Of a DNA stretch of 38,174 nt, positions 1-38,174 are shown piece by piece. The position numbers were made by a program, and so were the translations under genes. The stretch is from a virus, in IMG/VR virus record IMGVR_UViG_3300004463_000099, positions 1 through 38,174 of that record; one strand, given 5' to 3'. How positions within the stretch are numbered: the stretch's first letter is position 1; each line of letters begins with the position of its first letter. The notes beneath the pieces were generated by a model, which saw nothing but the letters and a program-made list of their open reading frames with translations, had not been told where the DNA came from and did no database searches.

Positions 1-132
1 AAATCTCCGAATACGAATATCTGCCCAGCCCTGATTTCTCAAGACCAGAACAGATATAACTTTCACAGCATTGACAGTACGAATGATTTCCTCAGTATTA
101 AGATCTGGTTTACGAACAGTTTTAGTCGACAC
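1..132 (-). CDS. partial hypothetical protein (3' end outside window)
   Basis: This frame starts with GTG and stays open for 44 codons to the left edge, so the gene is cut by the window. A GGAGG ribosome site lies about 10 nt upstream, inside the end of the preceding gene, which it overlaps by 11 nt. The visible part is basic and soluble (begins MSTKTVRKPDLNTEEIIRTV), with a predicted helix rich in Val, Ile and Leu. I do not recognise it. The overlap suggests translational coupling. Confidence 0.5.
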   Translation of the reverse strand, partial: MSTKTVRKPDLNTEEIIRTVNAVKVISVLVLRNQGWADIRIRRF

Positions 133-784
133 GTACTAACGCACCTCCACTAAATACATATGCGTTACCATGTTGATCGTACATCTTTGGTGTGTCATCT
201 TTAACCTTATCCCCATCGTTATCAGAATCAGTAGCCGCCATTTTAGCGAATGTGTCACCATCTATTAAAGAATAATATAAAGCGTCAGCAGCATCTTTAT
301 TAACATCATAATGTTCACACTCAGTCTGCTGTTTCAATTCCTCATATAAACGTTTGTATTTATCAGCTTCAGCCTGTGCGTTACGAGTCTTAACAATCTC
401 ACGCTTTAAGTGAATCTTCAACATAACCAGATAATGTAATTTATCAACCGACTCGTCAACGATATGGTCAACAGTCTCAAGAATATCCCACACATCAGCA
501 CTAAGTGGTTTAGGATACTTATCAAGTCCATAACCTACTTGCTTACGTTGAGCCTGCATGATCTCCATTTTAGCTTCACGATATATCTCCGTCTCAGCAA
601 TAGTTTGATCTATAAGATCTTCAGGTGCCATTGGAGCTTCTTTCGGAACGTTATATCTACTATCGCCTTGTTGTGCCTTCTGTTTATTCTTCATCTCCTG
701 CACCTTCAAATATGCTTCCAAATGTTCCACCGTAAACCCAGACGCAACTAATTCCTCAAGTGTTAGTTTATTATCGTTAATCAT
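122..784 (-). CDS. MazG-like phage protein, possible nucleotide pyrophosphohydrolase relative
   Basis: A soluble protein of 220 residues. Residues about 85-125 contain YGLDKYPKPL, then an Asp/Glu-rich helix (WDILETVDHIVDESVDKLHYLVML). This resembles the acidic helix of Firmicute phage proteins annotated as MazG-like or dATP/dGTP diphosphohydrolase-like, where acidic residues hold Mg2+. The N-terminus is Lys/Gln-rich and helical, the C-terminus acidic (DSDNDGDKVKDD). The start overlaps the preceding gene by 8 nt, so the pair is probably coupled. The enzyme assignment rests on this short segment only; a structural role is possible. Confidence 0.6.
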   Translation of the reverse strand: MINDNKLTLEELVASGFTVEHLEAYLKVQEMKNKQKAQQGDSRYNVPKEAPMAPEDLIDQTIAETEIYREAKMEIMQAQRKQVGYGLDKYPKPLSADVWDILETVDHIVDESVDKLHYLVMLKIHLKREIVKTRNAQAEADKYKRLYEELKQQTECEHYDVNKDAADALYYSLIDGDTFAKMAATDSDNDGDKVKDDTPKMYDQHGNAYVFSGGALVRVD

Positions 785-938
785 TTTTCATTTCCCCCGC
801 ATCTATTATAGTTTGTTTCCATACTTTTATAACGCTTTCGGCACCCGCCTTGTATCCTTTAGAATATACCCACTTTAAGGACACTCTAAAGCAAAAAACA
901 AGAAGGGCAGTTGATATTACTACCCAAATTGCTTCCAT
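777..938 (-). CDS. small single-span membrane protein
   Basis: A 53-residue frame from ATG with a good ribosome site (GAGGGAGATCTTA-ATG). Residues 3-20 form a hydrophobic span (AIWVVISTALLVFCF), followed by a basic stretch with the pattern YSKGYKAGAESV and a polar tail. Its stop overlaps the next gene and its start lies 1 nt after the preceding stop, so it sits inside a tightly packed operon. The glycine-spaced segment after the span resembles the C-termini of the small membrane proteins at 8429 and 9441. Function unknown. Confidence 0.7.
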   Translation of the reverse strand: MEAIWVVISTALLVFCFRVSLKWVYSKGYKAGAESVIKVWKQTIIDAGEMKND

Positions 939-939
939 A

Positions 940-1062
940 TTAAGATCTCCCTCTTGCTATTTTTAAATGAAAGTTACTTAGAAGAACAAACTTTTGATAA
1001 TCGGTTAGTTTAACACCCATCATCTTCTCGATGTATACTATTGTTTCATTGGTTATCTTCAT
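940..1062 (-). CDS. 40-residue phage protein, relative of the 1781-2101 product
   Basis: The ATG overlaps the stop of the Nudix-type gene (ATGA) and is preceded by GGAGGCGATCGT. The 40-residue product contains IEKMMGVKLTDYQKFVLL, which matches IEKALGIRLYDNQKGFLL in the gene at 1781-2101. The [IV]EKx[ML]G[IV][KR]L...Q[KR]..LL pattern is a recurring N-terminal module of small Firmicute phage proteins. This copy lacks the downstream glycine-rich GWQRCTGKT segment, so it looks like a shortened paralogue. No function is known to me. Confidence 0.65.
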   Translation of the reverse strand: MKITNETIVYIEKMMGVKLTDYQKFVLLSNFHLKIARGRS

Positions 1063-1682
1063 ACGATCGCCTCCACCGCAAACTGTGACCAAGTTTCAAG
1101 ACTTTCGAATAACGGTTCTTTCTTTAGATCCTTCGATCGAATCCAATAACCCTCAAGTTGTTCAATTTCACGTACCGTAACTTCAGTATCTAAAGGTAGC
1201 TCTATTACCATCAGAATCCCAATATGATATAAGCCAGCATCACCATTATCGTCATTAATCAAGCCAACGATTTTAGGTTCTGGAATCAATCTGGAATCAA
1301 TATCGATGTTTAACTCTTCTCTAAGCTCTCTATACAGATTAATCATAAGCGTGTGATACCATGTGGTAACGCCCTTAATACGATTCATATGTCCACCTAC
1401 ACCGATAGAAAGCTGGTCGTGTAAACGAGCCTCTCCGCCTCCAGAAAGCCTCTTATATACAAAAACTTCATCGCCACGCTTTAAGATCACATAAGGAATT
1501 GGCTGTTTCAATGTCTCGTCTTCCTCAGCATCCCCACGTCGAATTTCTTTGTACATCTTAAGATTATTCATAACATGTTTAACGCCTTGTCCATCAGTTA
1601 ACACGCCTTGGAACGCATATGCTTCATTTTCAAACAACACATCTCTATCTACCGCTAAAATCATTTCATCCATTTTACCCAT
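1059..1682 (-). CDS. Nudix-type hydrolase, COG4112-like predicted phosphoesterase
   Basis: 207 residues, ribosome site GGGGGATGATTTAG before ATG. The signature helix REL-REE-LNID (about residues 128-136) with an upstream GVGGHMN loop matches the Nudix box G...REUxEExGU, with an insertion between glycine and helix. The beginning (ILAVDRDVLFENEAYAFQG) and the PYVILKRGDEVFVYKR strand pair resemble the MutT-like COG4112 group. Such enzymes cleave nucleoside diphosphates linked to another group, using Mg2+; the substrate is unknown. It lies among small uncharacterised genes and overlaps the next one by 4 nt. Confidence 0.85.
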   Translation of the reverse strand: MGKMDEMILAVDRDVLFENEAYAFQGVLTDGQGVKHVMNNLKMYKEIRRGDAEEDETLKQPIPYVILKRGDEVFVYKRLSGGGEARLHDQLSIGVGGHMNRIKGVTTWYHTLMINLYRELREELNIDIDSRLIPEPKIVGLINDDNGDAGLYHIGILMVIELPLDTEVTVREIEQLEGYWIRSKDLKKEPLFESLETWSQFAVEAIV

Positions 1683-1698
1683 CTAAATCATCCCCCAT

Positions 1699-1779
1699 TT
1701 ATATTACGCATCCTCTAAGTCCGACTATTAACAAACCGATACAGAACCAAAATCCAATCCATTGTCCGTCTGATTTCAT
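1699..1779 (-). CDS. 26-residue membrane peptide
   Basis: A short frame filling the gap between two genes. ATG lies 1 nt after the preceding stop; the nearest ribosome site (GGGAGG) is about 12 nt away, so initiation may be by coupling. The product is almost entirely one hydrophobic span (WIGFWFCIGLLIVGL) followed by RGC. Several peptides of this kind occur in the window (2764, 2846, 6562). Function unknown. Confidence 0.5.
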   Translation of the reverse strand: MKSDGQWIGFWFCIGLLIVGLRGCVI

Positions 1780-1780
1780 G

Positions 1781-2101
1781 CTATCTCTTAACCTCCCGAA
1801 CCGGAAACCCATAGTCTTTAAGCTTACCTCGAATCTCCATGAATGTATATCTGAACCAACGTCTAGAATAAGTCCTATGATCCGCTAACCCACACTCATC
1901 GCTAAATAGCTCAGGTTTTTTCAAGTTCAACGGCTCACCTTCAGACAGTGCTAGCTTCACACAATATGCCGTAGTCTTACCAGTACATCTCTGCCAACCC
2001 AAAGAACTACCGTACAATAGAAATCCCTTTTGATTGTCGTAGAGTCTAATCCCCAGCGCTTTCTCAATATGAGGTAAGTAATCTACTGTTAGATCCCGCA
2101 T
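1781..2101 (-). CDS. small phage protein with a P-loop-like GxxRCTGKTT segment
   Basis: 106 residues. The N-terminus (YLPHIEKALGIRLYDNQKGFLLYG) is shared with the 40-residue protein at 940-1062. It is followed by LGWQRCTGKTTAYCVKLAL, which looks like a Walker A loop (GxxxxGKT) and resembles the N-terminal nucleotide-binding edge of phage terminase-type ATPases. No Walker B or further ATPase motif is present, so the protein is too short to be a complete ATPase. The start overlaps the region just after the helix-turn-helix gene. Function unknown. Confidence 0.65.
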   Translation of the reverse strand: MRDLTVDYLPHIEKALGIRLYDNQKGFLLYGSSLGWQRCTGKTTAYCVKLALSEGEPLNLKKPELFSDECGLADHRTYSRRWFRYTFMEIRGKLKDYGFPVREVKR

Positions 2102-2102
2102 A

Positions 2103-2372
2103 TCAATTAACCGCTCTCAACGTATGCTTCGTATGACCATTACCAGATACGATAGTTTTACGAAATCTCTCATACGCTACCTTATCACTAAGATAAGCCC
2201 CAAATTTTTTACCGATATTAAGTGTAGCCACCTTACCTACCGGAACACCATTTCGCTTCCAGTTGCTAAGATTCTGAGATGATGTCCCTAAAAGATCCGC
2301 AATCATAACAAGAGATAACCCTGTAGCCTGTTGGAATGTTTCAAGCATTTCATTAAAATGTTGTGCTGTCAT
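2103..2372 (-). CDS. helix-turn-helix DNA-binding protein
   Basis: 89 residues with a strong ribosome site (GGGGGAGAGGATATT-ATG). Residues about 10-50 read as an XRE/CI-type helix-turn-helix: LSLVMIADLLGTSSQNLSNW, with the turn at GTSS and a recognition helix SQNLSNWKRNGVP. The -NWKRNGVP- ending is typical of Bac_CI_repr-like domains. No oligomerisation domain is visible. It probably regulates phage genes by binding an operator, but the target is not evident. Stop and next start are 1 nt apart. Confidence 0.75.
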   Translation of the reverse strand: MTAQHFNEMLETFQQATGLSLVMIADLLGTSSQNLSNWKRNGVPVGKVATLNIGKKFGAYLSDKVAYERFRKTIVSGNGHTKHTLRAVN

Positions 2373-2402
2373 AATATCCTCTCCCCCGTTTATATAAGTA
2401 TA

Positions 2403-2573
2403 TTATTTCACATCAGAATCGATTTTCTCAACAAGCGCAACTAACAAATCACCATGTTTAGTTCGAACTACTTTTTCAAAACTAATGTTCAAAATTTCAC
2501 TAATTCTTTCCGCCAGTTGGATAGCACCCTCAGACATTCCATAATCGCGCATTTCCTGTTTGTAGTCTCTCAT
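2403..2573 (-). CDS. 56-residue soluble hypothetical protein
   Basis: ATG overlaps the stop of the upstream gene (ATGA at 2570-2573) and follows GAGGAGGAAACGA, a strong ribosome site. The product begins MRDYKQEMRDYGMSEGAIQL and ends in a predicted beta/alpha segment (KVVRTKHGDLLVALVEKIDSD). Charged, no membrane span. I do not recognise the family. Confidence 0.7.
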   Translation of the reverse strand: MRDYKQEMRDYGMSEGAIQLAERISEILNISFEKVVRTKHGDLLVALVEKIDSDVK

Positions 2574-2752
2574 TTCGTTTCCTCCTCTAACAATTCTAAA
2601 ACTTCATTAGTGCCTGGACTCATATAACAAGCTCGCACATGTTTTAACGTTTCATCATCCATGTTACAATGTTTTTTTAAAGTGTTCTCCAAATGAGTCA
2701 CATACTTAACGATATCTCCAAGATTGAAATAACCTTGTACGCCAATATCCAT
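2570..2752 (-). CDS. 60-residue hypothetical protein
   Basis: Acidic soluble protein starting MDIGVQGYFNLGDIVKYVTH, helical throughout, with Cys at two positions and an acidic end (ELLEEETK). A GGGGGATTAATT ribosome site precedes the ATG. It is translationally coupled to the next gene by an ATGA overlap. No family recognised. Confidence 0.65.
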   Translation of the reverse strand: MDIGVQGYFNLGDIVKYVTHLENTLKKHCNMDDETLKHVRACYMSPGTNEVLELLEEETK

Positions 2753-2763
2753 AATTAATCCCC

Positions 2764-2829
2764 CTATTCATCATAAAACATAGCGACCAACACTATCGAT
2801 AATAACCCAAATATAATTACATACGACAT
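2764..2829 (-). CDS. 21-residue membrane peptide
   Basis: ATG follows a good ribosome site (GCGGAGGCGACTAAT). The product is a single hydrophobic segment (VIIFGLLSIVLVAMF) with an acidic YDE end. The ribosome site and the tight spacing to neighbours support translation; the small size keeps confidence moderate. Confidence 0.5.
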   Translation of the reverse strand: MSYVIIFGLLSIVLVAMFYDE

Positions 2830-2845
2830 ATTAGTCGCCTCCGCT

Positions 2846-2947
2846 TCACTTACTATTGTAGTAGTCTCTCAAAATAATAATTAATAACACTATCAGACCT
2901 ATTGTGCTTACGGAGAACGAATCCGCCTCTGCCCAGTTTATAAACAT
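2846..2947 (-). CDS. 33-residue membrane peptide
   Basis: The frame overlaps the last 10 nt of the preceding gene and would be expressed by coupling, since no clear ribosome site is visible. The product begins MFINWAEADSF, then has one span (STIGLIVLLIIIL) and a basic/tyrosine end. Together with the peptides at 2764 and 1699 it fills gaps that otherwise hold no gene. Confidence 0.45.
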   Translation of the reverse strand: MFINWAEADSFSVSTIGLIVLLIIILRDYYNSK

Positions 2948-3831
2948 TGTTTAAGAAATTCGTTGAATTCAATCTCATATGTCACCGAACGATCAATGTT
3001 CCGGTTAGCGATCTTGATGGCTTGCTCCATAGATTGACGAGTCAAACCAAATAGACCGAAAGTAGCCCTTTCTTCATTGAAATATGTGTGAGTGTTAAGA
3101 CGCTTTAATAAGTCATCGACTCTACGGCTTGGAGTTTCCAAATCAAACTCACTGAAGTCTAAGAAATACTCAACCCAATATCTAACCGTCTCGTTGCAGT
3201 TGTACTGAGCAGCTCTTGCATAGTGTAGAATAACATCGGCATATGATACTTCTTTAGCCCATCTAGATCCAAATCCGAAGAACTGTACGCGGAAGTCAAT
3301 GATTGTAGTCTTTAAATCATGATCTCCATCGTTCTCAGGGTTGAATGGGAAGTCGAATAGGTTAACCATCAATTGATATGTATCCTCTAATGGTGCCCAC
3401 TCTGCTAACTCCATCTTAATAAACTGTTGTCTTGCTTCTCTGCTACTTGGCTCGTGTCTCAAAACCATGTCCTCCTCTGTCATATATTCTTTTAATGGTC
3501 TGTTCAAGACCTCTGTATCTTCTTCGATTAATGGACTTTCTATCTCTTCGCCATCATAATTAGGTTCGTTGAAACTATGATTCCAAGACGCTATATCGTG
3601 AGCTTCTTCTCGTACTGCATCCACGTCAATGGGTTCTAAGTCTTCCAAAAGTTCTTCAAACTCCTGATTGGATCTACCTTTCTTCATCTGCTCTACCATG
3701 GCTCTAGCCTCTTCGGCAGTTATAGCTTCACCTTCGACTTTCTCTAAATCTTTAGATCTTTTGATAGCATAAATAGCACCACCAACGATCACTACAATCG
3801 TGACAGTACCGAGAATATGTTTCAGTTTCAT
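2938..3831 (-). CDS. N-terminally membrane-anchored phage protein, 297 aa
   Basis: Residues 5-23 form a membrane span (HILGTVTIVVIVGGAIYAI) followed by basic residues. A long acidic, helical linker (about 25-130) leads to a C-terminal folded region (about 140-297) with conserved-looking aromatic patches: WAPLEDTYQLMVNLFDFPF, FFGFGSRWAKEVSYADV and YWVEYFLDFSEFD. The topology suggests an anchored protein with a large soluble domain, probably cytoplasmic given the positive residues after the span. It lies next to the DUF6353-like gene cluster. I cannot name a function. Confidence 0.8.
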   Translation of the reverse strand: MKLKHILGTVTIVVIVGGAIYAIKRSKDLEKVEGEAITAEEARAMVEQMKKGRSNQEFEELLEDLEPIDVDAVREEAHDIASWNHSFNEPNYDGEEIESPLIEEDTEVLNRPLKEYMTEEDMVLRHEPSSREARQQFIKMELAEWAPLEDTYQLMVNLFDFPFNPENDGDHDLKTTIIDFRVQFFGFGSRWAKEVSYADVILHYARAAQYNCNETVRYWVEYFLDFSEFDLETPSRRVDDLLKRLNTHTYFNEERATFGLFGLTRQSMEQAIKIANRNIDRSVTYEIEFNEFLKQCL

Positions 3832-3834
3832 TAG

Positions 3835-4236
3835 TTAACCTCCTAAAGTATCGTAATACTTATCGAACTGATATCGTTCCATATATGTTAAATCGCCCTT
3901 AAAGTTCCTTAGTACTACCGAACCAGAACTCATGACGATATCCCCAAATTCACAATAAAATATGAAGTCCTCGTAATCCTCTTCTTCATAGATATCACCG
4001 TTATCATATGCTCGTATAAACCATTCGGGATAATGAGATAGTGGTCTACCGGTTCGATATACGGTATAGCTTATACAATCTTCTTTTAATGCCGCTGTAT
4101 AATCGTCCAATCTTAGATATAGATAATTAAAAGTTTCTTTACTAATAACAGCTACCCGTCCATCAGTAGTTGTAATCACAACTGTATAATGCGATTCTTC
4201 ATAACCGACAGACGTTCCCCACATAGCCGCTATCAT
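3835..4236 (-). CDS. PGDYG-like phage protein, short paralogue of 4439-5062
   Basis: 133 residues. The segment ALKEDCISYTVYRTGRP ... YPEWF ... GDIVMSSGSVVLRNFKGDLTYMERYQFDKYYD follows the pattern of a widespread phage family (P-W[FI] ... GDyI ... N..GE.Y ... F...Y). The same blocks occur in the 4439-5062 product (ALQSDCIDY, YPTWF, FLRNKFGEI, FLKYYD). The first 40 residues look like the tail end of a second copy, so this protein holds about one and a half repeats. Start overlaps the upstream stop by 4 nt. Function unknown. Confidence 0.75.
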   Translation of the reverse strand: MIAAMWGTSVGYEESHYTVVITTTDGRVAVISKETFNYLYLRLDDYTAALKEDCISYTVYRTGRPLSHYPEWFIRAYDNGDIYEEEDYEDFIFYCEFGDIVMSSGSVVLRNFKGDLTYMERYQFDKYYDTLGG

Positions 4237-4439
4237 ATATCGCTAATTCTTAACATTGTATAGTTAAGAATCTGATCGTAAAAATCATCATTGTAATCAG
4301 AATCGAACTGAGTGTTATGACCTTTATGAGATGTCTCCACATATTTGTCATGCCATTTCTCACCTTGTTCTTCAGGACACTTATTCCACATTACTCGCTC
4401 TTTACAATCGTGACAGGCGGATAAATAATAAGTAGACAT
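4233..4439 (-). CDS. small cysteine-containing protein, possible zinc binder
   Basis: 68 residues. The N-terminus holds three cysteines and nearby histidines (ACHDCKERVMWNKC), and HDKYVETSHKGH follows, which could form one zinc site. The remainder is acidic. It overlaps both neighbours by 1-4 nt, so it is co-translated with the PGDYG-like paralogues. No family recognised. Confidence 0.65.
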   Translation of the reverse strand: MSTYYLSACHDCKERVMWNKCPEEQGEKWHDKYVETSHKGHNTQFDSDYNDDFYDQILNYTMLRISDI

Positions 4440-5062
4440 CAGATATCCATCCCTTCATTTGGCTCAGGGTCATAGTACTTGAGAAACTCATCGTACCTCA
4501 TACCCCTAATTTCTCCGAACTTATTACGTAAGAATACGCAATGTTCTTTAACTGTAGCTGAACCACCAGCCGATACAACTATCGAACCTCTAGTGGCTGT
4601 GAGATTTCGTTCTTTTTCGTCATATATAAAAATGGTTTCATCGTCTTGTGGGAAATTAAATGATTCCGTAAAGTACTCATAAAACCATGTAGGATAAGGA
4701 TACCACTCAGGAATTTCTCCAGGCTTACACTCTACATAATCTATACAGTCCGATTGTAGAGCAGCCAACCCACTATTAGTGAAAGTACTAAACCTAAACG
4801 CACTATATAAATCACTAAAAACATCATAGTCTGTAACATGAATCTCACCATTAGGCTTTCTTAAGAACACTGAAAACTCTTCAACTAATTCTTTCTCAAA
4901 GTAATCAGGTCTTCGTTCTTCTTGTGGAATCCAGAAAGTGAATCTACTTTCATCCATATAAATACAGCGCTCTATCTCCTGTTCAAACCAGGGGGGATAC
5001 TTTTCAGTAATCCCCTGAAAGATGACAAATTCTACATAACTATCTCTTAACGCTACTCGCAT
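4439..5062 (-). CDS. PGDYG-like phage protein with two tandem domains
   Basis: 207 residues. Two copies of one domain can be seen: residues about 3-90 (ALRDSYVEFVIFQG ... YPPWFEQ ... VFLRKPNGEIHVTDYDVF) and about 98-200 (ALQSDCIDYVECKPGE ... YPTWFYE ... VFLRNKFGEIRGMRYDEFLKYYD). Each ends in the [VF]LRN..GEI...YD.F signature seen in many small phage proteins of unknown role. The pair 4439-5062 and 3835-4236 probably arose by tandem duplication. Soluble and acidic. Confidence 0.75.
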   Translation of the reverse strand: MRVALRDSYVEFVIFQGITEKYPPWFEQEIERCIYMDESRFTFWIPQEERRPDYFEKELVEEFSVFLRKPNGEIHVTDYDVFSDLYSAFRFSTFTNSGLAALQSDCIDYVECKPGEIPEWYPYPTWFYEYFTESFNFPQDDETIFIYDEKERNLTATRGSIVVSAGGSATVKEHCVFLRNKFGEIRGMRYDEFLKYYDPEPNEGMDI

Positions 5063-5073
5063 GATCCACTTCC

Positions 5074-5904
5074 TTAGTTGACAGAATAACGTCCATTGAA
5101 CTCAACTTCATCATAGATGTAACGAGGTCTGCTCCAAGTAACCCAGATTTGCTCTTTAAGTTCGCCCATTTCTTCATCGCCTAACATAGTTACAACTTTC
5201 TCAATCTCGAAGCTGTCCTGAGTAGTCCATCCTAATAATGCACCAGCACGAATACGTTCGAACCCCAATGCTTCACGAACTTCATTTAATAGAAGAGTTC
5301 CACGTTGGAATAGGATCGTTTGCATACGCTCATTAATGGAATCGATGAATGCTACATTATATGTGTGGTCGTCAGAAGTGTACTCAGAGCTTTCGTCATA
5401 CCATTGACCGATAGTGTGGTCGATATCTTTCTTAACTTCTTGAACAGTGATCTTAGTTTTACCGCCTTTACCCACAGTTTCTACTTCAACCTCATCAGTA
5501 GGTGTGATGAATTTAGCATAAGCTTCATCGCCATGTTGTTTACGGTATTTTTTCTCGAAGTAAATGTTACGAGCTTGTTGAGCAGCTAATGCACCAGATA
5601 GAGTTAAGATACGATTACGTTGGATTTTATGAGACATAAGAATAGCTGTGATTGATAGAGCACCAACAGTAACTGGAAGATAGATAGCTTCAGCAATAGC
5701 TTTAGCCACTTCTACTTTGTTGATTTCCTCTTCGTTATCACGCTTTTCCTCGATATCTTGTACCACCGCTTCAACTTTATCGCGAGATTTGTAAGCCAAA
5801 TAAGCAGTTGCTCCAAGTCCTACTACACCAACGCCTGTGAAGATAGCTGGAGAATGTTTAGCCAATGTGTGTCCTACTTTTGCGAATGTTTGTTTGATTG
5901 TCAT
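5074..5904 (-). CDS. DUF6353-like double-span membrane protein
   Basis: 276 residues from ATG at 5904, chosen because AAAAGGAG lies 9 nt upstream; a longer frame exists but would start inside a terminator. Spans lie at about residues 20-38 (AIFTGVGVVGLGATAYLAY) and 70-91 (AIAEAIYLPVTVGALSITAIL), separated by an acidic helical loop. The HSPAIFTGVGVVGLG start is characteristic of the phage DUF6353 family. The C-terminal 150 residues are soluble. A promoter-like repeat lies upstream at 5978, but a terminator sits between the two. Function unknown; likely acts at the host membrane. Confidence 0.8.
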   Translation of the reverse strand: MTIKQTFAKVGHTLAKHSPAIFTGVGVVGLGATAYLAYKSRDKVEAVVQDIEEKRDNEEEINKVEVAKAIAEAIYLPVTVGALSITAILMSHKIQRNRILTLSGALAAQQARNIYFEKKYRKQHGDEAYAKFITPTDEVEVETVGKGGKTKITVQEVKKDIDHTIGQWYDESSEYTSDDHTYNVAFIDSINERMQTILFQRGTLLLNEVREALGFERIRAGALLGWTTQDSFEIEKVVTMLGDEEMGELKEQIWVTWSRPRYIYDEVEFNGRYSVN

Positions 5905-5943
5905 TTTAAAAACTCCTTTTATATGTTTTATAGTTTTGAATAC

Positions 5944-5977
5944 AAAAAAGAAAAGAGTATGATAAATTACCACTCTT
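5944..5977 (-). terminator. Rho-independent terminator candidate
   Basis: On the minus strand AAGAGT pairs with ACTCTT around a 13-nt loop, followed by TTTTCTTTTTTG. It lies directly downstream of a promoter-like repeat and upstream of the DUF6353-like gene, an order that would need read-through for that gene's expression. Confidence 0.55.
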
Positions 5978-6003
5978 CACTATGAGCTGTGTTTTTCTTG
6001 CGA
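5978..6003 (-). promoter_or_regulatory. promoter-like repeat, copy 1
   Basis: Degenerate -10 (CATAGT) with the conserved upstream block TCG(N4)AAAAACA. See the first finding for the consensus. The predicted start falls at the edge of the following terminator hairpin. Confidence 0.55.
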
Positions 6004-6018
6004 TCTTCTAACTCCTTA

Positions 6019-6096
6019 TTATCTCACTAACCAACTTAACATTTTAAGTTTCTCATCGGTTGTTAATGATAGCCAATGTTTAGCTTTAACTCTCAT
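6019..6096 (-). CDS. 25-residue hypothetical peptide
   Basis: ATG overlaps the stop of the upstream 51-residue gene (ATGA), implying coupling; no independent ribosome site is obvious. The product (begins MRVKAKHWLSLTTDEK) is basic and helical, without a membrane span. Kept because it fills the gap between genes in a tightly packed operon. Confidence 0.35.
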   Translation of the reverse strand: MRVKAKHWLSLTTDEKLKMLSWLVR

Positions 6097-6248
6097 CCTG
6101 TTAAAACCCCACTTTCGTTATAGTTATCGTATTCCTCTTCGGTGATTTCCCGCCAGTCGTCTAACTTATACTGTCCAGGATACCACCGATTCATACGACT
6201 TTGCCAATTATGCGGATGTTCGATTGTTACTTTACTCGATAAACCCAT
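6093..6248 (-). CDS. 51-residue hypothetical protein
   Basis: The frame runs from ATG at 6248 and remains open upstream to the stop of the preceding gene. The ribosome site before the ATG is weak (AGCGAG), so an upstream non-ATG start is possible. The product starts MGLSSKVTIEHPHNWQSRMN, contains RWYPGQYKLDDW and ends acidic. Codon use resembles its neighbours. No family recognised. Confidence 0.6.
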   Translation of the reverse strand: MGLSSKVTIEHPHNWQSRMNRWYPGQYKLDDWREITEEEYDNYNESGVLTG

Positions 6249-6289
6249 CTCGCTATGTGTATACAGAATAATGTAAAATTGAACAATGG

Positions 6290-6556
6290 TTAATCACCAT
6301 CCTTGATATGATACTTACCCATATAAGACTCCAATGCTATCTCTCGTATCTTTTCAATTAGATCTTTTGATACGTTATCTTGTGGAGTCCAACATAATTT
6401 GATAATCTCATCGAGCCCTTTTCTATAACCTTCGTTCTCGCGCTTTACTCGCCACCCACAATTTATAGGATGACTTTGAGTTCCTCGCTCTTCACCAAGC
6501 TTATCTTCTACTTCACATACGAAACAAGGTTCTTCTATTTTAGAATATGGTCTCAT
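6290..6556 (-). CDS. 88-residue cysteine-containing phage protein
   Basis: Start set at ATG 6556 because TTGGAGGGG lies 10 nt upstream; a longer frame would overlap the preceding membrane peptide. The product begins MRPYSKIEEPCFVCEVEDKL, with a CxxC pair and two later cysteines (NCGW, LCW), possibly a small metal site. Soluble and charged. It follows a 27-residue membrane peptide by 5 nt. Confidence 0.65.
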   Translation of the reverse strand: MRPYSKIEEPCFVCEVEDKLGEERGTQSHPINCGWRVKRENEGYRKGLDEIIKLCWTPQDNVSKDLIEKIREIALESYMGKYHIKDGD

Positions 6557-6561
6557 TAAAA

Positions 6562-6645
6562 TCACCCCTCCAATGCATAAGATGCCCAAATGGAAAACAG
6601 TATCGAAATATACAAAATGATATTGAGTAATAACAGTTTAACCAT
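6562..6645 (-). CDS. 27-residue membrane peptide
   Basis: ATG shares its first base with the stop of the upstream gene (TGATG) and is preceded by GGAGGTGATTTG, a consensus ribosome site. The product is one hydrophobic helix (LLLLNIILYISILFSIW) with a short tail. The strong ribosome site makes translation likely. Confidence 0.6.
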   Translation of the reverse strand: MVKLLLLNIILYISILFSIWASYALEG

Positions 6646-7319
6646 CAAATCACCTCCACTGGTGGGAACTTGATGATATAGCCGCCACGAATAGGAACGA
6701 TACTAGCTTGTGAAATGGATTCGATAGTCCAACCATAATTGTTATCAGTGAACTTTGAAGGAACTCCAATTAGATCATAGTACTCAGCAACAGATACTGA
6801 ATCGTACATATCTGCATGTTCTGTAAGAGCCGTTAATACATGAGCCGCATCATAACGTTCTGTAATAGTATATTCTTCTACATCAAATCTAGCAGAAGGT
6901 CTAGCGATTTTACGTTCTTCTCTTTCCGAACGCTGATTACTACTAGCATATCTGGATGTGTAATTAGTATTAGGTCTATAGCCTGAATGGTTGTTAGGAT
7001 ATACCGAACGCCCTCTATTGGGATTCTTCTCACCATACATAACCATATTAATACCGGAAGTCACAGCATCGACTATGATATTCTTAATAGCCGGTTTCAC
7101 AATTTCTTCATTAACATAAGCCCCAATGCTTGGTAATCCTTCAGGTCCCAAAACGCCTGTAACAAGTCTACTGATAAGACTGCGTTTAACTTTAGTAGGT
7201 TGAGTATTAACTAACTTCTCCAACTTCTTCTTTTCTGTCGGAGCCTGTTTAACCTCTTCCTCATGCTTCTGAACCCTCATATTATCCTTAGCTTCTATCT
7301 CGTTGTATTTCTTAACCAT
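6645..7319 (-). CDS. conserved phage protein of the DUF6353 neighbourhood
   Basis: 224 residues. A basic helical N-terminus leads to a helix region (YVNEEIVKPAIKNIIVDAVTSGINMVMYG, about 67-95), a low-complexity Asn/Arg/Ser/Tyr linker (about 98-130) and a C-terminal domain with SVSVAEYYDLIGV, NNYGW and IIKFPPVEVI. From memory, this arrangement (YYDL[IV]GV ... YGW ... IKLP) recurs in Firmicute phages close to DUF6353 proteins. It could be amphipathic and membrane-associated. No function is established. Confidence 0.75.
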   Translation of the reverse strand: MVKKYNEIEAKDNMRVQKHEEEVKQAPTEKKKLEKLVNTQPTKVKRSLISRLVTGVLGPEGLPSIGAYVNEEIVKPAIKNIIVDAVTSGINMVMYGEKNPNRGRSVYPNNHSGYRPNTNYTSRYASSNQRSEREERKIARPSARFDVEEYTITERYDAAHVLTALTEHADMYDSVSVAEYYDLIGVPSKFTDNNYGWTIESISQASIVPIRGGYIIKFPPVEVI

Positions 7320-7344
7320 TTTACAATCATCCTCCCCAATTTTG

Positions 7345-7581
7345 TTAAGCTGTTCTTTCTACATCTAATTCCATGTATATTTCACCACTAGCCATTGTTC
7401 CAATAAATCTATATTTTTTTAAGAAATTATAATGACCATCTTCTACGTAAATCTTACCATTGAATCTTTCAATCTCTGACAATATATCAACTATATCTGG
7501 ATCTTTAGTACTACTTATACGAATTCGAATAGCACCTGGTAATATAGTGTAATCGTAAGTGTCCAACTTAGCCAATCCCAT
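7345..7581 (-). CDS. 78-residue hypothetical protein
   Basis: Strong ribosome site (AAAGGAGGTATAAAT-ATG). The protein alternates beta strands (YTILPGAIRIRISS, GKIYVEDGHYNFL, GEIYMELDVE), suggesting a small beta-rich fold. It lies between a terminator and the 6645-7319 gene and probably heads that operon. No family recognised. Confidence 0.65.
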   Translation of the reverse strand: MGLAKLDTYDYTILPGAIRIRISSTKDPDIVDILSEIERFNGKIYVEDGHYNFLKKYRFIGTMASGEIYMELDVERTA

Positions 7582-7601
7582 ATTTATACCTCCTTTCTAA
7601 A

Positions 7602-7631
7602 GAAAAAAAGAAGAGAGTTAGTTAAACTCCC
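7602..7631 (-). terminator. Rho-independent terminator
   Basis: GAGTT and AACTC pair around a 5-nt loop, followed by CTCTTCTTTTTTTC. The stop codon of 7622-8083 lies inside the hairpin, so it ends that transcript. Confidence 0.65.
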
Positions 7632-8083
7632 CTGAACAATTTCGTCGCGATACTGAACGCCTTTGATGTGATTATATCAGTCTTCTCATGTTTAAGAACC
7701 ATGATTACTGAGGAAATACCTACTACTCCTGATATAACAGCCGCCGCGTTAGATTCCTTAGATCTCACCTCAGATAGTTGACTTCGTACTTTAGTCAAGT
7801 CCTCAAGTTTACGCACCTTCGCTTCATATTCCTCATCGATTTGAACAGTAGCTATTATTTTAGCCAGTTCTTCAATTTGTTTATCAAGCTCGACAACTGC
7901 ATCACTTAAAACCTTGTCTTCCTTTCCTTTTGTCAAGTTTCCTCGGAGCTCTGTTAAATCCTTAAGCTTCCTGATTGTTACTTCATATTTCGTATCTTTC
8001 CCAATACCCTCCAATTCTTTACTGAGTTCCCCTATTTGTGCATCTAATGCTTCAATATTTTGCCGTAGTTGTTTGTTGAACAT
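7622..8083 (-). CDS. coiled-coil protein with internal repeat and C-terminal membrane helix
   Basis: 153 residues from ATG at 8083; a TTG two codons upstream is an alternative start (AGGAG lies 4 nt before TTG, 10 nt before ATG). Two similar blocks of about 45 residues follow each other: LDAQIGELSKEL ... YEVTIRKLKDLTELRGNL and LDKQIEELAKII ... YEAKVRKLEDLTKVRSQL. Both are heptad-like coiled coils. The C-terminus has a hydrophobic segment (AAAVISGVVGISSVIMVLKHEK) and the ending ITSKAFSIATKL, which I recall from small phage membrane proteins. A promoter-like repeat lies 20 nt upstream. Confidence 0.75.
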   Translation of the reverse strand: MFNKQLRQNIEALDAQIGELSKELEGIGKDTKYEVTIRKLKDLTELRGNLTKGKEDKVLSDAVVELDKQIEELAKIIATVQIDEEYEAKVRKLEDLTKVRSQLSEVRSKESNAAAVISGVVGISSVIMVLKHEKTDIITSKAFSIATKLFRGV

Positions 8084-8105
8084 CTGCAACCGTCTCCTCT
8101 CGTTT

Positions 8106-8131
8106 CATTATAGGATGTGTTTTTATTTCGA
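8106..8131 (-). promoter_or_regulatory. promoter-like repeat, copy 2
   Basis: Perfect TATAAT with upstream AAAAACA and TCG. It overlaps the stop codon of the preceding gene and lies 24 nt upstream of the 8083 start codon. Confidence 0.65.
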
Positions 8132-8365
8132 CTCTAATCCCATATACAAATGTAATAAGCTAGCAACTGTGCCTAACGAAATTGTCCACTCTTCAAGAGC
8201 TTCATAAGCTACGAAAGTTGAAATGACGTTCCCCTCGTCATCAAACTGTGGATTCATAGGTTCAATATAACGGAACCCATTTTCATTAGCCATAACTACC
8301 AACATTGTCTTTCTCTCTGGTGCAAAGTGTAATAATTCCCCTGGTTGTACTACTATCGTTTTCAT
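8123..8365 (-). CDS. 80-residue hypothetical protein
   Basis: A GGGGGAAAATATTAA ribosome site precedes ATG. The product begins MKTIVVQPGELLHFAPERKT, is beta-rich and soluble, and ends in a hydrophobic helix (LGTVASLLHLYMGL) too polar for a clear span. No promoter-like repeat lies directly upstream, so it may depend on read-through of the terminator at 8395. No family recognised. Confidence 0.65.
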   Translation of the reverse strand: MKTIVVQPGELLHFAPERKTMLVVMANENGFRYIEPMNPQFDDEGNVISTFVAYEALEEWTISLGTVASLLHLYMGLESK

Positions 8366-8394
8366 TTAATATTTTCCCCCGTTTTATATAATAG

Positions 8395-8427
8395 AAAAAA
8401 AAGAAAGAGAGTGTTATCCAAACTCCC
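8395..8427 (-). terminator. Rho-independent terminator
   Basis: An imperfect GAGTTT...AACACTC hairpin followed by TCTTTCTTTTTTTTC, directly after the stop of the 8429-8662 gene. Confidence 0.6.
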
Positions 8428-8428
8428 C

Positions 8429-8662
8429 TCAATCTTTCATGTAAATCACATTAGTTCCGCCTTTTTCAACACCATGTTTGAATCCTACCAAATATGCTAT
8501 ACCCCCAACTACTAACGGCGCTGCTATTAATACGGCTGTTGGAATCTTGGTAGTTTTCTCCTCCAAGTCAATCTCCGTTTTAATCTCAGGTCCTTCATCG
8601 TTATTAGCTTTCTTTTTATTCCCAAACAATTTTGGCATTTTCAATTCTATCGTGTGTTTCAT
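8429..8662 (-). CDS. small single-span membrane protein
   Basis: 77 residues, AAGGGG ribosome site 8 nt before ATG. The first 40 residues are charged (KKKANNDEGPEIKTEIDLEEKT), residues 42-61 form a span (TAVLIAAPLVVGGIAYLVGF), and a short tail KHGVEKGGTNVIYMKD follows. It has its own promoter-like repeat (8691) and terminator (8395), making a one-gene unit. The glycine-spaced tail after the span is shared with 9441-9677. Function unknown. Confidence 0.7.
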   Translation of the reverse strand: MKHTIELKMPKLFGNKKKANNDEGPEIKTEIDLEEKTTKIPTAVLIAAPLVVGGIAYLVGFKHGVEKGGTNVIYMKD

Positions 8663-8690
8663 AAATTCATCCCCTTATATGTAATTTCCT

Positions 8691-8716
8691 CATTATAGGG
8701 TGTGTTTTTACTACGA
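8691..8716 (-). promoter_or_regulatory. promoter-like repeat, copy 3
   Basis: TATAAT with conserved AAAAACA and TCG blocks, 30 nt upstream of the 8662 start codon and 9 nt beyond the preceding terminator. Confidence 0.7.
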
Positions 8717-8724
8717 AGCAAAAC

Positions 8725-8752
8725 AAAAAAGAGAGTGATGAAACTCCCTCAA
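8725..8752 (-). terminator. Rho-independent terminator
   Basis: GAGTTTCATCACTC folds as a short hairpin inside GAGGGAG...CTCTC and is followed by TTTTTTG. It lies between the stop of 8763-9044 and the next promoter-like repeat. Confidence 0.65.
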
Positions 8753-8762
8753 TCAATCTAGA

Positions 8763-9044
8763 CTACTCCGTTACTTCCTTTTTGTCTAAATCATTAAGAA
8801 TTTCATCTACCTCTTTATTCTTCTTTGTAAATAATCCTCCAGATCCTTTCTTTTTACCGCCAATAACATCATCCAATTTAATGTTCTTGATACCATCGAA
8901 TCCATCTTCAAAGCCTACATTTATAGCTTTCGCTGCTGTTTTTAAAGCAATAGCTTTAACGCCTTCCACTACAATAGCTTTTCCAAATTTCAATCCGACT
9001 TTACCAAAACCTTTTAATTGTTCTTTATCAATGTTAATGTTCAT
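8763..9044 (-). CDS. 93-residue amphipathic helical protein
   Basis: Start fixed at ATG 9044: AAAGGAG lies 9 nt upstream, while a longer frame would run through the promoter-like repeat at 9090. Residues 8-47 form a Gly/Ala/Val-rich amphipathic region (FGKVGLKFGKAIVVEGVKAI), then a glycine/lysine patch (GGKKKGSGGLFTKKNK) and an acidic end. There is no clear membrane span, though the amphipathic half could lie on a membrane. Ends in a terminator. No family recognised. Confidence 0.65.
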   Translation of the reverse strand: MNINIDKEQLKGFGKVGLKFGKAIVVEGVKAIALKTAAKAINVGFEDGFDGIKNIKLDDVIGGKKKGSGGLFTKKNKEVDEILNDLDKKEVTE

Positions 9045-9234
9045 ATATATCGTCTCCTTTAGAATTATAATTTTCTTCATTGTCCCTCTCATTATAGTCT
9101 GTGTTTTTCTTGCGATTTTCATCGACTGTTTCTATACCGACTATAACCATATTACCGTTTTCATCTTTTGTTACAGTTATTCGAGAAGCTATACATTCTT
9201 TCTTATCGAATCTCATGTCCCAAAACAAACCCAT
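9034..9234 (-). CDS. 66-residue hypothetical protein containing a promoter within its gene
   Basis: Strong ribosome site (GGGAGGGGAGAAAC-ATG). The first 37 residues look folded (MGLFWDMRFDKKECIAS, then RITVTKDENGNMVIVGIETV, a beta hairpin). The remaining 29 are polar and low complexity, and they are encoded by the promoter-like repeat at 9090-9115 and the next gene's ribosome site. The 3' end overlaps the next gene by 11 nt. The tail may be a by-product of the DNA signal rather than selected protein sequence. Confidence 0.6.
   Translation of the reverse strand: MGLFWDMRFDKKECIASRITVTKDENGNMVIVGIETVDENRKKNTDYNERDNEENYNSKGDDIYEH
9090..9115 (-). promoter_or_regulatory. promoter-like repeat, copy 4 (inside a CDS)
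   Basis: TATAAT with AAAAACA and TCG blocks, 47 nt upstream of the 9044 start codon. It lies wholly within the 3' part of the 9034-9234 gene. Confidence 0.65.
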
Positions 9235-9263
9235 GTTTCTCCCCTCCCGATTGTATAAGGACG

Positions 9264-9428
9264 TTAATCGTCTATATCTGTAACTGTGTAATCGAATATG
9301 TCTATAACATTATCCATATCCTTAACTTTAAATAATGGTTCAATCTCACTACCTTTATACACCATATAGATACCAAGCCCTATGGTTACATAACCAGCAG
9401 TTTGTAATAACTTTTTCTTAACGTCCAA
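9264..9428 (-). CDS. 54-residue membrane protein with TTG start
   Basis: No ATG opens this frame, but TTG at 9428 follows GAGGTGATATCT at ideal spacing, 13 nt after the preceding stop. The product reads MDVKKKLLQTAGYVTIGLGI at its start: a basic N-terminus, one span (residues about 8-24) and an acidic soluble tail (DMDNVIDIFDYTVTDIDD). It explains the gap between its neighbours. Function unknown. Confidence 0.65.
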   Translation of the reverse strand: MDVKKKLLQTAGYVTIGLGIYMVYKGSEIEPLFKVKDMDNVIDIFDYTVTDIDD

Positions 9429-9440
9429 AGATATCACCTC

Positions 9441-9677
9441 TTAGCTCTCAATGCTTTTACGAACTTGTTTGACCATCGACGCGATTTCCGATACACCTTT
9501 CGAATACCCTTCACTAAGTCCTTGCGCATATCCTAATTGAGCCCCCTTCGCACGTCCTAATAAATATAAACTTGCTCCGATACCTAACGCTACTAGTACG
9601 CCTTTACTATTGTTAGCGTATTTTTGTAGTCTAGCTTTTACATCAGTTTCAACTTGGTTGATAGTTTCGTTTTCCAT
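9441..9677 (-). CDS. small single-span membrane protein with glycine-spaced tail
   Basis: Start set at ATG 9677, which follows AAAGGAGGTGATAAC, nearly the full anti-Shine-Dalgarno match. Residues 26-41 are hydrophobic (GVLVALGIGASLYLLG), followed by RAKGAQLGYAQGLSEGYSKG, where glycines recur every three to four residues. This resembles the tail of the 8429-8662 product. The nearest promoter-like repeat (9796) is separated from it by a terminator. Heads a probable three-gene unit with 9264 and 9034. Confidence 0.7.
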   Translation of the reverse strand: MENETINQVETDVKARLQKYANNSKGVLVALGIGASLYLLGRAKGAQLGYAQGLSEGYSKGVSEIASMVKQVRKSIES

Positions 9678-9702
9678 GTTATCACCTCCTTTCAAGTTTA
9701 CG

Positions 9703-9736
9703 AAAAAAAAAAGAGCACGAACTATTTTTAGTTAGT
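9703..9736 (-). terminator. Rho-independent terminator
   Basis: GAACTA and TAGTTC pair around an 8-nt loop; GTGCTC and a run of ten T follow. It lies before the 9441-9677 gene and after the promoter-like repeat at 9796 with no gene in between. Confidence 0.65.
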
Positions 9737-9790
9737 TCATAAACTGTTTATCACCCCCACCCTACTCGTCCTCTAATGGTGATTCATCTG
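9703..9790 (-). ncRNA. candidate small RNA B (or terminator-containing leader)
   Basis: A promoter-like repeat (9796) and a terminator (9703) enclose about 85 nt without a usable reading frame; ATGs here open frames of only two to four codons. ATCACC at 9750-9755 can pair with GGTGAT at 9778-9783. The unit could give a short stable RNA, or be an attenuated leader of 9441-9677. No homology to a known RNA family is claimed. Confidence 0.4.
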
Positions 9791-9795
9791 CTCTT

Positions 9796-9821
9796 CATTA
9801 TAACGTATGTTTTTCTTGCGA
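9796..9821 (-). promoter_or_regulatory. promoter-like repeat, copy 5
   Basis: TATAAT preceded by AAAAACA and TCG, 12 nt beyond the preceding terminator. The first gene downstream is more than 100 nt away, behind another terminator. Confidence 0.65.
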
Positions 9822-9832
9822 ATTCGAAGAAG

Positions 9833-9860
9833 AAAAAAGAGAGAAGGTGTTAACCCTCTC
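9833..9860 (-). terminator. Rho-independent terminator
   Basis: GAGAGGGTTAACACCTTCTC folds as a hairpin and is followed by TCTTTTTTC. It begins within the last codons of 9859-10065 and ends that one-gene unit. Confidence 0.65.
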
Positions 9861-10065
9861 AAACATTAGTAGCTCTATGTTCCATGAATTTACTGCATAC
9901 GTGGTAAATGAACTCTGGACTGAATATGTCTCTGTTAGTATTAGTCGTACACCATTCCTCATAATATTGAGTTCCGTGCGCTTTCACCCAAAGTGTATAT
10001 TCTTCCATATGTTCTTTATGTACCTCAGTAATTACATCAAATTGCTCATCTGTAATGTTGTTCAT
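9859..10065 (-). CDS. 68-residue soluble hypothetical protein
   Basis: Start at ATG 10065, chosen because AAGGGGGATGTTTAATT precedes it; the longer frame starts inside the promoter's -10. The product begins MNNITDEQFDVITEVHKEHM and contains WVKAHGTQYYEEW and a C-terminal helix with Cys. Soluble, acidic, unlike the membrane proteins around it. It has its own promoter-like repeat and terminator. Confidence 0.65.
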   Translation of the reverse strand: MNNITDEQFDVITEVHKEHMEEYTLWVKAHGTQYYEEWCTTNTNRDIFSPEFIYHVCSKFMEHRATNV

Positions 10066-10085
10066 AATTAAACATCCCCCTTTTA

Positions 10086-10119
10086 TCTTCTTCATTATGG
10101 GCTATGTTTTTATTACGAA
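10086..10119. repeat. 34-bp exact direct repeat, copy 1
   Basis: Identical to 11299-11332. It covers one whole promoter-like repeat and its flanks, whereas other copies share only the consensus positions. This suggests a recent duplication. Confidence 0.8.
10093..10118 (-). promoter_or_regulatory. promoter-like repeat, copy 6
   Basis: -10 is CATAAT; AAAAACA and TCG blocks conserved. 29 nt upstream of the 10065 start codon. Confidence 0.65.
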
Positions 10120-10123
10120 TAAC

Positions 10124-10152
10124 AAAAAAAAGAAGAGGATCAGTTATCCCCC
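10124..10152 (-). terminator. Rho-independent terminator
   Basis: GGGAT and ATCCT pair around AACTG, followed by CTTCTTTTTTTTG. Lies between 10156-10440 and the next promoter-like repeat. Confidence 0.6.
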
Positions 10153-10155
10153 AAG

Positions 10156-10440
10156 TTAAGCATTTTTAATCGCTTTCAAGTTGTTAATTATGTTATATAC
10201 AATGTTAAGTCCAATAACAGTCCCATATACGCCTAGTCCCGCTTTAGCACCACTTTTCACATCTCCTTGTGTAACCAAAGATTGTGCAAAAGCGACTCCT
10301 ATTGCGGATACGTACGTCATTGGGTGTTCCATTTGTACCTTAACGCTCTCAACAGTAATATCGCCAACTATTTTAGCTTTACTTTTGAATTTATTAGTCT
10401 TCTTCTTTTTCCCCATGTCAGTCGTGTTTGTATTCTCCAT
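10156..10440 (-). CDS. 94-residue membrane protein
   Basis: Start at ATG 10440 behind GGAGGGAGATGTTTATA; the earlier ATG lies in the promoter's -10. A basic, Lys-rich N-terminus (MGKKKKTNKFKSKAK) precedes two moderately hydrophobic segments at about residues 40-55 (MTYVSAIGVAFAQSLV) and 66-88 (AGLGVYGTVIGLNIVYNIINNL). Probably one or two membrane helices with a positive cytoplasmic end. Own promoter-like repeat and terminator. Function unknown. Confidence 0.7.
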   Translation of the reverse strand: MENTNTTDMGKKKKTNKFKSKAKIVGDITVESVKVQMEHPMTYVSAIGVAFAQSLVTQGDVKSGAKAGLGVYGTVIGLNIVYNIINNLKAIKNA

Positions 10441-10464
10441 TATAAACATCTCCCTCCATTTGTT

Positions 10465-10490
10465 CATAATAGAGCGTGTTTTTCTTGCGA
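10465..10490 (-). promoter_or_regulatory. promoter-like repeat, copy 7
   Basis: -10 is TATTAT; AAAAACA and TCG blocks conserved. Abuts the T-run of the preceding terminator and lies 26 nt before the 10440 start codon. Confidence 0.65.
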
Positions 10491-10516
10491 GAAAAAAGAG
10501 AGAGCTTGTTTAGCTC
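10491..10516 (-). terminator. Rho-independent terminator
   Basis: GAGCT and AGCTC pair around AAACA, followed by TCTCTTTTTTC. Ends the 10525-10758 unit. Confidence 0.7.
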
Positions 10517-10524
10517 CCAGAAGT

Positions 10525-10758
10525 TTATTCGCCTTTATTGATTTTAATAGATCTAACTACAATCACTCCGATCACTACTCCTGCCGCCGCTGAACAATAC
10601 CCAGCTCCAAAACCTCTAAACCATTCTTTAAATAATTGTTTATCGTGTTCGAACTCGATCTTGTTAAACGTCGTTACTGCATCATGATCTCCAAATTTCA
10701 TAGCTTCCTCTCTTTTAACATCAAGTGTTGGCTCTTTAACTTCTTTCTTCTTAAACAT
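10525..10758 (-). CDS. 77-residue membrane protein
   Basis: Start at ATG 10758, 8 nt after AGGAG; another ATG two codons upstream lies too close to the ribosome site. The first 45 residues are charged (MFKKKEVKEPTLDVKREEAM). A C-terminal span follows (about residues 50-70, GAGYCSAAAGVVIGVIVV) with a basic tail RSIKINKGE. The arrangement suggests a tail-anchored protein. Own promoter-like repeat and terminator. Function unknown. Confidence 0.7.
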   Translation of the reverse strand: MFKKKEVKEPTLDVKREEAMKFGDHDAVTTFNKIEFEHDKQLFKEWFRGFGAGYCSAAAGVVIGVIVVRSIKINKGE

Positions 10759-10779
10759 ATACATCTCTCCTCTCATTTT

Positions 10780-10805
10780 CATTATAGTATTTGTTTTTAT
10801 TTCGA
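10780..10805 (-). promoter_or_regulatory. promoter-like repeat, copy 8
   Basis: Perfect TATAAT, AAAAACA and TCG. It overlaps the stop codon of 10797-10991 and lies 23 nt before the 10758 start codon. Confidence 0.65.
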
Positions 10806-10991
10806 AGCCATAGTTCCCAATGTTAAAATACGAACGTGATCCTCAACAGCTTTAAACTCTTTATTAGCAAAATGGGTTGCTCGACAATTGGGACATCTAC
10901 TTTTCAACACCTCGTTTCTACCACCTTTAATCAAATGAATATAAGCCGCCAATTTTGTTTCACACTTACAATCTACAGTATAACTTTGCAT
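10797..10991 (-). CDS. 64-residue zinc-ribbon-like protein
   Basis: Ribosome site AAAGGGAGAGATTATT before ATG. Cysteines form two pairs: CKC near residues 8-10 and CPNC near residues 33-36, spaced as in a zinc ribbon or treble clef. Histidines at HLIKGG and ATHFANK could also bind metal. Such small ribbons bind nucleic acid or proteins, but the role here is unknown. Probably co-transcribed with 11007-11150. No terminator follows; the next promoter-like repeat overlaps its stop. Confidence 0.7.
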   Translation of the reverse strand: MQSYTVDCKCETKLAAYIHLIKGGRNEVLKSRCPNCRATHFANKEFKAVEDHVRILTLGTMASK

Positions 10992-11006
10992 AATAATCTC
11001 TCCCTT

Positions 11007-11150
11007 TTATCCTAATATTTGTATTTTCTTTAATGAAGTAACTGGAACTATAGCTTTATCATTATTTCGGTTAGACAACACAGCCATACCTCTATCGGTT
11101 ACTCGTTCCACGTACCAATACTGTCCGTCATATAATACATATTTATCCAT
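11007..11150 (-). CDS. 47-residue hypothetical protein
   Basis: Start at ATG 11150: AGGGGG lies about 7 nt upstream, while the longer frame begins in the terminator's T-run. The product (MDKYVLYDGQYWYVERVTDR) is a small all-beta-looking domain with KAIVPVTSLKKIQIL at the end, reminiscent of an SH3-like barrel. Expression would need read-through of the terminator at 11173 or an unseen promoter. Confidence 0.6.
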   Translation of the reverse strand: MDKYVLYDGQYWYVERVTDRGMAVLSNRNNDKAIVPVTSLKKIQILG

Positions 11151-11172
11151 AACCATCCCCCTAATGATTAAT

Positions 11173-11206
11173 AAAAAACAAAAAAAAGAAGAGAGGTGGC
11201 TCACCT
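11173..11206 (-). terminator. Rho-independent terminator
   Basis: AGGTG and CACCT pair around a 3-nt loop, followed by CTCTTCTTTTTTTTG. It closes a gene-free unit starting at the promoter-like repeat at 11306. Confidence 0.7.
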
Positions 11207-11300
11207 TGTAACCATTAAGTTGTTCCGTACCTCGATAGCCGTCGGCTAAACTTTCAAGGACAACACCTTTCTCAGACTATACCGGTCGCATATAGTCCTC
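11173..11300 (-). ncRNA. candidate small RNA A (or terminator-containing leader)
   Basis: About 125 nt between a promoter-like repeat and a strong terminator, with no reading frame beyond ten codons. Two further hairpins are visible: GACTATA (11275-11281) with TATAGTC (11291-11297), and the near-perfect palindrome TAGCCGTCGGCTA around 11236-11248. Three hairpins in so short a unit suggest a structured RNA. The alternatives are an attenuated leader of 11007-11150 or the remains of a lost gene. No known RNA family recognised. Confidence 0.45.
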
Positions 11301-11332
11301 TTCTTCATTATGGGCTATGTTTTTATTACGAA
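11299..11332. repeat. 34-bp exact direct repeat, copy 2
   Basis: Identical to 10086-10119. Here the repeated promoter leads into candidate small RNA A instead of a gene. Confidence 0.8.
11306..11331 (-). promoter_or_regulatory. promoter-like repeat, copy 9
   Basis: -10 is CATAAT with AAAAACA and TCG blocks; abuts the preceding terminator. No gene starts within 150 nt downstream. Confidence 0.65.
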
Positions 11333-11356
11333 AAAAAAGAAGGGTTGTGAAACCCC
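11331..11356 (-). terminator. Rho-independent terminator
   Basis: GGGTT and AACCC pair around TCAC, followed by TTCTTTTTTTTCG. Ends the 11365-11778 unit. Confidence 0.7.
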
Positions 11357-11364
11357 TGAATGGA

Positions 11365-11778
11365 TCAAATAGTTTTACGATAGCTTTCTAGCAATTCCCT
11401 AGCTAGTTCTTTAATATCTACCGCATTCTTCTTTTTTCCTTCAGAAGTCATCTCTACAACCTCTTCTTCCTTATTGAGTTCTTCACTCAACTCTTCAACC
11501 AATTTAAGTTTTTGTTTTCTACTCATAAATTTTTTAATTCCGAATATACCTAATCCGATTACGCAAGTCGCAATTCCACCGATAATCATACCATTTCTAC
11601 TAGTAATGTTTAGTCTATCTATTAACTGAGCTCTTTGAAATTCTTGTTCTAACGCCATTTCAAATGCTTCATTAAAAAGATCTCTAAACGCTTCTTCAGT
11701 AAATTTAATACCTTTTTCCTCAGCATTGATCTTTGCATAATCATTTAATCTATTCAAGAAATCATCTAATTTTTTCAT
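11365..11778 (-). CDS. single-span membrane protein, paralogue of 12359-12676
   Basis: 137 residues from ATG 11778, behind AAGGGGATGTTTAAT; an ATG three codons earlier touches the ribosome site. Residues about 1-60 are helical and charged (EEKGIKFTEEAFRDLFNEAF), then SRNGMIIGGIATCVIGLGIFGIKKF spans the membrane, and a long charged helical tail follows (KLKLVEELSEELNKEEEVVE). The EKGI.FTEEAF and RNG[MI][IV]IG blocks are shared with 12359-12676. One-gene unit. Function unknown. Confidence 0.75.
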   Translation of the reverse strand: MKKLDDFLNRLNDYAKINAEEKGIKFTEEAFRDLFNEAFEMALEQEFQRAQLIDRLNITSRNGMIIGGIATCVIGLGIFGIKKFMSRKQKLKLVEELSEELNKEEEVVEMTSEGKKKNAVDIKELARELLESYRKTI

Positions 11779-11801
11779 ATTAAACATCCCCTTTCATTTT
11801 C

Positions 11802-11827
11802 TATTATAGGACATGTTTATAATACGA
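11802..11827 (-). promoter_or_regulatory. promoter-like repeat, copy 10
   Basis: Perfect TATAAT; the upstream block reads TATAAACA instead of AAAAACA. Abuts the T-run of the preceding terminator; 25 nt before the 11778 start codon. Confidence 0.65.
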
Positions 11828-11852
11828 AAAAAAAAGAGAACCGAAGTTCTCT
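11827..11852 (-). terminator. Rho-independent terminator with UUCG loop
   Basis: AGAGAAC and GTTCTCT form a perfect 7-bp stem closed by TTCG, followed by nine T. The most canonical terminator in the window. Ends 11859-12278. Confidence 0.85.
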
Positions 11853-11858
11853 AAGATG

Positions 11859-12278
11859 TTAAGCTCTACCGATATTGATAATATCCTGTCCAATCTCTAA
11901 AGTGTGCTCTACCATGTTTAGTGCGTCTTCTCTATTGACTGCTCTAACGGTAACGTCACTTTTATCACCGTCTTCAGATTGTACAGTTACTTTATACAAA
12001 TATGTCGGTTGTTTAACGTCTTTCTTTTTGTTCTTGATTTTACCATAAATCGTGAATGCTAAAGCTGTTCCTATTACTCCAATTGCTGCTCCGGTTAATA
12101 AATGACCATTTTTAGTAGCTAACTCTCCTATTGCCATATCTCTTGCTGTGAACATCATGATAGTTTCTTTATTCGCATCATCTGTTTCGCCAACCTCATC
12201 CATTACAATAGCTCTCGCTAGTCTACCAAACTTTTTCGAATTATCATCCGCCAGTATTTGTAGTTTTCTTAATTCCAC
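11859..12278 (-). CDS. single-span membrane protein with soluble C-terminal domain
   Basis: 139 residues from a GTG at 12278, 9 nt after AAAGGAG; the ATG three codons upstream directly touches the ribosome site, as in the two neighbouring genes. The N-terminal half is helical (VELRKLQILADDNSKKFGRL), residues about 60-83 form the span (NGHLLTGAAIGVIGTALAFTIYGK), and a beta-rich domain follows (YLYKVTVQSEDGDKSDVTVR, then AVNREDALNMVEHTLE). Own promoter-like repeat and terminator. Function unknown. Confidence 0.7.
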   Translation of the reverse strand: MELRKLQILADDNSKKFGRLARAIVMDEVGETDDANKETIMMFTARDMAIGELATKNGHLLTGAAIGVIGTALAFTIYGKIKNKKKDVKQPTYLYKVTVQSEDGDKSDVTVRAVNREDALNMVEHTLEIGQDIINIGRA

Positions 12279-12303
12279 TTTAAACATCTCCTTTTATAGT
12301 TTT

Positions 12304-12329
12304 CATAATAGGATATGTTTATCTTACGA
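12304..12329 (-). promoter_or_regulatory. promoter-like repeat, copy 11
   Basis: -10 is TATTAT; upstream block GATAAACA and TCG. Abuts the preceding terminator; 27 nt before the 12278 start codon. Confidence 0.6.
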
Positions 12330-12353
12330 AAAAAAAGAAGGGTTGAATCCCTC
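12329..12353 (-). terminator. Rho-independent terminator
   Basis: GAGGG and CCCTTC pair around ATTCAA, followed by TTTTTTTTCG. Ends 12359-12676. Confidence 0.65.
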
Positions 12354-12358
12354 CTAAG

Positions 12359-12676
12359 TTACTTGACTTTCCGTCTAAATTTAGACCGCCAATTGTCTTG
12401 TTCCTCAGCAATGATTTCAACTTCCTCCATTTTCTTTTTAAGTTTGTGTTTCTTATATGTACTAACTCCTTTAACTCCTAACATTACAGTGCCCATCAAT
12501 ACTGCTCCGATAACAATACCGTTTCTACCTGCGAAGTCTAACTCATCTAAATGTTTTTCTTTAGCTTTCATAGCTTCATCATATAGTTGAGTAAATGCTT
12601 CTTCAGTGAAACTAATACCTTTCTCTTTAGTATTGATTTCCTGTAAGTCATTCATCCAAGTGTCTAGTGTTTTCAT
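12359..12676 (-). CDS. single-span membrane protein, paralogue of 11365-11778
   Basis: 105 residues from ATG 12676, 9 nt after AAAGGAG. The N-terminal helical part (TKEKGISFTEEAFTQLYDEA) and the start of the span (GRNGIVIGAVLMGTVMLGVKG) align with 11365-11778; the tail is shorter and basic (WRSKFRRKVK). The identical leader ATGTTTAATATG in both genes supports duplication of the whole cassette. First unit after the endolysin. Function unknown. Confidence 0.75.
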   Translation of the reverse strand: MKTLDTWMNDLQEINTKEKGISFTEEAFTQLYDEAMKAKEKHLDELDFAGRNGIVIGAVLMGTVMLGVKGVSTYKKHKLKKKMEEVEIIAEEQDNWRSKFRRKVK

Positions 12677-12700
12677 ATTAAACATCTCCTTTTAATTTTC

Positions 12701-12726
12701 TATAATGGAGTATGTTTTTAGTGCGA
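12701..12726 (-). promoter_or_regulatory. promoter-like repeat, copy 12
   Basis: Upstream AAAAACA and TCG conserved; -10 is CATTAT. Abuts the endolysin terminator, 26 nt before the 12676 start codon. Confidence 0.6.
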
Positions 12727-12763
12727 AAAAAGAGTAGTCTAAGTTTTGAACTCGACTACTCTC
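12725..12763 (-). terminator. Rho-independent terminator of the endolysin gene
   Basis: GAGTAGTC pairs with GACTACTC (8 bp), with an inner GTT/AAC stem, followed by TTTTTTC. It separates the lysis/spike transcript from the accessory cassette array. Confidence 0.85.
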
Positions 12764-12776
12764 AACGGGTTGTAGA

Positions 12777-13619
12777 TTATCGGATTAACCCCACGTACTC
12801 TTCACCGACTGCATGACCAGTACTTACCCAACCATGAACGCCATCAGCGAATGCGATTTGTATCCACAAGTTTTTATAGTTACTAATGATGTTATATACT
12901 TGACCCTTTTTAGCTTTTCCGATTTTATCATATTCTTCACCTGGACCAGTACGAACATTCAATACATCTGCCCAGATTTCAAGCTTACCGATAAATCCTC
13001 CTGTCGAAGAAGGTTCGTCTGATAGAATTTCTCTAACACGAGCTTGTACAGCATCATATTGAGACCCTAAAGTAGCCTTACGAACATCACCAACGCCGTA
13101 TTTACCATCAATAACTTCATGAGCTAGTTCATCGATAGATTTTACTTCTGGTGTCGTAGATTGAGCAGACGGATTATATGGTTTAATCTTCTCACCATCA
13201 ACCACATTATAAAGCTCGAAATGAGGATAGTCTTTGAATGACTTCCAGTCTCCGCCCCATTTGAAACCTTTAGCTTTCATAGCTGCGATAATCTTTTTGA
13301 AGTTATCGTCCACTTCCCAGATAGCTTCGTTACCATCATCGGAATATTGGAATAAGTCAACAGCCACTCCATAGTTATGGTTGGATTGACCACCTTTCGC
13401 ATTCGTTACAATCTTACCAGGAGCCGTACGACCTTGAGCATATAACGCATTTTGTTGTGCGATTGAACGGTAAGCAGGGTCAGAAATACCGATGTAAACA
13501 CCTTGTGCGTGCATCTCTTTGATGACTTCACGAACTTTATCAACAGTCTCAAGATTCATACCAGGGTCGTTCAACTTCCGATTCGCTCTTTCCATTAACC
13601 AGTCTAATGTAAGTGTCAT
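12777..13619 (-). CDS. endolysin: M15 peptidase + CW_7 + SH3b
   Basis: 280 residues, no signal peptide, so it depends on the holin. Residues about 1-145 are an L-alanoyl-D-glutamate-type endopeptidase (peptidase M15, as in CwlK and Ply500): SNHNYGVAVDLF is the zinc motif SxHxxGxAxD, and DYPHFEL carries the third zinc ligand. Residues about 163-200 (IDELAHEVIDGKYGVGDVRK) are a CW_7 repeat, a wall-binding module first known from Cpl-7 lysozyme. Residues about 215-275 (ADVLNVRTGPGEEYDKIG ... HGWVSTGH) are a bacterial SH3 domain. It cleaves host peptidoglycan at lysis. The gene lies 12.6 kb downstream of the holin. Confidence 0.93.
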   Translation of the reverse strand: MTLTLDWLMERANRKLNDPGMNLETVDKVREVIKEMHAQGVYIGISDPAYRSIAQQNALYAQGRTAPGKIVTNAKGGQSNHNYGVAVDLFQYSDDGNEAIWEVDDNFKKIIAAMKAKGFKWGGDWKSFKDYPHFELYNVVDGEKIKPYNPSAQSTTPEVKSIDELAHEVIDGKYGVGDVRKATLGSQYDAVQARVREILSDEPSSTGGFIGKLEIWADVLNVRTGPGEEYDKIGKAKKGQVYNIISNYKNLWIQIAFADGVHGWVSTGHAVGEEYVGLIR

Positions 13620-13631
13620 ATTAACCTCTCC

Positions 13632-13649
13632 TTTTTGTTGTTATTTTGA
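13632..13649 (-). promoter_or_regulatory. GTCAAAATAAC-type leader motif (endolysin)
   Basis: TCAAAATAACAACAAAAA directly before the GGAGAGG ribosome site. One of seven copies; the first base differs (ATC instead of GTC). Confidence 0.5.
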
Positions 13650-15434
13650 TTAACTATCGTACGTGCTTGGTCTGTTATTCTTCACAATAGCACCTGCTGC
13701 TTTTGCCGCTACGATATCACTTGAGAAAGCTATAAGTGTGGCACCGTTTGCCGCATCGATACAGTCATTGTTCTGCATACGTAAGTTATTTGCTGCCCTA
13801 ACCTGATAACCAGTATTCGTTTGTCCTGCAATAGCATTTGCTTCAATCTTATAGAATCTTGTAGGTGCGGTACTGATATAAACACCTCGTTCAAATGTGC
13901 CTACGGCAGTACAGTTTCGAATAAATAAATCGGTTGCCGCTACAGAAGCAGAGATACGTATCGGACTATTTATGTTTGTACCACTCGACCCAAGGGTTAC
14001 GTCGGAATCATAAGCAACATCGATTGTACCTAATGCGTCAATGAATACCATTGCGTTACCTTTGAATTTAGTTCCTTTAACAGAGACGTTTTTAACGTTT
14101 ACTCCACCAGTTGCACCATCAGCGGTCTCCGCACGAGCAAGTAATCCGTAAATCAAACCACCAGTATCGTTGTTTTCTACCGTACCACCAGTCATAACGA
14201 AGTCTTCAGCCCCTCGACTCATACCAACTGCATATTTAGTCTTGGTTTTGATATCGGGATTAATGATGGTCATTCGTTTGGATAATGTCTTCATACCAAT
14301 AGCAATGCCTTGACCACGATATTTAGGATTTACAATAACATAATCGTAGTCGGCATTAAAGTCGGAGTTACCCATTGCCCAACCTTCAGAACCGCTATCC
14401 ATTCCAAAAACTTCATCATTTACACTCTTACATCTTCTGGAACCCAATCCGTGCATATAGAATGCTACGCCGTAGTTATACGATGCTGTGTTGTTTTGAG
14501 ACTTACCATCATAACTTCTTGCCCAGTCAACCAAATGTCGGGAGTGAAGAGCATGGTTATTTTCCGCCAAACCACCCCAACAGTTATCGTATTTAACTAC
14601 GTAACCGTGTCCACCGCTTGTTGGTCTGAATGGTTTTTGTGCTTGTATTCTTCCTGCATATCCGTTAACACATCTATGAAAGTTGACAACATGTAACTGC
14701 CAGCCATCAACCGCAACGTTATCGACAACAGGTAAAACACAATACTGAAATTGGAATAGATGTGGGTCTCCAGCGTTGGCTGTACTTGAAGCAGCTCCTG
14801 GATCAACCTCAGATATTTTACCCACATTGATAACTCTAGGACCTTTTAACATGTTAATCTTTTGTACGAATGGGGTTGTGTTGTAATCCCACTCCGCAGG
14901 TTTCGCTAAAGTGATAGTGTCACCTGATACACTCCCGACTATGTTTATCTCATTTTGTCCTACATAAGTATATCCTGTACCGTCCCATGATGGAACTGAT
15001 TTGGAATCGCCTAATAAGATATAATCATACTTAGCAAAGTTCGCACCCATACCAGTTGGAAGTGTTATTGTCATACCCTTTTCTGCAACGTTCGCTGTTA
15101 AATTGTATTGCGTGTCCAAGGAACCTTTAAACCAGAATACAGGGGTTCCCGTCACACCGTTCGTTGTGGGATCTACCACAAGGTTTGCACCATTAACATC
15201 TATGGTTAATGCTTTTGTAGAGACAACACTTTGTATATTGTACGTAATGTTAGGATCAAATACGATTTTAGCGCCTTCAGGAGAGTCATCAACCGCTCTT
15301 TGTAAACGAGCTGTATCATCTGTTTCAGCTCCCTGCCGTTTGTAATCTTCAATATAGACAGTAGCGTTGTTTACAATATCAATTTGTTCTACAGGTGAGA
15401 AGCCTGAACTACCGTTCCCTTTTCTATAACCCAT
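13650..15434 (-). CDS. tail spike with parallel beta-helix
   Basis: 594 residues. Residues about 35-65 (GAETDDTARLQRAVDDSPEG) match the entry of pectate-lyase-3-type beta-helices (G..DDT..lq.Al). The middle consists of short Gly/Asn/Val-rich strands and turns typical of right-handed helix coils. The end (RPSTYDS) has no recognised chaperone or cap domain. It lacks the MKPITAF anchor of the other spikes and begins with MGYRKGNGSSGFSPVEQID. Expected to be a trimeric receptor-binding or polysaccharide-degrading spike; substrate unknown. Follows small protein 15438-15779 by 3 nt. Confidence 0.8.
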   Translation of the reverse strand: MGYRKGNGSSGFSPVEQIDIVNNATVYIEDYKRQGAETDDTARLQRAVDDSPEGAKIVFDPNITYNIQSVVSTKALTIDVNGANLVVDPTTNGVTGTPVFWFKGSLDTQYNLTANVAEKGMTITLPTGMGANFAKYDYILLGDSKSVPSWDGTGYTYVGQNEINIVGSVSGDTITLAKPAEWDYNTTPFVQKINMLKGPRVINVGKISEVDPGAASSTANAGDPHLFQFQYCVLPVVDNVAVDGWQLHVVNFHRCVNGYAGRIQAQKPFRPTSGGHGYVVKYDNCWGGLAENNHALHSRHLVDWARSYDGKSQNNTASYNYGVAFYMHGLGSRRCKSVNDEVFGMDSGSEGWAMGNSDFNADYDYVIVNPKYRGQGIAIGMKTLSKRMTIINPDIKTKTKYAVGMSRGAEDFVMTGGTVENNDTGGLIYGLLARAETADGATGGVNVKNVSVKGTKFKGNAMVFIDALGTIDVAYDSDVTLGSSGTNINSPIRISASVAATDLFIRNCTAVGTFERGVYISTAPTRFYKIEANAIAGQTNTGYQVRAANNLRMQNNDCIDAANGATLIAFSSDIVAAKAAGAIVKNNRPSTYDS

Positions 15435-15437
15435 GCG

Positions 15438-15779
15438 TTACACCATCCTTGAAACAATATATAACGTGGAGCCTGTTACGGTTACTGTTTTGCTAGGTGT
15501 TCCAGCAACCTCATACTCCACAATATCCCCTTTTGGTACAGTAATATTAATACCATTAACGTTAAAAACACCGTCATTAGTTGTATCGCGGTTGTAGATT
15601 TCAATAGACATAATATCCTCTGTAAATGTTAACGTTCCAGAGACGGAATCCGCTTGAGTCTTTTGTTCCGCAAGCATATTCCAAGTTTGCTCGATAGCCA
15701 TTTTCTCCATAGGTTTATTAGTCCTACGGTCCATCTCCATAGCTTGAGCATATGAATCTAATTGTTTATCGTATGCCAT
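15438..15779 (-). CDS. small spike-array protein with AMExDxxTxKPMxK motif
   Basis: 113 residues. The N-terminus YAQAMEMDRRTNKPMEKMA matches the N-termini of the 18123-18572 and 24004-24234 products. The C-terminal part is beta-rich (MSIEIYNRDTTNDGVFNVNG ... VTGSTLYIVSRMV), like a small capping or adaptor domain. It sits directly upstream of spike 13650-15434. I infer a structural adaptor or companion of that spike. Confidence 0.7.
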   Translation of the reverse strand: MAYDKQLDSYAQAMEMDRRTNKPMEKMAIEQTWNMLAEQKTQADSVSGTLTFTEDIMSIEIYNRDTTNDGVFNVNGINITVPKGDIVEYEVAGTPSKTVTVTGSTLYIVSRMV

Positions 15780-15793
15780 GAGTCATTCTCCCC

Positions 15794-15812
15794 TTTTTGT
15801 TGTTATTTTGAC
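15794..15812 (-). promoter_or_regulatory. GTCAAAATAAC-type leader motif
   Basis: GTCAAAATAACAACAAAAA immediately before the ribosome site of 15438-15779. Confidence 0.5.
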
Positions 15813-15888
15813 TGTATAATGGTCAACGGTTCACCTCGTCGCGCTCCTTGGCTTCCCGCTCGTTACCGCGCTTCTACTGACCACAATG
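15813..15888. other. GC-rich intergenic segment with inverted ends
   Basis: About 76 nt between a spike stop and the next leader motif. On the minus strand TGGTCA near its start can pair with TGACCA near its end, and the interior (GAAGCGCGG ... GGAGCGCGAC) is clearly richer in GC than the surroundings. No gene or tRNA fits. It may be a stable stem at the 3' end of the spike message. Confidence 0.35.
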
Positions 15889-18123
15889 TTATAGAGTTCC
15901 TGAAGCAGTTACAGACCATGAAGAACCATCGTAATCTACTTCACACCACTGTCCAGCCGATAAGTTCTTAAGACCAGAACCAACGATTAGGTTGAATGCT
16001 CCTGTAGCCGCTGCTGTTCTTACTATTCTAAATCTGTCACCATTTATCACTTTACCAACCGATGTATCAAGAGTGATTGTTCGATCAACAGTTAATGGTG
16101 TGTTCCAGATTTGTGTAGGAGTGGATGATCTAGGCGTAAGCGTTACTCCCACGTTACCATTAGTAGTTATTGGTCTAACACTAGCCACTAAAGAGCGATA
16201 GTTGATGACAATAGAACCGCCAGTAACTTCTGCTAATTGTGGAGGAGTCGCACTGTTTACACAGCTAATACCATCAACATTAAGCACTACGGCTCCACTA
16301 CCTACACGAATGATACCGTTTAAGTTTGGCGAACCGAATGGGTTAAGTCTTACTTTATAGTTTTGTAGGTTAAATTCGGCAGGTGCTCCATCGAAACGTA
16401 ATCCAGTGATAGAGGTTGGTGTGTCGAAGTAATCCGCAAAACAGTCGATCATATTGAAACGTCCGCTAGTTAAGTTGAATTGGTAAGGTGTACCGTTGAA
16501 ACGAGCTGATACACAACCTTTTAACAACGTAACTCCACCACGCAAATAGAAACCTGCTTGATAGTATGGAACGTTTACTGTGCTACCATCGCCTTTAGCA
16601 AAGCAATCAACAAATTCTAATCGTGGGTTGTTAGATACAGAGCTTGATTCTTGTTTGAATCCATACTGTTGATAGTTGATTGCAGTACAGTTAATATAAC
16701 GAGTGTAATGTACAAAGTTAGATTCATACATAACACCGTTCTCAGTAAATCCAACAACAGAACCGTTATCATGACAGTTGTCGTAGATTGTTCCGAATCC
16801 CCTGTTTTGGAAACCTTGAGAAGCTGTAGTATTTCGCAATCCAGAACGTGAATTTATGGAACGACAATTCTGGAAAGTTGTAAAGTAGCAACCTTCATGC
16901 GTATCGAAAGACGCACTAATAGCATCTTTAATTACAGAGTCATATACTGTGTTATGTTTAATGGTTCCGATTGATAGAGGGTCCATGAATTGGAAACCGC
17001 CCCATCTTACGTTGGTTGTAAAGGCATGTCGACAGTTACCACCATTTACACGAACCATACAACCCTCAGTAGCCCCAGATAGTTCGATACCATATCCATA
17101 AGCGCCTTCAGATTCATTCGCATTATTAGGTAATTTCTTGATGAATACATCAAACTGACCTTGGTAACACGATTCAATCCTAAAACCGCGTGTCCATGCT
17201 GACTCGATTGTGAAATTCTTAACAACCGGTTTATAAACACCCAACAGGTTAAATGTGTCTTTTCGGTTTGCAGAACCAACGATAGTGTCTACATCACCAT
17301 CAGCTTTAACTTTCAACCCATCGATAATGAACTTCTTATCAGTAGGTACTTTTCTTAAAACTGGAGATGTTGTGTATGTGTCGATGAGTTTACCTCTCAT
17401 GATTAAGTAAGGAGTCCCGCTAGATACACCTTTAGTAGTCCCACCGACTTGTAAGTTCTCACCAGATATGAAGTCACCAGTTACTTTACCGAATACTAGC
17501 ACATTATCAGAACAAGATAGAATTAACGCTGTAGCCCCACTTGTGGCACCAACGATTGTATCATTTTCAACAAACCCGCCATTCACAGCGCCCGTATAAT
17601 CTAACCCAATTCCATGAATAGGTACGAAACCAGCCTGCCAAACTTGAATGGTAATACCTTTGTTTGATGTCATTTGGGTTGAGAATGGGTATAAGTCTTG
17701 CGATACGATATGGTATAAATCACCCTGTTGAATACCAGCAAGTGAGCCAGGGATTACAATCTTTGTATTCACTTCTGTAGAGATACCAGTCGCAGGAAGA
17801 CTAGCTCCAATCTGTACTGTACCGATACTCGTAATGTTTATAGCTGGACCTAGAGTCCGTTTAACCCGCATTACGTTCTTAGCTTGTTGATGGATTAACG
17901 TACCAGTTCCAACAAGATGTATATCTTCATCTGTCAAGTTAAGAGATACGTTATAAACCCCATTACAAGTTATAGGTTTACCATTTGCCGCCGCTATCGC
18001 ATTTACAAACGCTTGTGTATCATCGGTTACACCAGAACCCCCAGCGCCAAATTGTTCAGGGGTAATGATGGTTTTCTTTAAATCCGTAACCTGGGCAAAT
18101 GCCACTTTACCTAAATCTGCCAT
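15889..18123 (-). CDS. large tail spike, pectate-lyase-3-like beta-helix
   Basis: 744 residues. Residues about 20-55 (ITPEQFGAGGSGVTDDTQAF) are the classic opening of pectate-lyase-3 beta-helix spikes. A long series of N-, G- and V-rich coils follows (about 55-620), with an inserted beta-rich section near residues 150-260. The last 100 residues (TPTQIWNTPLTVDRTITLDT ... WCEVDYDGSSW) form a separate beta domain resembling a C-terminal receptor-binding or cap domain. Probably a trimeric depolymerase or receptor-binding spike. Start shares TAATG with the stop of the 18123-18572 gene. Confidence 0.82.
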   Translation of the reverse strand: MADLGKVAFAQVTDLKKTIITPEQFGAGGSGVTDDTQAFVNAIAAANGKPITCNGVYNVSLNLTDEDIHLVGTGTLIHQQAKNVMRVKRTLGPAINITSIGTVQIGASLPATGISTEVNTKIVIPGSLAGIQQGDLYHIVSQDLYPFSTQMTSNKGITIQVWQAGFVPIHGIGLDYTGAVNGGFVENDTIVGATSGATALILSCSDNVLVFGKVTGDFISGENLQVGGTTKGVSSGTPYLIMRGKLIDTYTTSPVLRKVPTDKKFIIDGLKVKADGDVDTIVGSANRKDTFNLLGVYKPVVKNFTIESAWTRGFRIESCYQGQFDVFIKKLPNNANESEGAYGYGIELSGATEGCMVRVNGGNCRHAFTTNVRWGGFQFMDPLSIGTIKHNTVYDSVIKDAISASFDTHEGCYFTTFQNCRSINSRSGLRNTTASQGFQNRGFGTIYDNCHDNGSVVGFTENGVMYESNFVHYTRYINCTAINYQQYGFKQESSSVSNNPRLEFVDCFAKGDGSTVNVPYYQAGFYLRGGVTLLKGCVSARFNGTPYQFNLTSGRFNMIDCFADYFDTPTSITGLRFDGAPAEFNLQNYKVRLNPFGSPNLNGIIRVGSGAVVLNVDGISCVNSATPPQLAEVTGGSIVINYRSLVASVRPITTNGNVGVTLTPRSSTPTQIWNTPLTVDRTITLDTSVGKVINGDRFRIVRTAAATGAFNLIVGSGLKNLSAGQWCEVDYDGSSWSVTASGTL

Positions 18124-18572
18124 TATTGAATCAATCCTCCATCCACGTTAACGTTACCGCCAGCGATAGATACAACGTTTGCTTGAATGGTTGTGAAAGA
18201 AGGGACTGAGACGCTATAAAATCCAGATGCTGTAATATTACCAGTTAAGAATACACTGTTTAACTCATCCCAAACTTTTAGATTACGAGGCGTTCCAGAA
18301 GGACCCACTACCTGAATTTGGATAGAGAATGATGAAGCAGTTCCCCAAACTTCGAATACGTAAGTCTTAAACGATTCTACTAATGGTTTAAGAGAACCTA
18401 TACCAGTTACTGAAACAGTATCTAGTAGTTTAACATTATTACCTGCTAATTTAACATCACCAATGGTTAAGCTAACCTCACTAGCTGTTATTGTAGTAGC
18501 TACTTTTGGCATTGGTTTACCAGTTATGTCGTCGATCTCCATAGCATGAGGATATTGATTCAAGTCTGCCAT
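18123..18572 (-). CDS. small spike-array protein with AMExDxxTGKPMPK motif
   Basis: 149 residues. The N-terminus QYPHAMEIDDITGKPMPKVA is the shared adaptor motif. The rest is a beta-sandwich-like domain (FKTYVFEVWGTASSFSIQIQ ... SFTTIQANVVSIAGGNVNVD). It overlaps the start of spike 15889-18123 by 1 nt, so the two are coupled. I infer an adaptor or accessory fibre protein. Confidence 0.7.
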   Translation of the reverse strand: MADLNQYPHAMEIDDITGKPMPKVATTITASEVSLTIGDVKLAGNNVKLLDTVSVTGIGSLKPLVESFKTYVFEVWGTASSFSIQIQVVGPSGTPRNLKVWDELNSVFLTGNITASGFYSVSVPSFTTIQANVVSIAGGNVNVDGGLIQ

Positions 18573-18586
18573 TGTTTATCCTCTCC

Positions 18587-18605
18587 TTTTTGTTGTTATT
18601 TTGAC
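18587..18605 (-). promoter_or_regulatory. GTCAAAATAAC-type leader motif
   Basis: GTCAAAATAACAACAAAAA before the GGAGAGG ribosome site of 18123-18572. Confidence 0.5.
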
Positions 18606-18609
18606 TGTA

Positions 18610-20361
18610 TTAATTACCCGTAAGTAATCTAAGCGTAATCCAATCGGTACCTAGAACATGAGAACTTCCGGTTGTAAGTCGCATCCATTTTTCAATTACG
18701 TATTTACTTCCTGCTGTACCTTGCTCTGTTTTGTTCGTATTTACAACCTCGTCTCCAGCATTATACGATCCAGATGTTGGCATTGCTGACCCTGTAAATC
18801 TTCGTTTACCGGCTTCTTCCCAATAATAACGGATGTCGTTATGCTCACGAACAAACGGTTGAATTGGTGTTACAGGGAAGTAATCTGAAGCGTTAAACAA
18901 GTTAGCAAGCATACGAAATCTTCTCGACTTAACATATGCGGGTTCAGCTATTGTACCATCACCATAGTATTTACGAAGTGTAGGTGATCCGGTTATCGTA
19001 TTATCACGTTCCCAAACGCCATCAACTACCACATTTGCGGTTCCACCTAACGTTAGAAATGCATAACTTGGGGCTTTAGCGGAATCGAAATTAGAGAATA
19101 CAATCGTTGCGTTATTAATGGAAGCCGTAGTACCTGAACCATCAACTGCGAAAAACGAGCCAAGATTAAGATTAGGTTCATATCCTTCGAAGTGAACTCC
19201 GTTAAACGACATATTTCCACTACCAGATATAACGATACCTTTTCCATATAAACCGTGTTCGAGATTTAATTGTTCGAAAACACCTTCGCTCATACCTTTA
19301 AACACGTATCCGTAAGTTGACGCTATTTTACCATCCACGTAAGGTGTATTGTTCCAGTTGACAGCATAGATGTTGACAAGAACGTTCCCAGTATGACCGT
19401 CACCACCAAAATACATAGCTGAATGGGTAAACCTTGTAATTCTGATATCTCTAAAATGAGTAGAATATACATGAAAACCATCAGTATCGGAGTTGAAGAA
19501 ACCAGATGTTACACTTCTGATGTATAAACGCTCGAATACAGCCCCATCGTTTACCGATCCTGTTGTTAGAATGCCTACACCATTAGGGACAGTTTGATCG
19601 CTAGGTAATCCAAAATGAGCAAGCCAAACATCGGCGACATAAGGTACACTTTTCACTTTAATAACTGCTTCAGCGTTTGTATATTGATTGATAATGGATA
19701 CTGATCGACCTTCACCCACTAGACGACCGCTACCAACATCTAGTGCGATGGTAATAGCATAAGTCCCTTTAGGCACGTACGCGACTTTATTGTCTAACAA
19801 ACAAGATTGAATCGCACACCAGTCGATTTCTAAAGACTGCCAAGCTGTCGTTGTTGGATCGACACCCACAGATGTCAAATATGCATCTGTTAATTGAGGA
19901 TATTTAATTTGTAATGCGGCTTTAGTCGTGTATGTCGGATACACCGCATGTCTCGCTCCGTCACCAATAGCACCATACTTTTTATTTTTAACGTTAAACT
20001 TTATATTGGCTTGGTCTTCGATATCGTTCAACCATTGGGATAAACTTACGTATGTGTTATTGGTTAAGGCGCTTGACCGATTACCCGTTTTATCTAGTTC
20101 TGCTTGTAACCCCGATACCTCAGAAATGGAATGAGTGCTTGGGTGAGTGTATACAGGCGTCTCTACACCGTCAATAACAATCTTACCATTCGTGGCACTC
20201 CCTTGGACAAGGGAACCCGTCATAGATCCTTCAGGTAAAGGTTTCGGTTCGAACTTTTGTAGACTTTCATTATAAATGAGAGCATATCCATTTATAGCCC
20301 CTTCTACAGAGAGCTGGTCAGCAGTTTGTTTAGCTTTTGAGAACGCTGTAATCGGCTTCAT
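18610..20361 (-). CDS. tail spike with shared MKPITAF anchor
   Basis: 583 residues. Residues 1-95 (MKPITAFSKAKQ ... GYALIYN.SLQKFEPKPLP ... TGSLVQGSATNGKIVIDGV ... HSISEVSGLQAELDK) are nearly the same as in the spikes at 20400 and 24273. The rest is a beta-helix with an IGDGARH entry near residue 130, and it ends in a small domain with EKWMRLTTGSSHVLGTDW, shared with the 24273 spike (GWVRLTTGTGQVIGTDW). The conserved N-terminus most likely docks the spike to the tail tip; the variable part recognises the host. Confidence 0.85.
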   Translation of the reverse strand: MKPITAFSKAKQTADQLSVEGAINGYALIYNESLQKFEPKPLPEGSMTGSLVQGSATNGKIVIDGVETPVYTHPSTHSISEVSGLQAELDKTGNRSSALTNNTYVSLSQWLNDIEDQANIKFNVKNKKYGAIGDGARHAVYPTYTTKAALQIKYPQLTDAYLTSVGVDPTTTAWQSLEIDWCAIQSCLLDNKVAYVPKGTYAITIALDVGSGRLVGEGRSVSIINQYTNAEAVIKVKSVPYVADVWLAHFGLPSDQTVPNGVGILTTGSVNDGAVFERLYIRSVTSGFFNSDTDGFHVYSTHFRDIRITRFTHSAMYFGGDGHTGNVLVNIYAVNWNNTPYVDGKIASTYGYVFKGMSEGVFEQLNLEHGLYGKGIVISGSGNMSFNGVHFEGYEPNLNLGSFFAVDGSGTTASINNATIVFSNFDSAKAPSYAFLTLGGTANVVVDGVWERDNTITGSPTLRKYYGDGTIAEPAYVKSRRFRMLANLFNASDYFPVTPIQPFVREHNDIRYYWEEAGKRRFTGSAMPTSGSYNAGDEVVNTNKTEQGTAGSKYVIEKWMRLTTGSSHVLGTDWITLRLLTGN

Positions 20362-20375
20362 ATTTCATATCACGT

Positions 20376-20395
20376 CCTTTTGCTGTCATTTTGAC
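20376..20395 (-). promoter_or_regulatory. GTCAAAATGAC leader motif variant
   Basis: Here the motif is a perfect inverted repeat, GTCA-AAA-TGAC, followed by AGCAAAAGGA before the 20361 start codon. Confidence 0.45.
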
Positions 20396-20399
20396 TATT

Positions 20400-22115
20400 T
20401 TACTGATAGATGACACCACTAGCGGTTAGTGTTAATTTAGCTTGGCTTAATGTACCGGTTGCATTGGCTGCTCCAATATTGGAGCCTCGTTGTACATAAA
20501 ATCCATAAGTACCTGCACCAGTTGCATTAAAGTATGCGGCGTTTACAGTACTTCCTTCGAATGCATCAACACCATAGATGGTACAACCTGTAGCGACAGA
20601 ACTTCTTGCATTAATTCTAGATGCTCTTGTTGCGAAGAAACCTTCTTTACAAGAATTTGCTTGTGAATACTCAGCAGTAATAGTACTACCGTTTTCGGCA
20701 CGATATCCATAGTTAACACAGCTATTAGCTTTAGAGTTATTAGCGCTAATAGTAGAGCTATCGAGAGCATAAATGCCAGTGTCTGTACAATTGGAAACGT
20801 CAACGTTATCACAAGCGATTGTTCCAGAAGATGCTGCATAAATACCTATTCTACATCCTGTTGCTGTTGCTGAATCAATGAATGAGACTGTCGAACCATT
20901 GGAAGCATGTACACCAATATCCGAACCATCTACTGGTAATTCAGAAGCATCGATTTGAGAACCATAAGAAGCTATTACTGCATACTCAGAACAGCGCTTA
21001 GCCCCATCTTTAGACCATTCATTAACATGATAACGAGCGTTAATACGACCACTGTGTAAAGCATGGTAGCCACGTTGAGAATCGGACACACATGTTTCCC
21101 TAGCGTTTACAAAAGAAGCGTCACGACTACAAACAGCAGTACCACTAGCATGAGACATATCCGATTGGTAAATATCTGCTTGTGAACCCCAAATCACATA
21201 TACCGCATAGTCGCCTGTGCAATATTGAAGTTGAGAACGAGCACAGCGTATCGTAGAACCATAAGTCGCCATAAAAGCACGACCAGTACAGTTCTTAAAA
21301 CTCACACCAGTTACAGCACCACCACCAGTTCCTCCACCACCTTCTGTTAAACCTTCCATATAGCAGAATGCTTCAGAACCATAGTAAGCTCCTAAACCAC
21401 GCTCAGCTTTATTCACACCTGCACCTGGAAGTAATTGTACTTTAGAACCATGTGCTACTGTAATACCGTCATACTTCGTATTAGTACCTTCAGTTGTGTA
21501 CTCGAACAGACATCCGATTGTAGGAAGAATTGCTTTATCAGAACCATAAAATGCCGGTTTACGAGATTCAATTAACACTTGAGTAATAGCGCTCTTTTGA
21601 ATAAACACTACTGGGTCAACACTTGTTATCTTAATCCATCCCAAGTCAATACCTTTAACATGAACCTGTTCACTCATGACAAATCCTGTTAATAGTTTCA
21701 ACTCAACATTCAACCCACTCTTAACATAAGAAGGGTATTTTCTACTAAGGAAGACTAATGCTTCGTTGATTGTTGGGAAGTCACCACCAGTACCCACAGT
21801 CACTTGTAGGTTGGTATCAACGAGTTCTTTTAAATCATCCATCTTATCCAACTCGGCTTGTAGACCTGATACCTCGGAAATGGAGTGGTTACTAGGATGA
21901 GTATATACTGGAGTTTGCACGCCATCAATAACGATCTTACCGTTTGTTGCGCTACCTTGAACAAGAGAACCAGTCATAGTCCCTTGTGGTAATGGTTTCG
22001 GTTCGAACTTTTGTAGACTACTGTTATAGATTAAACCATAACCGTTTGACGCACCGGCTGTGGATACTTTTCTGTCATTTTTATTAGCTTTTGAGAAAGC
22101 CGTAATTGGTTTCAT
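20400..22115 (-). CDS. tail spike with shared MKPITAF anchor and regular beta-helix repeats
   Basis: 571 residues. Anchor at residues 1-95 as in 18610 and 24273. Residues about 105-170 (VTVGTGGDFPTINEALVFLS) resemble the opening of pectin-lyase-fold repeats. From about 230 to 555, units of roughly 22 residues recur with the pattern S.[IV].A..S.A..C..YG..A..GS, a very regular right-handed helix with stacked Cys and Ser/Asn ladders. No enzymatic motif is recognised, so it may bind rather than cleave. Confidence 0.85.
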   Translation of the reverse strand: MKPITAFSKANKNDRKVSTAGASNGYGLIYNSSLQKFEPKPLPQGTMTGSLVQGSATNGKIVIDGVQTPVYTHPSNHSISEVSGLQAELDKMDDLKELVDTNLQVTVGTGGDFPTINEALVFLSRKYPSYVKSGLNVELKLLTGFVMSEQVHVKGIDLGWIKITSVDPVVFIQKSAITQVLIESRKPAFYGSDKAILPTIGCLFEYTTEGTNTKYDGITVAHGSKVQLLPGAGVNKAERGLGAYYGSEAFCYMEGLTEGGGGTGGGAVTGVSFKNCTGRAFMATYGSTIRCARSQLQYCTGDYAVYVIWGSQADIYQSDMSHASGTAVCSRDASFVNARETCVSDSQRGYHALHSGRINARYHVNEWSKDGAKRCSEYAVIASYGSQIDASELPVDGSDIGVHASNGSTVSFIDSATATGCRIGIYAASSGTIACDNVDVSNCTDTGIYALDSSTISANNSKANSCVNYGYRAENGSTITAEYSQANSCKEGFFATRASRINARSSVATGCTIYGVDAFEGSTVNAAYFNATGAGTYGFYVQRGSNIGAANATGTLSQAKLTLTASGVIYQ

Positions 22116-22123
22116 TGGTTGCC

Positions 22124-22143
22124 TCCTTTGTCGTTATTTTGAC
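22124..22143 (-). promoter_or_regulatory. GTCAAAATAAC-type leader motif
   Basis: AGTCAAAATAACGACAAAGG before the GGAGG ribosome site of 20400-22115. The preceding bases CTAATATTAG are palindromic. Confidence 0.5.
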
Positions 22144-22148
22144 TAATA

Positions 22149-22940
22149 TTAGACACCGTACATAAAACTAATTTTACCGATTAACTCAGTGTTATTCTTA
22201 ACGCCTAAAATCTTGATGTTACCACCGTTATCGGTATATACCAAACATGGTTGATAGTTTCCTGAAGAATCCTTGTAGGTAGCCACTTCATAAGGAGGTG
22301 ATTGTGTTTGAATGCGGTAAGGACTTGGAACCGTCATGATAGTAGTCGCATCGGTTATCGTACCACCTGTAAGAGCGAAGTTAACATGAACCATCCTTCC
22401 TTCTACCTTATAGGCGTTACCCTTACCTGAAATCGTAGTCCAACTGTTAGCTCCAGATAACGTGCTATACACATATGGAGGGGCTACTAATTTATCGCTA
22501 GACGTAGGATATGTGTAAGTTGTGCTCAGGATTTCAACTAGTTGTTTGTTCCCATTTAGGAAATACATAGTCAAATGGGCATAGTCTAACCCACCTAAAG
22601 CCAACACATACCAATAGTTAGTATCGCTATCTATATAAATTCTCCAATCTTTCAATAAGTTACTGATGGAACCAACGCAACTATGAACACCGGCACTTGC
22701 ATATGTTTTAAGCGTTAGAATACAAGAACCGTTTGAAAGAGGTGAACCACCACCGCCTGCTGTTAATAAGAAAGTGATGTTCTTTGCTTCGGGTTGAGTA
22801 GGGTCTTTCTTAATTCTAATCAATCTTGTAGCTTGAGTCTCCATATGATAAACGGGAGAGCGCATGAAGTAGTTAGTCTTAACAAATCCTCCTTCATTAG
22901 CTAATTCCACAAGACGTTTTAATTCCATTTCGGTAGACAT
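22149..22940 (-). CDS. tail fibre / receptor-binding protein
   Basis: 263 residues. The N-terminal 30 residues are helical (ELKRLVELANEGGFVKTNYF). The remainder is beta-rich with a glycine run (LLTAGGGGSPLSNGS) and a C-terminal domain containing WTTISGKGNAYKVEGRMVHVNFALTGG, a layout common at the tips of Firmicute phage fibres. It lies between the glycosidase-like protein and a spike. It lacks the MKPITAF anchor. Probably a secondary fibre or a companion of the 22944 protein. Confidence 0.65.
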   Translation of the reverse strand: MSTEMELKRLVELANEGGFVKTNYFMRSPVYHMETQATRLIRIKKDPTQPEAKNITFLLTAGGGGSPLSNGSCILTLKTYASAGVHSCVGSISNLLKDWRIYIDSDTNYWYVLALGGLDYAHLTMYFLNGNKQLVEILSTTYTYPTSSDKLVAPPYVYSTLSGANSWTTISGKGNAYKVEGRMVHVNFALTGGTITDATTIMTVPSPYRIQTQSPPYEVATYKDSSGNYQPCLVYTDNGGNIKILGVKNNTELIGKISFMYGV

Positions 22941-22943
22941 ATA

Positions 22944-23945
22944 TTAAACACCCCCATCAATAAAATACTTTTTCAAGATATCAAGTGAAGCTTGTTTATT
23001 ATAAGGAGAGAATGAGGTTTGATAATCCCACCCAAATATATAATCGATTTCTTTGTTGTCGAATAGAGCTAAAATCATACCTTCCCAGAACTTTCCAGCG
23101 ATAGCTCCATTTCCATTAGGTGTTGCTGGGTCCCAATCCCATTTTGCAGGACTTCCTAAAGCGTCAAGATAGTCAGTACAACCTACCTCAGAAATTATAA
23201 GCTTTTTGGTTGGATATAACTTTCGAAATGATTTAAACTTACTAACCGTTACATCCCATGTTGAAATAGTTTCAAATAAAGGTGTGTTTAGTTGTGAGTT
23301 ATTTCTAACAGATGGGTACATATTAACCCCAAAGTAGTCTAGGTTATCGGTGTGTAAACATCTGTCTGCTTCATCCATACCTAAGAATGTGAAACCAACT
23401 TTATAACCTTTAGACTTAATTGATGTGATGACGTTTCCTAAATCAGTTTGATGAGTAACTGAGCTAGTTACTTCAGGGAATTCGTTAGAGATAGACATAT
23501 ACTGAATTCCTTTACCTACAAACTTATCGGCGATTCGCTCACACTGTTGTTTATACTGTGTCCAATAAGTCGCGTAATCAGTGATATCGGTAGCAAAATC
23601 ATACTTATGGTTAGTGTGAATCTTTACAGCCCAAACACTCATTCCTAATTCAGCAATCTTAGCAAGAGTATAATCCACCTTCGCCTCACTGTGACCTTTT
23701 GCTGGTAAATCATACTGGACACAAATTAGATTTTTATTAGCATCTAATGTTAAGTGAAATACCAACATGATAGGTCTGTTTGGAATCGCGCCCAACTGAG
23801 TCCCAAGAATAGAATCGATACTAGCATTTGAATACGCACCATTCGCATCACCAGTTGAGAAGTTGGAACCGAAAGTGGGTTTAAATGTGTTTTTACCTTT
23901 ATTGATACCTTGTTTAGCTTTTGAGAATGCTACTATAGGTTTCAT
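22944..23945 (-). CDS. phage-borne TIM-barrel glycoside-hydrolase-like protein
   Basis: 333 residues. It starts MKPIVAFSKAKQGINKGK, echoing the spike anchor, then has a complete (beta/alpha)8-like chain. SISNEFPE carries an Asn-Glu pair (N154, E155) at the end of a strand, and LIISEVGCTDY places E253 on a later strand. This matches the acid/base and nucleophile positions of clan GH-A retaining glycosidases. Other barrel marks are VWAVKIHTNHKYD, YFGVNMYPS and FGWDYQ. I expect a hydrolase of host surface glycan displayed on the tail; the GH family (GH113-like is one option) and substrate are inferred only. Confidence 0.8.
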   Translation of the reverse strand: MKPIVAFSKAKQGINKGKNTFKPTFGSNFSTGDANGAYSNASIDSILGTQLGAIPNRPIMLVFHLTLDANKNLICVQYDLPAKGHSEAKVDYTLAKIAELGMSVWAVKIHTNHKYDFATDITDYATYWTQYKQQCERIADKFVGKGIQYMSISNEFPEVTSSVTHQTDLGNVITSIKSKGYKVGFTFLGMDEADRCLHTDNLDYFGVNMYPSVRNNSQLNTPLFETISTWDVTVSKFKSFRKLYPTKKLIISEVGCTDYLDALGSPAKWDWDPATPNGNGAIAGKFWEGMILALFDNKEIDYIFGWDYQTSFSPYNKQASLDILKKYFIDGGV

Positions 23946-23966
23946 TGGTTACCTCCCTACTAAATT

Positions 23967-23996
23967 GATAAAAGGGGCGGATATCGCACCACCCCT
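23967..23996 (-). terminator. terminator or attenuator before the glycosidase gene
   Basis: GGGGTGG pairs with CCGCCCC (one G-U) around an 8-nt loop, followed by TTTTATC. It stands between 24004-24234 and the 22944-23945 gene, so it may reduce downstream expression. Confidence 0.6.
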
Positions 23997-24003
23997 CCAA
24001 ATA

Positions 24004-24234
24004 TTATTGTAAGTACCAAGTTCCTTTATAGAAGATGTGTACTTCACCAGTGTCAACGATAAGTAGATCGTCACCGTCTTCAACACCATCATCCACTACT
24101 GTAGGTTTTGGTTCAGCCGCTAGTCGGTAGAAGCTACCAGTAAGTTTAGTAGCTGTTTTAGGCATTGGTTTACCAGTTTTCTTATCCAATTCCATTGCTT
24201 GCATGTAGTCATCAGTTTGATCGTAATTAGTCAT
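24004..24234 (-). CDS. small spike-array protein with AMExDxxTGKPMPK motif
   Basis: 76 residues. The N-terminus DDYMQAMELDKKTGKPMPKT shares the adaptor motif with 15438 and 18123. The remainder is short and acidic (VDDGVEDGDDLLIVDTGEVH) with a final beta hairpin ending FYKGTWYLQ, typical of small collar or fibre-tip domains. It follows spike 24273-26228 and carries the GTCAAAATAAC leader. Confidence 0.7.
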   Translation of the reverse strand: MTNYDQTDDYMQAMELDKKTGKPMPKTATKLTGSFYRLAAEPKPTVVDDGVEDGDDLLIVDTGEVHIFYKGTWYLQ

Positions 24235-24248
24235 TATTAATCGCTCCC

Positions 24249-24268
24249 TTTTTTGTTGTTATTTTGAC
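24249..24268 (-). promoter_or_regulatory. GTCAAAATAAC-type leader motif
   Basis: CGTCAAAATAACAACAAAAA before the ribosome site of 24004-24234. Confidence 0.5.
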
Positions 24269-24272
24269 GTTA

Positions 24273-26228
24273 TTAAGCAAGAATAGCTCCAAATGGTTGC
24301 CAGTCAGTACCGATAACTTGACCAGTTCCAGTTGTTAAGCGAACCCATCCAACGTATCCACCCTTTACAGGGAGTGTATTGTAATAGATATCGCTTTTCT
24401 TCCATGAACCTGTGGCTGTAGAAGGATCAGTGCCATAAGCAACCCTTCTCCAATCACCATTTAAATATGTTCTTTGAGCACTCGGAGTTACAGAAGTATC
24501 AGTATATATCGTTCCATCCTGAGCCCATGGTGCTGCTCCCAATTGTGCTGGATGGAAACCGAAGTTTCTAACGAATAGATTTCTTCGTACACGCATGTCA
24601 TGATCGGCACCAACATCAAACACTACTGTTTCGGAACCACCACTACCATGTATGAATTGTGCTTTACTACCTGCTGCATCTGCTACAACACGACCTAACT
24701 CCCAATATTCATTTGTGATATCAAGAGGAGTCAACTTAAGACCAGCAGAAGAAGCACCATAGCCCTGAATGTCCAACCTTGGCATAGCTGCTTCTCTATT
24801 ACTGATTCGTTTAGCAGAGTTCGAAATGCCACCTCTTATGTTAATTTGCGTAGCAGTTGAATCAACCTGTACTGGATAAGGCGAGATAGTATTAGCGCCA
24901 TTCTGATTGTAAATATGAACATATAGTTCGATATCAACACTAGTTCCTGTGATGTAAACGTATTTATTGATTTTAGCCGCTGTAGTATCGATTGTTCCTG
25001 TATGTTCCAAGAACAAGGCACCGCTAACTGAAGTACAGTTTGTAAACTTAATTTGTTGAGGTAATGTTGAACCTGAGCTACCTTTAGAACAAATGTTTAC
25101 ACCATTCAAATGAATAGCTACAGCATCATTAAATTCTAGGTGTGTGTTGTTTGAAAACACTGATTCGAATTTACAATCTGTAAAGAACAGCTCGTTAACA
25201 TTTAATCCTACAGTTCTAAGAGCTGTTCCACGATAGGACTCATGTCTATTACCAATGAAGTGAACTTCGTTACTGAACTCTCCGCCGTTTCCAGATTCCA
25301 ATTCGATAGCTGCTAATGTACCATCAGTACTTCCACACCACTCTGTAAAGAAGTTTGTGAATCGAGAGTCCATTAGTTCTTTTGCATAGAAAGCACGTCC
25401 AGTCGTTCCAAACAAGAATACATTATTGAATTTAATATCAGTAGCGTAAATGAATTGTACTAAATCAGACGCTAAATCGTTACCCTTGATTTTAAGATTA
25501 TTGATCGTAATACTCTTCGCATTAGCCGCGTTACCTGCTAATATAGATTCTCCTTGAGCTTTGAATACAGTAACGTCAGAAGTTCTTACTAGAGTCGAAC
25601 CTTCGAAACTACCCTTCATCTCGTAACATTGACCTTCGATTGTGATGTTAGATGGTAGATTGACTGTCGCATTAATTAAGAACTGGCGATATGGGATGAA
25701 CACACGGTTGATCTTGCTAGATTTAGCATAATCAATAGCTGCCTGAAGTGCTGCTGAATCGTCGGTAGCCAATTGCGTCAATCCACTATCTACATACCAT
25801 TTCTTATTGGATGAATTATAATAGTTGGCATTACCTTTCGCGTTGAAAGGAGGGAGCATGATATTTACAGCACGCTCATTTAACCAATTTCGCAAATCAT
25901 CAACGCCTTCAACCACACTTGCGGGCAACCAATCCAAATCTGCCGGATCTCCCATTTTGTCAAGCTCAGCTTGTAAACCAGATACTTCTGAAATAGAATG
26001 CGTACTTGGATGAGTATAAACTTGAGTCTCTACACCATCGATAACAATCTTTCCGTTAGTCCCGCTACCTTGAACAAGAGAACCAGTTGATGTTCCCTCA
26101 GGTAGAGGTTTTGGTTCGAACTTTTGTAGACTGCTGTTATAGATTAGCGTGTGTCCGTTTGTTAAACCTGTTGTTGAAAATAGTTCCGATATCTTCTTAC
26201 CATTCAAAAACGCCGTTATCGGTTTCAT
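24273..26228 (-). CDS. tail spike with shared MKPITAF anchor, beta-helix
   Basis: 651 residues. Residues 1-95 are the shared anchor (MKPITAF ... LIYNSSLQKFEPKPLPEG ... HSISEVSGLQAELDK). A pectate-lyase-3-like entry (FNAKGNANYYN ... DDSAALQAAIDYAKSSKINR) opens a beta-helix to about residue 500. The end carries a small domain with GWVRLTTGTGQVIGTDWQPF, shared with the 18610 spike. It is the first spike after the holin and overlaps its stop codon (ATGA), so it belongs to the same transcript. Likely trimeric. Confidence 0.85.
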   Translation of the reverse strand: MKPITAFLNGKKISELFSTTGLTNGHTLIYNSSLQKFEPKPLPEGTSTGSLVQGSGTNGKIVIDGVETQVYTHPSTHSISEVSGLQAELDKMGDPADLDWLPASVVEGVDDLRNWLNERAVNIMLPPFNAKGNANYYNSSNKKWYVDSGLTQLATDDSAALQAAIDYAKSSKINRVFIPYRQFLINATVNLPSNITIEGQCYEMKGSFEGSTLVRTSDVTVFKAQGESILAGNAANAKSITINNLKIKGNDLASDLVQFIYATDIKFNNVFLFGTTGRAFYAKELMDSRFTNFFTEWCGSTDGTLAAIELESGNGGEFSNEVHFIGNRHESYRGTALRTVGLNVNELFFTDCKFESVFSNNTHLEFNDAVAIHLNGVNICSKGSSGSTLPQQIKFTNCTSVSGALFLEHTGTIDTTAAKINKYVYITGTSVDIELYVHIYNQNGANTISPYPVQVDSTATQINIRGGISNSAKRISNREAAMPRLDIQGYGASSAGLKLTPLDITNEYWELGRVVADAAGSKAQFIHGSGGSETVVFDVGADHDMRVRRNLFVRNFGFHPAQLGAAPWAQDGTIYTDTSVTPSAQRTYLNGDWRRVAYGTDPSTATGSWKKSDIYYNTLPVKGGYVGWVRLTTGTGQVIGTDWQPFGAILA

Positions 26229-26647
26229 TTCTCACTCTCCTTCTCTTTACCTTTTAGAATTGCAACCGCATTTAAAAGCTGTGCTGGTAGTGGAACGCCC
26301 ATTCTACCAGCGTTTTCAACAAATGATAACAGTTCATTAACAAGGTAAAACAAGACAGCGCCATCCATTATCATTTGTCCATCATACATTCCAGAAGTTG
26401 CGAAAGATTTATCGATTAGGTGACATACGGCAATGATGAATAGGATATATGCCTTTCTAGCGATTCCTTTACCTCCGACCCTGCTGCTCAACTTACCTTC
26501 GATGTAGGACGCTAACAAACCAGTTACTTGGTCGATAACCATGAAGTAGAGCAGTATTGGAAGCAACCCAGTCCACCCCCCGTATAAATATCCTACAAAA
26601 CCGCCAAATGCTGAAGTGATGATTTTGAATGTTGTTTCCCAATTCAT
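26225..26647 (-). CDS. holin, phage_holin_4_1 / toxin-secretion holin family
   Basis: 140 residues. Membrane segments lie near residues 8-25 (IITSAFGGFVGYLYGG), 28-46 (LLPILLYFMVIDQVTGLLA), 66-84 (AYILFIIAVCHLIDK) and about 95-112. D..TG near residue 40, the GKGIARKAYILFI block and the C-terminal lysine-rich tail fit the PF05105/TIGR01593 group (140-150 residues). It opens the membrane for the endolysin at lysis. The endolysin is unusually far away, with the spike array in between. Confidence 0.9.
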   Translation of the reverse strand: MNWETTFKIITSAFGGFVGYLYGGWTGLLPILLYFMVIDQVTGLLASYIEGKLSSRVGGKGIARKAYILFIIAVCHLIDKSFATSGMYDGQMIMDGAVLFYLVNELLSFVENAGRMGVPLPAQLLNAVAILKGKEKESEK

Positions 26648-26674
26648 GCTTTCTTCCCCCTAGTTTCTTTTTAT

Positions 26675-27256
26675 TTATGCAGTTCTTTTCCACATATATA
26701 CAGTGATATATGGTTGTAAGTTGTTATGCGCTTGTCCGCCACCTGTAGATCCAGTATTTATAGATGTTAATTGAGTGTTGTATCCAGTTCCTTGAGCGAT
26801 ACTACCAGATACCCCACCGTAAGCGTAATATCCAGCAGTATCTGAAGCGGCGTGTTTATGCGCTGGCATCTCAGCTACAGTTAACGTATGGTTCTTTTCA
26901 CCGCCAGTTTTCTCAACAGTGTTGAATGATGTATCGTTCGTATCCACACCAACCATAGTTCTACCTGCCCCGAATGCTACCCAAGTTCCACCAAATATAG
27001 CAGATGGGTTTGCAGAGTTTACTGACGTATAGATAGATCCTACTGGGTATACTCTCAAAAATACACCATCACGATCCGCATTCAAACGTTCATTTAAACT
27101 ACCATACAAACCTCTTGCTTGTGTAACTTCCAAATTCGCATTCCCAGCTACAGCAGCATCAGTATAAACTGCCTGAACAGCATCAACCATAGCTTGTCTA
27201 ACGTCTTTACCGTAGATAGCATTTTTAATTCTATCCAACGCTTCAGTAAAGTTCAT
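26675..27256 (-). CDS. tail fibre with collar-type C-terminal domain
   Basis: 193 residues. The N-terminus (IYGKDVRQAMVDAVQAVYTD ... NLEVTQARGLYGSLNERLNA) is the helical attachment module common in Firmicute phage base-plate fibres. Residues about 70-193 (YPVGSIYTSVNSANPSAIFG, then GTWVAFGAGRTMVGVD, AEMPAHKHAAS, NLQPYITVYMWKRTA) form a phage tail collar / microcystin-dependent-type domain, with HKH probably binding metal. It probably sits at the tail tip next to Tal. Confidence 0.85.
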   Translation of the reverse strand: MNFTEALDRIKNAIYGKDVRQAMVDAVQAVYTDAAVAGNANLEVTQARGLYGSLNERLNADRDGVFLRVYPVGSIYTSVNSANPSAIFGGTWVAFGAGRTMVGVDTNDTSFNTVEKTGGEKNHTLTVAEMPAHKHAASDTAGYYAYGGVSGSIAQGTGYNTQLTSINTGSTGGGQAHNNLQPYITVYMWKRTA

Positions 27257-27259
27257 ACA

Positions 27260-27538
27260 TTACACGCCTCCTTTAAGTTGCGATACGTCTTGAGCCAATG
27301 CATCAATAGTCTCTTGTTGTCTCAATTGAGTCAATTCTATTTCTGCTATCTTAGCTTCCTGAATTTTATCCTTGTAAAATTCATTGTAGAAACTATCCAA
27401 CACTTTAGCGATAGCTTCATCGTCAGTTAAAGTACTAAGGTCGCCTGGATATTGATACGATATTTGAGCGTAGGGTTTAGCACTCTTAAATACGATTATA
27501 GAATAATCACCTAGTGTTGTTATCGTTACTGTAGGCAT
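27260..27538 (-). CDS. small tail-tip protein with C-terminal coiled coil
   Basis: 92 residues. The first 45 residues are beta-rich (TVTITTLGDYSIIVFKSAKP), and residues about 48-88 form a coiled coil (KIAEIELTQLRQQETIDALA). It stands between Tal and the collar fibre, where many Gram-positive siphophages encode short base-plate proteins such as XkdW/XkdX-like ones. The assignment is by position only. Confidence 0.6.
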   Translation of the reverse strand: MPTVTITTLGDYSIIVFKSAKPYAQISYQYPGDLSTLTDDEAIAKVLDSFYNEFYKDKIQEAKIAEIELTQLRQQETIDALAQDVSQLKGGV

Positions 27539-27549
27539 TATGTCATCTC

Positions 27550-29136
27550 CTATCCTAATATGGTCACACTAAGTTTACTAGCTGAAGGTATCGGGGTCGC
27601 AGTCGTTACGATTATACTATTAACACTAGTGTAATCTATACTAACCACTTCCTTTTGACGATAAGGCGTAGAGGTATCTCGAATACTAACGACGACATCT
27701 CGTGTTCCCATATTGTGCGTTATCGTATATGACGTGGATACATCGTCACCAATAGTCGCTATATACTTCTTTGTGTAGTACGTAGGTAATGCGTCAAGCT
27801 CGTCCTCAATATTATCCAGTCTTATATTTATAGTCTGTAAATCTTGAGGTAATGTGCTGACACTAGAGCTTGTGACAGTATTTTGAACGCTGGATAAACC
27901 GGTTGAAAGACTGCTAATGGCGGACTTTTGTTGAGTTACTACGTTTTGAAGATTAGCATAATTTTTACTAGCAATTCTTTGTTCTCTCTGGTAATCTATT
28001 AGAGTTTTGATTTTGTCACCTATCGTCAACGTGCTATTAACTGGGTTAACTATATCAACAGACTTACCAATGATGCGAATCCATTCATTAATAGACATAA
28101 TAGGATTCACAACTTTATGTCTATTGCCAACGATATACTCCTCGACACCTTTTCCTATTTTGAATAGATCAAGAGCTTCTACTGTAAACTGTTGGAGTAC
28201 TATTTTTTGATTGTTCAACCAGTCGATACCAGCGTTTTTGAGAGGAGTCCAACCTGTAATGTCATCAAATACTACAGTACCAGTTTGGATTCCAAATTCA
28301 GCTACTAAATCGCTTCTTTCAACATAGATTAAACCACCGTTGGCTGATGCAATAGTAGTACGTCTTTCATTATCGGTCTGATCTTCTGTAGATATGGTTT
28401 TACCTAATGGTATTAAACGAGTGATTATATTGGACGGATCTACCTTCTTGGTCACACTTTTAAGATTTCTACTTATTCCAATGTCTTCTACGCTATCGTA
28501 CCCTACGGATTTAACATAATCTATGTAGAGTAGACTACCGACAGTTCTAACCTGAATCTCTCCTCCAACCGCATCCAACAAATTAGATTTTATCTGATCG
28601 TAAGATGAGTTTTCTGGAGTTATAAAAGCAGTAATGTTACTGGAAGTCGTACTATCGGTTGATAACACATTCCCATTTTTGTCTATAACTTTTGCTAACG
28701 ATATAACTCCTAGTTGGAACTGTTTATACGTTTCGACCTGAGCATTATGACTAGTTATCATAGCTATAAATAAGTTCTCAGGTGTTCCAGTAAAATCGGT
28801 ATACGATTGACTACTGTCGTGAAGGTATCCTAAGACACCCTCACAAATAGCAGTCTTACTATGCACGCCATCAGTCGTCATAGTATCAGCGTAGTTAAGC
28901 AATCGACCACCAAACTCTAAATAGTTATTTTTAATATTTCTAACTTCTATTAAAGTTTGCATTGGTTTAATATGACCATACCCTACATTTGTAAAAGGTA
29001 TTTCCATATCAAAACTATCGATGTTGTTAATCCCCTGATTGATAGTGCCGCTAGTCAATTTAGTACCATCCGTAAATGAGTTATGAATGACTATAGGATC
29101 TGAGTCAGGGGTTTCTCTTAACAAAACCACATACAT
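27550..29136 (-). CDS. tail-associated protein Tal (prophage tail endopeptidase family)
   Basis: 528 residues. The N-terminal 370 residues (SGTINQGINNIDSFDMEIPF ... LLNYADTMTTDGVHSKTAIC ... EGVLGYLHDSSQ) match the gp27/Tal-type hub of the PF06605 family. A coiled coil follows (about 385-450, YANLQNVVTQQKSAISSLST), then a small beta domain (TSYTITHNMGTRDVVVSIRD). It forms the tail tip below Dit. No peptidase or lysozyme domain is visible. It overlaps the Dit gene by 1 nt. Confidence 0.85.
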   Translation of the reverse strand: MYVVLLRETPDSDPIVIHNSFTDGTKLTSGTINQGINNIDSFDMEIPFTNVGYGHIKPMQTLIEVRNIKNNYLEFGGRLLNYADTMTTDGVHSKTAICEGVLGYLHDSSQSYTDFTGTPENLFIAMITSHNAQVETYKQFQLGVISLAKVIDKNGNVLSTDSTTSSNITAFITPENSSYDQIKSNLLDAVGGEIQVRTVGSLLYIDYVKSVGYDSVEDIGISRNLKSVTKKVDPSNIITRLIPLGKTISTEDQTDNERRTTIASANGGLIYVERSDLVAEFGIQTGTVVFDDITGWTPLKNAGIDWLNNQKIVLQQFTVEALDLFKIGKGVEEYIVGNRHKVVNPIMSINEWIRIIGKSVDIVNPVNSTLTIGDKIKTLIDYQREQRIASKNYANLQNVVTQQKSAISSLSTGLSSVQNTVTSSSVSTLPQDLQTINIRLDNIEDELDALPTYYTKKYIATIGDDVSTSYTITHNMGTRDVVVSIRDTSTPYRQKEVVSIDYTSVNSIIVTTATPIPSASKLSVTILG

Positions 29137-30122
29137 TAGATCAACTCCTTATAAAACTCGAAGTCTACAGTATGGTCATAGTTCAGTCCATGATACACTC
29201 TCAGATTACTCACACCAGATTTTAATTGGAATATATAATTGACTGGATTAGTGCCCACAAAATTATAAACTATTCCTGTATCCAGATTTTGAATAGATAC
29301 TTTTGGAGAGTACGCACTATCGTTACTACTAAACGTTAGTCCTGGATATACTGCTGGTGTTCCAGGATTGATTAGAGTCACGTCAACATATTTATTACAA
29401 GCCTGTATAATATCTTGTTCGTAAATTGGATCAGCGAACCCTTCAATCATATACGTTCGTTTGCTATAAGAATATTGTGTTATATCTTGTTTTGACAACA
29501 CTTTACCACTTATGCCAACGTAACCGGTTAGGTTGTTGAATATACCACCGACAGTCGTATTAGCCCATGCTCCAATGGTAGCCACAGAACCGATTGCTAA
29601 TTCCTTGTAATCAGCTTGAGATTTTGGAATAGCGAAGTCCGTTACTTGGGATACGTCAAATAAGAAATTGAAATCATCCCAAATGTCAGACCCCTCTTTA
29701 TCATTAGCAACCATGAACGGATACGCCGTGAATGTTACTTCTAAAAATCCGTATGTCCAATTCTCAGTAAAACTAGCGCTACCTTCAACTTCGGCTAAGA
29801 AATGCATTCCTGGATAGAACTCATCATATAATGGTTGTTTACCACCGCTATTCATCAACCAGTTAATTAACAATGTCTTTACCCAGTTCATCTCGTCCTT
29901 TGTTTTTATAGCTCTGTTGGCAATGTTGAACGTGTACTTTAGAGAGCGTTCTTCGTATGTTTGTGAACCGAACAGCTCGCTATAATCATACGACACATTA
30001 CTAAAAGGAACCGTTAATTTCGTTTTCTTCTTATTAGGAATACCAATTTCTCTATTAGGAGACATAGTGATTCCAAAGTCATTATAGGAATGTTTACCTA
30101 GATACGTTATACCACTAGGCAT
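29136..30122 (-). CDS. distal tail protein (Dit)
   Basis: 328 residues. GKHSYNDFGITMSPNREIGI and KTKLTVPFSNVSYDYSELFG, followed by YEERSLKYTFNIANR, fit the N-terminal belt domain of siphovirus Dit (PF05709). The second half is a galectin-like beta region (TLINPGTPAVYPGLTFSSND). Dit makes the hexameric ring joining the tube to the tail tip. It overlaps the tape measure end by 8 nt. Confidence 0.85.
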   Translation of the reverse strand: MPSGITYLGKHSYNDFGITMSPNREIGIPNKKKTKLTVPFSNVSYDYSELFGSQTYEERSLKYTFNIANRAIKTKDEMNWVKTLLINWLMNSGGKQPLYDEFYPGMHFLAEVEGSASFTENWTYGFLEVTFTAYPFMVANDKEGSDIWDDFNFLFDVSQVTDFAIPKSQADYKELAIGSVATIGAWANTTVGGIFNNLTGYVGISGKVLSKQDITQYSYSKRTYMIEGFADPIYEQDIIQACNKYVDVTLINPGTPAVYPGLTFSSNDSAYSPKVSIQNLDTGIVYNFVGTNPVNYIFQLKSGVSNLRVYHGLNYDHTVDFEFYKELI

Positions 30123-33100
30123 CAGCTAACCCCCTTTCCGCTTTCATATACTTGAGGTCATAATTGTCGATTACATTCTTAGTGACTGATTGTCCAAGAA
30201 CTTTATCGTTAACAATCAAATACACAGGTTTGTTAGGGTCGATTCTAGCAATGTTATCTTTAATGTCTGATAGCAATTGTCTAGACACACCATCGTCTGT
30301 CTTAGTAAGGTTAATGTCGGCATTTTGACGGTTTATAGCTCTCGTGGCATTAATGTTACCAGTAGTAACGGACGTATTAGGAACGACATTCACTGGTTTT
30401 AATGAACCGAATTTACTAGGGTCTACGCTATCATAATCGATGACCGCTTTAAAGTGTAGTTCATTATCGCCGTCTGGAACATCAAATCCGTCTAAGAATT
30501 GGTTGAGTGAATCTTTGGCTGTCATAGCTAAGTTCTTAGCGCTTTTGGCTGCAAGATTAGTTTTATTAGCAATACCAATAGCGAAACCTTCACTGAAGAA
30601 TCCACCATCTTTCATCATCAATCTTGAAGGTGAATGCATATCTAACCAACTTGCTACCGCATTCTTAGCTCTCTGAGCCAAACTAACCGCCGCGCTCCAA
30701 ACACTACCGCTTGAACCACTAATACCATTTGCGAACCCTAGACCAAAGTTAGTACCAGCAGAACTCATATCAACGGAACTAGCTCCAGATTTACCAGAAT
30801 TAGCTAAGTTAACACCATTAGAATGTGCGGTACCTGACATACTACCTAAACCAGATGCGAACTGTCCGCCTTTAAGACCACCAATAGATCCAATATCAAC
30901 ACCCATTACTCCACCATGAGCAGATTGACCAACTGTCGAACCCGCCGAACTAGCTTGACCTGATGTACCACTTAAAGCTCCTGCAAAGTCTATACCCTTA
31001 TCTTCACCAGCCTCTTTAGCCTTGAAAGCTTCTCGAACAGCTTGTTCACCCTTAGTACCTACCGTTTTCATAGCACCTTCAACGCCAGGTATCCAACCGA
31101 ATAGAGCGGATATCACTTGAGCACCAGCTTCTATGAATAGTATTAGTATTTCACCTAGTAGTTCCATTATGGCTGATACTAATTGCTGTCCATTATCTCT
31201 GATGGCTTGTGACATACCATTTATTAGATCAACTATGAATCTGATAGCAGCATCTAATATGGTAGGTATAGCAGCACTTAATCCATCAAGAAGTTGTACG
31301 ATTATTAACGTACCCATTGCAATAAATTCTGGTAAATGGTTGACTAGTGCTGTTAATAGACTGTCGATAAGAATAACGAGAGCGTTAACCACAGCGGGTA
31401 TTAATAACACAATACCATTTATCAACGCCAATCCGAGTTGCACTATGAAGTTTACTGCTGCTGGTATCAAACTAGCAAGACCTTGTAATAACATTCCTAA
31501 AGCGGCTACGATTGCTGCTACTGATGTGGCGGTTAGGGTTGCTAAAGATGCTAGACCTAGAGCGAATAATCCAATTCCAGCCCCAACTGCTAATACAGCA
31601 ACACTCATGGCTAATAGAGCAGCGGCGAAACCTAACATTGGAACTACTGCTGGACTCAATAGTAAAGCGGCTCCAGCGATAAGTAACAGTCCTCCACCAA
31701 GTCCAACGAACCCTTTAATCAATTCACCCCAAGACATATTGGCAAAGTTTCGAATTGGAATATAGAGAGCGTTAAGCGCAACAGCCATGATAGTAATTGC
31801 GATTGCTCCCATTAGACTACCGTTCATTAGCTTAGCAGCACCTGCCACAGCGAGTAGTGCAATAGCAATAGCCCCTAATCCTTTACCCAACTCAGTCATA
31901 GACATACCGCTTAGGACTTTTAGAGGAATGAGAAGCATGTTAATTGCGGCGGCGATTAGTACTATACCGGCACCAGCTAATAACAATGTAGGACCTTTTA
32001 CGAGTCTGGAGAATAAAACTATCTCACCTAATATGATTGCAATTGACGTTAGACCTTTTGCTAGTCCTACAATGTCTACAGAAGCCAATCCTTTAATAGC
32101 AAATACCATTAGGTTTATAGCTCCTGCTATGGCTACTATCGCTAATGCTGTACCAACGCTAAGTTTAGTTTTATTAACAACCTTTAAGAATAATGTTAGT
32201 TCTGCAAATATGATAGATAATGCCTCTATTGATTTGAATAGATCCCCAGCCTTAATATTAGACATAGTCTTAACTGCCGACGCTAGAATATAAATGGAAG
32301 TCGCTAAAGCTATAAGTTGAAGTGATCCTACTTTAACTTTCCCACCCCATTTTGATAAAGCTATGAGCGCAACAGATAAAGTACCTACAGTGATTATCAA
32401 CCCTTGCATTCCCTGTCTAAGTTGTTCTGGATTAAGATCGGATAGTCTCTTAAGAGCACCCGCTAGTATTGAAACAGCCGTTGCTAATGCTATGATTGTA
32501 AGGGATGCTTTAATACCACCAGTAACTTTAAACTTATCCATAATCATCATTCCAGCAATCATAACTCCGAGTGATAGAGCCAATGCAGTAATGCCTTTAG
32601 TGATATCATCAGTCTTAACACTCTCAAGCGTTTTTAAAGACGCTGCTAATATACCGATTGCTATGGCTATTAACATTAGGTTTGCTATTTTAACACCAGC
32701 CGCGAAGTTATTAATAGAATCACTGATTCCCTCGAATACTTCTTTAACGCTATCGACGATATCACCAGCGTTACCAAAGAAATCCATGATCTTTTTAACA
32801 ACTAAGAATAAACCTACTAAGAATCCAGTTCCAACGGCGTCATCCATTCCGATATTACTGAAGGTATCTTTTATAAATTGTCCGATTGGAGCTAGTTTAG
32901 AATGAATCCAACTAACGACTTTACCTAGACTACTGATTAGGAAACTACCCAATGTACCGACTAGTTGTAGAGAAGCCGAAATACCTCTACCTAGAGCGTT
33001 AAATACTACACCTAGTCCATCGATAGTTTTGGTTAATCCGTTTCCGGCTTTTAGAGATTTGTTAAACTCGATAGCTACTCTAGCAATCTTAGCTAGGAAA

Positions 33101-34476
33101 TCAAGAACACCTGCACCAGAACCAGGAGGTATTATCTGTAAGAATGCTCTAGCCACTCGTTTAGTAATTTCAATTGCCGAACTGAATACTGAGAATATAC
33201 CTTGAAATATGGTTGTAAGATTAGCAGCGGGTCCAGTACTCAATTTCAAACCAGCGGTAAAATCTTTGAATCTCTGAGTTAAAGCTACAATCTCGGCAGC
33301 ACTCTTTGGTGGAAATACTCGCCTAAACCCGTCACCTACAGATTGAAATACTTGACCAAGGACTTTTGCAATGTTTCCAAATCCTGAAAACATGTTTTGT
33401 ACTCCGCCTAATGTATCAATGTCATTAAGTAACATATTACGTGCATCAGCACCGTGTTTAAACCATCCACCAATTGCGTTAGACATGTTTGTCCAGAATG
33501 CTGTAGCTTGGTCGAAGTCACCGAATACTATTTCCCAAGTTTGCGCCCATCCTGAACCAACACTCTCTTTAAGAGCACCCATCATACCTGTAAAGGTTCT
33601 AACGGATGTAGCCGCTTTGGTCATAGATTCGTCTTCACCGAACTTCTTCAATGTTGCTAAGAATACTTCGGATGTCAACCAACCATCAGCAATAGAGTTT
33701 CTAAATCCGTTAGATAAGTCGACGTTCTTACCCATTGCTTTAGCGGTTGCTACTAATGCATCTTGAGTCTTTTTACCAGCCATACCAGCATTTACTAGCG
33801 AGTTCCAGTCTTCCAGATTAAGTTTACCAGAAGCCAAAGCCTGTGATGATTGATACATGGCTGTGTTCAACTGATTAACGTCTGATCCCGATGCTGCCGC
33901 TAAGTTACCTAAACCCTTGATAGCAGTTGCCGAATCCTCAAGTGTTACACCAGCCGCTGTAAAACGTCCAACGTTCTGAGTCATTTGCTCGAAGCTATAA
34001 ATAGTATTATCGGCGTAGTCGTTAAGTACTCCTAGAGTTTTCTTAACATCATCTAATGTACTACCAGCCCATTCAGTGTTGGCGAGCATTGTTCCAATCG
34101 CACCGATTTTAGTCTCATATTCATTGAAACCATCGGTTAACGGTTGGAATGTGAAACTGTTAGCCATTGTTAAGCTGGCATCTAAAATCCTATTAGTGAT
34201 ATTAGAGATTACAGTTGCCGCTACTACACCCCAGGCTGAGAACCTACGAGATATACTTTCTACTTCGTTACCTATCCTATCTAGCTTGATACCATTAGCT
34301 TTCTCACCTATAGCACCAATTTCTTGCGTGGTTTTACCCAAGTTAATATTGCCTAGTTTACTTAAGGCATCACGTATCTTACCAAATATAGTGGTTGTCT
34401 CGGCGGCTTTTTGTTTAAAGTCGGAGTTGTCGAGCTTCATTACTACAATCTTTTCATCGACCGGACGCCCTGCCAT
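30115..34476 (-). CDS. tape measure protein
   Basis: 1453 residues. The N-terminus is helical. Residues about 100-330 hold the conserved tape measure region (LANTEWAGSTLDDVKKTLGV ... GWLTSEVFLATLKKFGED ... SVGSGWAQTWEIVFGDFDQA). From about 550 to 1080 there are many alanine/leucine-rich hydrophobic helices, as usual. Residues about 1150-1280 are Gly/Ser repeats. At roughly 0.15 nm per residue the tail would be near 220 nm (inference). No muralytic domain is visible. Start and preceding stop overlap as TAATG. Confidence 0.95.
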   Translation of the reverse strand: MAGRPVDEKIVVMKLDNSDFKQKAAETTTIFGKIRDALSKLGNINLGKTTQEIGAIGEKANGIKLDRIGNEVESISRRFSAWGVVAATVISNITNRILDASLTMANSFTFQPLTDGFNEYETKIGAIGTMLANTEWAGSTLDDVKKTLGVLNDYADNTIYSFEQMTQNVGRFTAAGVTLEDSATAIKGLGNLAAASGSDVNQLNTAMYQSSQALASGKLNLEDWNSLVNAGMAGKKTQDALVATAKAMGKNVDLSNGFRNSIADGWLTSEVFLATLKKFGEDESMTKAATSVRTFTGMMGALKESVGSGWAQTWEIVFGDFDQATAFWTNMSNAIGGWFKHGADARNMLLNDIDTLGGVQNMFSGFGNIAKVLGQVFQSVGDGFRRVFPPKSAAEIVALTQRFKDFTAGLKLSTGPAANLTTIFQGIFSVFSSAIEITKRVARAFLQIIPPGSGAGVLDFLAKIARVAIEFNKSLKAGNGLTKTIDGLGVVFNALGRGISASLQLVGTLGSFLISSLGKVVSWIHSKLAPIGQFIKDTFSNIGMDDAVGTGFLVGLFLVVKKIMDFFGNAGDIVDSVKEVFEGISDSINNFAAGVKIANLMLIAIAIGILAASLKTLESVKTDDITKGITALALSLGVMIAGMMIMDKFKVTGGIKASLTIIALATAVSILAGALKRLSDLNPEQLRQGMQGLIITVGTLSVALIALSKWGGKVKVGSLQLIALATSIYILASAVKTMSNIKAGDLFKSIEALSIIFAELTLFLKVVNKTKLSVGTALAIVAIAGAINLMVFAIKGLASVDIVGLAKGLTSIAIILGEIVLFSRLVKGPTLLLAGAGIVLIAAAINMLLIPLKVLSGMSMTELGKGLGAIAIALLAVAGAAKLMNGSLMGAIAITIMAVALNALYIPIRNFANMSWGELIKGFVGLGGGLLLIAGAALLLSPAVVPMLGFAAALLAMSVAVLAVGAGIGLFALGLASLATLTATSVAAIVAALGMLLQGLASLIPAAVNFIVQLGLALINGIVLLIPAVVNALVILIDSLLTALVNHLPEFIAMGTLIIVQLLDGLSAAIPTILDAAIRFIVDLINGMSQAIRDNGQQLVSAIMELLGEILILFIEAGAQVISALFGWIPGVEGAMKTVGTKGEQAVREAFKAKEAGEDKGIDFAGALSGTSGQASSAGSTVGQSAHGGVMGVDIGSIGGLKGGQFASGLGSMSGTAHSNGVNLANSGKSGASSVDMSSAGTNFGLGFANGISGSSGSVWSAAVSLAQRAKNAVASWLDMHSPSRLMMKDGGFFSEGFAIGIANKTNLAAKSAKNLAMTAKDSLNQFLDGFDVPDGDNELHFKAVIDYDSVDPSKFGSLKPVNVVPNTSVTTGNINATRAINRQNADINLTKTDDGVSRQLLSDIKDNIARIDPNKPVYLIVNDKVLGQSVTKNVIDNYDLKYMKAERGLADA

Positions 34477-34844
34477 TATTTAATCAACTCCTTTACTATG
34501 GTGTCACCAGCGTGTTTCCAAACCGATTCCATAGATCTCTTAATATATGGTCTTGCTGGGACGTAACCACCAGTACCTGTACCGTAACCTTTATCAATCG
34601 CTACTGCTAGGTTGATATTCTCATCGGAGTGGGCACCGTTAGACCATGCTATTTCATTATGTGAAATTGTAGCTACCCATCCTGAGGCGGTTTCTCCAGT
34701 GTCTCTTGGCGTGTTCGAAGATAAATTTCTTTCACCTTCACCAGCAATTTGAGTAAGAGCCATTGCAGGAGCACGATTAGATACATCATCAAGCCATTTA
34801 CGAACTGCATCGAAATCACCCTTACTTTCAAATCTTACCTCCAT
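34476..34844 (-). CDS. HK97 gp10-like tail/neck protein
   Basis: 122 residues. The arrangement NLSSNTPRDTGETASGWVA followed by YVPARPYIKRSMES is typical of the HK97 gp10-like family (TP.dTG.l..s / RPf...a). In most phages this gene lies before the major tail protein; here it lies just upstream of the tape measure, as in some other Firmicute phages. Role in tail completion is inferred. Ribosome site GGGG before ATG. Confidence 0.8.
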   Translation of the reverse strand: MEVRFESKGDFDAVRKWLDDVSNRAPAMALTQIAGEGERNLSSNTPRDTGETASGWVATISHNEIAWSNGAHSDENINLAVAIDKGYGTGTGGYVPARPYIKRSMESVWKHAGDTIVKELIK

Positions 34845-34856
34845 AGGTATACACCC

Positions 34857-35651
34857 CTACCACATTGATTTTTGTTTACCAAATAGTGAACGGAGTACAT
34901 CTTTCGCTGGTCGTTGAGATAAATCCATGCTATTGCTTTGAAGTGATTTAACTAGTTCATGCATGGTCATCTTCTCTAAACGATCACCAGCAATATTCCA
35001 TTCAATAGCTGGAGTACCCATATACTTATAGAAAGTATCCCATAAGTCTTTATCCATATACGAGCAAAGCTCGAACATAGCTTGAATCACCTTGACAGTA
35101 TTACCTTGAGCACCCATCTCCCAGATACGTTGTTTGAAAGTGGATTCTCCTAGAGTCAAGAAGTTGAATTGATAGACGAAGTTGTTCATCTTAGCGGAAA
35201 CTGGCATAGCTGCTCTAGCGACTTGTGGAGTCTCACCTTGCTTCAAAAGAGATTTATACTCAGCCATTGATAGTTCGATAGAATGTCGCACTCTCCACTC
35301 ATCGATCATCTTATCACTTGGCATTGTGAAGTCATCCGAAACCAATGCTCGATTACCACCCGCTGCTCTCATGTTAGCTGTGGAGTAGGTAATTATATGG
35401 TCATAGACTTCTTTTGAAACATCCACAAATTCAAACTCAGCCATTTCACCACGGTAGATCTGTAGAGCATGTCGCTTACGAATGATTGATAGTGGTCTTC
35501 GAATATTACCTCTATCCTTCTTACCTAAATAGATAGCCGCATTTCTAGCTAGATGTTTTCTTTCAGGGTCTGAATATCGGTTCAATATTACCTGAAACGT
35601 ATCACCTTGATAAACTGGATTACCATCCTCATTGATAAATATTTTACTCAT
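34857..35651 (-). CDS. ThyX-fold protein lacking the catalytic motif, in the tail module
   Basis: 264 residues. Several blocks align with FAD-dependent thymidylate synthase ThyX as I remember the Thermotoga enzyme: EFEFVDVSKEVYDHIITYST with FTFHVKAPIFVARQWFRHR, YKSLLKQGETPQVARAAMP with YLELIESGVPREVARIVLP, and FKQRIWEMGAQ with NFLNLRADSHAQ. The RHR triad aligns with Y89-S90-T91 and the SGR motif with G99-N100-R101; R146 and R175 keep the conserved arginines. FAD- and dUMP-site residues are thus largely lost, so catalysis is unlikely. Placement between tail genes suggests a structural or assembly role. Ribosome site GGGGGTAACAAA. Confidence 0.75.
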   Translation of the reverse strand: MSKIFINEDGNPVYQGDTFQVILNRYSDPERKHLARNAAIYLGKKDRGNIRRPLSIIRKRHALQIYRGEMAEFEFVDVSKEVYDHIITYSTANMRAAGGNRALVSDDFTMPSDKMIDEWRVRHSIELSMAEYKSLLKQGETPQVARAAMPVSAKMNNFVYQFNFLTLGESTFKQRIWEMGAQGNTVKVIQAMFELCSYMDKDLWDTFYKYMGTPAIEWNIAGDRLEKMTMHELVKSLQSNSMDLSQRPAKDVLRSLFGKQKSMW

Positions 35652-35655
35652 TTTG

Positions 35656-36192
35656 TTACCCCCTTGATTTCATTTGTGCTTTTCTTTGTGCATTAAGTTC
35701 TTTGTTCTGTTTGAGTATGTCTTGTTTGCTCATCTTCTTAGGAGGAGAATTATGTGAGGATATAATCCGAAGTATTACAAGGAGTCGGTTTAAGTTTCGA
35801 TTCTCAAACTCCAAAGGAACACTAGCCGCAAACATCATTGCATATAACTCTTCAGAAGTATAAATCTTAGATTTACTAGACGTTTGGTTACCATTTTGAC
35901 TGGATGAGAATGTGGTTGCAGTATGCGACTGGGCTATGTAGTCAGATAATAGTTTCTGAACCCCATCAGTTAGGAATCGATCCTCAACTGGGTCTAACGC
36001 CATAGTCTTGTAGAAGTCTATAACTTCATCTTGAGTCAACTCACCTTTTAGAAATGGTTTTTGCCACTTACCCTCCCAATTGTAAATCGCTTTTAAGGAG
36101 TATTCGAATCGTACAATCCCACCTTTATCGTACATAAACTGGTTGGTAGTCTCGTCGTAGTATTCAGCAGTACCTAAATCAATTGTTATCAT
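35656..36192 (-). CDS. conserved tail-module protein, possible second assembly chaperone
   Basis: 178 residues from ATG 36192, which follows TTGGAGGTGTGAACGAC; the longer frame would start in the terminator. The pattern FEYSLKAIYNWEGKWQKPFL, then DYIAQSHTATTF, then YTSEELYAMMFAASVPLEFE and NRNLNRLLVILRI with a lysine/Arg-rich end, is one I recall from tail clusters of Firmicute and gut phages, next to the chaperone. Role unproven. It is separated from the upstream chaperone by a terminator and 160 nt. Confidence 0.75.
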   Translation of the reverse strand: MITIDLGTAEYYDETTNQFMYDKGGIVRFEYSLKAIYNWEGKWQKPFLKGELTQDEVIDFYKTMALDPVEDRFLTDGVQKLLSDYIAQSHTATTFSSSQNGNQTSSKSKIYTSEELYAMMFAASVPLEFENRNLNRLLVILRIISSHNSPPKKMSKQDILKQNKELNAQRKAQMKSRG

Positions 36193-36214
36193 GTCGTTCA
36201 CACCTCCAATAAAG

Positions 36215-36255
36215 GAAAAAAGTAATAGGCTATGTTGACGAGACACAACCTATTA
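36215..36255 (-). terminator. strong terminator within the tail operon
   Basis: TAATAGG pairs with CCTATTA, with an inner GTTG/CAAC stem, followed by CTTTTTTCC. It would lower expression of the tape measure group relative to the tail tube genes. The 155 nt upstream (36256-36410) contain no gene I can support. Confidence 0.75.
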
Positions 36256-36410
36256 CCAACTCAATATGCCCGATAAAATTTGCAGATAAAATCGGAAGTT
36301 TGGTTATGAGACATTTGAAAGGATAACCACAACTATTTAAGATACAAAGTTGATATGCACCAAGTGTCCCATGATAAAATTAAATGCCATACAACCTAGA
36401 TACTAACTAA

Positions 36411-36836
36411 TTAACTATTGACGATAGGCGCCGCACCATTAGGAACGACTTGTGGAGCTACTTGATTCTTCCGTGCTTTACCGTTGTCAGCAACACCTTC
36501 ACCAAATCGACGAGCCAAGTCTGGATTGGTAAGTAGCTGCTCAAACAACTCAGCATAAGCTTGTGAGTATTCAAACTGCTCACGTAACTCTTTAGACTTG
36601 TGGAAAGATTTGCCATCAGACGTCTTAACACCATAAGAGTTAAGAACCATCTTCTCAATGAAGTCCATCATCTTCTTAAGGTCTTGGTTATCCACCAATT
36701 CCTTGACGAAATCGTTAAGTGGTTTACCAAGTTCAGCCTCAAGACGAGTTACTTCAGGAAGAGATAAGTGGAAAAAGAAGTCTTCCTTTCGTGGGTTACC
36801 ATTAAAGTCAGTATATTCAATATTGTGTTTAAACAT
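36411..36836 (-). CDS. tail assembly chaperone
   Basis: 141 residues. FHLSLPEVTRLEAELGKPLN and DLKKMMDFIEKMVLNSYGVK, with the later KSFHKSKELREQFEYSQAYA and LFEQLLTNPDL, are hallmarks of phage tail assembly chaperones (gpG-type). It binds the tape measure while tube subunits are added. A slippery site leading to a gpGT-type fusion was looked for and not found. It is located right after the major tail protein. Confidence 0.85.
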   Translation of the reverse strand: MFKHNIEYTDFNGNPRKEDFFFHLSLPEVTRLEAELGKPLNDFVKELVDNQDLKKMMDFIEKMVLNSYGVKTSDGKSFHKSKELREQFEYSQAYAELFEQLLTNPDLARRFGEGVADNGKARKNQVAPQVVPNGAAPIVNS

Positions 36837-36859
36837 CTAAATCATCCTCCTCAGGGAAT

Positions 36860-36874
36860 TGTAGTTATTTTGAC
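36860..36874 (-). promoter_or_regulatory. GTCAAAATAAC-type leader motif
   Basis: GTCAAAATAACTACAAT before the chaperone's ribosome site. The preceding GCGCTTAATAGCGTC can fold as a short hairpin. Confidence 0.45.
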
Positions 36875-36878
36875 GCTA

Positions 36879-37541
36879 TTAAGCGCCTGCTGTCATAGTG
36901 ATAACTTCTTGAATAGTTGGTAGTGTCGGCTCAAGAGTTGCAGTTCCGTATAGCTTGTCCGTTAAAGCTGTCCAGTCCGCAGGGTCAACTTTAGATTTAT
37001 CGATAACGATACCAGAAGAAGCATCTAACCCAACGTCAGATAAATCTACAGGTGTTGTTCCAAACTCCCATGAGAACGTGATAGCCGAAGGATCTTCGTT
37101 AACCGTTTCATAAGCACGCTCAGAAGGAGATACTTTAGCGTTATAGATAATGTGGATCTTTTCACCGTAGCTATTTCCTTGAGTATCGTTACCAACGATT
37201 GTAGACCAAGCCATAGCGAATGGAATACGAGTTTGTTGACCTACATATACTCCTGGATTAACTTCAGCGGAACCATCACAAGTTTCAAACTCTTCAGGAT
37301 ACGTGTATGCGTCAATTGAACCTTTAAGGTTTTCAGCAGACATAAGAGATAGATATTTCATGTTATCCGCATAGATTGGATTCTCTTCGGCTCCATCTGG
37401 GGATTTCTTAACAGATACTAGACCGTTCCAGGCAACACCTGTATTATAAGTCCCATCTGCTTTTTGAGTGAAAAGGACACCTTTGGATGTACCAGTTTCG
37501 TATAAACGTTGACCAGCTTGATCCCATTGTAACTTAGCCAT
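36879..37541 (-). CDS. major tail protein (tail tube)
   Basis: 220 residues. ETGTSKGVLFTQKADGTYNT, then WNGLVSVKKSPDGAEENPIY and ADNMKYLSLMSAENLKGSID, match the beta-sandwich tail tube proteins of siphoviruses. YPEEFETCDGSAEVNPGVYV and FSWEFGTTPVDLS are further typical stretches. Ribosome site TTAGGAGGCAGTTAA before ATG. It polymerises into the tail tube. Confidence 0.92.
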   Translation of the reverse strand: MAKLQWDQAGQRLYETGTSKGVLFTQKADGTYNTGVAWNGLVSVKKSPDGAEENPIYADNMKYLSLMSAENLKGSIDAYTYPEEFETCDGSAEVNPGVYVGQQTRIPFAMAWSTIVGNDTQGNSYGEKIHIIYNAKVSPSERAYETVNEDPSAITFSWEFGTTPVDLSDVGLDASSGIVIDKSKVDPADWTALTDKLYGTATLEPTLPTIQEVITMTAGA

Positions 37542-37552
37542 TTAACTGCCTC

Positions 37553-37855
37553 CTAATAAAATAATGTTAAGATTGTGTGATTTAGATTATCCACTGTGTA
37601 ATTTTGGTCAATTGAACAATACTGAAAGTGTGTCTCAATCGTATCAGCTACTGGACTGTCAGGATTTCTTTCGATCAACATGATTTGATAACCTTGTTTA
37701 CTTAGGTATACCTTATCATTCCCGTAACTGTTGTTCTTTCCCGATTTGTTATACACAATACATGGATAAATCATTGTAATATTTGAAGGGGGTTGGAAAT
37801 ATACGTTAGGTAAAAACTGCAATAATTCATCATGTAATTCTAACCTAGTTCCCAT
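37553..37855 (-). CDS. tail terminator / tail completion protein
   Basis: 100 residues. LHDELLQFLPNVYFQPPSNI, MIYPCIVYNKSG and YQIMLIERNPDSPVADTIET fit the tail terminator (gpU-like) family. TVDNLNHTILTLFY at the end is common in it. It caps the finished tail for joining to the head. It overlaps the gene before it by 11 nt. Confidence 0.85.
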   Translation of the reverse strand: MGTRLELHDELLQFLPNVYFQPPSNITMIYPCIVYNKSGKNNSYGNDKVYLSKQGYQIMLIERNPDSPVADTIETHFQYCSIDQNYTVDNLNHTILTLFY

Positions 37856-38162
37856 TCCACAACCCTCCCAAACTAACTATAATTCTTGGTCGTTGAATTT
37901 CTACAAATGAGATTTCCCACTTACGACCATCAAGCATAAGCCACTTAATATCGTAATATTTATCGAAGGCGTACGCATCACCTAATAGAGAAATCCGATG
38001 ATTAAGGGAGATATCACCGTTGACTTTACCATTATCTTGAGTGGTAGAAGACTGACGAATAATATCTCCTTTCATCATTCTAGGATTCTCGACTGGAGAC
38101 CATACACCAGGAGTTGTTTCTTCTTGGGTAACATAGCCTACCAAGCCTGAGAATCTAGCCAT
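37845..38162 (-). CDS. head-tail connector (head closure) protein
   Basis: 105 residues. SGLVGYVTQEETTPGVWSPV, LNHRISLLGDAYAFDKYYDI and KWEISFVEIQRPRIIVSLGG match head closure proteins of Gram-positive siphophages that precede the terminator gene. The 12 bases to the right edge contain stop codons of an upstream gene but too little to call it. Confidence 0.8.
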   Translation of the reverse strand: MARFSGLVGYVTQEETTPGVWSPVENPRMMKGDIIRQSSTTQDNGKVNGDISLNHRISLLGDAYAFDKYYDIKWLMLDGRKWEISFVEIQRPRIIVSLGGLWNGN

Positions 38163-38174
38163 TAGCTATTACGC

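Follow-up and report, generated by a model that had tools for sequence, protein, structure and literature searches.

A repeat that occurs twelve times in a phage contig very likely marks the promoters of the phage's own single-chain two-barrel RNA polymerase. This conclusion was reached by computation, with no transcription data and no wet-lab proof. The sites, their spread, their link with the polymerase gene, and the predicted fold and catalytic motif of the gene product are shown by the computation; that this polymerase reads the sites is inferred.

The window, i.e., the whole stretch of DNA analyzed, is a 38-kb contig fragment of 38,174 nt (IMG/VR record IMGVR_UViG_3300004463_000099, positions 1 to 38,174). 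An earlier note, made from sequence alone, had listed twelve minus-strand copies of a 26-bp pattern. All 12 were present where listed, with 0–3 mismatches to the 17 specified bases, against a chance expectation of 0.32 (dinucleotide shuffles; largest count 2, with 0 of 100 shuffles reaching 12), and the same pattern scan found no copies on the plus strand. Scanning the window with a 30-bp weight matrix returned the same 12 sites and no others (these sites were part of the training set). The 26-bp extent held only in part: the repeat is longer at both ends, with a Y at the 5′ end and GARA after TATAAT, and has a C after TCG. The statement that nine copies precede a start codon by 23–47 nt held as well; counted from the last base of the motif, they lie 21–45 nt ahead of start codons with Shine-Dalgarno sequences. 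Many copies come right after an intrinsic terminator, giving promoter-gene-terminator cassettes, and most lie within a block of small membrane-protein genes between the tail/lysis and replication genes. The features are as follows.

12701..12726, minus strand, putative promoter copy 1; 24 nt before ATG 12676
12304..12329, minus strand, putative promoter copy 2; 25 nt before GTG 12278; terminator immediately upstream
11802..11827, minus strand, putative promoter copy 3, TATAATAGAA variant; 23 nt before ATG 11778; terminator immediately upstream
11306..11331, minus strand, putative promoter copy 4; has no ORF after it and is predicted to drive a structured non-coding RNA; terminator immediately upstream
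11184..11306, minus strand, predicted non-coding RNA of ~125 nt after copy 4; its 5′ end (AAGAAGAG) pairs with its 3′ end before the T-run
10780..10805, minus strand, putative promoter copy 5; runs over the stop codon of the preceding ORF; 15–21 nt before ATG 10764/10758
10465..10490, minus strand, putative promoter copy 6; 24 nt before ATG 10440; terminator immediately upstream
10093..10118, minus strand, putative promoter copy 7; 27 nt before ATG 10065; terminator immediately upstream
9796..9821, minus strand, putative promoter copy 8; precedes no ORF, predicted to drive a short non-coding RNA; terminator immediately upstream
9705..9796, minus strand, predicted non-coding RNA of ~90 nt after copy 8; 5′ AAGAGCA pairs with 3′ TGCTCTT before the T-run
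9090..9115, minus strand, putative promoter copy 9; 45 nt before ATG 9044
8691..8716, minus strand, putative promoter copy 10; 28 nt before ATG 8662; terminator immediately upstream
8106..8131, minus strand, putative promoter copy 11; ATG 8083 follows after 22 nt, or TTG 8089 after 16 nt
5978..6003, minus strand, putative promoter copy 12, CATAGTG variant; 73 nt before ATG 5904
5074..5904, minus strand, conserved gene (phrog_2152) downstream of copy 12

Copy 12 is directly followed by a hairpin (AAGAGT...ACTCTT) and a T-run, which lie between it and ATG 5904. Homologues of the phrog_2152 gene are found in 1706, ReqiPoco6, Perkunas, LibertyBell, Eevee, and D_HF5_2C, and tie the window to the lineage of these phages.

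The two predicted RNAs, both of which end in terminators, point to a transcript start. The RNA after copy 4 has a fold z of −2.4 when begun at the G after TATAAT, compared with −0.7 when begun 6 nt later; for the RNA after copy 8, the values are −2.1 and −0.5. In 30 of 54 cases a hairpin has its 5′ arm beginning 0–4 nt past TATAAT, whereas permuted heads gave a mean of 8 and a maximum of 15 (200 permutations). Read-through transcripts could form hairpins too, and the tested sites are not all independent. From hairpin geometry and RNA end-pairing, without start mapping, we infer that transcripts likely begin at the G immediately after TATAAT, or 0–1 nt past the hexamer. The starts 6–8 nt after TATAAT expected by the earlier note are thus probably wrong, and its placement of the conserved block at −19 to −33 presumes a sigma-A register, against which the hairpin geometry argues.

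Instead of promoters, the copies could be operators or some other site of DNA binding, for a repressor, for replication, or for packaging. Conserved sites repeated across a genome can be operators, and stoperator-like repeats occur in phages. However, the copies all lie on one strand, terminators precede many of them, start codons or small RNAs directly follow, and both the hexamer and the start geometry are those of promoters. We consider this explanation all but excluded.

The motif, whose consensus is YTCGCRNNAAWWACANNNNYTATAATGAGA, extends well beyond the window. More than 120 IMG/VR stretches carry it, with at least 163 exact sites, compared with 12 single hits for a reversed-pattern control. 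These stretches range from 27 to 59% G+C, and named carriers include Gordonia, Streptomyces, Rhodococcus, Arthrobacter, Curtobacterium, Bifidobacterium, and gut phages. Outside the window the motif is likewise found on a single strand and is mostly intergenic. In LibertyBell, Perkunas, and ReqiPoco6, the matrix gave 34 hits; by inspection of annotated coordinates, 32 are intergenic, all of them on the gene strand. Equal frequency within coding regions, which would have refuted a promoter, was not observed. The version of the motif follows phage lineage and not host: two L. lactis phages carry different versions, and the low-G+C window shares one common version with actinobacterial phages. A strict matrix found no site in Lactococcus phage 1706, while a broader matrix revealed diverged copies. 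When 257 Gb of cellular genomes were scanned, only 19 stretches were recovered, and the polymerase was encoded in 7 of 17 genomes; several of these genomes are metagenome bins and were therefore not used to infer hosts. Querying phage records with the nucleotide sequence of the window gave no match, and relatives were found via proteins and the motif. No description of the motif was found in the literature searched, and one in the ReqiPepy6/Poco6 paper (PMC3020559) is not excluded. It is likely that the start signal is undescribed and that its polymerase is unstudied and misnamed in databases.

The motif travels with a gene for a protein of ~900 aa. Among motif contigs of at least 40 kb in IMG/VR, 25 of 28 encode it. 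Conversely, all 23 contigs chosen for the polymerase carry the motif on one strand (reversed control, 0 of 23), and in phage records the motif and polymerase hit numbers are equal for Gordonia (55), "Siphovirus" (12), and Rhodococcus (4). A motif copy lies ~860–960 bp ahead of the polymerase gene in 13 genomes. There are exceptions. Polymerase contigs G071 and G073 have no motif site at up to 3 mismatches, three motif contigs lack the polymerase, and G072 additionally has 8 sites and no polymerase; fragments or diverged variants may account for these. The co-occurrence holds at the level of lineage only: the carriers form one related phage group, and any other feature conserved in it would co-occur as well. 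As the earlier note had said, no candidate factor is visible in the window, and the polymerase was found in relatives instead. Its gene is missing because the window is a fragment that ends before that region. The close relative L255/G056, whose major tail protein is 71% identical to that of the window, encodes the polymerase, and there the polymerase reading frame ends just before the head genes.

The ~900-aa protein is found in about 250 phage records and over 500 IMG/VR stretches, usually labeled "helix-turn-helix protein," "structural protein" (the label given to the 1706 homologue), or "RNA-dependent RNA polymerase," and matches phrog_4291. A single-sequence phmmer search against the PDB gave no hit, and profile matches were restricted to the helix-turn-helix (HTH) parts, of which three are predicted (two near the N terminus and one C-terminal). 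Sequence searches being uninformative on the core, a fold comparison was needed. Foldseek searches with an AlphaFold2 model (pLDDT 82.8) returned QDE-1, Thermus-phage RNAPs, and RDR2 as best hits (E down to 1.2e-9), and structural comparison with QDE-1, RDR2, and phage RNAPs gave Z of 13–18 over residues ~226–700; TM-scores to known structures were low (about 0.3). The DxDxD metal-binding motif of the catalytic barrel takes the form DFDGD, which does not vary among 6 sequences from named phages or among 66 relatives from IMG/VR. The model predicts a single-chain two-barrel (double-psi beta-barrel) RNA polymerase; that it synthesizes RNA from DNA is inferred. A T7-type single-subunit polymerase was also considered, as CTATAATGAGA resembles CTATAGGGAGA; the two-barrel protein makes it unnecessary.

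QDE-1 and RDR2, the best fold matches to the catalytic core (residues ~226–700; Z 16–18), explain the "RNA-dependent RNA polymerase" label. They act in eukaryotic RNA silencing, whereas the protein described here has predicted DNA-binding HTHs, belongs to a DNA phage, and comes with a candidate DNA promoter. Thermus phage P23-45 has two single-chain two-barrel RNAPs, the virion enzyme gp96, fused to the tape measure, and the non-virion gp64 (PMC10770324). These have promoter motifs of their own, as the polymerase here has a candidate one, and the AT-rich motif of Thermus phages occurs only in phages having that RNAP (PMC10770324). The best structural matches include gp64 and P74 gp62 (Z 13.4). 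The P23-45 enzymes share about 15% of aligned core residues with the polymerase here, a large distance in sequence; the latter, unlike them, has terminal HTHs, no tape-measure fusion such as that of gp96, and another promoter sequence. YonO of Bacillus phage SPbeta, which transcribes phage genes, is likewise encoded by a phage and is a single-chain two-barrel RNAP; its size is similar, and its active site is of the DxDGD type (PMC5467207). Comparison with YonO by hhalign and BLASTP gave nothing significant beyond a weak active-site match, which does not exclude the same fold class. YonO serves late genes, from a promoter sequence undetermined in PMC5467207, whereas the motif here marks a block of small genes. 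An 18-bp intergenic motif of Microbacterium cluster EC phages, of unknown function and with no cognate factor described, resembles ours in having about a dozen copies in one orientation, 21–30 bp before start codons (PMC7302621), but its sequence is unrelated.

Another, unidentified phage factor might read the motif, e.g., a small HTH protein redirecting host RNA polymerase, with the two-barrel protein serving, e.g., replication priming. These genomes do hold other conserved HTH and hypothetical proteins, and genes of one lineage are inseparable by co-occurrence alone. We regard this as very unlikely, since the two-barrel protein has a catalytic motif and its own HTHs, the motif precedes its gene, and the related Thermus-phage RNAPs have dedicated promoter motifs that track the RNAP gene (PMC10770324).

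The copies might also be host sigma-A promoters, with TATAAT as the −10 element and the −35 contact supplied instead by a phage protein sitting on TCGC/AAAAACA. In favor, the hexamer is the sigma-A consensus, a G follows it in most copies, and the conserved block sits where a class II activator could. The absence of a spaced −35 box, claimed earlier, held: a sigma-70 scan paired 0 of 12 hexamers with a −35, and no conserved −35 appeared across 153 motif sites. Against this rival, the predicted start 0–1 nt after the hexamer does not fit host sigma-A, for which about 7 nt is expected. The second-position A of the hexamer is critical for sigma-A; kept in most copies, it is lost in 8 of 8 G072 sites and in the FP_oengus and Eevee variants. 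Moreover, the motif differs between two phages of one host, and the phages that carry the motif also conserve a dedicated polymerase. We therefore find this explanation unlikely. The overlapping activator/repressor site proposed earlier is not needed and is not excluded by computation, and host RNA polymerase might use some copies, TATAAT in most being a perfect sigma-A −10.

The reading best supported remains a promoter for a phage-encoded RNA polymerase, the first alternative of the earlier note. Under this reading, the polymerase would be encoded at a genome end absent from the contig. Its three HTHs, by inference, could stand in for sigma by contacting two blocks, TCGCR and AWWWACA. DNA melting would occur at TATAAT, right next to the start; the G that follows would be about +1, and the promoter would extend from roughly −26 to +4. 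Transcription from each copy would cover one short unit, either a gene or a small RNA, and a terminator would usually end it. The copy before the polymerase gene in relatives suggests self-activation, which requires polymerase already in place; the enzyme may therefore be injected with the virion, and its carriage there is an inferred possibility. A bolder reading joins all of this: in a large lineage of Gram-positive phages, a virion-borne, sigma-free, one-protein two-barrel polymerase reads double-stranded promoters through its three HTHs, starts at the TATAAT edge, and switches on an array of single-gene units, small structured RNAs, and its own gene. Taken as a whole, we are inclined to doubt it slightly more than to accept it.

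The motif-polymerase pair is common to hundreds of phages of Gram-positive bacteria, and both promoter and start point are sharply predicted. If the assignment is true, naming the protein as a DNA-reading polymerase with a likely promoter would explain the expression of one gene block and provide a promoter map for many actinobacteriophage genomes. It would also make available, for Gram-positive bacteria, a compact pair of promoter and one-protein polymerase, and would serve as a minimal model for how two-barrel polymerases can work without sigma.

The earlier note had described a twelve-copy repeat on the minus strand of the window, and this held by both pattern match and weight matrix. TCG(N4)AAAAACA(N5)TATAATG gave 12 matches at 0–3 mismatches (0.32 expected), all on the minus strand, at 5978, 8106, 8691, 9090, 9796, 10093, 10465, 10780, 11306, 11802, 12304, and 12701; the weight matrix returned the same 12 sites and none on the opposite strand. 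A Shine-Dalgarno/start lies 21–45 nt downstream of nine copies, one copy is 73 nt from its downstream start, and two have no ORF downstream. At least seven have a terminator-like hairpin a short way upstream, and no sigma-70 −35 pairing was found for any of the 12. Neighboring promoter cassettes encode paralogous small proteins (11365–11787 and 12359–12685; repeats D15, D16), each predicted to have one membrane segment. Another repeated leader, TCAAAATAACAACAAAAAGGAGAG (minus strand, 13626, 15788, 18581, 20371, 24244, and 36850), immediately precedes structural-gene starts and may be a late-gene leader or ribosome-binding element.

In IMG/VR, the exact pattern was present in >120 stretches, a lower bound, versus 12 single places for the reversed letters. 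A slightly stricter pattern matched 19 stretches of cellular genomes (257 Gb). The consensus of 153 non-redundant sites is YTCGCRNR-AAAAACA-NNNNC-TATAATG-ARA, with no −35 conservation across them. Motif contigs range from 27% to 59% G+C; in named phages, the arrays are found where the genome, after the tail/lysis genes and ahead of those for replication, encodes a run of small proteins, often membrane proteins.

The window, an entire IMG/VR record, is a linear 38-kb fragment (G+C 39%) containing a siphophage tail module, endolysin, the motif array, and the beginning of a hypothetical-gene region. Its proteins match ~55-kb phages: Lactococcus 1706/P078 and phages of Arthrobacter, Gordonia, Streptomyces, Curtobacterium, and Microbacterium. 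Judging from relatives' gene order, the genes for replication would lie past its end, followed by one encoding a ~900-aa protein. The gene for this protein is located near one genome end in motif phages; in L255, the nearest relative found that shows it (tail protein 71% identical), it ends just before the head genes. The protein has HTH matches close to both ends, a weak central match to the RdRP family, and an invariant DFDGD. PHROGs labels it "RNA-dependent RNA polymerase," and some database records use that name or "putative RNA polymerase." Its AlphaFold2 model (pLDDT 82.8) best matches QDE-1, RDR2, and Thermus-phage RNAPs. The polymerase is encoded in 25 of the 28 motif contigs of ≥40 kb. 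When contigs were picked for the polymerase gene, the motif was present, on one strand only, in 23/23 (reversed control, 0/23); among contigs of ≥46 kb picked instead by the window's tail protein, 11/12 carried the polymerase and 10/12 the motif.

In diverged carriers, the matrix gives lineage-specific motif versions, every one on the gene strand.

Motif versions in named phages (weight matrix)
1706: gene strand, TTCRCATGTTTTACATAYRCTATAGTAGAA
P078: gene strand, ATTTTAAGTTTTACATRCCCTATAATGAGA
FP_oengus: gene strand, GACGCGAAAAATACAGSCTCCTTTATGGAA
BitterVaud1 and Xenomorph: gene strand, nearer the main form

Host sigma-A could in principle read the motif, but this fits less well than a phage-encoded reader, because the versions follow lineage and not host, differing between two L. 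lactis phages yet agreeing between the window and Streptomyces phages, and because all eight copies in contig G072 have GTTAAT, CTTAAT, or GTTATT, lacking the A that sigma-A needs. The first interpretation in the earlier note, a promoter for a phage-encoded RNA polymerase, is supported; direct proof (start mapping, in vitro transcription) is lacking.

Several copies have a small RNA or leader downstream in which the 3′ stem ahead of the T-run pairs with the first bases past TATAAT. Among 381 non-redundant sites, 30 of 54 stems start 0–4 nt past TATAAT; swapping heads among sites gave a mean of 8 and a maximum of 15 (200 trials), and shifted starts gave 0–6. Related sites are not independent, and the same stems could arise in read-through transcripts. 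Two window RNAs folded from the G after TATAAT gave z = −2.1 and −2.4, versus −0.5 and −0.7 with the start moved 6 nt later. Stem positions and folding therefore place +1, in all likelihood, at about the G directly after TATAAT, an inference made without start mapping. Just downstream of copies in contigs L117, L014, L029, L085, L132, and L133 lie structured small RNAs of one recurring family (GGCRAGACACGAATGYGTAGGTGAAAAACCTACCYGCCTGGYG...), probably transcribed in several phages from the motif promoters; a scan of L029, L085, and L117 gave no match to Rfam. tRNA or tRNA-like genes start right after a copy at L133:14637–14710 and L120:4392–4463, and another motif-bearing phage contig has a Pistol ribozyme scoring over the Rfam gathering threshold (L052:3088–3150).

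In 13 genomes, a copy lies 860–960 bp upstream of the polymerase, preceding a VRR-Nuc gene and often immediately followed by a hairpin. Copies before a VRR-Nuc/Cas4/polymerase operon with a terminator-like hairpin at once after them were seen in L098, L104, L231, and ~27 other contigs, and the window copy at 5978 likewise has one. The polymerase operon may thus be attenuated. Through the upstream copy, the polymerase would activate its own operon; needing its own promoter, it would therefore depend initially on supply from the virion or leaky host transcription. Virion carriage is possible: the annotation of the 1706 homologue calls it a structural protein, and the N-terminal HYG...SGRYPWGSG resembles the HYGVKGMKWG tags found on ORFs close to the gene for the portal, hints rather than proof. 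An H(Y/H)GVKGMKWGxRK tag opens several ORFs in L130, L131, L132, and L134, some of them lying between terminase and portal, others at different positions; no mention of KGMKWG was found in the literature searched.

Nor did the literature searched yield a description of this promoter. P23-45 is a known case of a phage two-barrel RNAP having its own promoter (PMC10770324), a likeness to the system described here, whereas here the polymerase belongs to a widespread, uncharacterized branch with built-in HTHs. Although direct proof is absent, we consider the mechanism likely to be a variation on this known arrangement, in which a two-barrel RNAP of a phage is paired with a dedicated promoter.
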